A stretch of DNA of 64,000 nucleotides from Tumebacillus algifaecis (lineage in GTDB: Bacteria; Bacillota; Bacilli; Tumebacillales; Tumebacillaceae). This document shows positions 1-64,000 of this stretch, in pieces; within the stretch, counting starts at the first letter, position 1, and every line of letters starts with the position of its first letter. The position numbers were made by a program, and so were the translations under genes. The DNA lies in NCBI RefSeq assembly GCF_002243515.1, contig NZ_CP022657.1, positions 2,905,001 through 2,969,000 on the forward strand, read 5' to 3'. The notes below the pieces were generated by a model, which was not told the DNA's origin, did not search any database, and saw only the letters and a program-made list of their open reading frames with translations.

Positions 1-724
1 ACAGCATCGTTTGACGGCCCCGTGTGGCCATCACTTCGACAGGCATACAACCTTCAAAGAAAATCTCTTTTTCAAATTCTTTTAACGGCACAACTTCTGC
101 CGTGATCAGCGCTTCGTAAAAAGCATTGTATTCCTCTTCGGTCAGCGGGCAGTTGATATATGCAGCTTCCCCTTTGTCATAGCGGGATGCGATATACGCC
201 TTCTCAAAGTTGATCGACTCTTTGTTGATGATCGGCGCAGCTGCATCATAGAAATACAAATACTCTTCACCGGTCATTTCCAAAATCGCTTTTGACAACA
301 TAGGAGACGTCAGCGGTCCGCTTGCGATGATCACGATGCCGTCTTGTGGAATCTCGGTGACTTCATCGCGGATGACATTGATGTTCGGATGTTCCATCAC
401 ACGGCGAGTCACTTCTCCCGAAAAGACATCGCGATCTACAGCCAGTGCACCGCCTGCCGGTACGGCTGTCCGATCTGCGGACGAGATGATCACCGAGTCC
501 AGACGACGCATCTCTTCTTTCAAAAGGCCGACCGCATTGGTCAAGCTCGCTCCACGCAGGGAGTTGGAACAGACAAGCTCAGCAAAATTCTCCGTTTTAT
601 GAGCATCGGTAGCACGAACGGGGCGCATTTCATACAAGTTTACCTTGTGGCCGCGCTTTGCAATCTGCCACGCAGCCTCCGACCCTGCCAGACCCGCCCC
701 GATTACTGTGATCGGTTGTGTCAT
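1..724 (-). CDS. trmFO: tRNA (uracil-54-C5)-methyltransferase, folate-dependent (5' part; gene runs off the window)
   Basis: TrmFO makes ribothymidine at U54 of the tRNA T loop using methylenetetrahydrofolate and FAD. About 241 N-terminal codons are visible, starting at the ATG at 724-722 behind a GGAG Shine-Dalgarno; family members are about 435-440 residues, so the rest lies left of base 1. The FAD-binding GAGLAG is at residues 9-14. The conserved Cys in VCSNSLRG (residue 52) and the Cys in EGCMP near residue 225 match the two functional cysteines known in the family (knowledge). The gene follows topA, as in Bacillus, but an intrinsic terminator separates the two, so it may have its own promoter or depend on readthrough. 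Confidence 0.95.
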
Positions 725-746
725 GATGAATTCTCCTTTCGTATCA

Positions 747-775
747 CAAAAAACAGGGGCAAACTACCCCTGTTT
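747..775 (-). terminator. Intrinsic terminator after topA
   Basis: A nine-base-pair stem (751-759 with 767-775) with a seven-base loop is followed on the minus strand by a run of T (complement of 748-753). The topA stop codon TAG (766-764) lies inside the loop, so terminator and coding end overlap. Confidence 0.8.
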
Positions 776-2872
776 GCCCTCTGTGGTCACTTCTTCTTTA
801 TGATTGCATTCCGCTCCCGAACACTGGATAACTTCCTTACCTTCACCTTTTCCGGTTCGTTTTATGACCAGCGGTTCGCCACATTCCGGACAGGCCTTGC
901 CAGACGGACGATCCCAGATGATAAAGTCGCATTCCGGATAGCGATCACAACCAAAGAATACGCGTCTGCGCTTACCTTTTCGCTCGACCAACTGGCCTTC
1001 TTTGCATTTGGGGCAGCCCACACCGATCTCTTTTAAGATCGGCTTGGTGTTCCGGCAGTCCGGGAAGCCTGGGCACGCTAAAAACTTGCCGTAGCGGCCA
1101 TGTTTATACACCATCAGTTTCCCACATTTTTCGCAGGGAACGTCCGATACCTCTTCTTGCAACTCCACATGCTTCATTTCTTCTTCAGCGATGCGCAGAT
1201 GCTTTTCAAAGTCCCCGTAGAATTCACCGAGCACTTTTACCCAATCGATATCGCCTTCTTCCACTTCGTCCAGTTCCTGCTCGATGGTAGAAGTGAAATC
1301 GACGTCGATGATTTGAGGGAAAAATTCCTCCATCATCTCATGTACAATCTCGCCAAGCTCGGTCGGTACAAACCGTTTTTCCTCCAAAAGCACGTACCCG
1401 CGCTTTTGAATCGTTTCTAATGTCGGCGCATAGGTAGACGGGCGACCGATGCCGATCTCCTCCATCGTCTTGACGAGACGGGCTTCCGTATATCGTGGCG
1501 GCGGCTGAGTGAAGTGCTGTTTCGGCTCGATTTCCGGATCGATCAGCTGCTGACCTTCTGCCATCTGCGGCAGGAATTTTTCGTCATCCTCTTTTCCTTC
1601 GTCATTTCCTTCAATATATAAGGTCATGAAGCCCGGAAATTTGATCTTCGAACCGGTCGCACGAAAACGTGTCTCCCCAGCTGTAATATCGACAGTCATC
1701 GTGTCGAGCACGGCCGAAGACATCTGCGACGCGACAAAACGATCCCAAATCAATTTGTAGAGGCGAAATTGGTCTCGGCTCAAAAATTCCTTGACCTTGT
1801 CCGGGTGGCGCAACACAGAAGTCGGACGCACCGCTTCATGCGCTTCTTGGGCACCTTTGGACTTTGTCGCATAGTTGCGCGGCTCAGCCGGGTAATAATC
1901 GGCGCCATATTCTTCGACGATATACTCTTTTGCTTCATCCTGCGCAACCTGCGAAATGCGAACAGAGTCGGTACGCATATACGTGATCAAACCGACCGTT
2001 CCTTCCCCCCCAATGTCAATCCCTTCATAGAGTTGCTGAGCGAGAGACATCGTTTTGGAAGCGCGATAATTTAATTTGCGCGCCGCTTCCTGTTGCAACG
2101 TGGAGGTGGTAAAAGGTGCAGAGGGATTGCGTTTGCGCTCGGTCATTTTGATCGACTGCACGATCCAGTTCTGACCTGCGATCATCTTCTGGATCTCCAG
2201 CACATCGCTTTCCGTTTTCAGTTCTTTCTTCTCATCTCCGAAACCGTGGAATCTTGCTTCAAATTTACTTTTCTCAATTTTGAATTGAGCGGTAAGCGTC
2301 CAGTATTCTTCCGGCTCAAACGCGCGAATTTCATGCTCGCGGTCGATGATCAAACGTGCCGCAACCGACTGCACGCGACCTGCCGACAGCCCTTTTTTTA
2401 CTTTCTTCCATAGAAGTGGGCTGATCTGATAGCCCACGAGACGGTCTAAAATCCGACGCGCCTGCTGAGCATTGACCAGATTCATATTGATGGAGCGCGG
2501 ATGTTTAAACGCTTCTTTTACCGCATCCTTGGTGATCTCGTTAAACACGACACGGCACGGAGCCGCAGTGTCCACGTCCAAGATATGTGCGAGATGCCAA
2601 GCAATCGCTTCCCCTTCGCGGTCGGGGTCGGCCGCCAGAAAAACGGCTTTTGCCTTTTTGCGGGCATCCCGCAACTCTTTCAAAATGTCGCCTTTTCCAC
2701 GTATGGTTATGTATTTCGGAGAGAAGTCGTCTTCCACAGCAACACCAAGCTGCGATTTGGGCAGATCACGGACGTGGCCCATCGAGGCCTTGACCACATA
2801 TTTCTTGCCGAGATACTTGCCGATCGTCTTTGCTTTGGCGGGAGACTCGACAATAACGAGATAGTCGGACAC
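764..2872 (-). CDS. topA: DNA topoisomerase I (type IA)
   Basis: The enzyme relaxes negative supercoils through a 5'-phosphotyrosyl intermediate. It has 702 residues, close to the usual 690. The N-terminal Toprim domain carries VESPAKAK with Glu9 and the DPDRE metal site at 82-86. The catalytic Tyr is in [10 protein letters not shown] (Tyr298). Three C-terminal four-cysteine zinc ribbons lie at about 580-700 (CxxC pairs in CEKCG, CPKC, CPECG). The start is GTG at 2872 behind GGGGGAGAGG. It lies downstream of dprA with a 373-base gap that may hold its own promoter. The dprA-topA-trmFO order matches Bacillus. Confidence 0.97.
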
Positions 2873-3225
2873 GACCCTCTCCCCCTTTCTTTATGTAATA
2901 GAATGCGTTTTCATATGAAAATCAAGATGCTATGTACCAATATATATCACCGATAATCTGTTTGTCACGACTTATCGTGATTTTTATGGCAAACTCCTGC
3001 CATAGTCATTTCCAATCTGAGCCCTCCCCAAACCGATGCGAACTAGAAAGTTCTGCGAAATTCTTGACGCTTTTTCGAATAATAAACAAATGTTTTCGAT
3101 CAACATCGCCCCTTTCCGCTGCGTATCTTACAATTATTTTCTCGGGGTCCAATATGAACAGCAACCGGCTTCGAAAATGTGACAAACAACTGAATCGATG
3201 CGCTCACATCAAATCAAATCGATTG
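2873..3225. other. topA-dprA intergenic region
   Basis: No convincing gene is seen here. Two palindromes stand out: a perfect 14-base TTTTCATATGAAAA at 2908-2921, about 36 bases upstream of the topA start, and TCACGA-CTTA-TCGTGA at 2965-2980, which is followed by five T on the plus strand. The first lies where a topA promoter would be expected (TTGATT and TATTAC flank it on the minus strand at 19-base spacing), so it could be an operator; this is inference. Confidence 0.4.
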
Positions 3226-3245
3226 TCCCACCGCTTCAGGTGGGA
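3226..3245 (-). terminator. Weak stem-loop directly after dprA
   Basis: Seven base pairs (3226-3232 with 3239-3245) abut the dprA TAA. The minus-strand downstream sequence has no long T run, so termination would be inefficient. The plus-strand side is more T rich. Confidence 0.4.
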
Positions 3246-4358
3246 TTATTTTAGGATCGAAAGATAGCGGTTGCCAGGCAAAGCTGCAATTTTTCCTTGC
3301 AATTGCAAGCGAAGTAACGCGGTGTGGAGAGCGCCTTGGGGCATGCCAGTGCGGTGTAAAAGGACATCGAGATGAACTTCTTCGTGGCCGAGAATTTGTA
3401 GCAGGAGTTTGGCATCGGGGTCAAGAGTTTGTCGATCGGATGTTGAAGAGATGGTTGACGAGGTGATTGCACTGGAGGAAGCAGCACAGAGGAGTTCGTA
3501 GTCTTCGAGGATGTCCGAAGCCGCGAGGACAGGTTTCGCCCCGTGCTGGATCAGACGATTCGTACCGATGCTCATAGGGGAGGTGATCGGGCCTGGGACA
3601 GCGTATACGTCACGGCCTTGTTCAAGCGCTTGATCGGCGGTGATCAGCGATCCGCTCTTTTCTCCTGCTTCAATGACCAGTGTCGCTTGCGTGAGACCTG
3701 AGATGATGCGGTTGCGTATCGGGAAGTTTTGCGGCCGACCTGGAGTTAAGGGCGCCCATTCTGAGATGACCGCTCCGTGCCCATCAGCAATACGATGCGC
3801 TAAACGCATGTTTTCACGAGGATATATCTGTAAGAGTCCACTGCCAAGCACAGCGATCGTCTGACCGCCCGCTTTCAGCGTCGCGCCATGCGCCGCCGTA
3901 TCGATACCCCTCGCTAGACCTGAGACGATCGTCAACCCGCTCTGCACCAACTCGGTCACAAGTTTTTCTGTGACGAGCCTACCGTATGCGCTCAACGTTC
4001 TTGCCCCTACTACAGCAAGCGCATGACTGCCCGTTTTTGGAAGGTTGCCCATGACGAACAGCCCTGCAGGCGGGTCGTACAAAGCGCGGAGCATTTCAGG
4101 ATACTCAGCATCCATCTGGGAAATGTAGCGAATCCCATCCCGTTCAAACTGTTTGCGCATCGCCACTGGGTCAAATTGGGCTCGGGTCGATGCGAGTTCC
4201 CTCACGCTTTTGATTCGTACTCCTCCCTGTTGCAGCTCGCTTACATCAGCTTCCCAGACGCGCTGCCAACTGCCAAAATGATCGTGGAGTTTTCGAACGC
4301 TGACTGCGCCAACGCCTGGGCTGCACGACAACCAGAGCAATATATCTTCAGCACGCAC
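3246..4358 (-). CDS. dprA: DNA-processing protein DprA (Smf)
   Basis: DprA binds incoming single-stranded DNA during natural transformation and loads RecA. The product has 370 residues: an N-terminal helix-hairpin-like region (1-60), the Rossmann-like DprA core with VSGLARGIDTAAH and EAGEKSGSLITA, and a C-terminal winged-helix-like segment (about 300-370). The start is GTG at 4358, chosen because AAAGGGGG lies seven bases upstream. It follows sucD after a strong terminator. Together with comM in this window it points to a competence apparatus. Confidence 0.96.
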   Translation of the reverse strand: MRAEDILLWLSCSPGVGAVSVRKLHDHFGSWQRVWEADVSELQQGGVRIKSVRELASTRAQFDPVAMRKQFERDGIRYISQMDAEYPEMLRALYDPPAGLFVMGNLPKTGSHALAVVGARTLSAYGRLVTEKLVTELVQSGLTIVSGLARGIDTAAHGATLKAGGQTIAVLGSGLLQIYPRENMRLAHRIADGHGAVISEWAPLTPGRPQNFPIRNRIISGLTQATLVIEAGEKSGSLITADQALEQGRDVYAVPGPITSPMSIGTNRLIQHGAKPVLAASDILEDYELLCAASSSAITSSTISSTSDRQTLDPDAKLLLQILGHEEVHLDVLLHRTGMPQGALHTALLRLQLQGKIAALPGNRYLSILK

Positions 4359-4378
4359 AAACGTTCCCCCTTTCGGAT

Positions 4379-4409
4379 AAAAAAGAGAGACTCGCTATGA
4401 GTCTCTCTT
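4379..4409 (-). terminator. Intrinsic terminator after sucD
   Basis: An 11-base-pair perfect stem (4383-4393 with 4399-4409) and a five-base loop are followed by six T on the minus strand. It separates sucCD from dprA. Confidence 0.9.
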
Positions 4410-4431
4410 GCATGAATGGCTGATTCAAGCC

Positions 4432-5334
4432 TTATTTCACGGTCACTTTCTCAAGCATACCTTTTTCGTTGAGCAGTTCGACCATGGTGGAACCGAGATC
4501 GGACGGGGTCGGAGCAACTTTGATGCCGGCTGCTTCCATCGCGGCGATCTTTTCAGCTGCGGTGCCTTTACCACCAGAGATAATTGCGCCCGCATGGCCC
4601 ATGCGCTTGCCCGGAGGTGCAGTTGCACCTGCGATGAAGCCCACAACCGGCTTGGTGCAGTTAGCTGCGATCCATTCAGCCGCTTCTTCTTCAGCGGTAC
4701 CACCGATTTCACCGATCATGATGATCGCATCGGTATCTGGATCGTTTTGGAACAGTTCCAGCACGTCGATGAAGTTCGTTCCGTTGATCGGGTCGCCGCC
4801 GATACCGACTGCGGTAGATTGACCGATGTTCAGCGTGCTCAATTGGAACACCGCTTCATAGGTCAAGGTGCCGGAGCGAGAAACAACGCCCACGCGGCCC
4901 GGGGTGTGGATGTAGCCCGGCATGATGCCGATCTTGCACTCGCCCGGCGTGATGACGCCCGGGCAGTTCGGACCGATCAGGCGGGTGCGCTTTCCTTCCA
5001 TAAAGCGGCGCACTTTGATCATGTCCAAAACCGGAATGCCTTCGGTGATGCAGATGACAAGATCGAGGTCAGCGTCAACCGCTTCCATGATCGAGTCAGC
5101 CGCAAAAGCCGGCGGAACGTAGACGACAGACACGTTTGCGCCAGTCGCATTTTTAGCATCCAACACGGTATCGAATACCGGAATGCCTTCGATTTCGGTG
5201 CCGCCCTTGCCCGGCGTTACACCTGCAACCATGTTCGTTCCATATTCAATCGCTTGCTTCGTATGGAAAAGGCCCGTTTTACCCGTGATGCCTTGGGTCA
5301 TGACCTTCGTATCTTTGTTAATCAAGATAGACAT
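4432..5334 (-). CDS. sucD: Succinate-CoA ligase, alpha subunit
   Basis: With SucC this TCA-cycle enzyme interconverts succinyl-CoA and succinate with nucleotide triphosphate formation. The 300-residue product has a CoA-binding Rossmann fold (GITGKTG at 15-21), PNCPGVI near 122, and the phosphohistidine in MGHAGA (His247). Length is typical. It is encoded 24 bases after sucC in a two-gene operon closed by a strong terminator. The sucCD-dprA-topA order is the Bacillus one. Confidence 0.98.
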
Positions 5335-5358
5335 TTGGGTTACCCTCCTCCGCTCGTA

Positions 5359-6516
5359 TTACTTCACCAATGCGACGATCTTTTGAGCTGCGTCAGCCAA
5401 GCTGTCCGCCGCGACAATGTTCAGACCGGACTCGTTCAAGATCTTCTTACCAAGCTCAACGTTGGTGCCTTCAAGACGAACGACGAGCGGGTGGCTGAGA
5501 CCGATTTCTTTAGCAGCTGCAATAACACCTTCTGCGATGGTGTCACACTTCATGATGCCGCCGAAAATGTTGACCAGAATCCCTTTGACGTTTTCGTCAG
5601 ACAGGATGATTTTGAACGCAGCGGTAACTTTCTCAGTGGTCGCACCGCCCCCTACATCAAGGAAGTTCGCCGGGGTGCCGCCAAAGTGTTGGATGGTGTC
5701 CATCGTCGCCATCGCAAGACCTGCACCGTTTACCATGCAGCCGATGTTACCATCAAGTGCGATGTAGGTCAGGTCGAACTTGGAAGCCTCGATCTCTTTC
5801 GGATCTTCTTCTTCGAAGTCGCGCAGATCGAGGATGTCGCTGTGGCGGAACAGTGCGTTAGAATCGAAGTTCAACTTCGCATCCAATGCTACAACACGGC
5901 CATCGCCAGTGACGACCAGCGGGTTGATTTCAGCGATCGAGCAGTCGTTGTCAACAAATGCGTTGTAAAGCCCGGTCATGAATTTAACCGCTTGCTTGAC
6001 CAGTTCTTTCGGAATGTTGATCGCGTACGCAAGCTTTTGCGCTTGGAACGGAGCCAGACCTACAGCCGGGTCGATCGCTTCTTTAAAGATCTTCTCCGGA
6101 GTCGCTGCTGCCACTTCTTCGATCTCGGTGCCGCCTTCTTCAGACGCCATCATGACGACGCGCTGTGTCGCACGGTCAACGACCAGACCGATGTAGTATT
6201 CTTTCTTGATGTCGGAGAGCTCCTCGATCAGAAGACGGTTCACCACTTTGCCTTCCGGACCTGTTTGGTGGGTGACGAGGGTCATGCCGAGAATTTGCTC
6301 TGCATATGTACGTACTTCATCAACGCTCTTGCCAAGCTTAACGCCGCCTGCCTTACCGCGACCGCCAGCGTGGATCTGTGCTTTTACTACAGCTTTGCCG
6401 CCCAGTTCTTCAGCGATCTGTGCTGCTTCATCTACCGTAAAGGCCACGCGGCCGTTCGGAACCGCGACGCCATACTTTTTCAAGACAGCTTTGCCTTGAT
6501 ACTCATGGATGTTCAT
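5359..6516 (-). CDS. sucC: Succinate-CoA ligase, beta subunit
   Basis: The product has 385 residues: an ATP-grasp nucleotide-binding N-terminal half ([15 protein letters not shown] near 45-60) and a C-terminal succinyl-CoA synthetase domain with GGIMKCD and VRLEGTN. The ATG at 6516 has a GGAGGA ribosome site. It is the first gene of the sucCD operon. The upstream 113 bases up to the small zinc-ribbon gene hold the likely promoter, but no clear -35/-10 pair was found. Confidence 0.98.
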
Positions 6517-6629
6517 TCCGCTTCCTCCTCCACTTGATTCGTGAAAAATGGTACATCGTCAAACAAAACTTCTATATTCGACCTATTTCGCGTGAATCCT
6601 GCAAGAAACGACAAAACGATGACAAATTC

Positions 6630-6794
6630 TTAGCGGAATTTCTGATCGCTCTCGTACTGTACCTTGCGTTCGCAAAGACCACAGATATAAGTGGTATTGC
6701 CTTCCTTGGCAGTTTGTAACTGCTCGGCAGACGTTGCGTCCGCTTCATGGGTCGTACCGCACAACGAACAGCGAAGCATATACTCCTGATTCAT
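6630..6794 (-). CDS. Small zinc-ribbon protein, YlaI/DUF2197-like
   Basis: A 54-codon gene with ATG at 6794 and an AAAGGAGTGA ribosome site. The sequence has two CxxC knuckles, RCSLCG (residues 9-12) and ICGLCE (38-41), so it should bind one zinc ion. The spacing and size resemble the short B. subtilis YlaI family; this match is from memory and not tested. It is oriented with sucC but 113 bases upstream, so it is probably a separate small transcript. Function is unknown. Confidence 0.75.
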   Translation of the reverse strand: MNQEYMLRCSLCGTTHEADATSAEQLQTAKEGNTTYICGLCERKVQYESDQKFR

Positions 6795-6871
6795 CTGACG
6801 TCACTCCTTTGAATTCGATACAGATGAGCCTAGTATGCTGCTCCTCATCCTCTGAGATGCTCGCACCTTGA

Positions 6872-7108
6872 CTAGTTCAGTTTCTTGACAGGTTTATCGA
6901 TCAGGCCGGACTTGTCGCTGGACCACTCATGGTCGTCCATGATGTCGAGGATGCGGGCGACCACTTCTGCGATCGTATCGCGTCCATACAGGTCATCGCC
7001 CAGTTCCTTCTCCATCGCGTCAATCTGCTCGGTGACAAACTTTTCATCAAGATACAGTTCGTCAACGACTTTCTTGATCACCATAGCGCGAACGGAAGCT
7101 TTATCCAT
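6872..7108 (-). CDS. Hypothetical 78-residue acidic protein
   Basis: I do not recognise this protein. The likely start is the ATG at 7108, nine bases after AAGGGG; an in-frame GTG at 7129 would add seven residues. The product is mostly predicted helix, rich in Asp, Glu and Val, with no Cys, no signal peptide and no membrane segment. It lies between the small zinc-ribbon gene and a divergent nitroreductase and is probably monocistronic. Confidence 0.6.
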   Translation of the reverse strand: MDKASVRAMVIKKVVDELYLDEKFVTEQIDAMEKELGDDLYGRDTIAEVVARILDIMDDHEWSSDKSGLIDKPVKKLN

Positions 7109-7266
7109 CCCGCGTAGCCCCTTCCACACACATCTATCTTAGGATAATCCAACCTACTAGAAAATACAAACCTGATTCCACTGCTGAATTAAATTCGGAA
7201 TACTAAAACTTCTGTATGACGGAATATACAAATAGAGATACTTTGGATACTTGGAAAGGGGAGTTT

Positions 7267-7755
7267 ATGATGAATGTGACAGGCGCGATTCTTACACGGC
7301 GTACGATCAAACAATTTAAACCGGACCCCGTGCCGATGGAGAACGTGCTGGCGTGGCTATCGACAGCCGCCTATGCTCCGAACCACCGCATGACGGAGCC
7401 TTGGGAGGTCTATGTGGTCGGTCCCAGCACACGAGCAAACTTGAAACACAAGAATGATTTCGGCGGTGCACCGCTTTTGTTGGCGGTGGCATCAACACCC
7501 GCGAAAACGTCGGTCGATCGCGATGAACACCTGGTTGCGACCGCTTGCTTCATTCAAAATTTCATGCTGGCCGCGCACGCCGAAGGCGTCGGCACCGGCT
7601 GGTCATCGCTTGGCGCCTCACCTCGCGTGCGCGAATTGCTCGCCTTGCCACAGGGACAAGAGATCATCGGCTTCCTTCCCGTCGGGTATCCGCTGGAGGT
7701 ACCAGAACCCAAGCTGCGTACACCAATTGAGCAAAAACTGCACGACTTGCCGTAA
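7267..7755 (+). CDS. Nitroreductase family protein
   Basis: A flavin (FMN) oxidoreductase of the short, YdjA-like type, about 162 residues. The N-terminal motif RRTIKQFKPDPV with the catalytic-site Arg pair, the FMN-contacting PNHR segment (about 38-41) and the C-terminal GFLPVGYP support this. Likely starts are the tandem ATGs at 7267 and 7270 behind AAGGGGAG; the upstream in-frame extension from 7216 has no ribosome site. The substrate cannot be inferred. It converges on the lipoprotein gene across a shared terminator. Confidence 0.88.
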   Translation: MMNVTGAILTRRTIKQFKPDPVPMENVLAWLSTAAYAPNHRMTEPWEVYVVGPSTRANLKHKNDFGGAPLLLAVASTPAKTSVDRDEHLVATACFIQNFMLAAHAEGVGTGWSSLGASPRVRELLALPQGQEIIGFLPVGYPLEVPEPKLRTPIEQKLHDLP

Positions 7756-7775
7756 CAAACGTTGTTCCCCTCCAT

Positions 7776-7817
7776 ACAAAAAGACAGCCGCGCCGATCTA
7801 GACGGGTGTCTTTTTGT
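7776..7817. terminator. Bidirectional terminator between the nitroreductase and lipoprotein genes
   Basis: ACAAAAAGACA at 7776-7786 pairs with TGTCTTTTTGT at 7807-7817 around an internal GC-rich segment, giving A/T tracts on both sides suitable for the two convergent genes. Confidence 0.8.
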
Positions 7818-7822
7818 GCTTA

Positions 7823-8266
7823 CTATTTGATCTCGTTGATCGCGGCGTAGGTCCGGTCCGGTGCAGTATCGAGCAGATACCAGTTGCCTTGTAACTCAAA
7901 GCGATCCGCGTAGACGTTGATGCTGATCTTTTCGGTTCCTACGTCAAAAATGAATGTGACCATCGGCACTGTTTTCTGGACGAGACGTCCCTCCTCGGCA
8001 GGCAATGCTTTGCCTTCCTTTAACACCGGGACGAGGTTTGCCACTTTCGCCTTCGCGTCCGCGCCTTCGAATCTCCATGTCTTCGGCAGGTCTGATCCTG
8101 CCTTGGTAGTCATGACAAACTTTGTCGTTTGAAGCAGGTCGTCAAACGTGACCGCCTCCCCTACCGCCTGTTCCTGATGGGCCGGCTTCGGCTGCTCGGC
8201 AGTCATCGGCGCACATCCGGTCAACATCAGTCCTGCGCAAAGTCCCGCTGCGATCAATCGTTTCAT
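7823..8266 (-). CDS. Putative lipoprotein
   Basis: A 147-residue protein with a classic lipoprotein signal: MKRL, a hydrophobic stretch, then lipobox LTGC with the lipidated Cys at residue 18. The mature part has no recognised family. It contains a region like small substrate or regulatory periplasmic domains (VTFIFDVGTEKISINVY), which is speculative. It starts two bases after the MFS transporter stop codon, so the two are one transcript and may work together. Confidence 0.8.
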   Translation of the reverse strand: MKRLIAAGLCAGLMLTGCAPMTAEQPKPAHQEQAVGEAVTFDDLLQTTKFVMTTKAGSDLPKTWRFEGADAKAKVANLVPVLKEGKALPAEEGRLVQKTVPMVTFIFDVGTEKISINVYADRFELQGNWYLLDTAPDRTYAAINEIK

Positions 8267-8268
8267 TG

Positions 8269-9498
8269 CTATGCCCTCCGTTCTGTCGCTTCGCTCGTTG
8301 CCGTGCTATGGTCGGTGTCCTTGACGGCAAATTTCAACCACAACGCGTTACCTAGCATTGTACACGTTGCAATAAGAAAGAGCGAGCTAATCCCGAACAC
8401 TCCTCCGATAAAACCGCCCACATTCGGCCCGCACAGATTCCCTAGAAACATGGCCGATGTGTTGTAACCGAACATTCGCCCCTGCACTTCGGTCGGCACC
8501 CGCGAACGGATCAAGGAATTGACTTGCGGCAACAGACCGCCAATACACATGCCAAGTCCGAAACGGCAGAGCATCAGTTGCCACGGTGAGGTGACGAACG
8601 CTTGCGGGATATAGAACAGAGCGGCTCCGCACATCGCGATCAGCAATACTTTTTTGTAGCCGATCCGATCGCCTAGCTTGCCAAGACGCGGTGAGAAAAT
8701 GATGTTGGCAATCCCTGTACAAGCGGTGATCAACCCGGCGATCAGCGCAACGTTTTCTGCGCTCGGTGCAAGCTGTGACACATAGATCGACATCATCGGA
8801 TCGACCATCATCATCGAAAATGAGATCAAAAACGAAACGATCAGCACCGGCCAGACCATCTTCAGATGACCGAGCATTTCAAAGTGCTTGCGCTCCCCTT
8901 TGATCTTTTTGGCAGCCGGTTCTGGTTTTTTGAACTCCTCTTTTACAAATACGGTCACGATGATCGTCGCGCAGATCAGCAGACCTGCGGTGAACCAAAA
9001 TACACTTCGGAACCCTAAAAAATGGGCTAACACTCCGCCGACGAGCGGACCGATGATCTGGCCGGACACCGCACCGGTCTGTAACGTGCCGAGCGCATAA
9101 CCGACATGCTCCTTTGGCGTGTTCGTCGCCATCAGCGCTATCGCTGCCGGGATAAATCCAGAGATGATCCCCATCGCCAAACGCAGTGAGAACAATTGCT
9201 CAACCGATGTGACAAACCCCATCAGCGCCATGACGATCGACATCCCCACCGCACTGCGCAACAACATCACCTTGCGTCCCGTCCGATCGGACAGCGCTCC
9301 CCAGATCGGTGCAAAGATCGCTGAGGTCATAAATGTGCCGGAGAAGACTAACCCTGCCCATCGCGTCAAATCCTGCGGATCGGTGATCCCCAGATCCCCA
9401 ATGTACAAGGGCAAAAATGGCATGACCAAACTCATACCCATCATCACGGTAAAGTTAGCAAACCACAACACGACCAGGTTGCGTTTCCAAAGTTGCAT
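8269..9498 (-). CDS. MFS multidrug-type efflux transporter
   Basis: A 409-residue membrane protein with twelve predicted helices. It resembles the TetA/MdtG-type drug:H+ antiporters: start FANFTVMMGMSLVMPFLPLYI, loop 2-3 motif GALSDRTGRKVMLLRS (the MFS motif A, about 65-80), and the weaker second copy RLGKLGDRIGYKK after helix 8. The substrate is not predictable. It is followed directly by the lipoprotein gene and faces a divergent plus-strand gene whose promoter shares the 68-base gap. Confidence 0.9.
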   Translation of the reverse strand: MQLWKRNLVVLWFANFTVMMGMSLVMPFLPLYIGDLGITDPQDLTRWAGLVFSGTFMTSAIFAPIWGALSDRTGRKVMLLRSAVGMSIVMALMGFVTSVEQLFSLRLAMGIISGFIPAAIALMATNTPKEHVGYALGTLQTGAVSGQIIGPLVGGVLAHFLGFRSVFWFTAGLLICATIIVTVFVKEEFKKPEPAAKKIKGERKHFEMLGHLKMVWPVLIVSFLISFSMMMVDPMMSIYVSQLAPSAENVALIAGLITACTGIANIIFSPRLGKLGDRIGYKKVLLIAMCGAALFYIPQAFVTSPWQLMLCRFGLGMCIGGLLPQVNSLIRSRVPTEVQGRMFGYNTSAMFLGNLCGPNVGGFIGGVFGISSLFLIATCTMLGNALWLKFAVKDTDHSTATSEATERRA

Positions 9499-9566
9499 GG
9501 ACTTTCCTTCTTTCTATGATGTACAATCACCTCAGAAGACTACTTATAAAGGAGTGAAAATTTCAG

Positions 9567-10010
9567 ATGGCAAAAGATGCATTTCAGGTAGTCATTCGCG
9601 GGCTTGTTACACACGAATTCGACTTGGAATATTCTGACTTTACCAGTGGGAAATTGGGTCCTCACCTTGAGGTTACTCCTATTGTACCAGCCTTCACAGG
9701 AAAAGCGACCCCAATTTCTTCGCTTCTCGAAATAATACAGCCGTCTGTCGATTATACACATGCCGTATTTCACGCAAGCGACGATTTCCAAGCGGTGCTT
9801 CCGAAAAATGAGTTGTACAGCGCCTTACTCTTGTTTCAACAAGAGGACAAACCTTTGAAAAAGGGGTTCCCTGTTCGCCTGTTGGTACCGGACGGTCACA
9901 GCGATTGCTTGAATGTCAAATCGGTCGTGAAGATCGAATTTATTAAAACTACAGCACAGCAGCCCGCAGAGTTTGGATTTAAAAACACCGTATCGCCTGA
10001 AGAATTGTAG
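9567..10010 (+). CDS. Sulfite-oxidase-like (molybdopterin oxidoreductase fold) protein lacking the catalytic Cys
   Basis: A 147-residue cytosolic protein. The line from FQVVIRGLV through DYTHAVFHASDDF to KKGFPVRLLVPDG and KSVVKIEFI follows, in order, the conserved blocks of the Oxidored_molyb (sulfite oxidase, YuiH-like) domain. The block that normally carries the molybdopterin-ligating Cys (T-x-x-C in family members) reads VTPIVPAF, so the cofactor-binding Cys is missing. The domain is also short. It may be a non-catalytic relative. The start ATG follows AAAGGAGTG. The family call is from pattern recognition, not a search. Confidence 0.65.
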   Translation: MAKDAFQVVIRGLVTHEFDLEYSDFTSGKLGPHLEVTPIVPAFTGKATPISSLLEIIQPSVDYTHAVFHASDDFQAVLPKNELYSALLLFQQEDKPLKKGFPVRLLVPDGHSDCLNVKSVVKIEFIKTTAQQPAEFGFKNTVSPEEL

Positions 10011-10066
10011 CGCAAGGTATCTATTGGGAATACCTTATCGATACGCTTATGAAAAGAGGAGAGACG

Positions 10067-10408
10067 ATGTATACGCTGGTGCTTGAATATAAGATCCGTA
10101 AATTTATCACCACCAAGATCCTCGCCAACAACGAGTACGCGGAGGACCAACTTGAAAAAGGTGATGGTTATTTGCACAAGTTGCTACAAGTTGTGCCAGC
10201 TTTTGTGGAAGGCGGGCAGATTCTTGGCAGCCGATTTTCGGAAGACGGTTCGCAGATCGTGGTACAGGCAGAACTTGCAGTCCCTGCGATTACAAAAGAA
10301 GCTGCACTGCGCTATTTCGAATCGTTTCGCAAGGAAATCCCCGATCAGGAATCGCTTTGTGTGATCGAAGTCAAAGAAGATACACCCCCGTCCAACGGGG
10401 ATCTATGA
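10067..10408 (+). CDS. Hypothetical 113-residue protein
   Basis: Not recognised. The ATG at 10067 is preferred because AAGAGGAGA lies just upstream; an in-frame ATG at 10049 lacks a good site. The product is a mixed alpha/beta acidic protein without Cys, signal peptide or membrane segment. It lies between the Moco-oxidoreductase-like gene and a zinc-binding gene in the same direction, 56 and 48 bases away, so the three may be one operon. Confidence 0.65.
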   Translation: MYTLVLEYKIRKFITTKILANNEYAEDQLEKGDGYLHKLLQVVPAFVEGGQILGSRFSEDGSQIVVQAELAVPAITKEAALRYFESFRKEIPDQESLCVIEVKEDTPPSNGDL

Positions 10409-10456
10409 TACGCTAAAGGCACGATTTCAATTCTTTTCGTTAAGGGGGAACGCCCG

Positions 10457-10876
10457 ATGAGCAAGGATACGCTCTGTTGTGGATTGACGATGGTTGCCGT
10501 CATGAGAAGTGTCTACTCCGAAGGCGGAGTATTGATCCATGACGTGCCGATGCTCGTCTGCCCTACCTGCCATCATCATCATCTCGCCCCCGAGTTGGAA
10601 CTCGATTTCATCATGCTGGCACACCATGCGGAAACGGATGGTGTGAAGATCGCCTCACTACTCGAAGCGATCGGGGACGAAAAAGTCACACGCGTGCTCA
10701 ATGCTTACCCAGAAGACGAGCGTTACCGAACGGGACGCCGCGTGCTGCCAGAGCAAGTCGACTCGCTGCTCGACATGATCAACATGGCCAAATCGCTTGG
10801 TGACGATGCATGGTATCGTGAACTGCTCGACACACTCAAGCAGTTCACAAGTTGGTCGCAAGTTCGGACACGCTAA
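10457..10876 (+). CDS. Hypothetical protein with an N-terminal zinc-finger-like region
   Basis: A 139-residue protein. The N-terminus has CC at 7-8 and CPTCHHHH at about 35-42, giving a possible Cys/His zinc site reminiscent of YgiT-type fingers; the remainder is helical (residues 50-139) without a recognised domain. The ATG follows AAGGGGG. It ends two bases from the convergent 71-residue gene. The YgiT comparison is weak. Confidence 0.65.
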   Translation: MSKDTLCCGLTMVAVMRSVYSEGGVLIHDVPMLVCPTCHHHHLAPELELDFIMLAHHAETDGVKIASLLEAIGDEKVTRVLNAYPEDERYRTGRRVLPEQVDSLLDMINMAKSLGDDAWYRELLDTLKQFTSWSQVRTR

Positions 10877-10877
10877 G

Positions 10878-11093
10878 TTAGAGCACGGTAAATTCACCAC
10901 AGATCTGACCATCGTGATAGGTTTTCAGATGATTACGAATGGTGATCATATCGTTTTCCTTCAAAAACTCGTCAAATTCGCTTTCTGACATCCTACATTC
11001 CAACACCGCGCTGTTTTTTGGGAAAAACTGATGCAGTGACTTGTCATGGTCGAGCTTGGCATACTGATCATGATAAAGCTGTACGGAGATCAT
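10878..11093 (-). CDS. Hypothetical 71-residue protein
   Basis: Not recognised. It begins with an ATG at 11093 and a purine-rich GGAGGGGG site upstream. It is a soluble, charged protein with two Cys (one in ECRMS, one in QICGEF). It converges on the zinc-finger-like gene with no terminator between their stop codons, which is unusual and implies overlapping 3' ends. Confidence 0.55.
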   Translation of the reverse strand: MISVQLYHDQYAKLDHDKSLHQFFPKNSAVLECRMSESEFDEFLKENDMITIRNHLKTYHDGQICGEFTVL

Positions 11094-11150
11094 CGAGACA
11101 CCCCCTCCCCTCTAACTGGACACCTCTAGGATATGTAAATGCCGAGCATG

Positions 11151-11189
11151 CTAAACGCCCCCATCGTTTGCACGAACGGGGGCGCTTAA
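11151..11189 (-). terminator. Strong stem-loop after the 43-codon zinc protein
   Basis: A long GC-rich stem with seven uninterrupted base pairs at its base (CGCCCCC with GGGGGCG), closed by a GCAA loop, followed by GTTTAG on the minus strand. It fits a terminator for the small gene at 11205-11336. Confidence 0.6.
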
Positions 11190-11204
11190 CTCAACTTCTT
11201 ATGG

Positions 11205-11336
11205 TCAACGGTAGCCATGACTCTCTCCTTGTTCGTCATCTGAAGCAACACCCTCGCATGACTCACAACGATTCTTCGACCGGCGGACTTCGTCTCCCTC
11301 GAAGAAACCTCCACATTCGAGGCACACAAATTCCAA
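11205..11336 (-). CDS. Very small zinc-knuckle protein (43 residues)
   Basis: The likely start is TTG at 11336, nine bases after AAGGAGG. The product has CLECGG (Cys5, Cys8) and CESC (Cys24, Cys27), a compact one-zinc ribbon, then a charged tail. A TATAAT at 11381-11376 (minus strand) sits about 40 bases upstream and a strong terminator follows, so it looks like a complete single-gene unit. Function is unknown. It is related in design to the 54-residue protein at 6630-6794. Confidence 0.6.
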   Translation of the reverse strand: MEFVCLECGGFFEGDEVRRSKNRCESCEGVASDDEQGESHGYR

Positions 11337-11562
11337 CCCCTTTCACCTCCTTCATCAAATCTCACTCACACCTTTATTATAAACCAATGTGTAAAAAAGA
11401 ACAGTAAATCCAAGATCGTATTCATCATTTGTTGTGAATCATTGTTCCTTATTCTTGACGACCTTGCTCTATGATATGCAAAAAAAGCCAATCCTGAACT
11501 AAGTAAAATCAAATTCTGATCGAATGCTGTCTAAAAATGCGATCTGAGGAGGATTCTCTTTC

Positions 11563-13097
11563 ATGTACGCACAAATGACCGGGCTTGCTTTATTCGGATT
11601 GCAAGGAATGATCGTGCAAGTTGAGGTCGATCTGGCCAACGGACTTCCCAACTTTGATCTGGTGGGGTTGCCAGACAGCTCCGTACGCGAGGCCAAAGAC
11701 CGAGTACGGGCCGCATTACGAAACAGCGGCTTTGATTTTCCACTCCAGCGCATCACTGCCAATCTTGCCCCTGCTGGTTTGCGCAAAGAAGGCGCGGGCT
11801 ATGATCTCAGTTTGGCGCTCGGCATCTTAGCCGCGGGCGGGATGATTCCCCAAGGCTTGCCCGATTCATTTGCAGCCGTCGGGGAACTCGCGCTTGATGG
11901 AACCTTACGTCCGGTGCATGGGATGTTATCGCTTGCTTTAGCCGCAAGAGAGCACGGCTTGAAAAAATTGCTGGTCGCGCAGAACAATGCGCGCGAAGCG
12001 GCGCTGGTCAGCGGTATTGAAGTGTATGGGGTCGCTTCGCTCCGTCAAGCCTACGAGTATGTAACTGGCAAACGAACTCTGGAACCGTATGTGGCAGAAC
12101 CATCAGATCGTGGTCGTCAGGAAATCAGCGACAAAGAGGATTTTGCGGAGATCAAAGGCCAACCCCATGTGAAGAGAGCCTTGGAGATAGCGGCTGCTGG
12201 GTCTCACAATGTGCTTTTGATCGGCCCGCCTGGCAGTGGGAAAACGATGCTGATCCGCAGACTACCCTCGATCTTGCCACCGCTGACCGATGCCGAATCG
12301 TTGGAAGTGACACAAGTTTACAGCGTGTCGGGACTTTTGTCCCAGAACGGGCCGTTGCTTCGAACAAGGCCCTATCGCTCCCCCATCACACGATCTCCAA
12401 CGGTGGTCTGATCGGTGGTGGAACGATTCCGAAGCCAGGCGAAGCGACGTTGGCTCACGGTGGGGTGTTGTTTTTGGACGAACTGCCCGAGTTTAAAAAA
12501 TCGGTTTTGGAAGTCCTGCGACAACCGCTGGAAGATGCCAAAGTAACGATTGCTAGGTCGCAAGCCACTTATACATTTCCCAGTCGCTTCTTGCTGGCTG
12601 CGGCGATGAACCCCTGCCCGTGCGGTTATTTTGGGTCTGACTACAAGCCATGTACCTGCACACCTTTGCAAATCTCCCGCTACCGAAGCAAAATCTCCGG
12701 CCCGCTCCTCGATCGCATCGATCTGCACATCGAAGTGCCCCGTGTCAGATACCACGACCTCAAAAGCACTTCCCGCGAAGAAACGTCTGCCCTAATCCGC
12801 GACCGTGTCATTCGCGCACGCACTCGCCAACAAAATCGCCTGCCTGACCGCCCTATCCCTTGGAATGCCACCATGAATTCACGCGATCTTTCAACGTACT
12901 GCACGCTCAGCCCTGAAGCGGCTCAGTTGCTGGAAGACAGCTTTGAGCATCTTGGTCTATCGGCACGTGCCTATGATCGGATCTTAAAAGTGGCGCGCAC
13001 GATTGCCGATCTGGAGGGGGTTGCAAATCTTGAGCTCTCTCATATCGCCGAAGCCATTCAGTATCGCAGCTTGGATCGCAAGTTTTGGGGTGATTGA
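11563..13097 (+). pseudogene. comM: ComM/YifB Mg-chelatase-like AAA+ helicase, frameshifted
   Basis: ComM-type proteins are AAA+ motors that extend DNA integration in transformation. Two reading frames together give a normal family length (about 511 residues). Frame one (11563-12411) has the N-terminal Lon-like domain and Walker A GPPGSGKT; frame two (12450-13097) has Walker B LFLDELPEF and the arginine-finger and sensor regions. The break is in a run of five C at 12380-12384: adding one C restores the family-like RPYRSPHHTISNGG continuous sequence. Either a real one-base deletion or a sequencing error. The ATG follows GAGGAGG. Confidence 0.88.
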
Positions 13098-13120
13098 TCA
13101 TTTCCGGGATCGGAATGAAG

Positions 13121-13150
13121 GCAGCCCGTTCCACAGAACGGGCTGCTCTT
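13121..13150 (+). terminator. Terminator after comM
   Basis: An 11-base-pair perfect stem (13121-13131 with 13136-13146) with a four-base loop, then TCTTATT on the plus strand. The downstream minus-strand gene ends at its edge and may share it. Confidence 0.75.
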
Positions 13151-13544
13151 ATTGAAATGGAATTCGATTGCGTTTACAAAAGGCGCGCACCGCCTCTTTT
13201 AGTTCCTTCACTTGTTCTTTTTTCAACGGCACCATCAATTGCTGCGGCTTGCCCTTATTGTCATACGCGAGGATCACCTGCTCTTCGATGACCACTTTTT
13301 GTATGTCACTAGAGCTGAACTGGCGTCGCTTGAACATGCTTTGCAGTTCGATCGTGTTGTGACCGACTTCGATGTATTGTTTACGCAGTAAAAACACGAG
13401 CAGCATCACCGCCAACACGCTAAAGCCAGCTGCGATCGACACTGTGAGCGGTTCCGTTTTTTGTAAAGCGTTGTTGATCCAAATGTACGGTGATACGGCC
13501 GCAATGGTAATAAACATCCAGTTGCGTTCCCCAACAAATTTCAT
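13149..13544 (-). CDS. Two-helix membrane protein with a PH-like cytosolic tail
   Basis: The ATG at 13544 is chosen because GGGGAG lies eight bases upstream; the open frame extends further without a ribosome site. The 131-residue product has two membrane segments (about 10-25 and 34-53) and a C-terminal beta-rich part with EVGHNTIELQSMFKRRQFSSSDIQKV, typical in style of bacterial PH-like membrane proteins. That fold is a guess. Function is unknown. It converges on comM. Confidence 0.6.
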   Translation of the reverse strand: MKFVGERNWMFITIAAVSPYIWINNALQKTEPLTVSIAAGFSVLAVMLLVFLLRKQYIEVGHNTIELQSMFKRRQFSSSDIQKVVIEEQVILAYDNKGKPQQLMVPLKKEQVKELKEAVRAFCKRNRIPFQ

Positions 13545-13820
13545 AGCTCTTCTCCCCTGCTCCATAGATTGTCCTTCATCAGTATACCAAAAAAGTCCGC
13601 TTGTCAGAGGGCATACGATCATAAGACAACGATTTGCTTCGAGATCGTTGCACTCTATTTCTCAGATACGACCCAATATCGCCCTGCTGATTGCTGTCAT
13701 AGTTGTGATCAACACAGCAAGATCGAAAAGCTGGCCCAATGCCAACCTTTCAACACGTTGATCGATAGTACCTAAAGATTTTCGATCAAGGATTGAGTAA
13801 TGTTCGACACCCCACACCGA

Positions 13821-14312
13821 TTAACGAGGCCAGCGCCGCGGTTTCCAACTCGGGAGCGATGTGGACAAGTGATTTGAGGAGATGGGAGAAGTCGGGATGC
13901 GGAGACGGCCCAGTATAAAACCAAAAACTCCGCTACCAATCGCCCACCAGACGGTGGGAGGCACGGAGTGGGTAGAAGGTGTGGAATCGATTTGAAGCTC
14001 CAGCGTGTTGGAAGTAGCACGGGTGATGTGTAGCGTGTTTCCATTTAGTTTGACTTCCGTGCTGCCTTGAGGTAGGAGTACAACCTGATCTCCCTGACGG
14101 AAGATAAGATTGCCAGACGAATCGAAACCACCGTACAGCCAGCCATCAAGAACTGACTGGCCGACCGTTACGGTTTCGCCTTCCCCTCCCCCGCCGAGCA
14201 GGGCGCAACTGCCGATGAAAAGGATGATCACAAGTAGCAAGGGTATCAACAACAGCCACGGTTGGCGACGGGTCCTGTAGCGAAATCTCCACAGAGGAGA
14301 TCCCATTTTCAT
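13821..14312 (-). CDS. Hypothetical membrane protein (163 residues)
   Basis: The ATG at 14312 follows GGGAGAGGTGAG; longer in-frame starts lack a site. A strong hydrophobic segment (about 18-39) near the basic N-terminus and a weaker one near 128-144 flank a beta-rich extracytoplasmic part (GQSVLDGWLYGGFD and DGWLYG style turns). A Cys inside the first segment (IGSCALL) is not a good lipobox. The tail is basic. No family recognised. The 276 bases from here to the PH-like gene hold no convincing gene. Confidence 0.55.
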   Translation of the reverse strand: MKMGSPLWRFRYRTRRQPWLLLIPLLLVIILFIGSCALLGGGGEGETVTVGQSVLDGWLYGGFDSSGNLIFRQGDQVVLLPQGSTEVKLNGNTLHITRATSNTLELQIDSTPSTHSVPPTVWWAIGSGVFGFILGRLRIPTSPISSNHLSTSLPSWKPRRWPR

Positions 14313-14451
14313 AGCGCTCACCTCCCTCTCCCTTCCATTGTATGCAGGAGGTGATCTGTCTATCTTTAGTTTGTCCTCCGCTACTGCCGTGAACCTGTAT
14401 ACCATCCGTACATAAGCTGATCACGAGCATACCTGAGAGGGGGTTTTCTTG

Positions 14452-14754
14452 ATGTGCCGTTATCACGCTTCAAATTGTCGACCGTACGTCGGAAGAATGG
14501 TGCAAATTCAAACACGCAACGGTTTCCACCGCGGCATGGTGGACCGTGTGTCCAACAAGGGGATCTATCTACGGCCGGTCGGTCTCGCCTCCGGGGAGAA
14601 GGAGTCCTCTTTTCAAACACTTGACTCCGGTACTTCCGCACTACAAGCCGACCACGTTTTTTATGGGGGCGGGTTTGGCTATCGGTATAACCCGGCAGTA
14701 TTTTTAGTCCCGTTTTTGTCGATTCTTGCACTATCGAGCCTGCTGTTCTGGTAG
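14452..14754 (+). CDS. Hypothetical small protein with an Sm-like beta segment and C-terminal membrane anchor
   Basis: A 100-residue protein starting at ATG 14452 (a TTG three bases earlier is also possible) behind GAGAGGGGG. Residues 12-42 (VGRMVQIQTRNGF, HRGMVDRVSNKGIYL) look like the strand pattern of short Sm/LSm or SH3-type barrels, and residues 80-100 form a hydrophobic C-terminal anchor. Two Cys occur near the start. Divergent from the 163-residue membrane protein gene. No function assigned. Confidence 0.6.
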   Translation: MCRYHASNCRPYVGRMVQIQTRNGFHRGMVDRVSNKGIYLRPVGLASGEKESSFQTLDSGTSALQADHVFYGGGFGYRYNPAVFLVPFLSILALSSLLFW

Positions 14755-14756
14755 AC

Positions 14757-14794
14757 ATGAAAAAAGAGAGGGCTACTCGGCCCTCTCTTTTTGC
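14757..14794. terminator. Bidirectional terminator
   Basis: A 13-base-pair perfect stem (14761-14773 with 14780-14792) has A/T tracts on both flanks. It serves the plus-strand anchor protein gene and the minus-strand yneF-like gene, whose coding ends at 14798. Confidence 0.9.
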
Positions 14795-14797
14795 GTA

Positions 14798-15031
14798 TTA
14801 TTTCTTCTTTTTCGACGACTTATTGTTGTTCGCAGACTGCATGCGCTTGGAAACTTGCATCAACTGCTTTTGGTTGAGATTCATGCCCATGGAACGTGCC
14901 ATCGATTGGATCTCCTTGTCTGACATCTGCATGTTCTGCATTTTGTTCTTCAGGTAGTAAACACCGCCGAGGGCGCCAAGAACCAAGCCTAACACAAAGG
15001 TACCGATTGCAATAAGAGTGGGAACTAGCAT
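14798..15031 (-). CDS. yneF: UPF0154 (YneF-like) small membrane protein
   Basis: The ATG at 15031 follows AGGAGG. The 77-residue product has one N-terminal membrane helix (about 3-28, ending GGVYYLKNKM) and the family region MQMSDKEIQSMARSMGMNLNQKQLMQVSKRMQ. B. subtilis YneF has the same layout. The C-terminus is a Lys-rich tail. It is just downstream of yraN in the same direction. Function in the family is poorly known. Confidence 0.85.
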   Translation of the reverse strand: MLVPTLIAIGTFVLGLVLGALGGVYYLKNKMQNMQMSDKEIQSMARSMGMNLNQKQLMQVSKRMQSANNNKSSKKKK

Positions 15032-15089
15032 GAGTATGTATCCTCCTACGTCTTTCTTTCTCACCCATGATACCATAAGCAACATGATT

Positions 15090-15458
15090 TTAAAAAGCGT
15101 TTCGTAGGTGGCGAATTTGCAAGATTTGCTCGGAATCTCGCTGGAGATAGACGACGATGACATCGAAACGAAAGCGTTTGTATCGAAATTGTTCTGTGGA
15201 GAGGTAGTGGACGGCGAGTTGGCGGACTTGGCGCTGCTTGCGCCAATCGACCGATTCTTCGGCAGTGCCGAATCGAGTGAATGTCGTGCGGGTGCGAACT
15301 TCGAGGAAGAGGAGTGTATCGCCTTCAGCGGCGATAATATCAAGTTCGCCCGCTTGGCATCGCCAATTGCGGGCGATCAAGTGATAGCCTTGCTGTGTCA
15401 GCCAGTCACTGGCAATCTGTTCACCGAGATCACCAATTTGTTTTCGGGAGCGAACCAT
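15090..15458 (-). CDS. yraN: UPF0102 YraN-like endonuclease-fold protein
   Basis: A 122-residue protein of the restriction-endonuclease-like superfamily. The active-site pattern is visible: GELDIIA (about 37-43) with Asp, then LLFLEVRTR (about 49-57) with the Glu-x-(Arg/Lys) signature. It overlaps the ylqH stop codon (TGATG), so the two are translationally coupled. In B. subtilis the orthologue YlqJ/YraN-like gene is not in this position; the nuclease activity is inferred from the fold. Confidence 0.9.
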   Translation of the reverse strand: MVRSRKQIGDLGEQIASDWLTQQGYHLIARNWRCQAGELDIIAAEGDTLLFLEVRTRTTFTRFGTAEESVDWRKQRQVRQLAVHYLSTEQFRYKRFRFDVIVVYLQRDSEQILQIRHLRNAF

Positions 15459-15733
15459 CAGTCTCGCTCCCTTTTGTCAAGACGTTGAACAAAAGCCAGG
15501 ACTTCTGCCACCACTTGATAGAGATCGACTGGAATCTCTTTCCCAATGTCGAAGGCAAGCAGCGTTTCCACAAGCGCGCGGTCTTCATGCAAAGGCACAT
15601 CATTCTCAGAAGCTACCGATAGGATTTGCTCGGCAACCGCCCCACGCCCGCTCGCGACGATGCGAGGCGCAGAATCTTTATTTTGATCATAGTGGATCGC
15701 GACCGCCTTTTTGGTGGTCGTTGGTTCGGTCAT
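15458..15733 (-). CDS. ylqH: FlhB C-terminal-domain homologue YlqH
   Basis: A 91-residue stand-alone relative of the cytoplasmic C-terminal domain of FlhB/YscU export-switch proteins. The pattern KKAVAIHYDQNKDSAPRIVASGRGAVAEQIL followed by ENDVPLHEDRALVETLLAFDIGKEIP and the ILY-type helix end is characteristic. The NPTH autocleavage motif of true FlhB is absent, as in other YlqH proteins. It follows the FliK-like ylqG gene, so a flagellar-export-related pair is plausible although no other flagellar genes are in the window. Confidence 0.9.
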   Translation of the reverse strand: MTEPTTTKKAVAIHYDQNKDSAPRIVASGRGAVAEQILSVASENDVPLHEDRALVETLLAFDIGKEIPVDLYQVVAEVLAFVQRLDKRERD

Positions 15734-15757
15734 GATTCCGCCTCCTCTCGTTTGCGC

Positions 15758-17776
15758 TTATATTTTGAGGTCAAATTGCTTGTGAGTGAGGATCGGTGGC
15801 AAGAGAGGTTGGTGCTCCCCCGGTTCTCGTTGTTTTTTGTCCTCGACTTTGCACACCCCGAGGTGGAAGCCAACTTTTTGCATGGCATTGCGGAGGTCTC
15901 GTTGATCGGACGGTGTGAGCGTCAGGCTGGCGTAGTTTTCGGAAAGAAAACGGACTCCGACCACTTTGTCTACAATGTGCAGATGGATGTCCAGTTCTCC
16001 CAAGTTGGGCATGTCTAAACGAAACAGCACATAGCAATTGGCCGCATCGATCGCTTTTTGACCGGGACCTTTACGTGCCATTACGTGTAGTTCGACCGTT
16101 TGTTCATCTTTACCATGGCGAATCGGGACGGCTGCAAATTGGTAAAGCAGGTCGGTACGGTCACTGCCCGCCATTTGCATCATTTGCTGGCCTGTCACAT
16201 GTTTCAACAACGTGCTCACGTCTTGCAACAGAAAACCGAGTCCTGCCGCATCCAATTCGGCCGAAGTAGCTTGGCTGAGCAGCAAAGCGTGTTTTAAACT
16301 GGTGCCTTGCTCGGAAGCCATTTTCAGCGCCTGCTGGAACGCATTTTTGATCTGAGCAGGATCACTGTCTGCTGGAAGTCTGCGCAATGCATGGGCAAGT
16401 TGTTCCTCGAAGTTCAGCCCGAGCTGCTTGGCTTTATCGGCCAAATGTGCTGCCGTTGGGGCAGCGTCGTCTGGACTGTTTAACAGCTGGTCAGTTACAT
16501 GCAAAAGCTGTTCCAGATTGGCACGGGTCGAGGCAGAGAGGGCATGACTACCTGGATGTGCTATGCTGACTGCGCGACTATTTTCCGGGAAATGATTCAC
16601 CACTTCCCCGTTCTGCAGTGCCGTTTGGGTCATTACACGCTCTGCTTGCGGAACTGCGCCAGACGTTTGATTTGGCAGTTGCGCCACAGCTGATGTGGTC
16701 GTGTTGGTTATGCCTGTAGACAGAAGCGTACCAATTTGCGTCTGCAGGGCACTCGTTGCCGTGGTTCCTGTTTGGGTAGCCGATTGGTTCGCACCTGTTT
16801 GTAGAGAAGTTGCACCGCCAGTACGTACATCGGTGTTCGATGGAACAGTGGGCGCACCTGTTCCGGCAGACATCGAGTTGCCCACTGGAATTTTGGCTGA
16901 CGTCGCCGTTTGTTGCCCATCGGTTGAATTAGAAACGGCAGTAGATCCCGTCTGAGCAGTGGCCGTTTTTAGCATGACCGATTCAGGCTGCCCTGTCATC
17001 GCTGTAGCTGTCGGAGATGCGGTTTGCCCTGAAGCAGCGCCCGGCCCAGCAGTCTCTCCACCGATCTGGACTGGACCTGCTGGCGTCTGTCCGCCCCATT
17101 GACTCGCAGTGCGGATCGATGCCCCCACTTGCGTTGTGGTGCCTGCCCCTTTGCCAGCTAACGAATCCGCTTCTGGTAGCAGGGCAAGCAGTGTGCTTTG
17201 AATTTTGGTGAGCAACTCATGTAGCTTAGGTCCATTTTCTAGGGTGTGCATCGCTTCAAACGAACTAGGAAGGATTGGGATGCCCAATTCGGCCATTTTT
17301 CCAAGCGTCGCGATGTGCGATGGCGTAACCTGCGGCAAACTGCGCAACACGGCCAGCGCCGCACGAACCGTATCCGGCTTCAAAGGGACACCTCGATTGA
17401 CAAACTCTTGAACCAGTGCCTTTGACTCCTCTGTGTCTGGCAAGTTCAGCATCCGAACAAGACCTGAGATGTCGAGTTGTTTTCCTCCTTCGCCCCCACG
17501 GATGGGTTGCCCAACCACTTTCAATTCCATCGCACCTTGCTTCTGCTCTCCCGTCACCAGCAAGTCCACCTGATCGCCCGGCTTTACGCTGGCATCGAGG
17601 CGAGCACGGAGGGTTTTGCCCTCGATTTGCAGGAGCACCTCATCTTTTCCAGTGTGCTGCATCAGCGTAGCCCGCACCACACTGCCCACTTTCAACTCTA
17701 ATTTGCCGTCTAATTCCTTTGCTCCTTGCAATGTAGAAAGGACAACCTGACCCACTTGTCCGGCTTGAATTCGCAT
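15758..17776 (-). CDS. ylqG: FliK-like hook-length-control-domain protein YlqG
   Basis: A 672-residue protein. The N-terminal 90 residues form a beta domain, the middle (about 210-420) is a low-complexity Gln/Thr/Ala/Ser linker, and the C-terminus (about 545-650) matches the Flg_hook domain, with LHIVDKVVGVRFLSENYASLTL and DLRNAMQKVGF. In Bacillus this gene sits between rnhB and ylqH, as here. The combination with YlqH suggests a role with a type III-like export apparatus, but this is not proven. The linker is the most variable part of the window. Confidence 0.85.
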   Translation of the reverse strand: MRIQAGQVGQVVLSTLQGAKELDGKLELKVGSVVRATLMQHTGKDEVLLQIEGKTLRARLDASVKPGDQVDLLVTGEQKQGAMELKVVGQPIRGGEGGKQLDISGLVRMLNLPDTEESKALVQEFVNRGVPLKPDTVRAALAVLRSLPQVTPSHIATLGKMAELGIPILPSSFEAMHTLENGPKLHELLTKIQSTLLALLPEADSLAGKGAGTTTQVGASIRTASQWGGQTPAGPVQIGGETAGPGAASGQTASPTATAMTGQPESVMLKTATAQTGSTAVSNSTDGQQTATSAKIPVGNSMSAGTGAPTVPSNTDVRTGGATSLQTGANQSATQTGTTATSALQTQIGTLLSTGITNTTTSAVAQLPNQTSGAVPQAERVMTQTALQNGEVVNHFPENSRAVSIAHPGSHALSASTRANLEQLLHVTDQLLNSPDDAAPTAAHLADKAKQLGLNFEEQLAHALRRLPADSDPAQIKNAFQQALKMASEQGTSLKHALLLSQATSAELDAAGLGFLLQDVSTLLKHVTGQQMMQMAGSDRTDLLYQFAAVPIRHGKDEQTVELHVMARKGPGQKAIDAANCYVLFRLDMPNLGELDIHLHIVDKVVGVRFLSENYASLTLTPSDQRDLRNAMQKVGFHLGVCKVEDKKQREPGEHQPLLPPILTHKQFDLKI

Positions 17777-17797
17777 GTCAAACCCACCCTTCTGACC

Positions 17798-18625
17798 TTA
17801 CAGGTCTGCAAAATCGAACAGTGTTCCTTGCAAAAGTTTCTGCACTGGCGCAAACGAAGTGCGATGAATCGGACATGGGCCGTGCATTTCTAAAGCTTGC
17901 ATATGCTCCGGCGAAGAGTATCCTTTGTGCCGCTCAAATCCATACTGCGGGTACTCTTTTCCATATGCCTCCATGCAACGGTCCCGCGTCACTTTTGCCA
18001 GAATGGAGGCCGCAGCGATCGAAAAGGAATTCGCATCTCCTTTTACAATCGCCTGATAGGGCAGTGCAACCCCCGGGATTTTCAAATAGTCGGTCAAAAG
18101 GTAGTCGGGAACCCGATCAAATTGCTGCTCCATTTGGCGTAGCGCTCGACGTGCCGCCTCGAACGTTCCTTGTAGAATATTGTGCTTGTCGATATACTCC
18201 GTATCCACGACGCCGATCCCATATGCAACCGACTTGGTACAAATGAGATCGAACAATTGATTTCGCGTCTCTTCCGCCACTTGTTTCGAGTCATTGAGAC
18301 CTTGTAGTTCGATCCCAGGTGGCAAGATTACTGCGGCCGCCACAACCGGCCCCGCTAACGGGCCGCGACCCGCTTCGTCAATACCCGCCACAGCATGATA
18401 CCCTTGTTGCTTAGCCGCCCGTTCATACTTCCACATCCCATCGCGCCAAGCAGCGTACGCTGCTGCTTTCTCCCGTTCGCGCACATAGGATTCGATCAGT
18501 TTGCGGACGCCACTTCGCGAGTCGGTCCGCAATTGCTGTTCCTGCCTGCTATTCGGCACCGTGCCTTGCAGCCAGTCGCGAATCTCCCCGACTGTCCAAG
18601 CGCCAAAATCCAGCTTGCTTTTCAT
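17798..18625 (-). CDS. rnhB: Ribonuclease HII
   Basis: RNase HII removes ribonucleotides from DNA and primer RNA. The 275-residue product has an N-terminal extension of about 70 residues and then the catalytic motif GIDEAGRGPLAGPVV (Asp-Glu pair near 83-84), DSKQ, LTD and the conserved DR near the C-terminus. Family members in Bacillales are about 255 residues. It is in the usual place after rbgA, separated by a strong terminator. Confidence 0.97.
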   Translation of the reverse strand: MKSKLDFGAWTVGEIRDWLQGTVPNSRQEQQLRTDSRSGVRKLIESYVREREKAAAYAAWRDGMWKYERAAKQQGYHAVAGIDEAGRGPLAGPVVAAAVILPPGIELQGLNDSKQVAEETRNQLFDLICTKSVAYGIGVVDTEYIDKHNILQGTFEAARRALRQMEQQFDRVPDYLLTDYLKIPGVALPYQAIVKGDANSFSIAAASILAKVTRDRCMEAYGKEYPQYGFERHKGYSSPEHMQALEMHGPCPIHRTSFAPVQKLLQGTLFDFADL

Positions 18626-18685
18626 CCGAAGAACCCCTTTCCCTTACTCCTTTCGCCGTTCCTCCTGCGTTTCCTGTCCCTGACA

Positions 18686-18712
18686 GAAAAAACCACCGTG
18701 AATTCACGGTGG
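18686..18712 (-). terminator. Terminator after rbgA
   Basis: A perfect 20-base palindrome (18693-18712) followed on the minus strand by six T. It lies just after the rbgA stop (18719). Confidence 0.85.
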
Positions 18713-18718
18713 CTGTTC

Positions 18719-19627
18719 TTATTCTTCGGTTGTATTCACAATCGGGGCTGCATCCAGTTCCGCACGCTCATCCTCTGCGAAATCGCTCGGGCTTTCCAAG
18801 GAAATTCGCCCGAACTGACCGCCACGAAACTCGCGAATCATCAGTTTCCAAGTCGCGAGCATATCTACGACATTGCCTGCGCGCAGGAAACCACGTTTGC
18901 GCCCGATCGCTTCCAACGCCTCACGCGGATCGGTAGGTAACTCGTCTAGGCCAAAGCGAGACTCTAGGACCCCTTTGTAGCGCTTGCTCATCACTTCGAC
19001 GATGAAAATCGCGACCGGCTCCGTGTCAAGAATCTCTTCTTTGATCGCACCAGTTGCTGCCAAGCGCAATCCGACTTCTGGGTCCTCAAATTTAGGCCAA
19101 AGAATCCCCGGCGTATCGAGCAGTTCAAAGTCTTTGCCGACCTTGATCCACTGCTGCGCTTGCGTCACGCCCGGACGGTCACCCGTCTTCGCGATCGACT
19201 TTTTCGCCATCCGGTTGATCAATGATGATTTGCCGACGTTTGGAATGCCCAAGATCATCGCCCGAGCCGCACGCGGACGGATGCCTTTTTTCTTCATCGC
19301 TTCGACCTTCGGTTCGAACAGGCGCTTGGCTTCATTTGCCGCTTTGGGCAGCCCTTCACCTTTCAGTGCATTGATCGATACGCAGGCAAGCCCTTGATTT
19401 TGGAAATAATTTATCCATTGGTCGGTGATGCGAGGGTCGGCCAAGTCGGCCTTATTCAGCAGAACCAAGCGCGGCTTGTTCTGCACAATCTCGTTCATCA
19501 TCGGGTTGCGACTCGATAAAGGCAGCCGCGCATCGACAAGTTCCATCACGATATCGACCAACTTCAACTTCTCGGTTACTTCCCGGCGAGCCTTGGCCAT
19601 ATGGCCGGGGAACCATTGAATCGTCAT
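18719..19627 (-). CDS. rbgA: Ribosome biogenesis GTPase RbgA (YlqF)
   Basis: A circularly permuted GTPase needed for late 50S assembly. The G4 motif NKADLAD comes first (about 58-64), followed by G1 GIPNVGKSSLIN (about 126-137) and G3 DTPGILWP (about 174-181). The C-terminal helical ANTAR-like domain follows. The 302-residue length is typical (B. subtilis 282). It is in the rplS-sipS-rbgA-rnhB set of the Bacillus block. Confidence 0.97.
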   Translation of the reverse strand: MTIQWFPGHMAKARREVTEKLKLVDIVMELVDARLPLSSRNPMMNEIVQNKPRLVLLNKADLADPRITDQWINYFQNQGLACVSINALKGEGLPKAANEAKRLFEPKVEAMKKKGIRPRAARAMILGIPNVGKSSLINRMAKKSIAKTGDRPGVTQAQQWIKVGKDFELLDTPGILWPKFEDPEVGLRLAATGAIKEEILDTEPVAIFIVEVMSKRYKGVLESRFGLDELPTDPREALEAIGRKRGFLRAGNVVDMLATWKLMIREFRGGQFGRISLESPSDFAEDERAELDAAPIVNTTEE

Positions 19628-19663
19628 CTCTCTGTTAGCCCCTTTTAAGCTATTCTATGACCC

Positions 19664-20242
19664 TTAGATGCCACGGAAGTGGTCAAATGGCCACCATACA
19701 AATTCGGCTCTGCCAATCACCGCATCGTACGGCACATAGCCTACCGCAGGGTCGCGGCTGTCTTTTGAATAGTTGCGGTTATCTCCGAGCACAAAGATCG
19801 TACCATCTGGCACTTGGAAAACACCGTTGTTGGTTGCGGTCGGTTCCGCAATATAATTTTCTTTTAGTTCTTCGCCGTTGCGGAATACTTTATAATCCCG
19901 AATTTCAATCGTATCGCCAGGCAGGCCGATAACGCGCTTAATGAAGTCTTTCGTTGGATCGGCCGGATATTCGAAGACAACGATGTCGTTATACTCTGGT
20001 TTATGTAAGTAATAGACCATCTTGTTGACAACAAGACGTTCTTTGTCTTCTAACGTCGGTACCATCGATTGACCATCGACCATAAAGATCGCAAAAGCGA
20101 ATTGGCGAATGAGAAGCGCAAGCAACAAAGCAATTAATAGTGATTTACCCCATTCCCATGCTTCCCGACCCCAACCTTTTTTCGGTTTTTCTTGTTCTGT
20201 AGTGTCTTGGTGCGCTTCGTTTTGAGGGTTCAATTCACTCAT
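19664..20242 (-). CDS. sipS: Signal peptidase I
   Basis: The membrane serine protease that cleaves signal peptides of secreted proteins. The 192-residue product has a cytosolic basic head, one membrane helix (about 33-52), the catalytic Ser in GQSMVPTL (about 58), the catalytic Lys in DFIKRVIG (about 99) and the C-terminal GDNRNYSKDSRDPAVGYV box. It is placed between rplS and rbgA, an arrangement common in Bacillales. Confidence 0.96.
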   Translation of the reverse strand: MSELNPQNEAHQDTTEQEKPKKGWGREAWEWGKSLLIALLLALLIRQFAFAIFMVDGQSMVPTLEDKERLVVNKMVYYLHKPEYNDIVVFEYPADPTKDFIKRVIGLPGDTIEIRDYKVFRNGEELKENYIAEPTATNNGVFQVPDGTIFVLGDNRNYSKDSRDPAVGYVPYDAVIGRAEFVWWPFDHFRGI

Positions 20243-20280
20243 TACAGTGCCTCCCAGCCATGCTTCTTATACGATAAAAG

Positions 20281-20321
20281 ACAAAGAAGGGACTTGTTGT
20301 TCAACAAGTCCCTGTACTTTG
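20281..20321 (-). terminator. Terminator after rplS
   Basis: A long stem (at least 10 base pairs from 20288-20297 with 20304-20313, plus an outer ACAAAG/CTTTGT pairing) just after the rplS stop, followed by a T-rich run on the minus strand. Confidence 0.8.
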
Positions 20322-20669
20322 TTAGCGGATTTCGCGAATACGAGCTGCTTTACCTGTGAGGTTGCGCAGGTAGTACAGTTTCGCACGACGAACGCGGCCA
20401 CGACGGGTCACTTCGATCTTGTCAACCTTCGGAGTGTGAAGCGGGAACGTACGCTCAACGCCAACGCCGTAAGAAATCTTACGAACGGTGTACGTTGCGC
20501 TGATACCGCCACCACGACGTCTGATTACAACGCCTTCGAAGACCTGGATACGCTCGCGGTTACCCTCTTTTACTTTAACGTGGACACGCACGGTGTCGCC
20601 CGCTTTGAATTGAGGAATGTCCTGGCGGATCTGTTCAGCAGTGATTGCTGCAAGCAATACTTGGTTCAT
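20322..20669 (-). CDS. rplS: 50S ribosomal protein L19
   Basis: A 115-residue ribosomal protein with the L19 pattern [29 protein letters not shown] and [25 protein letters not shown]. Its basic C-terminus binds 23S rRNA. The AUG lies after GGAGGAGG. A strong promoter and a short leader precede it, so it is not part of the trmD transcript here: in B. subtilis trmD and rplS are adjacent, but here tRNAs, nfo and a peptidoglycan hydrolase come between. Confidence 0.98.
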
Positions 20670-20746
20670 GAGTAGACCTCCTCCCTACAGGCGTTCGTAA
20701 CGTGGGCTGTCTAATGAGCACCAGAAAGAGGACCGCCTTGATAACA
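20670..20746 (-). promoter_or_regulatory. Possible L19 leader RNA
   Basis: The 77-base leader between the predicted start site and the rplS ATG contains AGGCG pairing with CGCCT just before the Shine-Dalgarno. A short conserved leader upstream of rplS is known in Firmicutes; the match here is structural position only and was not searched. Confidence 0.35.
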
Positions 20747-20752
20747 AAAGAA

Positions 20753-20782
20753 AGTATAGCATAGATGTCGGGAGGATGACAA
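20753..20782 (-). promoter_or_regulatory. Sigma-A-type promoter for rplS
   Basis: On the minus strand TTGTCA (20782-20777), an 18-base spacer and TATACT (20758-20753) with an extended TGC just before it. Confidence 0.8.
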
Positions 20783-20807
20783 GCACTTCTCCTTGATCGT
20801 GTGCTGG

Positions 20808-21935
20808 CTATTGAAGGACGCGCTTCGCATACAGATAATTGGTTGTCCAATAAGAGGACGATATTTTGGAGATGGTCACACCTGTCTTCGGCACGGTATG
20901 CAGCATTTGACCGTTTCCGATGTACATGGAGACATGACCGACACGACCGTCCGAATAGCGACCTGGGTATTTAAAGAACATCAGATCACCTGGCTTCAGT
21001 TCCGATTTGGATACGCGGGTGCCTACGCTCGACTGCTGACGCGAATCGCGTGGCAATGTGACGCCATTCTGTTTATAGATATACTGTAAAAATGATGAGC
21101 AGTCCATGCGCCGCGGAGCTTCCGAAGGCTTAGCCCCGAACTTATACGGGACACCCATGTACTTTTTGCCGGTGTTGATGATCGCCTGTGCCTTCGCAGA
21201 TGCATTGGATGACTGCACCGGTGTCGCGGTTGCATTCTGACCCGGAGCAGGAGCAGGTGCCGATTGACGAGCGGGCTCCATCTCCCGAGTCTGGTACTCT
21301 GGCGGAACGCGGAGCATCTGCCCTGGCGTGAGCGAATCGCTCTTCAAATTGTTAGCAGCCCGTACAGCTGAGATCGTGGTGTGATGGGCCTGTGCCACTT
21401 CCCACAGCGTATCGCCTTTTTGCACTCTGTATTGGCGGGCTGGCAGTTGCACTTGGATCGAACCATTCTCCACTTTGAACCACGTGTACGTGTTAAAAAC
21501 TGCGCCGACAGAGCCTAGAGACAAATAGGCGGTGCCATTGATCAACTTCGGCGGATCGACATGCACATGCTCGTCCCCTTTTACGGCCGAAGTCCCGCCG
21601 ATCGTCACTTTTACGGTGACCGAACCATCGGTGGCGGTGTAGGATTTGGTGTTGTAGTTGTAGCGGATGTCATGATAGTCGAGGATGCGCGCCATGTCCT
21701 TAAATGGCACATAGTACATGCCACCGACGATGACCGGATCGATCCCCGCTTTCATCACACCGTTGACCGCCACACCTGCGCGGTTGACCGGCTTGTGAGC
21801 GGCGGTCGTCACCGCTTGTACCGTATGGCCTCCTTGGACGGGAGAAGCCTGCGCATCGACCAGTGCCGGGAGCGGCATCAAAGCAAAAGCGGCTGCGAGC
21901 ATCAGACTGAGTTTTTTTCTCGAACGAATTGTCAT
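20808..21935 (-). CDS. Secreted NlpC/P60 peptidoglycan hydrolase with LysM and amine-oxidase-N-like domains
   Basis: A 375-residue exported protein. A signal peptide (about 1-28, ending ALVDA) precedes a copper-amine-oxidase N-terminal-like stalk domain (about 55-165, with YYVPFKDMARIL), a LysM domain (168-211, YRVQKGDTLWEVAQAH), an Ala/Pro linker and an NlpC/P60 domain (about 247-375). Catalytic residues are visible: Cys279 in MDCSSF, His334 in GHVSMY and His346. It should cleave peptide stems in the wall. It lies upstream of rplS but that has its own promoter. Confidence 0.93.
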   Translation of the reverse strand: MTIRSRKKLSLMLAAAFALMPLPALVDAQASPVQGGHTVQAVTTAAHKPVNRAGVAVNGVMKAGIDPVIVGGMYYVPFKDMARILDYHDIRYNYNTKSYTATDGSVTVKVTIGGTSAVKGDEHVHVDPPKLINGTAYLSLGSVGAVFNTYTWFKVENGSIQVQLPARQYRVQKGDTLWEVAQAHHTTISAVRAANNLKSDSLTPGQMLRVPPEYQTREMEPARQSAPAPAPGQNATATPVQSSNASAKAQAIINTGKKYMGVPYKFGAKPSEAPRRMDCSSFLQYIYKQNGVTLPRDSRQQSSVGTRVSKSELKPGDLMFFKYPGRYSDGRVGHVSMYIGNGQMLHTVPKTGVTISKISSSYWTTNYLYAKRVLQ

Positions 21936-22033
21936 CTTCTCTTCACCTCAATCTGTAAGATTCGACCCCATGAAGCTAGTGTTTGGCGCAGGCGAATCGA
22001 AGAATCGAAGCAATAGGTGGAAGAAAAGGCAAA

Positions 22034-22060
22034 GGACCTGTCAAAAGACAGGTCCCCGTA
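22034..22060 (-). terminator. Terminator after nfo
   Basis: A nine-base-pair perfect stem (22034-22042 with 22047-22055) with an AAAA loop follows the nfo stop codon; TTTGCC and TTTTC lie downstream on the minus strand. Confidence 0.7.
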
Positions 22061-22891
22061 TCAGTTTGCGCTCGATCCGCGTAAAAAGGCGATTTCTTCT
22101 TTGTACTTTCCTTCCGGCGTTTCCAAAATGCAGGGCTTTCCTAGCGCCAGTTCATGATGCACGATACGCTTGAGCGCTTCACCGCCGATCGAGCCTTCTC
22201 CAATGTTCGCATGACGGTCTTTGCGCGAGTCGAACGGCGTTTTGCTATCGTTGATATGCCAAACTTTGATGCGATCACGACCGACGATGTCGTCAAACTT
22301 TTGCATGACGCCTTCAAAATTGTTCACAATGTCATAGCCGGAGGAGTAAAGATGGCAGGTATCCAAACAGACACCGAGCTTGTCCTGATGTTTGACAAGC
22401 GAAATAATCTCCGCCAACTCTTCAAAATTTGACCCGAGTTTCGACCCGTCACCTGCCATGCCTTCCAGACAGACGAAAAGATTTTCTTCCCCGGTCAAGA
22501 TTTCATTCAAACCTTCGGCGATCCGTTTGATGCCGTATTCGACACCAGCCCCGGTGTGCGCACCCGGATGGAACACGATATATCGGATGCCAAGGTATTC
22601 GGTGCGGCGAATATCTTCACGCAGCAACTCCACACCATAAGTCCAAGTCTCTTCTTTATTGGAAGCGAGATTGATCAGATACGGTGCATGCACGACAGGA
22701 TCGGCCAAGTTGTGCTCCTTCATCATTTCATACGCTTTCTCGCGATTAAAATTCTCGATCGGCCGCGCATTGCCGCCGCGGTTCGAACGCGTGTAGATCA
22801 TATAGGTGTCCGCTTCATAGCTGATCGACTCTTCGACCGCCTTGAGCATTCCGGTTTTCGCAATCGAAACGTTCGCCCCAAGTCTCATCAT
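22061..22891 (-). CDS. nfo: Endonuclease IV (AP endonuclease)
   Basis: It cleaves DNA at abasic sites with a trinuclear zinc site. Conserved metal ligands are seen in VHAPYLIN, FHPGAHTGAG, CLDTCHLY and HINDSK, and the C-terminal ILETP. The start is placed at ATG 22891 because AGAGAGGG lies nine bases upstream; the neighbouring ATG 22888 and ATG 22897 are also possible, whereas the longer frame to 23077 has no site. The length (277) fits B. subtilis YqfS. Divergent from the L,D-transpeptidase gene. Confidence 0.95.
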   Translation of the reverse strand: MMRLGANVSIAKTGMLKAVEESISYEADTYMIYTRSNRGGNARPIENFNREKAYEMMKEHNLADPVVHAPYLINLASNKEETWTYGVELLREDIRRTEYLGIRYIVFHPGAHTGAGVEYGIKRIAEGLNEILTGEENLFVCLEGMAGDGSKLGSNFEELAEIISLVKHQDKLGVCLDTCHLYSSGYDIVNNFEGVMQKFDDIVGRDRIKVWHINDSKTPFDSRKDRHANIGEGSIGGEALKRIVHHELALGKPCILETPEGKYKEEIAFLRGSSAN

Positions 22892-23016
22892 GTTCATCCG
22901 CCCTCTCTGATTCCACCATATCATCGATATTTTTACAGTAGGAAGTGTAGCATACGTTCCCCGCTTAGGCAAACGTGCATACCCTGACAAAGACAGATTG
23001 AAATGGAGGGATGGCG

Positions 23017-23373
23017 ATGGCGGTCTCGATCCGAGTATCGCTGCACAAACGCAGGCTCGACCTGCTGGATCACACAAAGGTGATCAAAAGCTACCCAGTC
23101 GGTGTTGGCAAAATGGCGACTCGAACCCCGTTTGGCAACTATAAGATCATCAGCAAAGCGCCCAATCCAGGCCGTCGTCCAGGCGGCCCGATCACTGTGT
23201 ATGGCACCTACTGGATGGGCCTGTCGAGAAAAGGGTACGGGATTCACGGCACCAACCGCCCGGCATCGATCGGGAAATACGTCTCAAAAGGCTGCATTCG
23301 GATGTTTAACAAGGATGTCGAGGATTTAGCCAAACGAGTGTCGATCGGAACAGAAGTGAAAATTGTACCCTAA
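23017..23373 (+). CDS. Minimal L,D-transpeptidase (YkuD domain only)
   Basis: A 118-residue protein that consists of little more than the YkuD catalytic domain: [23 protein letters not shown] carries the His and the nucleophilic Cys in SKGC. These enzymes form 3-3 cross-links in peptidoglycan. There is no signal peptide, LysM domain or other export element in the reading frame, which is odd for an enzyme that acts outside the membrane. ATG 23017 (after GGAGGG and six bases) is preferred to ATG 23011. Spore-forming bacilli have similar tiny members. Confidence 0.9.
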
Positions 23374-23375
23374 AG

Positions 23376-23406
23376 CAAAAAGCACCTCTCCAAAAGAGAG
23401 GTGCTT
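23376..23406. terminator. Bidirectional terminator between the L,D-transpeptidase gene and the tRNA cluster
   Basis: An 11-base-pair stem (23380-23390 with 23396-23406) with a CAAAA loop, T run on the minus strand from the A tract at 23376-23379. It can end both the plus-strand gene and the minus-strand tRNA transcript. Confidence 0.85.
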
Positions 23407-23422
23407 ATCATTTATGTATGTT

Positions 23423-23508
23423 TGGTGCGAGTAGCCGGACTCGAACCGGCACGGGGTTGCCCCCGACAGATTTTAAGTCTGTTGTGTCTGCCATTCCACC
23501 ACACTCGC
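23423..23508 (-). tRNA. tRNA-Leu (UAA anticodon)
   Basis: The 86-base gene has a seven-base-pair acceptor, class II long variable arm (about 15 bases), anticodon TAA and an encoded CCA. It is the last tRNA of the cluster. Confidence 0.95.
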
Positions 23509-23529
23509 ATGGGGAATTTTTAAAATAAT

Positions 23530-23603
23530 TGGAGGTGGCACCCGGATTTGAACCGGGGGTCAAGGATTTGCAGTCCCACGCCTTACCACTTGGCTATGCC
23601 ACC
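23530..23603 (-). tRNA. tRNA-Cys (GCA anticodon)
   Basis: 74 bases with encoded CCA, anticodon GCA in a normal loop, and acceptor stem GGTGGCA pairing with TGCCACC. Confidence 0.95.
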
Positions 23604-23609
23604 TCATTA

Positions 23610-23684
23610 TGGAGCGGAAGACGGGATTCGAACCCGCGACCCTCGCCTTGGCAAGGCGATGCTCTACCCCTGAGCCACTTCCGC
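23610..23684 (-). tRNA. tRNA-Gly (GCC anticodon)
   Basis: 75 bases with encoded CCA; anticodon GCC; acceptor GCGGAAG with CTTCCGC. Its 5' end abuts the stem-loop array. Confidence 0.95.
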
Positions 23685-23870
23685 ATACAGGATGTATGCG
23701 TCCCGCGATGCGACAGGACGTCGCGATTTTAGCGGGGCTACCTCCGTCCCGCGTTGCAACAGGACGTTGCGATCTAAGCGGGGCTACCTCCGTCCCGCGA
23801 TGCGACAGGACGTTACGAACAGGATGTTCAGTATCCAACGTTGCGACAGGACGTCGCGCCCTTAGTTGGA
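23683..23870. repeat. Array of six covarying stem-loops in the tRNA spacer
   Basis: Between tRNA-Gly and tRNA-Phe, six short hairpins share the core AC-AGGAY-GT while their stems differ but stay complementary: GCATAC (23683), GCGAC (23710), GCAAC (23756), GCGAC (23802, imperfect), GAAC (23817) and GCGAC (23843). Three are in 46-base tandem units, and units 2, 3 and 6 also have an outer stem CCCGC/GCGGG or CCAAC/GTTGG. The stems covary, which argues for selection on folding. Confidence 0.85.
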
Positions 23871-23884
23871 CTTCCTTTGAAAAA

Positions 23885-23960
<76 letters not shown>

Positions 23961-23980
23961 TTGTGTAGCAAGAAAAGAAA

Positions 23981-24057
23981 TGGTGACTCGTACGGGATTC
24001 GAACCCGTGAATGCCGCCTTGAAAGGGCGGTGAGTTAAGCCGCTTCTCCAACGAGCC
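23981..24057 (-). tRNA. tRNA-Glu (TTC anticodon)
   Basis: 77 bases, encoded CCA, anticodon TTC in the loop CTTTCAA. Confidence 0.95.
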
Positions 24058-24063
24058 ATGCGA

Positions 24064-24139
24064 TGGTGCCTTTTACCGGAATCGAACCGATGACCTCATC
24101 CTTACCATGGATGCGCTCTACCTACTGAGCTAAAAAGGC
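24064..24139 (-). tRNA. tRNA-Thr (GGT anticodon)
   Basis: 76 bases, encoded CCA, anticodon GGT in the loop ATGGTAA. Confidence 0.95.
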
Positions 24140-24144
24140 GTATC

Positions 24145-24220
24145 TGGCTCCCCGAACAGGACTCGAACCTGTGACCATCCGATTAACAGTCGGGCGCTCT
24201 ACCAACTGAGCTATCGAGGA
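24145..24220 (-). tRNA. tRNA-Asn (GTT anticodon)
   Basis: 76 bases, encoded CCA, anticodon GTT; acceptor TCCTCGA with TCGGGGA (one wobble pair). Confidence 0.95.
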
Positions 24221-24224
24221 ACAA

Positions 24225-24299
24225 TGGTGGAGATAAGCGGATTCGAACCGCTGACCCCCTGCTTGCAAGGCAGGTGCTCTACCAACTGAGCTATACCCC
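24225..24299 (-). tRNA. tRNA-Ala (TGC anticodon) with a deletion in the acceptor stem
   Basis: Anticodon TGC in a normal loop and the alanine identity G3-T70 pair are present, but the 5' acceptor strand reads GGGG-TAT before TAGCTC where the 3' strand TATCTCC calls for GGGGATA. One base (A5) is missing, leaving 75 bases and a six-base 5' strand. Probably a degenerate tRNA or a sequencing error. Confidence 0.85.
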
Positions 24300-24305
24300 A
24301 TTAAG

Positions 24306-24382
24306 TGGTGCCGAAGGTGGGACTCGAACCCACAAAATCACGATTTTGAGTCGTGCACGTATGCCAATTCCATCACTTCGGC
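24306..24382 (-). tRNA. tRNA-Leu (CAA anticodon) without the long variable arm
   Basis: 77 bases with encoded CCA. The anticodon is CAA and the D arm is of the leucine type, but only five bases (ATTTT) separate the anticodon stem from the T stem. Bacterial leucine tRNAs normally have a variable arm of ten or more bases. Confidence 0.8.
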
Positions 24383-24385
24383 AGA

Positions 24386-24460
24386 TGGCTGGGGAGGAAG
24401 GGATCGAACCTTCGCATGACGGAGTCAAAGTCCGTTGCCTTACCGCTTGGCGACTCCCCA
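24386..24460 (-). tRNA. tRNA-Gln (TTG anticodon)
   Basis: 75 bases with encoded CCA; anticodon TTG; acceptor TGGGGAG with CTCCCCA. First tRNA in the transcript. Confidence 0.95.
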
Positions 24461-24491
24461 AGAAACGTATGTCGTATCAGCGACGAGATTC

Positions 24492-24520
24492 AATATATCA
24501 TAGATTAATTCGAGCGTCAA
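24492..24520 (-). promoter_or_regulatory. Strong sigma-A promoter for the tRNA cluster
   Basis: On the minus strand TTGACG (24520-24515), 17-base spacer and TATATT (24497-24492), about 32 bases upstream of tRNA-Gln. The rest of 24461-24681 shows no other feature. Confidence 0.85.
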
Positions 24521-24681
24521 CATCTTTTTTCAAAACCGCTCAGCGGCGGCGACAGGTACAATCCTATCATCGAACGACCGATCTTTCAAACCTGAGCATC
24601 GAGAGAAACGAGCCAAATTCGGCAGTTGTTCGAGCAAATCTTTTACTTTCTCACGCGCACAACCATTTCAACCTGCCACTC

Positions 24682-24715
24682 AAAAAAACAACCCTGCTCA
24701 ACAAAAGCAGGGTTG
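24682..24715 (-). terminator. Terminator after trmD
   Basis: A ten-base-pair stem (24689-24698 with 24706-24715), loop CAACAAA, then seven T on the minus strand. Confidence 0.9.
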
Positions 24716-24718
24716 CCT

Positions 24719-25465
24719 CTATTTCAAACCTTCTTCCCGCTTGATCTCAGCTAGCAACTTGTGATCCTGCTCGCTCAATTCAAGACGTTCCATCAGGTCT
24801 GGACGGCGGAGCAACGTGCGCCTCAGCGACTCTTTGCGCCGCCAGATCTCGATGTTGCCATGATGCCCCGACAATAAGATGTCTGGCACCTTCCAGCCCC
24901 GAAATTCGGCTGGTCGCGTGTAGTGCGGGTATTCGAGCAACGGCTCGCGAAAGGAATCTAAGACAGCCGATGTATCATTGCCTAGAACCCCAGGCAAAAG
25001 CCGAACGATCGAATCGACGATCACCATCGCTGGTAGTTCTCCACCGGTCAGCACATAGTCACCGATCGAGATCTCATCGGTGATCAGGTGTTGACGAATA
25101 CGCTCGTCGTACCCTTCATAATGGCCGCTGACGATAATCAAATGTTCTTCTTGCGCGAGTTCCAATGCTTTGCTCTGGCTGTAGACTTCCCCCTGCGGAC
25201 AGGTCAAGATCACCCGCGGTCGCTTGCCTTCTTGCACAAGCGACTCGACGGCCGAAAAGATCGGTTCCGGTTTCAGCACCATTCCGCCGCCCCCGCCATA
25301 AGGCGTGTCATCGACAGTGTTGTGCTTATTGGTTGAGTAGTCCCGGAAATCGATCAAGTTGATTTCCACCGCATGCTGCGTCCTGGCCCGTCCGATGATG
25401 CTGGTGCCGACAACGCCTTCAAACATCTCAGGGAAGATCGTCACGATGTCTATACGCACTCGCAT
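24719..25465 (-). CDS. trmD: tRNA (guanine-37-N1)-methyltransferase
   Basis: TrmD methylates G37 of tRNAs with SAM through a trefoil knot. The 248-residue product has the knot region with [15 protein letters not shown] and the DGG-rich loop [13 protein letters not shown]. Length is typical (about 243). It is the end of the rpsP-khpA-ylqD-rimM-trmD cluster. rimM ends 13 bases upstream. Confidence 0.98.
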
Positions 25466-25477
25466 TCGCCTCCAACG

Positions 25478-26005
25478 TTAGTCGAGCAAACCCGGAATGA
25501 TGTGGACGAGGATCTTTTTGTTTTGCACATCCACATCGAGCACACAATCCGGGATCACTGGCAACAGGATGTCCTTCCCCTTCGACGGCTTGACCACATA
25601 CACGTCGTTCGCTCCCGGCTGTAACACCTCTTTGAGCGTGCCAAGGACGACACCTTCGTCTGTTACCACTTCACAACCGACCAACTGATAGATGTAGTAT
25701 GTATGTTCAGGGAGTTCCATCAAGTCCGTTTCGAAAACTTTTAGCTCTCCACCCTTGTACTTTTCTACATCATTAATATTATGATGCCCTTCGAAGGTCA
25801 GTAAGATAAACTGTTTGTGCTTGCGGGTGGAAGCAATCGTTAGTTCAATCGGCTTCGGCTGATTTGGGTGTACCAGGAACAGCTTGGCCCCTACTTTAAA
25901 ACGCACATCTTCAAAATCGGTACGTGACAGTACCCGAACTTCACCTCGAACCCCTTGCGTATTCACTAGATGTCCGACGAGGATCATGTTCTTTTGCTGA
26001 CTCAA
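25478..26005 (-). CDS. rimM: Ribosome maturation factor RimM
   Basis: RimM helps assemble the 30S head by binding S19. The 175-residue product starts GHLVNTQGVRGEV with the family's N-terminal barrel and ends with a PRC-barrel (PVIPDCVLDVDVQNKKILVHIIPGLL). Its ATG overlaps the ylqD stop codon, so the genes are coupled. Confidence 0.97.
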   Translation of the reverse strand: MSQQKNMILVGHLVNTQGVRGEVRVLSRTDFEDVRFKVGAKLFLVHPNQPKPIELTIASTRKHKQFILLTFEGHHNINDVEKYKGGELKVFETDLMELPEHTYYIYQLVGCEVVTDEGVVLGTLKEVLQPGANDVYVVKPSKGKDILLPVIPDCVLDVDVQNKKILVHIIPGLLD

Positions 26006-26421
26006 GCGCCATCACCTGCTCGACGAATTTCGGCCACGACGCCATCTTTCAGCACGATTTCGGTGCCGTTGACAATATCTTCCCAAACATCGCCGACGCG
26101 TACTTCTGCATGGGTATCAATCTGGCCGCCTGGGATTTCGGAACCGATCGGGCTTTGCTGGATTTGCACCAGTTGCTGCATCATTTGCTCACGACGTTCC
26201 ATGCGCATGCCAACTTCTTGGTTGATGCGGGCTTGTACAGCGTTCATCGCTTGTGGGCCGTTCTTCTCCGCATCTTGCAAAGCTTTGCGAGATTGAAAAT
26301 CGATCTGATCCAGTTCACGCTGGATTCCTTGAATCGCTTGATTGATTTCGCCCGTGATCTGCGCTTTCGTTTCTTCGGTCAACACAATCTTTACCTGTAC
26401 TGGAACTCGCAAGTTTAACAC
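26002..26421 (-). CDS. ylqD: YlqD family protein
   Basis: A 139-residue helical protein of the YlqD family (DUF of unknown function) with a long coiled-coil rich in Glu, Gln and Arg (about 15-90). The start is GTG at 26421 after AAGGAGTG. In Bacillus it sits between khpA and rimM, as here. It has its own extended -10 promoter after the khpA terminator. Confidence 0.9.
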   Translation of the reverse strand: MLNLRVPVQVKIVLTEETKAQITGEINQAIQGIQRELDQIDFQSRKALQDAEKNGPQAMNAVQARINQEVGMRMERREQMMQQLVQIQQSPIGSEIPGGQIDTHAEVRVGDVWEDIVNGTEIVLKDGVVAEIRRAGDGA

Positions 26422-26452
26422 GTTAATTCACACTCCTTAGTGATTTACAGTT

Positions 26453-26476
26453 ATTATACCACAAAAAGGCTGGGAG
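26453..26476 (-). promoter_or_regulatory. Extended -10 promoter before ylqD
   Basis: TGGTATAAT (26461-26453, minus strand) is a perfect extended -10. The -35 hexamer CATGAC at 17-base spacing is poor and overlaps the khpA terminator stem. Confidence 0.55.
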
Positions 26477-26499
26477 TCATGAGCCTCCCAGCCTTTTGT
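26461..26499 (-). terminator. Terminator after khpA
   Basis: A 13-base-pair stem (26464-26476 with 26485-26497), followed by a T run on the minus strand, splits khpA from ylqD. Confidence 0.85.
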
Positions 26500-26727
26500 T
26501 TACACGATTTCAATCGTGACGCGCTTCTGCTCTTGCAAAGCCGCAGCCGACACCACAGCGCGGAGCGACTTTGCAACCCGTCCTTGTTTGCCGATAATTT
26601 TCCCCATATCAAATGGAGCTACCGATAATTCAAGCACGATTGCTTTTTCGGTCACAATCTCAGTTACCCGAACTTCCTCTGGGTGATCCACAAGTGCTTT
26701 GGCGATCGTTTCAACCAACTGCTTCAC
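26500..26727 (-). CDS. khpA: KH-domain RNA-binding protein KhpA
   Basis: The GTG at 26727 is chosen because AGGAGGG lies six bases before; the open frame extends beyond without a ribosome site. The 75-residue product has a KH fold with the GxxG loop GKQG in MGKIIGKQGRVAKSLR. KhpA/KhpB regulate elongation and division in Firmicutes. It follows rpsP directly. Confidence 0.95.
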   Translation of the reverse strand: MKQLVETIAKALVDHPEEVRVTEIVTEKAIVLELSVAPFDMGKIIGKQGRVAKSLRAVVSAAALQEQKRVTIEIV

Positions 26728-26750
26728 AGCAAACCCTCCTGAAAGAGAGA

Positions 26751-27023
26751 TTACTTGCCAGCTTTTGCTTCGTGGACTTTCTTGAGGATGCCGGTTTTCG
26801 AGAAGAGGTTTTTCACAGTGTCGGACGGTTGTGCACCGTCGTTCAGCCACTTGATAGCCTTCTCTTCGTCGATGTTGATTTGTGCCGGTTGAGTAACCGG
26901 GTTATAGGTACCGATCTCCTCGATGAAACGACCATCGCGCGGAGAGCGGGAATCAGCTACGACTACACGGTAGAACGGAGCTTTCTTTTGACCCATACGT
27001 TTCAGACGAATCTTAACTGCCAT
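26751..27023 (-). CDS. rpsP: 30S ribosomal protein S16
   Basis: The 90-residue S16 protein with the diagnostic N-terminus [21 protein letters not shown] and [14 protein letters not shown]. It sits between ffh and khpA. Confidence 0.98.
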
Positions 27024-27113
27024 TGTATATTCACCTCCATCACAAAATCCAATCTTATCATAAATCTCGTTCCGATGGAACGAAAAGATTTACCGTTAGT
27101 AAAAAATCCGGGA

Positions 27114-28475
27114 CTAGGGCATGAACGGGAGTTTTAAGCCCTTGCCTTTCTTCCCTTTTTTCATCTTCTTGGCCATTCCGGAGAACTGTTTCATCATCTT
27201 CTGCATTTCCTCAAACTGCTTGAGCAAACGGTTGACATCCTGTACGGACGTTCCGCTGCCTGTAGCGATGCGTTTGCGGCGCGAGGAGTCGATCACTTTC
27301 GGCTCGATGCGTTCGATCGGTGTCATCGAACGAATGATCGCTTCGACACGTCCGATCTGCTTATCATCGACGTTCGCATTTTGCAAGCCTTTCATCGCCT
27401 TGTTCATCCCAGGCATCATCCCAAGCAATTGATCAAGCGGCCCCAATTGTTTGACCTGTTGCAGTTGATCGAGGAAGTCATCGAGCGTAAAGTCTGCATT
27501 GCGCAGTTTGCGCTCCATCTCCATCGCTTTGTCCTTGTCGATGTTCTGTTGCGCCTTCTCGATCAAGGTGAGCACATCACCCATCCCAAGAATCCGCGAT
27601 GCCATGCGATCCGGATGGAACGGCTCGATCGCGTCGATCTTCTCACCGATACCCGCAAATTTGATCGGGATGCCAGTGACCGCACGAATGGACAAGGCAG
27701 CACCACCACGGGTGTCACCGTCGAGTTTGGTCAGAATAGCGCCTGTCACGGTGAGCTGGTTGTGGAAGCTCTCCGCAACGTTGACCGCATCTTGACCGGT
27801 CATCGCATCTACCACAAGCAAAATCTCATCGGGGTTGACTTCGTTTTTCACACGCTGCAGTTCGTCCATCAACTGTTCATCGATGTGCAAACGGCCGGCG
27901 GTGTCGATCAACACGTAGTCATGGCCGTGAATCGTTGCATGGTGCAACGCTTGTTTGGCGATCTCCACCGGGGAGACTTGATCACCTAAGGAAAAGACCT
28001 CAGCATCGAGCTGTTCACCCAATACCTGTAACTGCTTGATCGCTGCCGGCCGATAGATGTCTCCGGCGACGAGAAGCGGTTTTTTGCGGTCTTTTTGCAG
28101 AAGTCGCGCCAACTTACCGACGTGGGTGGTTTTACCCGCACCTTGCAGACCGACCATCATGATGACAGTTGGCGGCTTGGTGACGGCGAGCTTCGCCTGC
28201 TCGCCACCCATCAAGGCGGTTAATTCTTCGTTGACGATCTTGATGACATGTTGACCCGGAGTCAGGCTTTGCAGGACTTCCTGTCCGACTGCACGCTCGC
28301 GCACTTTTTCAACGAAGTCCTTGACGACCTTAAAGTTGACGTCCGCTTCGAGCAAGGCCAGCCGCACTTCCCGCATGGCTTCTTTGACGTCCGATTCGCC
28401 CAGTTTCCCTTTGCCGCGCAGGCGGTTAAAGGTGTCCTGCAATCGGTTCGCTAATCCTTCGAAGACCATTGCCAT
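27114..28475 (-). CDS. ffh: Signal recognition particle protein Ffh
   Basis: The SRP54 GTPase that targets nascent membrane and secreted proteins with 4.5S-type RNA. The 453-residue protein has the N domain (1-90), G domain with GLQGAGKTT (about 108-116), DTAGR and TKLDGD, and the Met-rich M domain with MMPGMNKAM near 350. Two ATGs in frame: the second (28469) is spaced better from AAGGAGG. No SRP RNA gene is seen in the window. Confidence 0.98.
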   Translation of the reverse strand: MAMVFEGLANRLQDTFNRLRGKGKLGESDVKEAMREVRLALLEADVNFKVVKDFVEKVRERAVGQEVLQSLTPGQHVIKIVNEELTALMGGEQAKLAVTKPPTVIMMVGLQGAGKTTHVGKLARLLQKDRKKPLLVAGDIYRPAAIKQLQVLGEQLDAEVFSLGDQVSPVEIAKQALHHATIHGHDYVLIDTAGRLHIDEQLMDELQRVKNEVNPDEILLVVDAMTGQDAVNVAESFHNQLTVTGAILTKLDGDTRGGAALSIRAVTGIPIKFAGIGEKIDAIEPFHPDRMASRILGMGDVLTLIEKAQQNIDKDKAMEMERKLRNADFTLDDFLDQLQQVKQLGPLDQLLGMMPGMNKAMKGLQNANVDDKQIGRVEAIIRSMTPIERIEPKVIDSSRRKRIATGSGTSVQDVNRLLKQFEEMQKMMKQFSGMAKKMKKGKKGKGLKLPFMP

Positions 28476-28502
28476 CCTCCTTCGATCCGGAGTTACCTCC
28501 GG

Positions 28503-28844
28503 TTATTCGGCGATCAGTTCATCGAGCAGCAAAGCAAGTTGTGAGAATTTGTCCTCCTCCAGACCATCGATCAGCTCCATGATCTGCTGATGAACGGCTG
28601 TGCGGTGTAGAAAACGCTCGACAAGGCACAGCTTGGCCTCGTATTCGAGGAGCTGCGCACTTGCGCGCTTGAGGTTATCATGAACCGCCTGACGACTGAT
28701 CTCAAACTGCTCGGCAATCTCAGCAAGCGACAGATCATCCAAGTAGTACAGTTCGACAAATTGCCGTTGCTTTTCGGTGAGCATAGCACCATAAAAGTCG
28801 TACAACAGGTTCATCTGGGTGGTCTTTTCTAACAAATGAGACAC
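28503..28844 (-). CDS. ylxM: UPF0122 protein YlxM (SRP accessory factor)
   Basis: A 113-residue helix-turn-helix-like protein; LTEKQRQFVELYYLDDLSLAEIAEQFEISRQAVHDNLKR is the sigma-70-region-4-like motif of the family. It is co-transcribed with ffh; work in streptococci links YlxM to SRP function (knowledge). GTG 28844 starts the frame, but TTG 28835 is better spaced after AGGGGG. Confidence 0.95.
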   Translation of the reverse strand: MSHLLEKTTQMNLLYDFYGAMLTEKQRQFVELYYLDDLSLAEIAEQFEISRQAVHDNLKRASAQLLEYEAKLCLVERFLHRTAVHQQIMELIDGLEEDKFSQLALLLDELIAE

Positions 28845-28880
28845 CCCCTGCCTGTCAAGTCGAGAACCTTTACAGACGAT

Positions 28881-28909
28881 ATATTACTGAAAAGACAACG
28901 GCTTGTCAA
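28881..28909 (-). promoter_or_regulatory. Sigma-A promoter for ylxM-ffh-rpsP
   Basis: TTGACA (28909-28904), 17-base spacer and TAATAT (28886-28881) on the minus strand, in the gap after ftsY. Confidence 0.9.
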
Positions 28910-28926
28910 CTATCTTAGAAAAAATC

Positions 28927-29862
28927 TTACTCTTGCGGCTTATCGTCGCTCTTCGCAAACAAAGCGTCGATAAATTCCTGCGATTCAAACGGCTGCAGAT
29001 CATCCATTTTTTCGCCCAAACCGACCAGTTTGACCGGAATTGACAACTCTTTGCGAATGGCGATAACAATCCCGCCTTTCGCCGTCCCGTCCAACTTGGT
29101 CAGAACAAGTCCGGTAACACCGGTCGATTCACCGAACAGTTTGGCTTGCTGCAGGGCGTTCTGACCGGTCGTTGCGTCGAGCACTAACAAGGTCTCATGC
29201 GGCGCATCTGGCACTTCGCGCTTGATCACGCGGTAGACCTTGTTCAGTTCATCCATCAGGTTGGTCTTGTTCTGCAGGCGGCCTGCCGTGTCGCAAAGCA
29301 ACACGTCTGCCCCGCGCGCACGTGCGGCCTGAATCCCGTCATAGATGACCGCAGCCGGGTCGGAGCCCGCCTGTTGCTTGATCACGTCTACGCCTGCGCG
29401 CTGGCCCCAGACTTCCAACTGTTCGATCGCCCCAGCCCGGAACGTGTCCCCTGCTGCCAGCACCACTTTTTTGCCTTCCGACTTGAACTTGTGGGCGAGC
29501 TTGCCGATCGTCGTCGTCTTGCCGACACCGTTGACGCCAACAAAAAGGATGATCGTCAGCCCTTCGCGCGACATGTGCAATTCATTGCTCTGCTCGCCCA
29601 TCAACGAGATCAGAATGTCTTTGAGTACCGGGCGCAGCTCTTCCGCTTCGGTCAGCTTGCGTTTTTTCACTTCGTTGCGCAGTTCGTCCATGATGTCCAT
29701 GACGGTGTTGACACCCACATCGGCCATGATCAACGCTTCTTCAAGCTCTTCATAGAACTCCTCATCGATCTTACGGCCAAAGGAGATAAGCGATTCGACT
29801 TTGCCCATCAAGGCATCGCGCGTTTTGGCTAGCCCTTCTTTAAATTTGCTGAAAAATCCCAT
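28927..29862 (-). CDS. ftsY: SRP receptor FtsY
   Basis: The 311-residue membrane-associated GTPase receptor of the SRP. G1 GVNGVGKTT (about 112-120), DTAGR and [10 protein letters not shown] are seen. It lacks the long acidic N-terminal domain of E. coli FtsY, as in Bacillus. It follows smc and precedes the ylxM promoter. Confidence 0.98.
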
Positions 29863-29880
29863 GATGATCCAACTCCTTCT

Positions 29881-32800
29881 CTATACTGCTTCGATCTCGT
29901 TTTCGACGAGGCGCACGGAGACGACTTTGGAGATGCCCGACTCTTGCATCGTGATTCCGTACAGGACATCTGCGCCTTCCATCGTGCCTTTGCGATGCGT
30001 GATGACGATAAACTGCGTCTGTTTGGAAAACTCGCGCAGGTACTGGGAATAACGGGTCACATTCGCATCATCTAGCGCCGCTTCGACCTCATCGAGGACG
30101 CAAAACGGCACCGGTTTGACGCGGAGGATGGCAAAGAGCAACGCCAAGGCTGTCAATGCCCGTTCACCGCCGGAGAGCAGGTTGAGGTTTTGCAACTTTT
30201 TGCCCGGTGGCTGAGCCAACACATCGATACCTGTGCTGAGCATCGATTCAGGGTCGGTCAACGTCAAATCGGCCCGGCCACCGCCAAAGAGCGCAACAAA
30301 TACATCGGCAAAATGCGAGCGGATCGCTTCGAACGTCTCTTGGAAGCGTTTGGACATCTCTTGGTTGATCTCTCCGATCACTTCATACAGTTGCTCCACC
30401 GCTTTGACCAGATCGTCGCGCTGCTCGGTCAAAAAGTTTAATCGATCCTGCATGCGGGCATACTCTTCGATCGCGCCATAGTTCACATCCCCCAGCGCCT
30501 CGATCTCGCGACGCAAGGTGTACACGCGCTGTCGGGTCGCCTCGATCTCCTCTGGCATCGGATAGCGCTCTTTGGCCAGTTCGTAGGAGATGTGGTACTC
30601 TTCGGCCAACTTGGTCAGCGCGTTGTTCAGTTCGACGTCGAGACGATTGACCTTGACCTCGTTGGTGTGAACCTTTTGCTCGATCTGTTTGAGCAAAATG
30701 CGGGCCTCGCGCAACTGCTGCTCCAACGTGCCCGCTTTACCTGACAGATCGGCCTTATTCTGCCGCAGTACGTCGAGTTTGTCCTCTGCTGCCCGGCGGT
30801 GTCCTTCGAAGTTGGTGAGCAGGGAAACAGCGCTCTCCAGCTCTTTTTTGATCTCCTGAAGGCGAAGACCTGCTTCATTCAGCTCCTCGTCTTTGCCTGT
30901 TGCTTCTGCCTGCAATTCTTGCAGGCGGCCTTGAAGACGTTCCAGATTGGCAAGCACGCCATGATGCTCCTGTTCGACGGTGGCGAGTCTGACCTTAAAC
31001 TCGGTCACCTCTTCGTTGGCATCATTCATCGCCGACTGCTGCGCTTTCATCGCATGTTGCTTCTCATCGACCGTCTGCTGCAAGGCAACCACTTCGGCAT
31101 CGAGATGCTGCAGTTCGCTTTGCACCCGCTCTTTTTTGCCCGCGTTGTCTTTTTCCTCGATGCGGTATTGTTCAAGTTCCAAGCGGACGAGTTCAAGACG
31201 CTCTTCCACGCCATCGAGTTGAATCTTCAGTTCGCGCAGTTGCGAATCTTGGCGGTAAAGCGTCTCCCTATGGTTTTCAACCTGCCCGGTCAGCTTGTGC
31301 AGATCAGCTTTATCTGTTACCAATTCTTGCTCTTTTTTTGCCAACACAGCCTCGGCATCCGCGATCTTTTTCTCCATCGCTGCGATCTTTGATTCCATCT
31401 CTTCGATCTCACGGGTACGACCAAGCAGCGAGGTGCCTTTTTTCTGTACGGAACCCCCGCTCATCGAGCCGCCTGCGTTGACAACATCGCCATCCAACGT
31501 GACAACTCGCACTCGATATTGCAACAAGCGTGCAAGTGCGTTGGCATCGGCGATCGTTTTCGCGACGACGACCGAGCCAAGCAGGTAATCGACGATGTTG
31601 CGATACGAGTCAGGGGCGGTGACCAGTTCTGAAGCGATGCCTACATAGCCGCTGTGCCCTTCGACAGCCATACGTTCCGAACGGCCGAGGTTGCGGCCTT
31701 TCATCACGTCACGAGGCATGAAGGTCGCCCTTCCTCCGCCCGACTGCTTCAGAAACGAAATGGCATCACGACCAGCTTTTTCATTCGCGACGACCACGTT
31801 TTGCATCGCCCCGCCAAGCGCCGTTTCCATCGCCTGTTCCAGTTCGCGCGGCACCTGCACCAGTTCAGCCACTGCGCCGTCAATCCCGCTGACACGCCCT
31901 TTTTGCGCCGCTTGTAGAATGTTGCGCACCCCAACTTGATACCCTCCGTGTTGCGACTCCATATCGCGCAACAACTCATATCGTGAACGCGCGGACGCAT
32001 GTTCGGTCTGCCAGGTGCGCAGAATGCCAATGCGCTTCTCTTGGTCTTGGGTTTCGGTCTGGATTTTATTGCTCAGCAGTTGAACCCGTTCAGCTGTGCT
32101 TCGCTCCTGGGTCGCTTCTGCTTCCCGCGCCTGTTGCACATCCTCGATCGTTTCACAAAACGCCTGGGCTCGACCTTTCAGATCGGTCTCTTCCTCGCAT
32201 TGCCGAACGATGCGCCGTCCAAGCCCTTCCAGCATCGATTCGAGGTTCTTCAATTCATTGCGCTTGGAGGCGCTGTCATTGAGCCGTTCGATCAAGTCGG
32301 TTTTCAGGCGCTCCACTTCCGATTCGCTGCCAACCTTGTCCAAAATGCCTTTCGCCAGATTGAGCTTTTGCTCAAGCTCTCGACGCAACGTCTGGATTGT
32401 AGCCGCAAGACCGGATGCCTTGTCCCTTTCCGCACGATGCAGTTCGCGGGTTGTCTCCTGTTCGCGGTTCAGCTTGCTCAACGCATTTTCGATGTCCTGA
32501 ATCGTGACAAGCAGATTGCGCTCACGCTCGAGCAACACTTCGCGGCGTCCTTCCGCCTTTTCAAACTCTTGCACCACTTCGACAAGCGCTGCCTGTGCTT
32601 TTTCGAGCTCCACTTCGATGCGGCTAAGTTCCCAGCGAATTTTCTCTGTATCGGCTTCCTGCCGACTGACGAGCGCCGAGCGATCGAGATGCTCCGCTTC
32701 GAGCTGTTTTCCGTCCGCCATGCCCTGCGACCATTTGCCATGCAGATCCTCGATCTCGTGAACATAGAGGGCCACTTCATAGCGCTCAAGCTGTTTTTTA

Positions 32801-33453
32801 AACGCTTTTGCTTGTTGGGCCACTTCTGCCTGTTCTGCCATCGGACCGATCTGTACGTCCAACTCCCCGACCACATCGCCGATGCGGATCAGGTTGGCCG
32901 TGGTCTCGTCGAGCTTTTTCTCCGCTTCTTTCTTGCGGCTTTTATATTTGACGATTCCCGCCGCCTCTTCGAAAATCAGGCGTCGGTCTTCCGATTTGTT
33001 GGATAAAATTTCATCGATCCGGCCTTGTCCGATCACCGAATATGCCTCTTTACCGAGACCTGTATCCATGAACAGTTCGGTGATGTCTTTCAATCGGCAA
33101 GACTGCTTGTTGATCATATATTCTGAGTCACCCGAACGGTACACCCGCCGCGTGACGACCACTTCGTTAAACTCCAAGTCGAGCTCGTGCTGACTGTTAT
33201 CGAGCGTCAGGGACACTTCGCAATAGTTGACTGGCTTGCGGGAATCAGAACCGGCAAAGATGACATCTTCCATCTTGGCCCCGCGCAGACTCTTGGCGCT
33301 CTGCTCCCCGAGCACCCAGCGGATCGCATCGGAGACGTTCGACTTACCGCTGCCGTTGGGACCGACAACGGCGGTGACGCCCGGAACAAATTCAAGTTCG
33401 GTTCGATCGGCGAACGACTTGAATCCGATCGCTTCTATTCGCTTCAGATACAA
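29881..33453 (-). CDS. smc: Chromosome segregation protein Smc
   Basis: A 1190-residue condensin ATPase: Walker A GPNGSGKSN at 31-39, two long coiled coils around a Gly-rich hinge (about 520-640), and the C-terminal signature LSGGERALTALALLFA with Walker B VLDEVEAALDD. The TTG start at 33453 is chosen because GGAGGGG lies seven bases upstream and MYLKRIEAIGFKSF is the family's N-terminus; the open frame goes 18 codons further. Upstream lies an accessory gap instead of rnc. Confidence 0.98.
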   Translation of the reverse strand: MYLKRIEAIGFKSFADRTELEFVPGVTAVVGPNGSGKSNVSDAIRWVLGEQSAKSLRGAKMEDVIFAGSDSRKPVNYCEVSLTLDNSQHELDLEFNEVVVTRRVYRSGDSEYMINKQSCRLKDITELFMDTGLGKEAYSVIGQGRIDEILSNKSEDRRLIFEEAAGIVKYKSRKKEAEKKLDETTANLIRIGDVVGELDVQIGPMAEQAEVAQQAKAFKKQLERYEVALYVHEIEDLHGKWSQGMADGKQLEAEHLDRSALVSRQEADTEKIRWELSRIEVELEKAQAALVEVVQEFEKAEGRREVLLERERNLLVTIQDIENALSKLNREQETTRELHRAERDKASGLAATIQTLRRELEQKLNLAKGILDKVGSESEVERLKTDLIERLNDSASKRNELKNLESMLEGLGRRIVRQCEEETDLKGRAQAFCETIEDVQQAREAEATQERSTAERVQLLSNKIQTETQDQEKRIGILRTWQTEHASARSRYELLRDMESQHGGYQVGVRNILQAAQKGRVSGIDGAVAELVQVPRELEQAMETALGGAMQNVVVANEKAGRDAISFLKQSGGGRATFMPRDVMKGRNLGRSERMAVEGHSGYVGIASELVTAPDSYRNIVDYLLGSVVVAKTIADANALARLLQYRVRVVTLDGDVVNAGGSMSGGSVQKKGTSLLGRTREIEEMESKIAAMEKKIADAEAVLAKKEQELVTDKADLHKLTGQVENHRETLYRQDSQLRELKIQLDGVEERLELVRLELEQYRIEEKDNAGKKERVQSELQHLDAEVVALQQTVDEKQHAMKAQQSAMNDANEEVTEFKVRLATVEQEHHGVLANLERLQGRLQELQAEATGKDEELNEAGLRLQEIKKELESAVSLLTNFEGHRRAAEDKLDVLRQNKADLSGKAGTLEQQLREARILLKQIEQKVHTNEVKVNRLDVELNNALTKLAEEYHISYELAKERYPMPEEIEATRQRVYTLRREIEALGDVNYGAIEEYARMQDRLNFLTEQRDDLVKAVEQLYEVIGEINQEMSKRFQETFEAIRSHFADVFVALFGGGRADLTLTDPESMLSTGIDVLAQPPGKKLQNLNLLSGGERALTALALLFAILRVKPVPFCVLDEVEAALDDANVTRYSQYLREFSKQTQFIVITHRKGTMEGADVLYGITMQESGISKVVSVRLVENEIEAV

Positions 33454-33621
33454 CCCATTTCCCCTCCGTGATGAATCGACTTTCAACCGTTCTATTTTAC
33501 CATACACTTTTTGTTTGTGGAGCGTTGACCAAACTTCATCGCCTATTCATACCAGCTCAATACTCCTGCGATAGGATAAACATGTAAAGTTTAACAACTC
33601 AATTGAGGAGGCGCAATCGCC

Positions 33622-33723
33622 ATGAAACGGGTGATCGTCAAATTGCTCAAGTTGACCGCTTTACATCCGGTCGATGTTCAGTTCGAAAAATACCGTGCCA
33701 GCTCTTTGCAGTCCGTTCAGTAG
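33622..33723 (+). CDS. 33-residue peptide gene with its own terminator
   Basis: ATG follows GAGGAGG at ten bases. The basic-hydrophobic product MKRVIVKLLKLTALHP... has no Cys and no signal cleavage site. A strong terminator follows 43 bases after the stop codon (33767-33803). It lies divergent from smc and upstream of the MazF-like gene in the same direction. Not recognised; it could be a regulatory or membrane-active peptide. Confidence 0.5.
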   Translation: MKRVIVKLLKLTALHPVDVQFEKYRASSLQSVQ

Positions 33724-33766
33724 GTTCGAGCAGAAGGCAAACCGAATCATCCCCTTCCCTCTTTTC

Positions 33767-33803
33767 TACCGCCGCTCCCCCTATAAGCGGCGGCTATTTT
33801 TTT
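33767..33803 (+). terminator. Terminator after the 33-residue peptide gene
   Basis: Eight base pairs (33769-33776 with 33786-33793) followed by seven T on the plus strand. Confidence 0.85.
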
Positions 33804-33901
33804 GCAAATTCATCTTGACGGGTTAAACGATAATGTGGAAAAATGGTTTTCGTTACACCTCTCCGCTTTTCCCCCACAACATTGCCACGTAAGGAGCCCC
33901 T

Positions 33902-34603
33902 ATGATGATCAACAAAAAGCAGTTGCTGGAGTTTTACCGCTCCCACCCCGACAGTTCCGCCCGTCTACAAGGTCTGTTCCCAGAAATGATGAAAGCGGTG
34001 GGCCGTTTGATCCTGTACCTTAACGAATCGCCCTTGCGGCGCAGCATCCCACTGGTGCTGTGGAGCGAATTTTGGCTGGAACGATCGCAATATGCGGAGA
34101 ATCACACCCGCTACAAGCGCGGGCGCATCGTCTATGCCGACCTAGGAGCCTTTAACATCGGTTCGGAAACCTCGTACCGCCACCCCTGCCTCATCCTCTA
34201 CGAAGGACGCAACTGGGCGTTCGTCGCCCCGATGACCTCCAAAAAGTACGGTGACCCCGTCACCCTCCACTTTGATCTCCCGACGCATTACCCGTTTGAT
34301 ACCCCCTCTACCTTGCAGCTTGACGCCGTCAAAGTGATCGACAAGCGGCGCATCCTCGGATACTTTTTCTCCAAAAGCCATCATGATCGATTCCTCAGCC
34401 CCGAAGAAATGGATAGGCTGGAGCCGATCATTCTCGACAAAAAAGACCTAGACGCCGTTGACGAGCTGATTGCCCGCTATTTTGCGCCAGGTCTTTATCG
34501 TGAAATGCAAAAATATCGTTGTGAGATCGAACAGCTCGCTCTGGAAAACGAAGCGCTCCACCGCGAGATCACACGGTTGCGGGAAGCACAGTCCCTCTCA
34601 TAA
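33902..34603 (+). CDS. PemK/MazF-like domain protein with N- and C-terminal extensions
   Basis: A 233-residue cytosolic protein. The central part (about 67-150) follows the MazF/PemK order: RYKRGRIVYADL, RHPCLILYEGRNWAFVAPMTSK, then DAVKVIDKRRIL. MazF toxins cut RNA at short motifs. Here the fold has a ~65-residue helical N-terminal extension and a ~80-residue C-terminal helical/coiled-coil tail; toxins are usually about 110 residues. No antitoxin gene is visible. ATG 33902 follows AAGGAG. It converges on rnc. Confidence 0.75.
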   Translation: MMINKKQLLEFYRSHPDSSARLQGLFPEMMKAVGRLILYLNESPLRRSIPLVLWSEFWLERSQYAENHTRYKRGRIVYADLGAFNIGSETSYRHPCLILYEGRNWAFVAPMTSKKYGDPVTLHFDLPTHYPFDTPSTLQLDAVKVIDKRRILGYFFSKSHHDRFLSPEEMDRLEPIILDKKDLDAVDELIARYFAPGLYREMQKYRCEIEQLALENEALHREITRLREAQSLS

Positions 34604-34664
34604 GGCTTCCTCCGGCGACCAAGTCACTCGCTCGGTTTCTGCCCTGATCACTACAGGAAGCCTT
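34602..34664. repeat. Inverted repeat between the MazF-like gene and rnc
   Basis: AAGGCTTCCT (34602-34611) and its exact complement (34655-34664) flank 43 bases between the two convergent genes. May be the base of a bidirectional terminator. Confidence 0.5.
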
Positions 34665-34666
34665 GC

Positions 34667-35362
34667 TCAGATTTTGCCGAGCATTAACATCGTCATCTGT
34701 GCTGCTCGCTGCTCCGCTTCTTTCTTGGATCGCCCGACACCTTCTCCCATCGACCTGGTGTCCAGCATCGCCATCGCCACAAATTCGCGATTGTGTGCCG
34801 GGCCTCGCTCTTCAAGAATCTGATACGAGAGTTGCCCAAGCCCTTCGCGCTGCACATACTCTTGCAACGACGTCTTGTAGTCTTGCAAAAGTGGAGTGCC
34901 GACGCTTTGCAGCTCCGGGAACACATACTTGTGCAAGAAATCTTTTACCGCTTGCAAACCTTGGTCGAGATAGTAGGCCCCTACAAACGCTTCAAAGACG
35001 TCGGCGAGCAAGGCTGGACGCTTGCGCCCGCCAGAGATCTCCTCCCCGCGACCAAGCCGAATGTAGCGATCAAATTCCAGCTTCGTGGCAAACCTCACCA
35101 AGGACGGTTCACAGACAATCGCCGCACGCAGCCGCGTCAGTTCCCCCTCTGGAAGCTTGGTGTATTTGAGGAATAGGTATTCGCTGACCAAAAGTTCGAG
35201 TACAGCATCCCCGAGAAATTCCAGTCGCTCATTGTCCTGCCCGCCTTCTGTTCTGTGTTCGTTCCTATAGGAGGCGTGCGTAAAGGACTGCTTGAGCAGT
35301 CTTTTGTTGCTGAATTGAATATCGAGTTGTTGTAGCAATTGTTCAAAGGAGCCACCCGTCAC
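34667..35362 (-). CDS. rnc: Ribonuclease III
   Basis: The double-stranded RNA endonuclease for rRNA maturation. The signature ERLEFLGDAVLELLVSEYLF with catalytic Glu/Asp is near residue 45 and a C-terminal dsRBD (about 165-230) follows. GTG 35362 is chosen (AGGTG six bases upstream); the frame opens 13 codons earlier. It stands between fabF and the accessory insertion, while in Bacillus smc follows it directly. Confidence 0.97.
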   Translation of the reverse strand: MTGGSFEQLLQQLDIQFSNKRLLKQSFTHASYRNEHRTEGGQDNERLEFLGDAVLELLVSEYLFLKYTKLPEGELTRLRAAIVCEPSLVRFATKLEFDRYIRLGRGEEISGGRKRPALLADVFEAFVGAYYLDQGLQAVKDFLHKYVFPELQSVGTPLLQDYKTSLQEYVQREGLGQLSYQILEERGPAHNREFVAMAMLDTRSMGEGVGRSKKEAEQRAAQMTMLMLGKI

Positions 35363-35392
35363 GTTTTTCACCTGCCTGTAGAAAAGGAGATA

Positions 35393-35424
35393 CCCTGGCA
35401 ACTTGGGGTGTCAAATTGCCAGGG
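35393..35424 (-). terminator. Possible terminator after fabF
   Basis: Nine base pairs (35393-35401 with 35416-35424) with a 14-base loop; only a weak T-rich tail on the minus strand. Confidence 0.5.
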
Positions 35425-35433
35425 AGAAAGACA

Positions 35434-36675
35434 TCAGTCTCTATATTTTTTAAAGATGATCGACGCATTATGCCCGCCAAAGCCAAGAGAGTTGGACATG
35501 ACATATTCGACGTCAGCCTTGCGCGCTTCGTTCGGCACATAATCGAGGTCACAGCCTTCGCCAGGCTCTTCGAGGTTGATCGTCGGCGGCAAAATGCTAT
35601 CGGTCAGCGCACGAACGCACGCCACTGCTTCAATCGCTCCAGCCGCACCCAGCAGATGTCCGGTCATCGACTTGGTAGATGACATCGCCAGTTTATAGGC
35701 GTGTTCTCCAAATGTGCTTTTCACCGCTAGCGTTTCGAAGAAGTCATTAAGTTCGGTCGAGGTACCGTGCGCGTTGATATAACCAACAGCGCTCGGTTCG
35801 ATCTCAGCATCGCGAAGCGCTTCTTTCATCGCGCGCGCTGCCCCTTCACCTTCGGGGGCTGGTGCTGTGATATGATGGGCGTCACCGCTCATGCCGTAGC
35901 CGACAACTTCGGCCAGAATCGTTGCTCCGCGCTTTTTCGCGTGCTCCAGCTCTTCGAGCACCAGCACGCCGCTGCCTTCGCCAAGTACAAATCCATCGCG
36001 ATCTTTGTCAAACGGGCGACTCGCTTTTTCCGGCGTGTCATTATATTTGGTTGCCATCGCCTTGGCCGAGTTGAAACCCGCAACGGTCAGCGGCAAGATC
36101 GCCGCTTCTGAACCGCCGGTGATCATCACATCGGCCGCACCGCGCTCGATGATCTTAGACGCATCACCGATGGCATTGGTTCCGGTCGCACATGCGGAGA
36201 TCGGCGAGGAGTTCGGCCCTTTGGCGCCCAGAATAATCGAGACCTGACCCGAGGCCATATCGCCGATCATCATCGGTACAAAGAACGGGGAAACACGACG
36301 CGGCCCTTTTTCGACCAGCGTGGAGTGCTGTTCGCAGAGAGTTTCCAATCCGCCGATCCCAGAACCTATGTAAACACCAATGCGTCCCGCATTTTCCGGT
36401 GTAATCTTTAGATCTGCATGCTGCATCGCCTGTTTAGCCGATGCGACAGCGTATTGGACGAAGCGGTCCATACGACGCGCTTCTTTTTTATCGATAAAGT
36501 CTTCCGGATTGAAATCGACCTGACCGGCAATCGTGGTGGCAAAACCGGTGTTGTCAAAACGGTCGATGGTCCGGATTCCCGATTTTCCTGCGATCAAGTT
36601 ATTCCAGAAAGTATCTACGTCATTCCCAACCGGGGTGATAACTCCCATACCGGTGATCACTACACGTCGTTTCAC
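35434..36675 (-). CDS. fabF: 3-oxoacyl-ACP synthase II (FabF)
   Basis: The elongating condensing enzyme of fatty-acid synthesis. The 413-residue protein has the active-site Cys162 in SACATG, His in NAHGTST, and GHLLGAAGA. The start is GTG at 36675. It follows acpP, with a stem-loop in the 100-base gap. Confidence 0.98.
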
Positions 36676-36723
36676 GCAGATTCACCTTCTCTTTTTTAGA
36701 GTTAGCCTTTCATAGAGAAAAGA

Positions 36724-36756
36724 GAAGCCCCGTGGCGGAATACGTCGCGGGACTTC
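36724..36756 (-). terminator. Stem-loop between acpP and fabF
   Basis: Nine base pairs (36724-36732 with 36748-36756, one G-T) with TCTTTTC downstream on the minus strand. It may act as an attenuator that keeps acpP transcripts more abundant than fabF. Confidence 0.55.
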
Positions 36757-36777
36757 CCCACTCCAGTAAGTACGTCC

Positions 36778-37014
36778 TTACTTATTCGAAGAGATGTAGC
36801 TGACTACGTCACCTACGGTGTTGATCTTCTCTGCGTCTTCATCAGAGATTTCCATATCGAACTCATCTTCGAGTTCCATCACCAACTCAACAACATCAAG
36901 AGAGTCGGCACCAAGGTCTTCTTTGAAAGAGGCTTCAAGTTTAACTTGATCTTCCTCGACACCCAGTCGGTCTACGATGATGGTTTTTACTTTTGCATAG
37001 ATTTCTTCAGACAT
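36778..37014 (-). CDS. acpP: Acyl carrier protein
   Basis: The 78-residue acidic ACP with the phosphopantetheine Ser38 in GADSLD. ATG 37014 has GAGGAGGTG upstream. It lies between fabG and fabF. Confidence 0.98.
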
Positions 37015-37047
37015 ACTGTTCACCTCCTCTCAAAGTATACTACCATG

Positions 37048-37788
37048 TTACATGACCATGCCGCCATCCACATTCATAATTTGACCTGTGATGTACGATG
37101 CTTGATCAGAAGCCAAGAAGCTGACAAGGTTTGCAATATCTTCAGGCTGTCCCATTCTGCCGAGCGGGATCGCCTCAAACAGTTTGCTCTTGATTTCATC
37201 TCCGAGCTTGTCGGTCATCTCCGTTTCGATATAGCCCGGAGCGATCGCATTCACTGTGATGTTGCGCGAAGCAAGCTCTTTCGCGTTCGATTTTGTCAGA
37301 CCGATCACGCCCGCTTTGGCGGACACATAGTTCGCCTGACCGGGATTGCCGATCTGACCGACAACAGAGGTGATGTTGATGATACGGCCAATACGCTGTT
37401 TCATCATCGGGCGCGACGCCGCTTTTGTACAATTGAACACGCCTTTTAGATTCGTGTTGATCACCGCGTCCCACTCATCCTCTTTCATCCGGATGAGCAG
37501 ATTGTCGCGGGTGATCCCGGCGTTGTTGACGAGCACATCGAGGCGGCCAAACGTTTCCATGGTTACCGCCACCATCTTTTCAGCATCGTCATAGGAAGCG
37601 ACATCACCTTGTACAGCGATCGCTTCGCCGCCCAAGCTTTTGATCGCCTCTACCGTTTCTTCAGCGGCGGCTTGGCTTCCTGCATAGTTGACCACAACTT
37701 TTGCGCCTTGCTTCGCTAATTCCAGACAAATCGCACGACCAATCCCGCGCGAACCGCCTGTGACCAGCGCGATTTTCCCGGTTAACAT
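37048..37788 (-). CDS. fabG: 3-oxoacyl-ACP reductase FabG
   Basis: A 246-residue short-chain dehydrogenase: [10 protein letters not shown] for NADPH (about 12-21), NNAG, Ser and YVSAKAG catalytic residues, and the C-terminal MNVDGG. It overlaps fabD by seven bases. Confidence 0.98.
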
Positions 37789-38735
37789 GTAGCAGTTTCC
37801 CCCTTCAGCGTTGTCACAGTCGCAACGTATGTATCCGGGTTGTTGATCAAAAGACCTGTTGCGGTCTTATCGATGCGCTTGAGCAGACCGGTGAGCACTT
37901 TGCCCGGGCCGATCTCAACGAACGTCTCAACTCCCAGATCGTTTCGCATCGTCAGCACGCTATCTTCCCACAACACCGACGATGATACTTGACGAGTCAG
38001 CGCCTCGCGAATCTGAGTAGCTGTCTGCACCGGACGCGCGGTGACGTTGGCGACGACCGGGATGGACGCATCTTGAATCTCAATGCGCTCCAACACTTCG
38101 GCCAAACGGTCAGCAGCCGGTTGCATCAGCGAGGAGTGGAACGGACCGCTTACGACAAGCGGCGTGACTTTGCCTTTGTTTTCTTTCAACACACGACCTG
38201 CTTCCTCCACCGCTTCCGCCTTACCCGAGATCACCACTTGACCGGGAGAGTTGACGTTGGCAAGCTCGACCGGGCCGTGCGATTTCGACACTTCAAGGCA
38301 GATGGCGGTGATCGTTTCACGATCAGCACCCATCACGGCGCTCATCGCCCCAAGCCCAGCCGGAACCGCTTCATCCATAAATTTACCGCGGGCATGCACG
38401 ACGCGCACCGCATCTTCAAAACGGATCGCACCCGCTGCAACCAGCGCCGAATATTCACCGAGCGAATGCCCCGCCGTAGCTGCTGGCGCAAAACCTTCAC
38501 GCTTCAGCACTTCCAAGAACGCGATGCTCGTCGTCAGGATCGCTGGTTGGGTGTAGTACGTCAAGCGCAGCGTTTCTTCCGGTCCATTCCAGATGATCTC
38601 CGACAAGGAGAAGCCAAGCGCTTCATCGGCGCGCTTGAACACTTCTGCAGCTTCAGGATATTGCTCTGCCATCTCTTTACCCATGCCGACGACTTGTGCA
38701 CCTTGACCGGGGAACAAAAAGGCAAGTTTGCTCAT
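37782..38735 (-). CDS. fabD: Malonyl-CoA:ACP transacylase FabD
   Basis: A 317-residue transferase with FPGQGAQ at 8-14 and active Ser91 in GHSLGEY. Typical length. Between fabH and fabG in the FapR-controlled cluster. Confidence 0.98.
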
Positions 38736-38764
38736 CTTGATGTCTTCACTCCTTCAACGATTCT

Positions 38765-39751
38765 CTACCAGCGCAGCACCGTGGCGCCCCACGTCAAACC
38801 AGCACCGAAGCCGACGAGTACCAACGTGTCGCCCTCTTTGATCTTGCCTGCGCGCACCGCTTCATCCAACGCGACCGGAATCGAAGCTGACGACATGTTC
38901 CCATAGCGGTCGAGGTTGACGTAAACCTTCTCCTCCGACAGATCGAGACGTTTGATCGCCGCGTCGATGATGCGCGTATTGGCTTGATGCGGGATCAGGA
39001 AATCGATGTCCGTTTTATCAAGTCCTGCTTTCTTCAAGGCCGCTTCGGAAGCGGCACCTAAAATGCGCACAGCAAACTTAAACACTTCGTTGCCTGCCAT
39101 CGAGATGAAGTGCTTGCGCGCCAGTACCGTCTCTTGCGTCGCCGGATTGCGGGAGCCACCCGCTTCCTGCTTCAATAGATTGCCGCCCGAACCGTCAGCT
39201 CCCAGTTCGAAGGAGAGGAAGCCGCGACCTTCGGTCGTCGGCCCAAGCACCACAGCGCCTGCACCGTCGCCAAACAGTACACAGGTGCTACGGTCTTCAA
39301 AATCCATAATCCGCGACAAAGTTTCGACACCGATGACAAGCACGTGCTTGTGCATCCCCGTCTCGATCATCGGGACCGCGCAGGACAGCCCATACAAAAA
39401 GCCGCTGCATCCTGCTGAAAGATCGAACGCCGCCGCCTTGGTTGCGCCGAGGCGATCCTGCACGAGGCAGGCCGTCGCCGGAAACATCATATCGGGCGTC
39501 ACGGTGGCACAGATGATCATGTCGATCTGTTCAGGGGTGATACCAGCAGCCTCGATCGCCCGTTGCCCGGCCAGCAGAGCCAGATCGGACGATGCGGTCT
39601 GCTCGTCAGCAAAACGTCGTTCCCGAATCCCTGTGCGGGTGCGAATCCATTCATCGTTCGTGTCTACTCGTTTTGCCATGTCATCGTTTGTGACCACTTG
39701 GTCGGGAACTGCTGAACCTGTACCCAGAATGCCAACAGGAATTTTGCTCAT
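38765..39751 (-). CDS. fabH: 3-oxoacyl-ACP synthase III (FabH)
   Basis: The initiating condensing enzyme, which sets branched-chain primer use in Bacillales. The 328-residue product has active Cys115 in AGCSGF, His in PHQANTRI and Asn in the GNMSSAS region. It overlaps plsX by four bases. In B. subtilis fabHA is elsewhere, so its presence inside the plsX-fabD block is a difference. Confidence 0.97.
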   Translation of the reverse strand: MSKIPVGILGTGSAVPDQVVTNDDMAKRVDTNDEWIRTRTGIRERRFADEQTASSDLALLAGQRAIEAAGITPEQIDMIICATVTPDMMFPATACLVQDRLGATKAAAFDLSAGCSGFLYGLSCAVPMIETGMHKHVLVIGVETLSRIMDFEDRSTCVLFGDGAGAVVLGPTTEGRGFLSFELGADGSGGNLLKQEAGGSRNPATQETVLARKHFISMAGNEVFKFAVRILGAASEAALKKAGLDKTDIDFLIPHQANTRIIDAAIKRLDLSEEKVYVNLDRYGNMSSASIPVALDEAVRAGKIKEGDTLVLVGFGAGLTWGATVLRW

Positions 39752-40752
39752 GCTTTCTCTTCCCCTCCTGCCGAAAGATCGGTGCGGATCTTGCCGAGCA
39801 CATCCCCTTTCAGGAATGCTCTCGCTTGGTGAATCGCCATACGGAAGGCGCGGGCATTTGAGGAGCCATGCGCCTTGATCACCGCGCCGTCGATGCCAAG
39901 TAGCGGAGCTCCGCCATATTCGGCGTAATCAAACTTCTTTTTGAAAGCGGAAAGCCCTGATTTTAGGGCCAGTGCCGCCAATTTGGTCAACGCGCTTTTG
40001 TAGAAGATTTTCTTCAACTCGCCGAAAATACCCAGCCCAAAGCCTTCAATTAATTTGAGCATGTTGTTGCCGGTGAATCCGTCTGCAACCAACACGTCGC
40101 ATTTGTCGTTCATCGCCTCGCGGGCTTCGATATTTCCGACAAAATGGAACGGACCTGCTTCGAGCAGCGGGTACGCTTCTTTGCGCAATTTATCGCCTTT
40201 ACCAGGCTCAGCCCCGATGTTGAGCAGGCCGATGCGCGGCTTCTCCTGTTCCAGCACGATCTGCGCATATGCATTAGCCATCAACGCGTACTGGTAGAGG
40301 TGATTGGCTTCTGCATCCATGTTCGCCCCTACATCGAGCGTCAACATGCTGTTTCCGCCCATCGTCGGCCAAATCGAGGCCAGCGCCGGACGCTCGATGC
40401 CTTTGACCCGACCGACGATCAACAAACCTGCCGTCATCAGCGCACCGGTGTTGCCAGCCGAAACCATGCCGTCTGCCAATCCGTCCTTAACCATCCGCGC
40501 GGCAACCACCATCGAAGAATCCTTCTTGCGGCGCACCGCTTTCACCGGCTCGTCTTCCGCTTCGATCTTTTCAGTGGTATGTACAATTTCAATATTGGTA
40601 GGGAGGTTCGCTCCCGCACACTGCTTAATCTGTCCTTCATCGCCGACCAAAATCAGCGTGACATCAGGATAGGCACGCGCCGCATCAAGCGAACCTGCTA
40701 CAATCTCTTGCGGTGCGTTATCGCCGCCCATGGCGTCAATCGCAATTCTCAC
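39748..40752 (-). CDS. plsX: Phosphate acyltransferase PlsX
   Basis: PlsX makes acyl-phosphate from acyl-ACP for phospholipid synthesis. The 334-residue protein starts IAIDAMGGDNAP (GTG start) with SAGNTGALM and the typical C-terminal HGSSNARAF. It follows fapR in the same operon. Confidence 0.98.
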   Translation of the reverse strand: MRIAIDAMGGDNAPQEIVAGSLDAARAYPDVTLILVGDEGQIKQCAGANLPTNIEIVHTTEKIEAEDEPVKAVRRKKDSSMVVAARMVKDGLADGMVSAGNTGALMTAGLLIVGRVKGIERPALASIWPTMGGNSMLTLDVGANMDAEANHLYQYALMANAYAQIVLEQEKPRIGLLNIGAEPGKGDKLRKEAYPLLEAGPFHFVGNIEAREAMNDKCDVLVADGFTGNNMLKLIEGFGLGIFGELKKIFYKSALTKLAALALKSGLSAFKKKFDYAEYGGAPLLGIDGAVIKAHGSSNARAFRMAIHQARAFLKGDVLGKIRTDLSAGGEEKA

Positions 40753-40776
40753 AGGTCTCTCCCCCGTTCCTAGTCC

Positions 40777-41328
40777 TTACATTTTGAAGACGACAAACTG
40801 CCCGTCAAACACGATGTCATCTCGAACTTTTGTCGTCACTTCCACACGCGCACGTTCGCCACGCAGTTCCTTGACCACCGCTTTGCAAACCAAGCGCTCG
40901 CCGAGCTTGACCGGACGCTTGTAACGCACATCTGCCGATCCTGTCAACACCGTTTCGGCGTCGATGATGCCTACAGCCAGCGAATTGGCCTGTGCAAAAA
41001 GATGATGTCCGCGGGCGATCTTGGTCCGGCTGAACACATGCTCCGGTCCGATCTCCATAATCGAGATGGCCAAGGAGTTCAGATCAAGTTCGATCAGTTC
41101 CCCGATCACCTCTGTACTCTCCAAAGATCGCACTTCTGTATAGTTCTGTTCAGCAACCGCTTTGATTCGTTCACGCAGTTCCGGGATGCCAAGAGCAAGT
41201 CGATCGAGGCGAATCGTCTGCACGCTTACCTCAAAGCGGTCGGCTAACTCTTCATCTGTCAAAAAAGGCTCCAAGTCGATCACTGCCGTCAACTCAAGTT
41301 GCCGCTGTCTTTTATTTCGCGTTGCCAT
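40777..41328 (-). CDS. fapR: Fatty-acid/phospholipid repressor FapR
   Basis: A 183-residue repressor that releases DNA on malonyl-CoA binding. N-terminal HTH (RFEVSVQTIRLDRLALGIPELRERI, about 25-50) and a C-terminal hot-dog domain. ATG 41328 is preferred over the earlier in-frame ATG at 41352, which lacks a site. A FapR box overlaps its own promoter, implying autoregulation. Confidence 0.97.
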   Translation of the reverse strand: MATRNKRQRQLELTAVIDLEPFLTDEELADRFEVSVQTIRLDRLALGIPELRERIKAVAEQNYTEVRSLESTEVIGELIELDLNSLAISIMEIGPEHVFSRTKIARGHHLFAQANSLAVGIIDAETVLTGSADVRYKRPVKLGERLVCKAVVKELRGERARVEVTTKVRDDIVFDGQFVVFKM

Positions 41329-41381
41329 GTCTTCTTGAATCCCCCTAGCCATGAGGAGATGTCTGCGATGTTTACTCGCTC

Positions 41382-41400
41382 TTAGTACCTAGTGCTATAA
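41382..41400 (-). promoter_or_regulatory. FapR operator
   Basis: TTAGTACCTAGTGCTATAA matches the known FapR palindrome (TTAGTACCTRGTCTTAA, from memory) and spans the predicted transcription start of fapR. Confidence 0.85.
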
Positions 41401-41402
41401 CA

Positions 41403-41431
41403 AGTATATAAAAAAAGGACGGCTTCCACAA
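41403..41431 (-). promoter_or_regulatory. Promoter for the fapR-plsX-fab operon
   Basis: TTGTGG (41431-41426), 17-base spacer and TATACT (41408-41403) on the minus strand, overlapped downstream by the FapR box. Confidence 0.8.
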
Positions 41432-41460
41432 CTCATTTTTTCGTCCATTTTTCGACAACG

Positions 41461-41491
41461 AAAAAAGCAAGCGCCAAAATGCGGCACTTGC
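41461..41491 (-). terminator. Terminator after rpmF
   Basis: Nine base pairs (41467-41475 with 41483-41491, one G-T pair) and six T on the minus strand. Confidence 0.85.
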
Positions 41492-41505
41492 CTTTATGGG
41501 CGTAA

Positions 41506-41682
41506 TTATTCAGCCTCTACAACGGTGCGGCCTTTGTAGGAGCCGCAGTTTTTGCAGATGCGATGAGCCAGTTTCATTTCGTGACACTGCGGGCAAGCAA
41601 CCATACCCGGGATGGAGATCTTGAAGTGGGTGCGACGCATGCGCTTGCGTGTCTTCGAGGTACGTCTTTGCGGTACTGCCAT
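41506..41682 (-). CDS. rpmF: 50S ribosomal protein L32
   Basis: The 58-residue L32 with the basic N-terminus [20 protein letters not shown] and a zinc ribbon CPQC-12-CKNC. ATG after AAGGAGGTGG. It follows yceD as in most bacteria. Confidence 0.97.
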
Positions 41683-41717
41683 TTGGATCCACCTCCTTAA
41701 CAGAGAAAAAAGAAAAC

Positions 41718-42245
41718 TTAAGAATCTTTTTCAAAAAATTTAGCTAGATCTGCCAACCGAGGATCGATTCGTTCTGTCTGACAGGAACAGCTCTCCTCAT
41801 TGAGGTTGACGCCGCATTGCGGGCACAATCCAGCGCAATCTTGATTGCAAAGTGGACGATACGGCAGAGCGAGATTGATCGCCTGCTCGAGATAAGGTAC
41901 AAGTTCGATCTGTTCACCGACGACCAAGTTGCGGTCATCATTGTAATCAGTACCTTCCTCTGCGGAAAGCTTGTCCTCCGTCACCTGCATAAAATGCTCA
42001 TCAAATTGTACATGCAGATCCTCGGTAAAATCGTGCAAACAGCGTGAGCAACGATATGTGGCCTCGCTTTGCAGCAAACCCTGCAACAGTCCGACACCCG
42101 ATGCTTCCGTTCCGTTCAGAGAGACACGTACCGGTTCCAGCTTGATCAATTGACGATTTTCTTTGACGAGGTTCGGCAGTTCAATCGATTCTTGCAATGT
42201 AACTCCTTCGGATCGCTCTCGCAATTCACGCCAACTCAGTTTCAA
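41718..42245 (-). CDS. yceD: DUF177 (YceD-like) protein, large-subunit accumulation
   Basis: A 175-residue protein with CSRC and CPQC-type cysteine pairs (about 64-67 and 140-143, plus SCSC) and the DUF177 layout. In plants and bacteria YceD proteins are linked to 23S rRNA accumulation (knowledge). TTG 42245 is preferred because GAGGTG lies six bases before; the open frame is longer upstream. Just upstream of rpmF in the same direction. Confidence 0.9.
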
Positions 42246-42295
42246 CGATATCACCTCGTAAGCAACAGAGTTCATTATATCTAGTGATTGGCAAA

Positions 42296-42324
42296 TTGTC
42301 AATAAAGTTCATGCTTGCTATAAT
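42296..42324 (+). promoter_or_regulatory. Promoter for tmcAL
   Basis: TTGTCA (42296-42301), 17-base spacer, TATAAT (42319-42324) with an extended TGC. Confidence 0.9.
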
Positions 42325-42356
42325 GACCAATATTACGGCAGTTGGGAGGTGTTCCC

Positions 42357-43580
42357 ATGAGAGTTACCGGCGTAGTCGTCGAGTACAACCCGATGCACAA
42401 CGGACATCTTTATCATCTCGAACAAGCAAAGCTCGTTACAGACGCAGATGCGATCGTCGCCGTGATGAGCGGTCACTTTTTACAGCGCGGAGAACCGGCA
42501 CTGGTCAACAAATGGGCACGCACAAAAATGGCACTGCAACAAGGCGTCGATCTGGTGCTGGAACTTCCGGTCGCCTATTCCGCACAAAGCGCCTCACTGT
42601 TCGCACTCGGCTCAGTTGCTGTGCTCGATCGGCTCGGAGTGGTTGACACGGTCTGCTTTGGCAGCGAGAGCGGCGATATTCACTCGCTGCAAGCTCTCAG
42701 TTCTATCTTAGTAGAAGAACCTCCACTTTTCAAAACCTTTTTGCGAGAAGAACTGCAAAAAGGACATTCCTATCCGCGCGCAGCCTCCGATGCACTGGCC
42801 CGTTACGCCTCGCAAGACACGGCCATCCCCTCTGAGTTGGCCCACATGCCAAACAATATGCTCGGTCTGGAATATCTGGCTGCTCTGCGCAAGTTGAACA
42901 GCAGCATCGCGCCTGCTACGATCACGCGCATCGCAGCCGGATACAACCAGGAGACGGTGACACACCCGTCGATCGCTTCGGCGACCGCAATTCGCAAAGC
43001 AACCTTCGAAACGGGCATCGATACGGCTGAAAACTTACTGCCTGTCTGTTCCTTCTCCGTGCTGCAAGAAGAGTTTGCAGCTGGGCGCGGCCCAGTCTCA
43101 TGGGAAAACTATCGCCAAGCGCTCTTCACGCTGCTCCATCGTGCCACTCCGGACGCTCTGGCGGCGTTTGTCGGTGTCGATGAAGGATTGGAACATCGGC
43201 TGTTAGAAGCCGCCTTGCAGACCGAAACGGTGCACGAGTTGATCTTGCACACCAAGACGAAGCGTTACACGTGGACGAAAATCCAGCGCGCGCTCACATC
43301 GATCCTGCTCGGGCTGACACGCCAAGAACAGGCCGCTCTGAACGTCTTACAAGGCCCACCCTATATCCGCGTACTCGGCTTTACCAAACGGGGACAAACA
43401 CTACTAAAAGCTGCATCCTCGCGGGCCAGTGTTCCTATTCTGACCAAATTGCCGAAGGAAAAACCGAACATGCTTGCGCTTGATCTACGGGCCACGCGGC
43501 TGTACGCACAGGGTTATCCCACCCACCAACAAGGAGCCGAACTTTGGGACATCACACGCCCCGTGCTCATTCAAAACTAA
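42357..43580 (+). CDS. tmcAL: tRNA(Met) cytidine acetate ligase TmcAL (YlbM-like)
   Basis: TmcAL makes N4-acetylcytidine at the wobble base of elongator tRNA-Met. The 407-residue protein begins VTGVVVEYNPMHNGHLYHLEQA, the nucleotidyltransferase HxGH signature, with SGHFLQRGEPALVNK and FGSESGD following. ATG 42357 is behind GGGAGGTG. Divergent from yceD and convergent with ylbL. Confidence 0.95.
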   Translation: MRVTGVVVEYNPMHNGHLYHLEQAKLVTDADAIVAVMSGHFLQRGEPALVNKWARTKMALQQGVDLVLELPVAYSAQSASLFALGSVAVLDRLGVVDTVCFGSESGDIHSLQALSSILVEEPPLFKTFLREELQKGHSYPRAASDALARYASQDTAIPSELAHMPNNMLGLEYLAALRKLNSSIAPATITRIAAGYNQETVTHPSIASATAIRKATFETGIDTAENLLPVCSFSVLQEEFAAGRGPVSWENYRQALFTLLHRATPDALAAFVGVDEGLEHRLLEAALQTETVHELILHTKTKRYTWTKIQRALTSILLGLTRQEQAALNVLQGPPYIRVLGFTKRGQTLLKAASSRASVPILTKLPKEKPNMLALDLRATRLYAQGYPTHQQGAELWDITRPVLIQN

Positions 43581-43583
43581 AAC

Positions 43584-43620
43584 AAAACGTCTCCCCGTTC
43601 TTTCGGAGAGACGTTTTTAC
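43584..43620. terminator. Bidirectional terminator between tmcAL and ylbL
   Basis: Ten base pairs (43584-43593 with 43608-43617) flanked by A/T tracts; the ylbL stop is at its right edge. Confidence 0.85.
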
Positions 43621-43625
43621 GTATT

Positions 43626-44699
43626 TTACGACTTAGGCTCGATTCCTTTTAAATAATCGATCGCTTCCTGCAACGTTGCGACCGGCACCACCTTCATCTT
43701 CAACTCAAGTTTTTTCACTTCATCGGCCGCTTCAAAAGCGTTGGTGTCATATTCTGGATCAAGGTCTGCCGGAGCAAAAAAGATTTCCGCTCCTTCATCG
43801 TTGGCTGCGACGATCTTATGACGGATGCCGCCGATCTGACCGACTGCACCTTCCATCGAGATCGTCCCGGTACCAGCAATGCGGTGTCCCTTCGTGATAT
43901 CTTCCGGAATGAGCTGGTTGTAGATCTCAAGTGAGAACATCAGCCCGGCCGATGGACCGCCGATATCTGCCGCATCGATCTTGACCTTGCGCTCAGTTTC
44001 GATGCGCGTCTCATTTTCCAATTGCAAGCCGAGCCCGATGCGCTCGACAGGACCCGTTTTCGTATTGACGGTAAACGAGACCACTTCCAACGTTTCCTTG
44101 CGCTCTTTCCCGTCGCGAGTGAAGCGAACCTCAACTTTGTCGCCAGCCTTTTTGTTCTTCTGGATAAAGTCGGACATCTCTTCTACTTTGTGAAACTCAT
44201 GACCGTCAATCGCGTGCAAGATATCACCGATTTGGAGGGTGCCTTTCGCCTTTGAACCCGTTAGAAACGAGCGTAAAAACACACCTTCATACTTCACTTG
44301 CACCTTTTCGTTCGCAGCGGTCAGCCCTGCCACAATCGCATTGTGCTGGGAGCTCTCCATCATATGGTCGAGCAGGCGAGAATATTCCTCATCGCTCATC
44401 TCGCCACGCACTTCTGTTTCCTTCTTCACTTCTGTGTGCGGCGCAAGGTAGCCATAGCCCAGGTAGTAGATGTTGTTCGCTTTGACCGAAGCCACCGTGG
44501 TCAGCATCAAAGCGCCTTTTTCCATTTTGTCGCCGCCTTCAACTGTGACCATCGGCGCCAGCTCTTCGGCGCTGCCAGGTTGATAGATATAGTACGGCGT
44601 CGGGATGAAAAACGAGATGGCGATCAAAGCTGTGATCACGGCGCCTCGGATGTTACTCTTTCCGAAAAAACGGCTGCTTTCTTTATGCTTCTGTCCCAT
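43626..44699 (-). CDS. ylbL: PDZ- and Lon-domain membrane protease YlbL/SepM-like
   Basis: A 357-residue protein with one N-terminal membrane helix (about 15-38), a PDZ domain (about 120-200) and a C-terminal Lon-type protease domain with the Ser of DIGGPSAGLMFSLE and the Lys of HRIAGTGTISMEGAVGQIGGIRHKI. Typical of the YlbL/SepM family that processes extracellular or regulatory proteins. It overlaps the patatin gene by 17 bases. Confidence 0.93.
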   Translation of the reverse strand: MGQKHKESSRFFGKSNIRGAVITALIAISFFIPTPYYIYQPGSAEELAPMVTVEGGDKMEKGALMLTTVASVKANNIYYLGYGYLAPHTEVKKETEVRGEMSDEEYSRLLDHMMESSQHNAIVAGLTAANEKVQVKYEGVFLRSFLTGSKAKGTLQIGDILHAIDGHEFHKVEEMSDFIQKNKKAGDKVEVRFTRDGKERKETLEVVSFTVNTKTGPVERIGLGLQLENETRIETERKVKIDAADIGGPSAGLMFSLEIYNQLIPEDITKGHRIAGTGTISMEGAVGQIGGIRHKIVAANDEGAEIFFAPADLDPEYDTNAFEAADEVKKLELKMKVVPVATLQEAIDYLKGIEPKS

Positions 44700-45492
44700 C
44701 CGTGTACGCTCCCCCTTGCCATTCCTCGATCGTCCTCTGAATCAGATCAGCGACGCGCTCCGCCGCATCTCGTCCATGTGCGATCACCTCGTCGATGTTC
44801 GTAAACGCAGTGGATGAAATGTGCCCCACATCGGGACGAATGATCACATCAGCATTTAACATACGGGTGCGCAAAATCTCTCGCTCCATGATCTCGATCG
44901 ACTGAAAGATCACATCGAAAATCCCTTTGACTTCAGTCTCCCGATCATACAGTCCGACATCGACGGCGATCACGATGTCTGCCCCCATCTCACGCGCCAC
45001 ATTGATCGGCACCCGGTCGATGACTCCACCATCGACCAACACACGCCCTTGGTAGCGGTGCGGCATAAAGATGCCCGGTATCGAAATCGACCCTCGCACC
45101 GCATGGTAGATCGGACCTTCGCGGAAAACGACCCGTTCCCCCTTCTCGATGTCGGTCGTGACAACGGCGAGCGGAATTTTTAGATCTTCCAGATTCATAT
45201 CTTTTGTCAAAAAGCGGACCATCTCCATGATCCGCGTACCATTGACAAAGCCCATCTTTGGCACAACAGTAAAATCGATCCAGTGCCTGCGCTTTAAATT
45301 GATAGCCAGAGACTCCATATAGCGGGTGTCCATCCCGGAGCAATAGAAGGAACCGACCAGGGAGCCCATCGAGCTCCCTGCAATCATGTCGATCTCGATC
45401 CCCATCTTTTCCAACACCTGCAGGACTCCGATATGCGCAAAGCCGCGCGCACCGCCCGCTCCAAGCGCCAATCCGATTCGTGGTCTGCGCAC
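44683..45492 (-). CDS. Patatin-like phospholipase family protein (YlbK/RssA-like)
   Basis: A 269-residue cytosolic protein: nucleophile Ser in GSSMGS (GxSxG, about 40-44), GGARGFAHIG oxyanion motif and the catalytic Asp in VDGGVIDRVP. GTG start at 45492 after GGGAGGGAG. It follows coaD in the same direction; ylbJ, the intervening gene in B. subtilis, is absent. Confidence 0.92.
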   Translation of the reverse strand: MRRPRIGLALGAGGARGFAHIGVLQVLEKMGIEIDMIAGSSMGSLVGSFYCSGMDTRYMESLAINLKRRHWIDFTVVPKMGFVNGTRIMEMVRFLTKDMNLEDLKIPLAVVTTDIEKGERVVFREGPIYHAVRGSISIPGIFMPHRYQGRVLVDGGVIDRVPINVAREMGADIVIAVDVGLYDRETEVKGIFDVIFQSIEIMEREILRTRMLNADVIIRPDVGHISSTAFTNIDEVIAHGRDAAERVADLIQRTIEEWQGGAYTDGTEA

Positions 45493-45558
45493 CAGGCTCT
45501 CCCTCCCTGTGCAGGTAATGTTAAGTCGTTTCTGCCTCTTTGTTTCTTATGTATGACT

Positions 45559-46044
45559 TCAGCTCTGGTTGCTGAATTTTTCTCGCATCGCGAGTTCGAC
45601 GTGCTTCGGCACAAAATCGGCGATCGGTCCGCCATGACGTGCAATCTCTTTGACGATCGAGGAGCTGAGGTACGAGTAATTGTGATTGGTGGGGATGAAC
45701 AGCGTTTCGGCCGCTTCATACATGTGACGGTTGAGCGAGGCCATCTGCAGTTCGCTCTCAAAGTCTGATACGGCGCGGAGTCCCTTGATGATCACGCTTG
45801 CCCCCTGATCGCGGGCATACTCGACGAGCAGCCCTGGAAAGCTGTCCACTTCGACGTTTGGCAGATGTTTCACCGCGTTTCGGATCAGTTCTTTGCGCTC
45901 CTCGCTTGTGAACAGCGGATTTTTATGCGGGTTGACCATGACAGCGATGATCACTTTGTCAAATACTTTGGCACCGCGCTCTGCGATGTCGAGATGCCCC
46001 AAGGTAACCGGGTCGAAAGAACCCGGGTAGATAGCCACTCTCAT
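45559..46044 (-). CDS. coaD: Phosphopantetheine adenylyltransferase
   Basis: The penultimate CoA synthesis enzyme. The 161-residue protein has [17 protein letters not shown] (HxGH-type signature) and [17 protein letters not shown]. It overlaps the rsmD stop by four bases. Confidence 0.98.
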
Positions 46045-46616
46045 TCTTTTGTCTCCGTTTCTGTAACGATCTCGTAAAAACTGATCGCGATCTCGCCATA
46101 TTCGGCCAATCGCCAGCGTATTGCCCTGCCGTACGCATCCGGCAATTCCACATCGGCATGGTGCTCTGCGATGATGTACGCTCGGTCGTTTAGCAGCTGC
46201 AACGCTTGCATTTTGGTGATCAACTCTTCATACAGTTGCACCTGTTTATAGGGTGGATCGAGGAAAACCAGATCAAACTGCAACCCGCGACCAGCGAGTT
46301 GATCGAGCGCACGGCGGGCGTCATTTTTGTAAATCTCCGCTCGAGACGTCAAACCCAAGCTGGTTACGTTTTCCCGCACGGTCGCCATCGCTTTGTGGTC
46401 GGTGTCAAGAAATATTGCTTTCTCGATGCCGCGAGATAATGCTTCGATTCCCAGTCCTCCACTGCCGGCGAACAGATCCAGCGCCCAGCCGCCGTCAAAA
46501 TAGGGACCGATGATGTTGAACATCGACTCTTTTACTTTATCGGTTGTGGGCCTCGTATTGTTACCGGGCACTGCTTTTAGTCGTCTGCCTTTACAGTCGC
46601 CTGAGATGACGCGCAT
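46041..46616 (-). CDS. rsmD: 16S rRNA (guanine-966-N2)-methyltransferase RsmD
   Basis: A 191-residue SAM methyltransferase: [17 protein letters not shown] (motif I) and DPPY (motif IV) are seen. ATG 46616. Its promoter should lie in 46617-46680, where TAAAGT with a TG extension (46645-46640) is a weak candidate. Confidence 0.97.
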
Positions 46617-46718
46617 GGTGACTTCACTCCTCCACCCCTACTTTACCATAAAAGACCACCTCTGAGCCAATCCCCTCCTTGCCCGATTAAAAATTTATCC
46701 GCGATGTATAACTGGCCT
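46617..46718. other. Upstream flank of rsmD
   Basis: No gene. A weak -10 for rsmD and, facing the other way, TATAAC at 46707-46712 as a possible start for the structured RNA downstream. Confidence 0.3.
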
Positions 46719-46889
46719 GTTGAGCGGCAAAGATAACAACTAGCAACGGCGAGAGCTGTTGCAGGCAACCGCGGAGAAGACTTAGGTTTCCCCATAAGCC
46801 TCTTCCTCCGGTTTCTCCTCTCCCAGTGCTTGCCGTGCAAACGGTGAGCGAAAACCCGCGTATACCCGGACGCGGGTCTTTCTTTTTTC
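46719..46889 (+). ncRNA. Candidate structured RNA or leader with terminator
   Basis: About 170 bases fold into ordered elements: P1 CGGCAA/TTGCCG (46725-46730 with 46830-46835), P2 with a GAGA loop (46743-46762), a long P3 (46768-46812) with bulges, P4 CCGT/ACGG (46833-46844) that overlaps and competes with P1, and a terminator. The GNRA loop and T tail favour the plus strand, upstream of the 95-residue gene. It does not match any riboswitch I can recall. In B. subtilis a ylbH leader RNA lies in a comparable gap but on the opposite strand; that reading must also be tested. Confidence 0.5.
46853..46889 (+). terminator. Terminator ending the structured RNA
   Basis: Seven base pairs ACCCGCG/CGCGGGT (46854-46860 with 46871-46877) and the tail TCTTTCTTTTTT, 50 bases before the next ATG. 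Confidence 0.8.
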
Positions 46890-46938
46890 CAGACATTCTT
46901 GACGCTTCGCAAGGCATGCTACTAGAGAGGAGCGACGC

Positions 46939-47226
46939 ATGTTGACGATGATCTCACAATTGCACATCAAATCGCTTGAACAATCTCTGTACCGCCTGCA
47001 ACTGGCAAGCTTCGAGTTAGAAGGCGTGACCAACCTCCTGCTCCAAGGGCCCTCTGAGATGCGTCGGCATGGTCTGCGCCTGCAACAGGTGCTGACTCGG
47101 TATCGAGAGGAACTGCAACGAATCGAATATGTGACCGAGCAAGGTGATCGGCCGCCAAAGTCCCGTGAGCTGTTGGAGATCGGTCTTAACGTGCAAGAAG
47201 CGATCAATGAAATCAGCCAAATCTGA
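46939..47226 (+). CDS. Hypothetical 95-residue helical protein
   Basis: Not recognised. Starts at ATG 46939 behind GAGAGGAG. The product is nearly all helix (heptad-like Leu spacing, charged surface), without Cys, signal or membrane segment. Downstream of the structured RNA and terminator, so its expression may be attenuated; the small membrane protein gene follows 26 bases later. Confidence 0.6.
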   Translation: MLTMISQLHIKSLEQSLYRLQLASFELEGVTNLLLQGPSEMRRHGLRLQQVLTRYREELQRIEYVTEQGDRPPKSRELLEIGLNVQEAINEISQI

Positions 47227-47252
47227 GTCTAGGAGACCAGGAGGTGAGCGGA

Positions 47253-47375
47253 ATGAAGTTCGAATTGACCGCGGCACAAGTTGCCATTTTCGCTTCGCTG
47301 ATCTTTGTCGGTATCATCTTGTTCCAATTTTTTATCATGATCATCATGCCGCCCAAAGACAAACATCGCCCCTAA
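47253..47375 (+). CDS. 40-residue single-pass membrane protein
   Basis: ATG after GGAGGTG. The product has a short polar N-terminus, one strongly hydrophobic helix (about 9-32) and a basic C-terminal tail PPKDKHRP. Too short for a family call. Probably co-transcribed with the 95-residue gene. Confidence 0.6.
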   Translation: MKFELTAAQVAIFASLIFVGIILFQFFIMIIMPPKDKHRP

Positions 47376-47381
47376 GCAGCA

Positions 47382-47415
47382 AGAAAAGCTGAGGGGCTAT
47401 TCCCTCAGCTTTTCT
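47382..47415. terminator. Bidirectional terminator
   Basis: A 14-base-pair stem (47382-47395 with 47402-47415) with A/T flanks; it overlaps the end of the minus-strand glucosaminidase gene. Confidence 0.85.
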
Positions 47416-48113
47416 CTCAATTTGGTCAAGATGACCGCCAGTTCCGCACGCGTCAGTGGTTGCTTCGGGCGGTAGGAGCCGTCTTCATATCCTTGCACCA
47501 GCCCAAGTTCGGCCGCCTGTTTGATCAGCTGCTTTGCCCATAGTACCTCATCCAAATCGGTAAATGGTTCTCCTGCAACAGGTGAAGGTGTGGGCGGCTG
47601 GACGATCGGTTCAGGCGTTTTTACCTGAAGCATCTCCTGCCACAATCTGAGAATCTGTTGACCATAGTTGGTGCCAGGCACAGCCCATCTCCCGTTTAAC
47701 TGTTCCCACGTTGGTGCCACGCCGCGCAGTTTTGCGCTCTCCAAGATCCCAAAGCGCGGGTCCACCACTTTGAATCCAGCGGGGAGCGGCGCGCTGGTCG
47801 CATAGCCATAGAGATGCTGAATCTGCGCTTCAATGCCAAATGCGGGCGTGGCAAAAGTTGCGCCCTGCACATCAGCACTCACGCTGCCAAGCCCTGCAAA
47901 ATTGTTCTGAACAGGCCGGACCGTGCCGGTAAACCTCCAATATCCGGTCTCATGAATCGATTGGGCAAAGGCGATGTCTCCACGCACTCCATATCGCAAC
48001 CCGATGTCCAGATAGAGCTCTGAGTAATCGGGCGCTTCCGGGTTGACAGTGCGCAAAAAAAGGCGCATCTGACTTGCCGTCACCTGCGCCATTCCCATAA
48101 TTGATGTGGCCAT
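47397..48113 (-). CDS. Glucosaminidase (GH73-like) with a C-terminal S-layer homology domain
   Basis: A 238-residue protein. The N-terminal part (about 10-170) has the glucosaminidase pattern with catalytic Glu in QSIHETGYW, NNFAGLG and the AQIQHLYGY segment; the C-terminal part (about 190-235) is one SLH repeat ending YEDGSYRPKQPLTRAELAVIL. ATG 48113 follows GGAGGG. There is no signal peptide in any possible start, which is odd for a wall hydrolase; it may act in the mother cell or be released by lysis. Confidence 0.85.
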   Translation of the reverse strand: MATSIMGMAQVTASQMRLFLRTVNPEAPDYSELYLDIGLRYGVRGDIAFAQSIHETGYWRFTGTVRPVQNNFAGLGSVSADVQGATFATPAFGIEAQIQHLYGYATSAPLPAGFKVVDPRFGILESAKLRGVAPTWEQLNGRWAVPGTNYGQQILRLWQEMLQVKTPEPIVQPPTPSPVAGEPFTDLDEVLWAKQLIKQAAELGLVQGYEDGSYRPKQPLTRAELAVILTKLREKLRE

Positions 48114-48155
48114 ACGATCTCCACCCTCCTCAAGCGTTCGCATCCATAAGCAGGA

Positions 48156-48368
48156 TCACATGTCGGCGTGTCCGGACTCCCTGCCAATCCCCACGGAAGG
48201 CTGTCTTTGTTTTCGCTCCCCGCTCTGCACTTCTACAATCAGCATATCAAGTTCCTGACTGATGCGTAGCACGTTCGGATGCAGAAAATCACCTCGGTAA
48301 CTATCCACCGTTTCGAGCAGCTTTTGCCTTAGTGTCTCGATCTGCAGAGAGATACTGTTCATCGCCAT
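48156..48368 (-). CDS. Spo0E-like sporulation phosphatase
   Basis: A 70-residue protein with the Spo0E core SQELDMLIVEVQ (about 36-47). Spo0E proteins dephosphorylate Spo0A-P and delay sporulation (knowledge). It is near the SASP gene and the spore-type enzymes here. The start (ATG 48368 or ATG 48362) is not well supported by a ribosome site. Confidence 0.8.
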   Translation of the reverse strand: MAMNSISLQIETLRQKLLETVDSYRGDFLHPNVLRISQELDMLIVEVQSGERKQRQPSVGIGRESGHADM

Positions 48369-48488
48369 ACACCCGTACCTTTCTACTGGCTGTTTCCTTT
48401 ATCATACGAAGCTTGAGAAGAATACTTGCTACAATCGCTCACTTTTTCATACATACAATATAAAACAATTTTCCGATTTATGTAAGAG

Positions 48489-48686
48489 TTACTTTTTGAA
48501 TTGCAGATCGGCCAGTTCAATCATCCGTTTCGAGACAGCGTCGGAAATCAATTCACCGTTCCACCGCTTGGGCGCTTTTTCGTACACCGAACTGCCCAGA
48601 CCGATTTCTCTGGCGATCTCGTAACGAAAGGTCTGCATCGCCTGTGCGCCACCAAGCACGATGGTCTTCTTGTTGTTTTTGCTCAT
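48489..48686 (-). CDS. Small acid-soluble spore protein, alpha/beta-type
   Basis: A 65-residue DNA-binding SASP: ALDQFKYEIA-like AQAMQTFRYEIAREIGL in the first half and the GELISDAVSKRMIELADLQ helix in the second. These proteins coat spore DNA. The start codon ATG 48686 is inside a perfect 13-base-pair stem with the Shine-Dalgarno in its loop. It follows recG at 57 bases. Confidence 0.85.
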   Translation of the reverse strand: MSKNNKKTIVLGGAQAMQTFRYEIAREIGLGSSVYEKAPKRWNGELISDAVSKRMIELADLQFKK

Positions 48687-48721
48687 CCTAACTCCCCCCT
48701 TTCTTGGAAGTTAGGATGAGC
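48681..48721 (-). promoter_or_regulatory. Hairpin that masks the SASP start codon, or sigma-G -10
   Basis: A perfect 13-base-pair inverted repeat (48681-48693 with 48709-48721), 15-base loop with AAAGGGGGG, and the ATG inside the stem. CATCCTA in the upstream arm (48718-48712, minus strand) also resembles a sigma-G -10 (CATACTA). Which role is real depends on where the transcript starts. Confidence 0.6.
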
Positions 48722-48743
48722 CGAAGCGGGGGTGATTATCCTT

Positions 48744-50801
48744 TCAGTCTCCCGCGCGCTGTAACAGCACCTTTTCTTGTTTGAGAAAATCGACCAACTG
48801 TGCGTAGCTTGGCAACGTCCAAAAATCGGGTGTACGGATGCAGGTTTGCACTTCATCACGGGCGACTTGCATGATTTTGGCATCCTGAAGCAAATCACCG
48901 ATCTTAAAGTCGGGAATGCCGCTTTGCCTGACGCCAAAAAATTCACCGGGGCCCCGCAGTTCCAAATCTTTTTCGGCTAGCACAAATCCGTTCTGCGTCG
49001 CAACCATCGCTTTCATCCGTTCTTGGCCCGCTTCTGTGTCCGGCTTGGACATCAAAATGCAAGAAGAGGCATGCTCACCTCGCCCGACCCGTCCCCGCAA
49101 TTGGTGGAGCTGAGCGAGACCGAAACGTTCGGCGTTGTAGACCATCATCACGGTCGCGTTAGGAACGTTGACCCCGACTTCGATGACGGTGGTGGAGACA
49201 AGCACTTGAATGTCTTGGTCAATAAAGCGGCGCATCACTTCTTCTTTGTCTGTCGGACGCAACTTGCCGTGCATCAGACCGACTTCGAAACCGGCAAACC
49301 AGTCCTTGAGCATTTCATACAGGTCGGTCGCATTGACCACACCCTCCACCTTATCCGACTCTTCGACGAGCGGACAGACGATGTACGCTTGACGTCCTTT
49401 GGCCAACTCGCTTCGGATGAAGCGCAGCGACCGATCTTCCTTGTCAGGCGTGATCCAGTAGGTTTGGATCGGTTTGCGGCCAGCAGGTAGTTCGTCCACC
49501 AACGAAACATCAAGATCGCCAAAAACAGACATGGCCAGCGTGCGCGGGATCGGTGTCGCCGACATGAACAATACATCGGGCGCATGCCCTTTTTGTCGAA
49601 AAATCGAGCGCTGCTCAACCCCGAACCGATGTTGTTCGTCCGTGACAACGACGGAGAGCGAGCGAAAGCGCACCCCTTCTTCGAGCAGGGCGTGTGTGCC
49701 GATAATCACCTGTGCGGCTCCGCTTTCGATCGCCGCCAACACTTCACGACGCTCTTTTTCCTTTTGGGAACCGACGAGCAATACGCTTTGCACGCCAAGC
49801 GGTTCGAGCAGTTCCACAGCGGAGCGAAAATGCTGTTCCGCCAAGATTTCGGTCGGGACGAGGATCGCCCCTTGATGGCCGGACCGAACCGCGACAAAAG
49901 CGGCCAAAAAGGCGAGAATCGTCTTCCCAGAACCTACATCCCCTTGCACGAGGCGGTTCATCGGCATTTTGCTCTTCATGTCTTGCAAGATTTCAACCGC
50001 CACCCGCTTTTGTGCTCCTGTCATCTCAAAGGGCAGGCGACCGATAAATCGCTCCACTTCTTCATCTGTTGCCACGTGCACCACGCCCGGCTGCTCATGG
50101 CGATGAATCCAGCGAAATGCCTGTAATTTTAACTGGAAGAGGAAAAACTCTTCAAAGATCAGCCGCCTGCGTGCTTGATGCAGAGTGTCGCTATTTTTCG
50201 GGAAATGGATTTCCTGAATGGCATCAAGCCGATCGATCAAACGGTACTTTTGACGCAAAGCGATCGGGAGCAGCTCCGGTATCTTCTCGCCATACGTTTT
50301 CACGGCCTGGGCGATCAAGTTACGTAAAATTTTCGGCGTGATGTCCGCCTTCACGTTATAAACCGGGACGATGCGGTTGCTGTGCACCGTTTCCCCGGAG
50401 ACGACAAAGTCATGAGTGGCAACCGTAATCGAGCGGCGGTTGGCATCATATTTTCCGGTGACCGTCATTTTGCGGCCAGGCTTCAACTGGTCTTTGACAT
50501 AGGGCTGATTGAACCAGACAGCATGCAGGCGGCGAAAGTCTTCGGTCACGATCGGTACGATCGTCGTCGAAGCGCGTTTCCCTCTGTATTTGAGACCGGC
50601 CGCGCCGTCGATCGTAACGCGTACCGTGACCCGTGCTCCGTGTTCTAGTTCACGGCCAGGCTGCGCATTGCGATCTTCATAGCGAAATGGGTAGTAGCTG
50701 AGCAGATCAAACAGCGTGAAAATACCAAGAAGCCCCAGCGTCTTTAGTCGCTGGGGGCCAACTCCTGGCAAAACGCTGACCGGAGCAGTTCCCAAGGTCA
50801 C
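48744..50801 (-). CDS. recG: ATP-dependent DNA helicase RecG
   Basis: The 685-residue branch-migration helicase: wedge OB domain (about 50-150), Walker A GDVGSGKTI (about 285), DEQH box, and helicase C with the QLRGRVGRGE motif. GTG start at 50801 overlaps the sdaAA stop (GTGA), so they are coupled. Order sdaAB-sdaAA-recG matches Bacillus. Confidence 0.98.
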   Translation of the reverse strand: MTLGTAPVSVLPGVGPQRLKTLGLLGIFTLFDLLSYYPFRYEDRNAQPGRELEHGARVTVRVTIDGAAGLKYRGKRASTTIVPIVTEDFRRLHAVWFNQPYVKDQLKPGRKMTVTGKYDANRRSITVATHDFVVSGETVHSNRIVPVYNVKADITPKILRNLIAQAVKTYGEKIPELLPIALRQKYRLIDRLDAIQEIHFPKNSDTLHQARRRLIFEEFFLFQLKLQAFRWIHRHEQPGVVHVATDEEVERFIGRLPFEMTGAQKRVAVEILQDMKSKMPMNRLVQGDVGSGKTILAFLAAFVAVRSGHQGAILVPTEILAEQHFRSAVELLEPLGVQSVLLVGSQKEKERREVLAAIESGAAQVIIGTHALLEEGVRFRSLSVVVTDEQHRFGVEQRSIFRQKGHAPDVLFMSATPIPRTLAMSVFGDLDVSLVDELPAGRKPIQTYWITPDKEDRSLRFIRSELAKGRQAYIVCPLVEESDKVEGVVNATDLYEMLKDWFAGFEVGLMHGKLRPTDKEEVMRRFIDQDIQVLVSTTVIEVGVNVPNATVMMVYNAERFGLAQLHQLRGRVGRGEHASSCILMSKPDTEAGQERMKAMVATQNGFVLAEKDLELRGPGEFFGVRQSGIPDFKIGDLLQDAKIMQVARDEVQTCIRTPDFWTLPSYAQLVDFLKQEKVLLQRAGD

Positions 50802-51688
50802 GCTTCGTTCAACTCATTTCCGTAAATCTGCCTTTCGAGCTTGCGCGCCGTCGGTGTGTCAGCCAAACCGCCCATCGCCGTCTCGCGCAGTTCGACCGGC
50901 ATGACTTTCCCGATGTTGTACATCGCCATGATCACTTCATCCGGTGGAATCACGCTGCGTACGCCAGCCAGTGCCATATCAGCACCTGCCAGTGCCAATA
51001 CCGAACCAAACCCATTTCGAATGATGCAAGGGATTTCAACCAAACCTGCCACCGGATCACAGACGAGGCCGAGCAAATTTTTCAAGGCCAGACCTGCCGC
51101 TTGGATCGCTTCGGACGGGGTTCCCCCCGCCAGTTCTACCGCTGCCGCTGCTGCCATCGCAGTCGCGGAGCCGACTTCTGCCTGACAACCGCCACCCGCG
51201 CCTGAGATCGAGGCGTTATTGGCAACGACGTAGCCGACCGCAGCTGCGGTGAACATTCCGAGTACCAACTGCTCTTTTTCAAGTCCCAGAGAGCCGCGCA
51301 AAGAGGAGAGGACGCCAGGCAAGATACCACAGGAGCCCGCAGTCGGAGTCGCGACGACGAGGCCCATCGCCGCGTTGACTTCGGAGGTGGACAGCGCCAT
51401 CGCCATCGCTTCGGTCGCTTGCTTGCCGAGTAACGTCTTCCCTTTTTGTGCGTATTCATACACGCGCTTTGCATCGCCTCCGGTCAAACCGGAGAACGAC
51501 CGGATGTCTTCTTTCAATCCGCGCTCTACCGATGCCATCATGACATCGAACGATTCTGTCATGTGCGCGATCACTTTCTCCCGCGTCTCACCCGTCTCGG
51601 TCACATGCTCTTCGATCATAATTTCATAGATCGGCTTGTTTTCCTTTTCGGCCAGTTCCACCAGCTCTGCTAATACTTTAAATCTCAC
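50798..51688 (-). CDS. sdaAA: L-serine dehydratase, iron-sulfur alpha subunit
   Basis: A 296-residue subunit. Cluster-ligand Cys residues are in GSCGILPG, GGCQAEVG and VCDPVAG. With the beta subunit it converts L-serine to pyruvate and ammonia. GTG 51688 follows AGGAG. sdaAB precedes it at 12 bases. Confidence 0.97.
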   Translation of the reverse strand: MRFKVLAELVELAEKENKPIYEIMIEEHVTETGETREKVIAHMTESFDVMMASVERGLKEDIRSFSGLTGGDAKRVYEYAQKGKTLLGKQATEAMAMALSTSEVNAAMGLVVATPTAGSCGILPGVLSSLRGSLGLEKEQLVLGMFTAAAVGYVVANNASISGAGGGCQAEVGSATAMAAAAAVELAGGTPSEAIQAAGLALKNLLGLVCDPVAGLVEIPCIIRNGFGSVLALAGADMALAGVRSVIPPDEVIMAMYNIGKVMPVELRETAMGGLADTPTARKLERQIYGNELNEA

Positions 51689-51700
51689 GATGCACTCCTC

Positions 51701-52372
51701 CTAGGAAGGGTTGATGATCGCTACCTCTTGCACCGCTTCCAATGCTGCAATTTCTTGTACCGCGACTTCATTCGGCCTCTCGTCGGTGCCGATCACCATC
51801 AGCGCATCTCGGCCCCGCCCGCGACGGGCAACTTCCATCGCAGAAATATTCAGCCGGTATTTTGACAAAATTGCGGTAACTGCTGCCACAACGCCAAACT
51901 GATCTGTGTGCGGAATGACGAGGGTCGGATAGCTTGCTGTGATTTTAACCTTAAATTGATTGATCTCCAGAATCTCGATGGCACCTCCGCCGATCGAACA
52001 GCCCAACATCTCCAACTGGCGTGCGCCTTTGTTCAGCTTGATGTGCACCGTGTTCGGATGCAAGTCTGTGTTCGGTTTCCCCATGATGAATGCGACATTC
52101 ATTCCTGTCGCCTGCGCCAGATGCAGCGAACGGGGAATGCGCGGGTCGTGCGTTTCAAAATCTAGCAGCCCGGCTACCAATGCGACATCGGTGCCATGAC
52201 CTTTGTAGGTCTTGGCAAAGGAACCGAAAAGCGTGATCTCCACTCGATCCGGCTGTTCCCCAAAGATCCCGCGCGCGCTTCGGCCAAGCCGTGCAGCACC
52301 AGCGGTGTGCGAGCTTGACGGACCGATCATCACAGGTCCGATAATGTCAAACGAATGGCGAAAAGAAGACAT
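51701..52372 (-). CDS. sdaAB: L-serine dehydratase, iron-sulfur beta subunit
   Basis: A 223-residue subunit with GPVMIGPSSSHTAGA and a C-terminal ACT domain (about 145-220). ATG 52372 is behind GGGAGGAGAG; the frame opens 21 codons earlier. Separated from yloV by a terminator. Confidence 0.97.
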   Translation of the reverse strand: MSSFRHSFDIIGPVMIGPSSSHTAGAARLGRSARGIFGEQPDRVEITLFGSFAKTYKGHGTDVALVAGLLDFETHDPRIPRSLHLAQATGMNVAFIMGKPNTDLHPNTVHIKLNKGARQLEMLGCSIGGGAIEILEINQFKVKITASYPTLVIPHTDQFGVVAAVTAILSKYRLNISAMEVARRGRGRDALMVIGTDERPNEVAVQEIAALEAVQEVAIINPS

Positions 52373-52395
52373 AAGGACTCTCCTCCCTGCCCGTA

Positions 52396-52428
52396 TAAAA
52401 ACGTCCTGCCGAAAAGTACGACAGGACG
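52396..52428 (-). terminator. Terminator after yloV
   Basis: Ten base pairs with one mismatch (52402-52411 with 52419-52428) followed by five T on the minus strand. Its ACGTCCTG/CAGGACG arms resemble the tRNA-spacer hairpin core but with a different loop. Confidence 0.85.
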
Positions 52429-52458
52429 GGTTCATTCAGGGCTGACGCGATCTTTCAA

Positions 52459-54138
52459 TTACTCTACAGAGAAAATATAGGAGTAGAGCGGTTGACCACC
52501 AGAATGCAGTTCAAACTCACAGTGATCAAATTGATTTTGTGCCTCTTCGAGCAATTTCCCCGCCTGCTCGATGGTCACATCTTCACCAAAGAAGACGGTT
52601 ACGACTTCGCTGTCCTCATCTATCATTTTCTCAAGCAACTCGATTGCCGTCAAATCCAATTCTTTACCAAGTGTGACAACTTTCCCTTCTTGCATGCCCA
52701 TGAAATCGCCTTCTTTGATTTCGAGGTCTTGGTAGTTGGAATCGCGCACCGCTTGGGTGATCTGGCCCGATTTCACTCGAGAGATGCCACCGCGCATGTT
52801 CTCCACGTTCGCTGTAAGATCAGCGCCCGCATCGAACGAAATCGCTGCTGCAATCCCTTGCGGAATCGATTTTGTCGGAATGACCGTCACTTGATCACCG
52901 AGCACCGTCTTCGCCTGTTCCGCAGCCATGATGATATTCGAGTTGTTCGGCAGAATGAATACATGTTCTGCGTGAAGCGCTTTCACGGAGTTCACAATAT
53001 CTTCCGTGCTCGGATTCATCGTTTGACCACCTTGGATGATGCCTTCTGCACCTAAAGACTTGAACACTTCGGTCAAGCCGTCGCCAACCGTCACAGTAAC
53101 GATCGCATATTGCTTTTTCGGAGCTTCCGATTTCGCAAGGTTTGCCGCTCCGGTATTTGCGACAGTTGTATCTCCTGCATCCATTTTCAAGTCGTGATGC
53201 TGTTCGGTCATGTTGTCAATCTTGATACGAGTCAATTCACCATATTCCATCGCTTTGTTCAACACGTTGCCTGGCTGAAGAGCATGGATATGGATCTTGA
53301 CGATATCATCGGCCGCCACGACGAGCAGCGAGTCGCCAAGCGGAATCAAGGCATCGCGAACTGCCAGTTCTGTCGCTTTTTCATCATCGGCCGCTTCAGA
53401 CAGACGGATGATAAACTCCGTACAATATCCATATTCAGTCTCACCGTCACCGTGTGCAGCCGCAGGTGTCATCACTTTCGCTGGTGCTTGTCCAACCGGA
53501 GTCGTATCGATCGCAACGCTTTCACCTTTGATCGCCGCAAGCCAGCCGCGGTAGATGCAAACCAGACCTTGACCGCCCGAATCGACGACGCCCGCCTGAC
53601 GAAGTACCGGTAACAGATCGGGCGTGCGTTCCAATGAACGCTCCGCTTCGGAAAGCACCGCTTCCATGACCGATTGAATCGTTGCATGTTTGGCTTTTGC
53701 AGCCTGTTGCGCCGCTTGAGCCGCATCTTTCGATACGGTGAGAATCGTGCCTTCCACTGGCTTTACCACCGCAGAATAAGCAGTGGTCACACCATTCTGA
53801 AATGCTTCAGCAAAGTCTTTCGGATCGACTTCTGTCTTTTTCGCCACACCTTTGGCAAAGCCGCGGAACAGCTGTGACAAAATGACGCCCGAGTTGCCGC
53901 GAGCCCCCATGAGCAGCCCTGTCGATACCGCTTCTGCCACACGGTACAGCGGCGCGTCTATGTATCGCTTTAATTCATTGACACCGGATGTCATCGACAA
54001 ACTCATGTTCGTTCCTGTGTCACCGTCTGGCACCGGAAATACATTCAGCGCGTTTACCCGGTCCTTACTCTGTTCCAAGCTCGTATGTCCTTGTAAGACC
54101 ATTTGCACGAACAAAGATCCGTTTAAGACCTGCATCAT
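52459..54138 (-). CDS. yloV: DAK2-domain protein YloV (FakA-like)
   Basis: A 559-residue dihydroxyacetone-kinase-fold protein: LNVFPVPDGDTGTNMSLS (about 29-46) carries the Asp metal/ATP ligands. The C-terminal half resembles the DegV-interacting and fatty acid kinase A partner domain. In Firmicutes FakA phosphorylates fatty acids bound to FakB (knowledge); no fakB gene is here. yloU precedes it, 18 bases away. Confidence 0.95.
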   Translation of the reverse strand: MMQVLNGSLFVQMVLQGHTSLEQSKDRVNALNVFPVPDGDTGTNMSLSMTSGVNELKRYIDAPLYRVAEAVSTGLLMGARGNSGVILSQLFRGFAKGVAKKTEVDPKDFAEAFQNGVTTAYSAVVKPVEGTILTVSKDAAQAAQQAAKAKHATIQSVMEAVLSEAERSLERTPDLLPVLRQAGVVDSGGQGLVCIYRGWLAAIKGESVAIDTTPVGQAPAKVMTPAAAHGDGETEYGYCTEFIIRLSEAADDEKATELAVRDALIPLGDSLLVVAADDIVKIHIHALQPGNVLNKAMEYGELTRIKIDNMTEQHHDLKMDAGDTTVANTGAANLAKSEAPKKQYAIVTVTVGDGLTEVFKSLGAEGIIQGGQTMNPSTEDIVNSVKALHAEHVFILPNNSNIIMAAEQAKTVLGDQVTVIPTKSIPQGIAAAISFDAGADLTANVENMRGGISRVKSGQITQAVRDSNYQDLEIKEGDFMGMQEGKVVTLGKELDLTAIELLEKMIDEDSEVVTVFFGEDVTIEQAGKLLEEAQNQFDHCEFELHSGGQPLYSYIFSVE

Positions 54139-54156
54139 GTAAATGGAAACCTCCTT

Positions 54157-54522
54157 TTACCTCTCCACGGTCACGCGAACGCCTTGGACGATCACATTGA
54201 CCTGTTCTACTTTCAGACCCAAATTGTGCTCAAGTGTGTATTTCACCTTATCCATGACATTGTGTGCGACTTCCGAAATTCTTGTTCCGTAGCTTACGAT
54301 AATATACATATCTACGACCACATCGTCATTCTGAATACGAACATCGACCCCTCGGGCCATATTTTCCCGACCGAGCAGTTCACTGATGCTGTCTTTGACC
54401 TGTTTGCGAGACGCCATGCCGACGAGACCGTAGCAATCCAGAGCTGAATACCCCGCTACTGTGGCAATCACGTTCTCATCGAAGGTAATCGTTCCAAGTT
54501 CGTTGCGAATGTCTTTTGGCAT
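54157..54522 (-). CDS. yloU: Asp23/Gls24 family protein YloU
   Basis: A 120-residue cytosolic alkaline-shock/Gls24-like protein with DVVVDMYIIVSYGTRISEVAHNVMDKVKYTLE. ATG 54522 follows AGGAGGTG; the open frame extends 32 codons further without support. It pairs with yloV as in Bacillus. Confidence 0.95.
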   Translation of the reverse strand: MPKDIRNELGTITFDENVIATVAGYSALDCYGLVGMASRKQVKDSISELLGRENMARGVDVRIQNDDVVVDMYIIVSYGTRISEVAHNVMDKVKYTLEHNLGLKVEQVNVIVQGVRVTVER

Positions 54523-54562
54523 GATGACACACACCTCCTGTAAATCTCGAACGTAGCACCAA

Positions 54563-54596
54563 CAGTTTACTACAGACCACCCTAGAAAGTAAACTG
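54563..54596 (-). repeat. Inverted repeat in the yloU leader
   Basis: CAGTTTAC (54563-54570) and GTAAACTG (54589-54596) with an 18-base loop, 40 bases upstream of the yloU start. Could be a leader hairpin or protein site. Confidence 0.45.
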
Positions 54597-54824
54597 AGGG
54601 TTCTACTGGAATATACAAATAAAATAAAAATTATTTATGAGCCAAGCAGATCCTGCGCACGTGAGCAACTCGGATCAGCAGATGAATGCGGCCTGCCCAA
54701 TTGGCTACCCGGTTCGCAATTCAGATCAGATCCTGTTCGCCAATCCCAAGCGACATGGGCCGCGTACCATCGTGAACCGATCCATCTTGCGCTCAACGCC
54801 GCCCCTTTCCACTTCCCAGTCGCT
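54597..54824. other. Region between yloU and rpmB with no gene
   Basis: An AT-rich stretch near 54610-54640 gives way to a higher-GC piece. A 67-codon frame at 54637 has no ribosome site and is not called. Confidence 0.4.
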
Positions 54825-54937
54825 TTGCTCTCACATGTGAAAAATTACATAATTAGACTGAAAACAGCTCCGACAACTGGTGTCAGTGCATTTCTGACCA
54901 TTGATGCTTGCAAAGTTGGACAACCGTATGATAAGAT
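54825..54937 (+). promoter_or_regulatory. Two candidate promoters for rpmB
   Basis: First, TTGCTC (54825-54830), 17-base spacer, CATAAT (54848-54853). Second, TTGCAA (54908-54913), 18-base spacer, TAAGAT (54932-54937) with an extended TG. The second is closer to the rpmB start (74 bases). Confidence 0.55.
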
Positions 54938-55010
54938 GATTGAGTATTTGCGACCTATCGCTCTTTATGCGATCTGTCTCGGGACTATGTTGTTAAGGAG
55001 GTGCACGCTC

Positions 55011-55202
55011 GTGGCAAAACGTTGCGAAATCTGTGGGAAAGACCCGAAGACCGGGAACCAAGTTTCTCACTCCCATATCTTGACTAAACGTCGTTGGCTC
55101 CCGAACATTCAAAAAGTTCGTGCGAACGTAAACGGTTCTGTAAAACGTATCAATGTTTGCACCCGCTGCCTGAAGGCTGGCAAAGTAAAGCGCGCGATCT
55201 AA
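55011..55202 (+). CDS. rpmB: 50S ribosomal protein L28
   Basis: The 63-residue L28: CEICGKDPKTGNQVSHSHILTKRRWLPNIQKV and CTRCLKAGKV, with two CxxC pairs. GTG 55011 follows AAGGAGGTG. Divergent from yloU and convergent with spoVM, as in Bacillus. Confidence 0.97.
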   Translation: MAKRCEICGKDPKTGNQVSHSHILTKRRWLPNIQKVRANVNGSVKRINVCTRCLKAGKVKRAI

Positions 55203-55220
55203 TCGTCGTCTTTTATAAGC

Positions 55221-55256
55221 AAATAAAAAAGCACCTCTCGAGGTGCTTTTTTATTT
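55221..55256. terminator. Bidirectional terminator between rpmB and spoVM
   Basis: A long stem with A6/T6 flanks around GCACCT-CTCG-AGGTGC serves both genes. Confidence 0.9.
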
Positions 55257-55340
55257 TTATTTCTCCCTCTGAAATGCATTCAACATCGCTTTGACGATTC
55301 CGCCGAGGAAGCGAGGCAACTTTATCGTGTAAAAGCGCAA
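55257..55340 (-). CDS. spoVM: Stage V sporulation protein M
   Basis: A 27-codon gene with the well-known SpoVM pattern: MRFYTIKLPRFLGGIVKAMLNAF, an amphipathic curvature-sensing helix that anchors spore coat assembly to the forespore outer membrane (knowledge). TTG 55340 lies six bases after AAGGAGG. It sits between rpmB and rpe as in B. subtilis. Confidence 0.93.
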   Translation of the reverse strand: MRFYTIKLPRFLGGIVKAMLNAFQREK

Positions 55341-55393
55341 AGTGACCCCTCCTTGCTTGTAGTAGATTCAAGATGCAGCCGTTACAAAAAAAG

Positions 55394-55564
55394 TCAGTTC
55401 TTGAATAGGACCCACCCGATCCAGATCATGAAAAGACCAATCAGGGATACCCACATCTCAGGCGGGAGGAAACGTGCAGTGAGATAGAGACCAAACGACG
55501 CGACTGCGATCCCCACTCCTCGCTTCGCCCCCATTTTCAAACTGCGCCTGCGGTATCCAATCAA
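55394..55564 (-). CDS. Small two-helix-like membrane protein in the spoVM-rpe gap
   Basis: A hydrophobic C-terminal half (GIAVASFGLYLTARFLPPEMWVSLIGLFMIWIGWVLFKN) preceded by a basic segment. Best start is TTG 55564 (56 residues; GGAGAGG 11 bases upstream); ATG 55534 is the alternative. In B. subtilis thiN (yloS) is at this place, so thiN is replaced or lost here. Not recognised. Confidence 0.5.
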   Translation of the reverse strand: MIGYRRRSLKMGAKRGVGIAVASFGLYLTARFLPPEMWVSLIGLFMIWIGWVLFKN

Positions 55565-55658
55565 TGCTGAGCCACCCTCTCCTCGCCCACATGGACGTTC
55601 GCCCATGTTTGACGGTACGGTATCATATATATTCGTATAAGTCCTTTTTGTGCAACGA

Positions 55659-55706
55659 AAAACGGTCACCCACCGCCTGTCGTTACACAGCATAGGAGTG
55701 ACCGTT
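55659..55706 (-). terminator. Terminator after rpe
   Basis: AACGGTCAC (55661-55669) pairs with GTGACCGTT (55698-55706), 28-base loop, followed by TTTTTCG on the minus strand. Confidence 0.6.
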
Positions 55707-55792
55707 TGACCGCCCTCCGATAGTACATCCTATGCCGTAGCAAAGGCTTTAGACGTGAGGACGGGCGTAATTTTTCGTTGTCTTGTGTCCGA

Positions 55793-56449
55793 TTACCCGC
55801 GAATCTGACGGATCGCTTCTGCACGATCTGGCGCGTTGTAGACAGCATTTCCCGCTACTAAGACGTTGGCTCCAGCCTCGCGAACCAGTCGTGCCGTTTC
55901 GGCATTCACACCGCCATCCACTTCGATTTCGACGTGATGCAGATCCATCGCATCCAGCTTGCGCCGCACTTCACTGATTTTTGACAGAACATTCGGAATG
56001 AATTTTTGTCCGCCAAAACCTGGGTTTACGGTCATCAATAGCACCATATCCAACTCGCTCAACACATGTTCGATCAAAGAGACCGGCGTATGCGGATTGA
56101 GTGCGACCGACGCTTTTGCTCCCAACGAACGGATCAGTTGCAACGAGCGGTGGAGATGCTTGGTCGCCTCCACGTGAACGGAGATGATATCTGCTCCTGC
56201 CCGCACAAAGTTGGGGATGTATTGATCGGGATTCTCAATCATCAGATGCACATCGAGCGGCAACTGCGTATGCGGCTTGATCGCTTCGACGACCAGCGGG
56301 CCGATCGTGATGTTCGGCACAAAATGTCCGTCCATCACATCGACATGAATCAGATCCGCTCCTACCTTTTCCACCGAACGAATTTCCTCGCCAAGCTTTG
56401 CAAAATCGGCCGAAAGGATCGACGGCGCCACTTTAATCTCCATGATCAT
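55793..56449 (-). CDS. rpe: Ribulose-phosphate 3-epimerase
   Basis: Pentose-phosphate enzyme. The 218-residue TIM barrel has [23 protein letters not shown] (metal ligands) and [15 protein letters not shown]. The start is ATG 56449 or ATG 56443; GGAGGT precedes both. It is coupled to rsgA. Confidence 0.98.
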
Positions 56450-57330
56450 TAGTACCTCCGTTCTTTCGCTTCCTTTACTTCTCCCAGAAATTCTAAGTAA
56501 TGCGCATAGCGAGCTGAGCTCATCGTACCTGCTTCCGCTCCGGCCCGCACCGCGCAGCCATCTTCGCTTGCATGCAAGCAGCCGCGGTATTTGCAGTCGT
56601 GGGAAAGCTCCCAGATATCACGGAAACACTGTGCCAAAATCGGCGGTTCCATCCCCGCAAACTCCAGCGTCGCAAACCCTGGCGTATCGATGACAAAAGT
56701 CCCCTCAAAGATGCGAAAAATCTCCGAGTGCCGAGTCGTATGCTTGCCCCGTCCCAGCTTTTGTGAAATTTCACCGATCGTTAAATTCAGCCCTGGAGCT
56801 AACGTGTTGAGCAGTGTGGACTTGCCAACGCCAGAGTTGCCCGCTAGCCCCGACAATTTGCCGGCCAGAAGGTCGTGTACTTGCTCCACACCTTCTCCTG
56901 TAGCGGTCGAAACCCAAGCCGCCTGGTACCCCATCTCGCGGTACGGTTGCAAAAAGCGGTCCGCATCCTGCTTGTCTTGCAAAAGATCTACTTTGGTCAG
57001 CACGATCACAGCAGACAAGCTCTCTCGCTCCACCTGCACCAACATACGGTCGAGCAGCTTCGGATTGAAGTCGGGCTCTCTAACCGAAAATGTCAACACG
57101 CACTGATCAAGGTTAGCTAAAGGGGGACGAACGAGCTCATTTTTGCGTGGCAACAGCTCTTCGACCACGCCTTCCTGCCCACCGATCGCCGTATAGACGA
57201 CACGATCTCCAACCAGCGGGTTGAGTCCCTGTTTCTTGAAGACACCGCGCGCCCGACATTGGCGCACGACATCTCCATCCTGCACGTAATAAAACCCGGA
57301 GATTGCTTTGGTAATGATCCCTTCTGGCAT
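56449..57330 (-). CDS. rsgA: Ribosome small-subunit-dependent GTPase RsgA
   Basis: A circularly permuted GTPase for late 30S assembly. The 293-residue product has an OB fold, [12 protein letters not shown], and a C-terminal zinc site ([14 protein letters not shown]). ATG 57330 follows AAGGAGGAAC. It is between prkC and rpe, the usual place. Confidence 0.97.
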
Positions 57331-57355
57331 ATGTTCCTCCTTCAGGAATTCGCGA

Positions 57356-59332
57356 TCACTGCTCACCATAGGGGATAGGAATCGTCTTTTCTTCCTTGCC
57401 GTCGATATACACTTTGATGGAAGCGATCTCCCCTGGTTTGACGATCACTTCCACATGGAAGGACTTAGTCGCTTCAATCGTCTCATCGACCACCACCGCG
57501 CTGCCTTGCGCGTCGCTGCGGACGATCTTAACTTTTTTCTTTTGGTCCTCTTCCACAGGTACCTGCACATCGTACGTTTTCTTTTTCGGTTCCTCTTTCA
57601 CGCCCTGTGAGACGACAAGAGAGATCGTCTCGCCCTTCGCGAGCTCTGTGCCCGGCGTATAGGATGGAGAGGTACCGATCACTTTGCCCGCTCCTACATC
57701 ATTGGAGTGTTGCGAGATCACTTCCCCGATTTTAAAGCCGGCTGCGGTCAGTTTCGCTTTGGCTTCGTCCAATTTCAATCCGGATACCTGTGGCACTTTC
57801 GCTTTTTCGATCGCTTTGGCAACGGTCAGCACGATCTTCGTCTCTTTGTCGATCGTCACTCCAGAAGCTGGATTTTGCGACAATACGGTACCCACCGCCG
57901 TCTCTTTCTCTTCACGCTCTTCGAAAGTGACGTTACTGGTGTTGATCCCCGCCTGTTTTAACTTTTCCAGCGCCTTGTCTTTGCTAAGATCGGTGATCGC
58001 AGGCATTTGCATCCGTTCCGGGCCTTTCGAAACGGTCAACGTCACTTCGCGGTTGGCCTTGATCGTTTTGCCACCATATTGGTCTTGGCTGATGACCGTT
58101 CCGGCTGGGTGTTCGTCGCTAGATTCCTCTTCTTTGTTGATGTTATTAATATCAAGCCCCGCATTGAGCAAGGCTTTCACCGCCTCGTCGTACGATTTCC
58201 CGACGACTTCCGGCATCGTCACATCTTTTTCTCCCATGTAATTGGTGACGAGCGTGTAAGCGGTGACCGCCCCCACCCCCAGCAGAAGAAACACTGCGAA
58301 CAGCCAGATGACCGGGCGCCAGAAGTTCTTTTTCTTCTTACCGCCCTCGTTGCCATCGGTGACAGGCAGTTTCCCATCTTCAGGTGCAGAAACGCTGTCT
58401 TCCGTTGGCGACGTGTGACCAGGCGACGCCGTTTTCGCAGTGCGTAGACCGACCGCTGGCAGCTGAATGGTGCTTTGCTCATCAAAAAGCGGTGCGACAA
58501 ACTTGGCAACGTTCGGGTAGAGCAACGCTTTTTCCAAGTCGCGCGACATTTCACGAGCGCTCTGGTAGCGCACGCTCGGATCTTTCGCCAATGATTTTAG
58601 GATGATGTTTTCCACAGACTGTGGCAACGAGGGATTGATCTGACGCGGCTCCACAAAGTGGTCCTGCAGATGCTTGAGCGCCACCGAGATCGGCGTTTCC
58701 CCGGAAAATGGCAATTCGCCGGTCATCATCTCATAGAGTACGACGCCAAGCGAGTAGATGTCCGATTTTACATCGGTGATCCCACCTCTTGCCTGCTCCG
58801 GCGAGAAGTAGTGCACAGACCCTAGCACAGAACCATCCTGGGTGATCGTGTTGGAAGTGATCGCCCGTGCGATCCCAAAGTCGGTCACTTTGACGCGTCC
58901 ATCTTTGCCGATCAGAATGTTATGGGGCTTGATGTCACGGTGGACGATATTATTTTCATGCGCATGTCCCAACGCAGAACAAATCTGTTTGGAGATGTCG
59001 ATCGCTTCCTGTACCGGGAGCGGTGCTCGGTCTTGGATCACTTCTTTCAGCGTCAATCCGTCTACAAACTCCATGACGATATAATACTCATCTCCACCCC
59101 GCCCCACGTCATAGATGTTGACGACGTTCGGATGGGAGAGCGATGCGGCCGCCTGCGCTTCACGGCGAAAACGACGCACAAAATCTTCATCGTTCGAGAA
59201 TTGAGCATGCAGAACTTTGATCGAAACGTTGCGGTTGAGCAAGGTATCCAGTGCGCGGTAGACCACTGCCATGCCCCCGCCGCCGATTCGTTCGATCACT
59301 TCATAACGATCGCCAAGCTTTCGTCCGATCAA
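57356..59332 (-). CDS. prkC: Ser/Thr protein kinase PrkC with PASTA domains
   Basis: A 658-residue membrane kinase: glycine loop IGGGGMA (16-22), Lys39, HRDIKPHN (131-138), DFG (151-153), one membrane helix (about 337-362) and three extracellular PASTA repeats (about 371-575). PrkC senses muropeptides and drives germination in Bacillus (knowledge). TTG start at 59332 overlaps the stp stop codon (TTGA). Confidence 0.97.
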   Translation of the reverse strand: MIGRKLGDRYEVIERIGGGGMAVVYRALDTLLNRNVSIKVLHAQFSNDEDFVRRFRREAQAAASLSHPNVVNIYDVGRGGDEYYIVMEFVDGLTLKEVIQDRAPLPVQEAIDISKQICSALGHAHENNIVHRDIKPHNILIGKDGRVKVTDFGIARAITSNTITQDGSVLGSVHYFSPEQARGGITDVKSDIYSLGVVLYEMMTGELPFSGETPISVALKHLQDHFVEPRQINPSLPQSVENIILKSLAKDPSVRYQSAREMSRDLEKALLYPNVAKFVAPLFDEQSTIQLPAVGLRTAKTASPGHTSPTEDSVSAPEDGKLPVTDGNEGGKKKKNFWRPVIWLFAVFLLLGVGAVTAYTLVTNYMGEKDVTMPEVVGKSYDEAVKALLNAGLDINNINKEEESSDEHPAGTVISQDQYGGKTIKANREVTLTVSKGPERMQMPAITDLSKDKALEKLKQAGINTSNVTFEEREEKETAVGTVLSQNPASGVTIDKETKIVLTVAKAIEKAKVPQVSGLKLDEAKAKLTAAGFKIGEVISQHSNDVGAGKVIGTSPSYTPGTELAKGETISLVVSQGVKEEPKKKTYDVQVPVEEDQKKKVKIVRSDAQGSAVVVDETIEATKSFHVEVIVKPGEIASIKVYIDGKEEKTIPIPYGEQ

Positions 59333-60081
59333 AGTGCGTCACCTCGCTCCGCACGATTTTGTACAGCGACGACGGTGATGTTGTCATGCCCTCCTGCTGC
59401 TAGCGCTTGATCGATCATGGCGTCAACCATCGCTTCCAGCGACAGATCGGCTGCAAAAATCTGAATCATCGCTTCTTCCTTCACCATGTTGGTCAGACCG
59501 TCAGAGCAGATCAACAGGATGTTGCCTTCCCCCCAAGTTCGGTGGTAGAGGTCGGCCTGCACCGTTTCGAAGGAGCCGACCGAACGCGTCACGATGTTGC
59601 GCTGCGGATGGACGCACGCCTCTTCGGCTGTGAGTTGTCCATTTTTGTAAAGCTCGTTGACCAGTGTGTGGTCATCGGTCAACTGCAACAATTCCCCATC
59701 CGCAAACAGGTATGCGCGGCTATCACCGATGTGACCAAGGTAGATCTCCTCCGAATTCAGCAAAGCGGTCACCAAGGTCGTGCCCATCCCGCTCAGTCCT
59801 TCAGAGGTGGAAGCTCGCTCAAAGACGACGCGGTTGGCCAGTTGCATCGCATCGACGATCAAATCGGATGCGTCGTACGACTCAGCACCTCGCAACGCTT
59901 CATTGATATGCGATACTACCGTTTCAATCGCCAGAGAACTGGCCACCTCACCCGCAAGATGGCCGCCCATCCCATCCGCTACAACGGCCACGCCAAATGG
60001 CGTGAGTTCAGCATCGACCGCGTAACTGTCCTCGTTGATCTGACGGACGAGCCCGATATGAGTTCTCGCCGCATAATGCAT
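59329..60081 (-). CDS. stp: PP2C-type protein phosphatase Stp (PrpC)
   Basis: The phosphatase partner of PrkC. GVAVVADGMGGHLAGE, LGHIGDSRAYL and GGHDNITVV with metal-binding Asp residues. The best-spaced start is ATG 60081 (250 residues) behind GAGGTG; ATG 60087 and GTG 60090 are alternatives. It is coupled to prkC by the four-base overlap. Confidence 0.97.
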   Translation of the reverse strand: MHYAARTHIGLVRQINEDSYAVDAELTPFGVAVVADGMGGHLAGEVASSLAIETVVSHINEALRGAESYDASDLIVDAMQLANRVVFERASTSEGLSGMGTTLVTALLNSEEIYLGHIGDSRAYLFADGELLQLTDDHTLVNELYKNGQLTAEEACVHPQRNIVTRSVGSFETVQADLYHRTWGEGNILLICSDGLTNMVKEEAMIQIFAADLSLEAMVDAMIDQALAAGGHDNITVVAVQNRAERGDAL

Positions 60082-60091
60082 CTTCATCACC

Positions 60092-61186
60092 TCAGATTCT
60101 CCCCTGCTCCGCTCGCAGTTGTCCGCAGGCAGCTGCGATGTCGTGTCCTTTTTCCCGGCGAACCGTCGCGTTGACGCCTAGACGGTTCAACTCGTTGACG
60201 AACGCCCGAATCTGATCTTTCGGGGTCCGCGTATAATTGCGCTCCGGCACATAGTTGACCGGAATCAAGTTGACATGGCAGTCGATGTTTGCAAGCAGCC
60301 CGGCCAGCTCGCGCGCATGAGCCAAATCATCATTTTGTCCGCCGACCAACGCGTATTCGAAGGAGATGCGGCGGCCAGTCTGCGCGATGTAATAGCGGCA
60401 CGAATCGAGCAGTTCAGCGATGCCCCAGCGTCTGTTGATCGGCATCAGTGCAGAGCGGATCTCATCGCGGGTTGCATGCAAGGAAATCGCCATCGTGATC
60501 TGCCGTTTCTCATCAGCAAGGCGTTTGATGGCCGGCACAAGACCCGATGTCGAGATGGTGATGTGGCGCGCGCCGATTTTCAGTCCGTTTTGGTCGTTGA
60601 TGGTGTCCACGAACTTCATCACTTCATCATAATTTTCCATCGGCTCGCCCGAGCCCATCAACACGACGGACGACACCCGTTCCGCATCCACTTCGCCATC
60701 GAGAAAACGCTGAACGTTGAGCAATTGCTCGACCACTTCGCCGCCCGACAAGTTGCGAACCAGCCCGCCGAGCGTCGAAGCGCAAAACGTGCAGCCCATC
60801 CGGCAACCGACCTGTGATGAGACGCAAACCGAGTTCCCGTAATCATGGCGCATCAACACCGTTTCAATCGTCGAGCCGTCATACAGCTCCCACAGCCATT
60901 TAATTGTCCCGTCTGTGGAAACTTGGCGCGTCACTTCACGCATCGTGTTGATCGTCGCGAGCTCTTTCAATTGTTCGCGAAATTTTTGCGGGAGGTTGGT
61001 CATCGCATCGATGTCTGTAACTCGGTCTTTGTACAACCAGGTAAAGATCTGCTTGCCGCGAAACTTCGGCTGCCCGATGCTCTGCACCCATTTCTCTAAG
61101 TCTTCGAACTCCATATTTAACAGATGCACTTTTCGATCGGCACCTGCATTCTCTTTTTTGTCATCGATCATTGGGATCGTCTCCAT
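60092..61186 (-). CDS. rlmN: 23S rRNA/tRNA adenine-C2-methyltransferase RlmN
   Basis: Radical-SAM enzyme for A2503 (23S) and A37 (tRNA). CRMGCTFC is the cluster motif (CxxxCxxC); GSGEPMENYDEVM and the C-terminal resolving Cys in IAAACGQL are seen. ATG 61186 is better placed after AGTAGGTG than GTG 61195. About 364 residues. Confidence 0.98.
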   Translation of the reverse strand: METIPMIDDKKENAGADRKVHLLNMEFEDLEKWVQSIGQPKFRGKQIFTWLYKDRVTDIDAMTNLPQKFREQLKELATINTMREVTRQVSTDGTIKWLWELYDGSTIETVLMRHDYGNSVCVSSQVGCRMGCTFCASTLGGLVRNLSGGEVVEQLLNVQRFLDGEVDAERVSSVVLMGSGEPMENYDEVMKFVDTINDQNGLKIGARHITISTSGLVPAIKRLADEKRQITMAISLHATRDEIRSALMPINRRWGIAELLDSCRYYIAQTGRRISFEYALVGGQNDDLAHARELAGLLANIDCHVNLIPVNYVPERNYTRTPKDQIRAFVNELNRLGVNATVRREKGHDIAAACGQLRAEQGRI

Positions 61187-61195
61187 GATGTTCAC

Positions 61196-62536
61196 CTACT
61201 TTCGACGTAAACGTGCGATAAAAAATCCGTCACTGCCAAACTGTTGAGGCATCAATTGCACCGCACAGTCATCTTGAATCGCTCCGTGTACCCCCTCCAT
61301 CAGATAGGGGGCGATCGGATCCGCTTCAAAGTCGGGATGTTCTGCTAAAAAAGCGCGCACCACGTCGATATTTTCTTCTGGCATGACCGTACAAGTGGAA
61401 TAGACGAGCACTCCGCCTGGGCGGAGCGCCTGGGAAACGGTGTTTAGCAGTTCGCGTTGCAGTTCTGCGATCTCGCTGATGTCACCCGGCACTTTTCTCC
61501 ACTTCAGATCCGGCTTGCGTTTGATCACGCCAAGCCCGCTACACGGAGCATCCAGCAAAATGCGGTCAAACTTACCCGCCTCGCCGACCACATCGCGGAT
61601 ATCGCCTGCGCGAGTGCTGATCGAAGCGAGTCCAAGGCGGTTCATCACATTCTCGATCAACTCGATCTTGTGCGCGTGTACATCGACAGCCAACACATCC
61701 CCGGTGTCGCCCATCAACTCTGCGATATGTGTGGTCTTGCCACCTGGTGCAGCACAGCAGTCAAGAATGCGTTCGCCAGGCTTAGGGTCGAGCGCTTGGG
61801 CCACCAACATCGAGCTTTCATCCTGGACGGTGCAACGGCCTTCTTTAAATGCGGGCAATTGTGCCACATCTAGGCCTTCCTGCAACATGATCCCATAAGG
61901 GGAAACGCTCGACGGATGGGCAGTGATGCCTTGTTCGGTCAGTTCGGCCAGCAGTTCATCACGCGTGACGCGATTTGAGTTGACCCGCAGGCAGAGCGCA
62001 GGGCGATCATTGTTCGCTTCGCACAGCCGTTCTGCCTCCTCACGGCCAAACGCCTCCGCCCAGACCTGTACCATCCACTCCGGATGCGAGTGTAAAAGCG
62101 CGGTATGACGCGTCCAATTTTTCTCCTTTGCTGGGAGCTTGAGCGCCTCTTTGTTGCGCAAGGTGCCACGTAGCACCCCATTTACAAATCCGCTCGCTTT
62201 GCGACCACGGCGCTTGGCGATCTCCACCGCTTCGTTGATCGCAGCAAACGAAGGAATCCGCTCTAGATAAAACAGTTGATACACAGTCAGGCGCAACAGG
62301 TTGCGCACCCAAGGCTCCAACTTATGCAACGGCGTTTTGAGCGCAGGGGTCAAATAGTAGTCGAGCGTGTTCAGCCGCCCGACCGTTCCGTACACAATCT
62401 CTGTGGTAAGCCCCACATCGCGCGCGCTGAGCCTCGATCTGCGCAAGGCGGTGGTCAGCGCCAAATTGCTGTAGGCGCCTCTCTCCTCAATGGCGAGCAA
62501 TACGTCCAAAGCGATGTCTCTTGCAGTTTGAACCAA
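61196..62536 (-). CDS. rsmB: 16S rRNA (cytosine-967-C5)-methyltransferase RsmB
   Basis: A 446-residue NusB-fold plus SAM methyltransferase: NusB-like N-terminus (1-135), DCCAAPGGKTTHIAELM, catalytic Cys in DAPCSGLG and STCTVMPEEN. TTG start at 62536 after GAGAGGAG. Downstream of fmt at five bases. Confidence 0.97.
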   Translation of the reverse strand: MVQTARDIALDVLLAIEERGAYSNLALTTALRRSRLSARDVGLTTEIVYGTVGRLNTLDYYLTPALKTPLHKLEPWVRNLLRLTVYQLFYLERIPSFAAINEAVEIAKRRGRKASGFVNGVLRGTLRNKEALKLPAKEKNWTRHTALLHSHPEWMVQVWAEAFGREEAERLCEANNDRPALCLRVNSNRVTRDELLAELTEQGITAHPSSVSPYGIMLQEGLDVAQLPAFKEGRCTVQDESSMLVAQALDPKPGERILDCCAAPGGKTTHIAELMGDTGDVLAVDVHAHKIELIENVMNRLGLASISTRAGDIRDVVGEAGKFDRILLDAPCSGLGVIKRKPDLKWRKVPGDISEIAELQRELLNTVSQALRPGGVLVYSTCTVMPEENIDVVRAFLAEHPDFEADPIAPYLMEGVHGAIQDDCAVQLMPQQFGSDGFFIARLRRK

Positions 62537-62541
62537 TGCGT

Positions 62542-63489
62542 TTACTCCTCTCGTTCTCCGAACTTGCTGCCTGGGGCGGGCTTCACACCGCGCAGATACT
62601 CGGTGACGAGCATGCGACGCTTGCCCGCAGGTTGAATTTCAAGGAGCGCCAACGTTCCCTTCCCACACTGTACGACGATACTGTCATCTGTCGTCTTCAG
62701 CACAGTGCCCGGTTCCACTGTCGGCACGCTTTCTTCCTCATAAATCCTAGCTTGCCATATCTTCATCACTTTATGAGAAAAGGTCGTGAATGCGACCGGC
62801 CAGGCGTTCAGCCCACGCACTTGGTTATACAAAACACGGGCATCGCGGCTCCAGTCGATGCGCTCATCGTCGCGGGAAAGGTTCGGCGAGTACGTCACCA
62901 AGCTCTCATCCTGCGGCGTCTCAGTGTGTGTGCCGTTTGCGATCGACGGCAGAGTTTCGATCAAAAGCTTCGAACCGGCTGCCGACAGTTTATCATGCAA
63001 CGAGGAGACGGTGTCTTCCTCCTCGATCGGCACAACGACTTGCGAAATCATATCGCCCGCATCGAGCGCTTGCACCATCCGCATGATCGTGACGCCAGAG
63101 TTAGCATCGCCTTCGAGGATCGAGCGATGAATCGGCGCACCGCCCCGCCAACGCGGCAGAAGCGAAGCATGGACGTTGATGCAGCCTAAGCGCGGCATGT
63201 CCAAAAGACGCTTGGGCAGAATCTGCCCATAGGCAGCAGTGACCAGCAGGTCAGCCTGAAAAGCTTCCAATTCTTGCAACGCCTCGTCCACCCGCACCTT
63301 TTCCGGCTGGAGCACAGGCAGATTGTGACGCAGGGCGGCCACTTTGACCGGCGGTGGCGTCAAATCTCCTTTGCGGCCTTTCGGACGGTCGGGCTGTGTG
63401 ACGACCGCAACGACCTCATAACCGTTTTCAATCAATGCATCCAAACATGGTACAGCAAAATCGGGAGTTCCCATAAACAAAATTCGCAT
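62542..63489 (-). CDS. fmt: Methionyl-tRNA formyltransferase
   Basis: A 315-residue transferase: MRILFMGTPDFAV, folate-binding SLLPRWRGGAPIHR (catalytic Asn-His region: INVHASLLP) and the C-terminal OB domain. ATG 63489 has GCAGGTG upstream; GTG 63498 is possible. Follows def. Confidence 0.98.
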   Translation of the reverse strand: MRILFMGTPDFAVPCLDALIENGYEVVAVVTQPDRPKGRKGDLTPPPVKVAALRHNLPVLQPEKVRVDEALQELEAFQADLLVTAAYGQILPKRLLDMPRLGCINVHASLLPRWRGGAPIHRSILEGDANSGVTIMRMVQALDAGDMISQVVVPIEEEDTVSSLHDKLSAAGSKLLIETLPSIANGTHTETPQDESLVTYSPNLSRDDERIDWSRDARVLYNQVRGLNAWPVAFTTFSHKVMKIWQARIYEEESVPTVEPGTVLKTTDDSIVVQCGKGTLALLEIQPAGKRRMLVTEYLRGVKPAPGSKFGEREE

Positions 63490-63506
63490 GTATGTCACCT
63501 GCCTAT

Positions 63507-63992
63507 TTATCGTTTTTTCCCGTAGGTCTTGTTCGGTCCGCCGACCGGAAGCACGCGGTCAGTGAACAAGATCCCATCAAGGTGATCAATCTCATGTAGC
63601 AAACAGCGGGCAAGCAGTCCTTCACCCGCAACGGTAATCTCTTGCCCTTCGCGGTTCCATCCTTTGATGATGACGTGATTGGCACGCATCACATCGCCCG
63701 ATTTACCTGGCATGGACAAGCAGCCTTCAGGCCCGAATTGCTCGCCTTCTGCCGAGACGACTTCCGGGTTGACCAGTTCGATCAAACCGCTCCCATCCCC
63801 GACATCGACGACGATGCAGCGTTTTAAGATCCCGATCTGCGGCGCAGCAAGGCCGATGCCGTTTCCGGCATCGTACATCGTCTCGGCGAGATCGGTCAGC
63901 AATTTTTGTATATGAGAATTCACTTCCGGCACCGGCTTGGCCACTTGGCGCAAAGCCGGATCCCCTTCTTGGCGGATCATTTTGATAGCCAT
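63507..63992 (-). CDS. def: Peptide deformylase
   Basis: A 161-residue metalloprotease: GIGLAAPQIG, EGCLSMPG and HEIDHLDG, the three PDF motifs with the metal-binding Cys and His. The gene's upstream region is off the window's right end. Confidence 0.98.
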   Translation of the reverse strand: MAIKMIRQEGDPALRQVAKPVPEVNSHIQKLLTDLAETMYDAGNGIGLAAPQIGILKRCIVVDVGDGSGLIELVNPEVVSAEGEQFGPEGCLSMPGKSGDVMRANHVIIKGWNREGQEITVAGEGLLARCLLHEIDHLDGILFTDRVLPVGGPNKTYGKKR

Positions 63993-64000
63993 CTGAATTT

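Follow-up and report, generated by a model that had tools for sequence, protein, structure and literature searches.

Hairpins in a tRNA-Phe/tRNA-Gly spacer of Tumebacillus algifaecis are copies of Bacillaceae-1 (RF01690), a possible interspersed palindromic repeat

The window, that is, the whole 64-kb stretch of Tumebacillus algifaecis DNA that was analysed, contains ten tRNA genes, all of them on the minus strand at 23423-24460 (ARAGORN). The genes for tRNA-Phe and tRNA-Gly(GCC) in this cluster enclose a spacer of 200 nt (23685-23884) that is crowded with similar hairpins (Table 1). The spacer is presumably transcribed together with this cluster, whose genes share one strand. Since both flanking tRNAs are encoded on the minus strand, this is the operon strand and the spacer loops read RTCCT on it, as a preliminary description of the sequence had maintained. 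The same description had counted six copies of a conserved core, and all six were located: ACAGGAYGT occurs on the plus strand of the spacer at 23687, 23713, 23759, 23805, 23819 and 23846, and the whole window holds 9 matches, where shuffled versions average 0.86 and do not exceed 3. The stem scan found uninterrupted stems of 5-7 pairs in five of the six spacer hairpins; in one of these the outermost pair is G.U. The stem of the remaining one (core 23805-23813, GCGAC/GTTAC) is broken, so that the "six hairpins" originally described are five sound hairpins and a damaged one. The hairpin at the tRNA-Gly end reaches into the gene, its last 3 nt being the first 3 nt of mature tRNA-Gly. Also borne out were the 46-base tandem units, recovered as an array by Tandem Repeats Finder, and the outer stems CCCGC/GCGGG and CCAAC/GTTGG, which can be seen directly in the sequence. 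Folded alone, the 200-nt spacer was not clearly better than its shuffles on the minus strand (z -1.36), and the plus strand gave z -2.52. A 5' AGGA is complementary to the UCCU loops and might form a pseudoknot with them. Elsewhere in the window, the ylbH leader lies on the minus strand at 46769-46887.

Table 1. Features of the tRNA-Phe/tRNA-Gly spacer and its borders, in window coordinates; hairpin sequences are those of the minus strand.
Feature	Coordinates	Strand	Basis and remarks
tRNA-Phe (gaa)	23885-23960	-	ARAGORN; upstream neighbour of spacer
Full Bacillaceae-1 (RF01690) copy: outer stem around a GTCCT-looped inner hairpin, followed by an ATCCT-looped second hairpin	23816..23881	-	cmscan 62.7 bits; model R1 73.9 bits; adjoins tRNA-Phe
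Hairpin GCGAC-GTCCT-GTCGC	23843..23857 (core 23846-23854)	-	core search and stem scan
Hairpin TGAAC-ATCCT-GTTCG, outermost pair T.G	23816..23830 (core 23819-23827)	-	core search and stem scan
Damaged hairpin, stem GTAAC/GTCGC interrupted	23802..23816 (core 23805-23813)	-	core search; absent from stem-scan list (uninterrupted, at least 4 pairs)
46-bp tandem array, outer stem and inner hairpin without second hairpin, 2.6 copies	23699..23818	-	Tandem Repeats Finder, 89% matches
Hairpin GCAAC-GTCCT-GTTGC	23756..23770 (core 23759-23767)	-	core search and stem scan
Second full Bacillaceae-1 (RF01690) copy	23684..23748	-	cmscan 50.9 bits; model R1 59.7 bits; abuts tRNA-Gly
Hairpin GCGAC-GTCCT-GTCGC	23710..23724 (core 23713-23721)	-	core search and stem scan
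7-bp hairpin CGCATAC-ATCCT-GTATGCG	23682..23700	-	stem scan, tRNA ends, junction listing
tRNA-Gly (gcc)	23610-23684	-	ARAGORN; downstream neighbour of spacer

The preliminary description did not recognise the family to which these hairpins belong; cmscan identified it as Rfam RF01690, Bacillaceae-1. Two full copies in the spacer score above the Rfam gathering score of 35 bits (Table 1). Two hairpins, conserved loops and covarying stems were found in the alignment and the pair counts, and the contexts are those of Bacillales, near rRNA/tRNA clusters or between coding genes. The unit of about 67 bp consists of an outer stem around one hairpin, followed by a second hairpin, and the loops are nearly fixed in both, mostly as RTCCT and sometimes as RTCGT. 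The spacer hairpins are copies of this already catalogued element of the Bacillus group, plus tandem extra units. A 2022 paper in Gene by Gonzalez-Tortuero and colleagues is said to be devoted to Bacillaceae-1 and to distinguish rRNA-associated and intergenic classes; upstream of the 16S gene of B. subtilis, the expressed strand is reportedly the reverse complement. The family was first described in 2010 (Weinberg et al., 2010; PMC2864571), eight copies were newly annotated in B. subtilis in the BSGatlas (PMC8208703) and ten were counted in a Brevibacillus draft genome (PMC5764928).

That folding is selected and the loop bases are fixed, as had been claimed from the single locus, is supported by the alignment and by covariation in relatives. 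The covariation score was 0.633 in 80 distinct copies and 0.525 in 106 distinct copies, against shuffled means of 0.166 and 0.159, and 0 of 500 shuffles reached it in either set; the weakest of five covariation measures, further pair types in the 80 copies, was reached by 20 of 500 shuffles. Sliding the stem partners abolishes the covariation. Fitting the alignments to the model works in its favour, but the pairs use all four Watson-Crick types. The preliminary description had made its case depend on the occurrence of the motif in relatives and on covariation above background: a match was obtained in at least 82 of the 398 class genomes (80 of them above the cut-off), a lower bound given the stricter filters of the class scan, and the covariation exceeds that of the shuffles.

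The wobble pairs indicate on which strand the pairing has been kept, because selection on a hairpin at the RNA level lets G.U pairs pass, and a G.U pair appears as A.C when the opposite strand is read. Among 365 unique copies, 5320 cells comprised 5095 Watson-Crick pairs, 68 G.U and 73 A.C; for these counts stem 1 was taken without its two outermost pairs and stem 3 without its outermost one, which leaves 15 of 18 pairs, and the Fisher test took the approximate counts 67 and 72 as input instead of 68 and 73. In 148 terminator-like hairpins of the same loci, which served as a control, there were 40 G.U and 5 A.C. The stems of tRNAs contained 7.5% G.U, a fraction without an A.C count, since ARAGORN admits standard pairs only. 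Near equality of G.U and A.C overall, unlike in the terminator-like hairpins, indicates that pairing is kept regardless of strand on the whole. In this genome alone, G.U prevails by 11 to 2 (p 0.022), and in the stable-RNA copies of another genome (G002) by 8 to 2; the own genus gives 15 against 8 (p 0.21). The excess in this genome and in the stable copies of G002 hints at a constraint at the RNA level. Little wobble or mismatch, exchange among the four Watson-Crick pairs and the lack of an overall strand asymmetry would also be expected of relics kept perfect by mutation alone, in which template switching corrects palindromes and produces compensatory changes without selection. This explanation is improbable, as it accounts neither for the conservation of loop and internal-loop bases among diverged copies nor for the multicopy spread, nor for degraded-looking copies in the same genome.

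The orientation of the copies provides a second line of evidence. There are 24 RF01690 matches in this genome, 22 of them above the cut-off, and all 24 lie inside rRNA/tRNA operons on the operon strand; our own covariance model found 26 copies, all 26 of them sense. Genus-wide, 76 of 77 examined copies are in rRNA/tRNA operons, and all 76 of these are on the transcribed strand. At three complete 16S genes of this genome the unit ends 67-68 nt upstream of the gene, and in three leaders it is directly followed by TGATCCTTGAAAACTAAAC, which we take to be boxA-like. A c-di-GMP-I riboswitch lies near an rRNA/tRNA cluster of this genome (L034, 12341-12432). Among 411 model matches from the genomes sampled, 178 of the 182 copies in stable-RNA operons are sense and 4 are antisense. 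This tally takes in L107, L118, L119, 14 of the 26 loci L045-L070 and 14 further stretches (which include the places of L104, L105 and L108); the other 12 of L045-L070 came from genomes that had already been sampled (G002, G012 and G013), L106 is identical with L123, and L103 was dropped as the same place as L422. Two places are duplicated among the 411 rows (L099/L131 and L050/L082), both dispersed, so that the stable count is unaffected, and some "dispersed" calls may be wrong where the rRNA is cut off or unrecognised (e.g. L430). A replication-strand cause of the sense bias was considered and rejected: the 33 scattered matches of one genome (G143) show no bias, since a hand count that placed the origin at coordinate 0 gave 9 plus against 11 minus for the right arm and 8 plus against 5 minus for the left.

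The 3' ends of the units tend to be flush with the mature 5' end of the downstream RNA. With paralogous and tandem copies counted, the distance is 0-1 nt in 13 of 13 cases for tRNA-Met, -1 or +1 in 22 of 34 for tRNA-Gly(gcc), 0 nt in 21 of 28 for 5S and 1-3 nt in 10 of 13 for tRNA-Val. About three quarters of the unit-free spacers are 20 nt or less, and with spacers that are short anyway the flush position is partly forced. Both orientation and position speak for a functional spacer RNA in pre-tRNA or pre-rRNA, which could be a processing aid, an insulator, a protein site or a small RNA freed by RNase P and 3' trimming, with the dispersed copies as by-products. Further points in its favour are that 36 of 37 combinations of family and downstream RNA are only sense (counted before three further antisense copies joined, with four lacking a detected downstream RNA and named loci counted singly), that the Val>Met slot is common to families f1, f3 and f26, and that G.U exceeds A.C in this genome. 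However, over all sense copies the G.U excess is not significant (38 against 28, p 0.27), 316 of the 398 class genomes are without a match under the strict filters, and the same tRNA pair can do without the unit elsewhere in the same genome. Glu>Val spacers of this genome are reduced to TTT (3 nt) at one place and measure 69-115 nt with units at others, Val>Met spacers contain degraded-looking units, and the Phe>Gly spacer of the sister genus has 19-31 nt and no unit. The Glu>Val and Val>Met spacers, together with the position of most sampled relatives' copies away from tRNAs, lend no support to the earlier suggestion of a tRNA-processing device.

The four antisense copies also bear on this functional RNA. 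One of them occupies a 151-nt tRNA-Tyr/tRNA-Trp spacer of G002, flanked by the apparent arms of another repeat. G163 and G237 hold the remaining three, of which one in G237 is at a contig end near tRNAs (L424). In both G163 and G237 (L423) an antisense unit is located directly upstream of 16S, where it is sense in the congeners G026, G326 and G397, so the same place carries opposite orientations between species of one genus (L422 and L423 versus L425-L427). Such a reversal at an equivalent position of the 16S leader speaks against a sequence-specific RNA there. The reversed units agree with what the 2022 paper reportedly says of the expressed strand. Taking both sides together, a functional spacer RNA appears rather unlikely as the primary role of the unit.

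The strand of the element has been in question before: in one later paper, the discoverers of Bacillaceae-1 are described as unsure of it, and the reverse complement is proposed to bind CsrA (PMC4333381). The unit would then be a CsrA sponge, bound through the ANGGA loops of the opposite strand. The plus-strand core ACAGGAYGT does resemble a CsrA site, judged by what we take to be the consensus, and CsrA is encoded in this genome (PF02599 at C1:477557). The csrA gene was matched in 79 of the 82 positive genomes and in 154 of the 316 remaining ones, a comparison confounded by phylogeny (motile Bacillales), which may explain the co-occurrence, and in some 16S leaders the operon strand is indeed the reverse complement. 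Nevertheless, the operon's minus strand has TCC loops at this locus, and the GGA strand is not the operon strand elsewhere in this genome either, nor in 178 of the 182 stable-RNA copies. Among unique copies, only 100 of 147 stable ones and 113 of 195 dispersed ones retain GGA in each of the two antisense loops, and three positive genomes (G005, G196 and G267) gave no csrA match. The strand result and the loop content make a CsrA sponge most unlikely for these copies.

Outside stable-RNA operons the unit behaves as a scattered element. A strict-consensus scan of named genomes returned at least 118 stretches, 80 of which were examined; among the matches listed, these came from Halobacillus, Oceanobacillus, Lysinibacillus, Cytobacillus and the like, genera which we take to belong to the Bacillales. 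In these 80 stretches, 83 of 88 pattern matches among those listed are at least 500 bp from any tRNA or rRNA found in the stretch, and the five near one are all sense. Compared with their called neighbours, 96 dispersed rows divide into 34 with both, 26 against both, 18 between convergent and 8 between divergent genes, besides 9 within greedy ORF calls and 1 with an unknown neighbour; the dispersed copies show no clear orientation preference. Nine copies fetched from a genome of the same order (G004; L082-L090) are dispersed; no tRNA or rRNA was detected close to them, and they have mostly six-base loops and a common 3' end TGATCA followed by A's. In G191, four fetched copies have 16S upstream and 5S downstream, and at L118 the rRNA order is 16S-5S-23S with the unit between 16S and 5S.

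The same site exists in occupied and empty versions, both in the tRNA spacers and at a dispersed site. The latter follows a 467-aa ORF and was compared in 25 congeneric loci (26 genomes searched): only G176 has the unit there, and the other 24 loci are without it at that site, though two of these carry one at another point of the stretch. In G176 the additional sequence exceeds the unit in size, and its exact ends cannot be fixed, as the congener spacers differ. In another genome one unit interrupts the inner hairpin of another (G285; L176, 2381-2560), and in several genomes larger mosaic repeats enclose the unit. Larger dispersed repeats with ACAGGCATAAG ... CTTATGACC arms and variable inserts are present at L128, L135, L159, L298 and other loci, some of them carrying the unit, and a scan of 10 loci gave no Rfam family for these host repeats at gathering score. 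Because the unit is often located inside larger mosaic repeats in dispersed hosts, it may be carried and not self-moving. Some tRNA spacers of family f3 (L390-L392, L404-L406 and L417) and L072 contain other large inverted repeats, of the GGGGTTCCC ... CACTTTGTGG type. At an orthologous site between genes presumed from their sequence to be mnmE and mnmG, compensated changes in the inner hairpin separate the G312 copy from that of G276, and the G312 version equals some other G312 copies, which suggests homogenisation within the genome.

Of the three guesses made in the preliminary description, the mobile repeat fits best, given the patchy presence, the scattered copies that number dozens in some genomes, the occupied and empty sites and the degraded-looking copies. 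These comparisons of sequences suggest that Bacillaceae-1 is a DNA element of repeat-like character, which is copied and takes up residence in tRNA/rRNA spacers, and not a special tRNA-processing device. The spacer would be a pile-up of Bacillaceae-1 units, and the unit an interspersed palindromic repeat in which pairing counts at the DNA level, a reading to which we give an even chance. The unit is found at many sites and in tandem arrays, and the occupied, empty and degraded-looking sites would reflect copying in, followed by decay. The hairpin would be needed as DNA, in the form of a single-stranded hairpin or a cruciform, by whatever copies the unit. Copies in tRNA operons are presumably transcribed, would fold in the precursor and be removed by normal tRNA and rRNA processing. 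The sense bias, in turn, might come mostly from selection against the other orientation, or failure to keep it, in very abundant transcripts. A purely DNA-level repeat does not by itself predict 178 sense copies out of 182, and so strong a bias leaves room for a role of the RNA. The Y1 (RAYT-type) transposase (PF01797) was matched in 13 of 21 unit-bearing genomes searched, with no match in this genome, two congeners and 5 further genomes of the 21. No excision or insertion events were observed in the comparison, nor did a mobilising gene emerge.

A bolder version can be offered tentatively, as a conjecture that may well be wrong: Bacillaceae-1, catalogued as an RNA family, would in the first place be a DNA repeat, interspersed, palindromic and of a new type, made of two loop-tagged hairpins that are recognised as DNA by a non-Y1 enzyme, repeatedly colonising rRNA/tRNA spacers in the transcribed orientation and occurring even in reverse at one and the same position in sister species. 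The locus richly represents a known family with an unsettled role and a strand that has itself been doubted (PMC4333381). The wobble asymmetry, the 178:4 orientation and the filled, empty and reversed sites are direct ways to tell an RNA function from a DNA repeat. If the repeat reading is true, the sRNA label of Rfam, now being carried over to new genomes, would have to be revised, and the spacers of tRNA and rRNA genes would be a preferred home of such repeats in some genera.

Comparison with known systems places the spacer closest to Bacillaceae-1 (RF01690) itself, with full-length matches on the tRNA-operon strand and the same stems, internal loop and hairpin loops. It differs in its extra tandem units without the second hairpin and in that 76 of 77 examined copies of this genus are in stable-RNA operons, whereas most sampled copies of Bacillaceae are dispersed. 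The E. coli sponges of the 3'ETS-leuZ type are hairpin-bearing pieces between tRNA processing sites, and by analogy the present spacer would likewise be freed by maturation; unlike them, it is known from sequence alone. REP and REPIN elements with their RAYT (TnpA-REP) are also short extragenic palindromes present in dozens of copies and in mosaics, with fewer copies between divergent than convergent genes. Bacillaceae-1 is unlike them in having two different hairpins with nearly fixed loops and no Y1 match in this genome, and membership of the RAYT-type REPs was rejected on the lack of a Y1 transposase match in three genomes of this genus. REPs with RAYT are described as having a tetranucleotide, GTAG or CGTC, at the base of their hairpin (PMC3733652). 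Finally, MITE-like repeats of Bacilli such as bcr1 resemble Bacillaceae-1 in being intergenic, structured and present or absent at orthologous sites; the 67-bp unit differs from them in having no identified terminal inverted repeats or target-site duplication and in lying inside larger repeats in some hosts.
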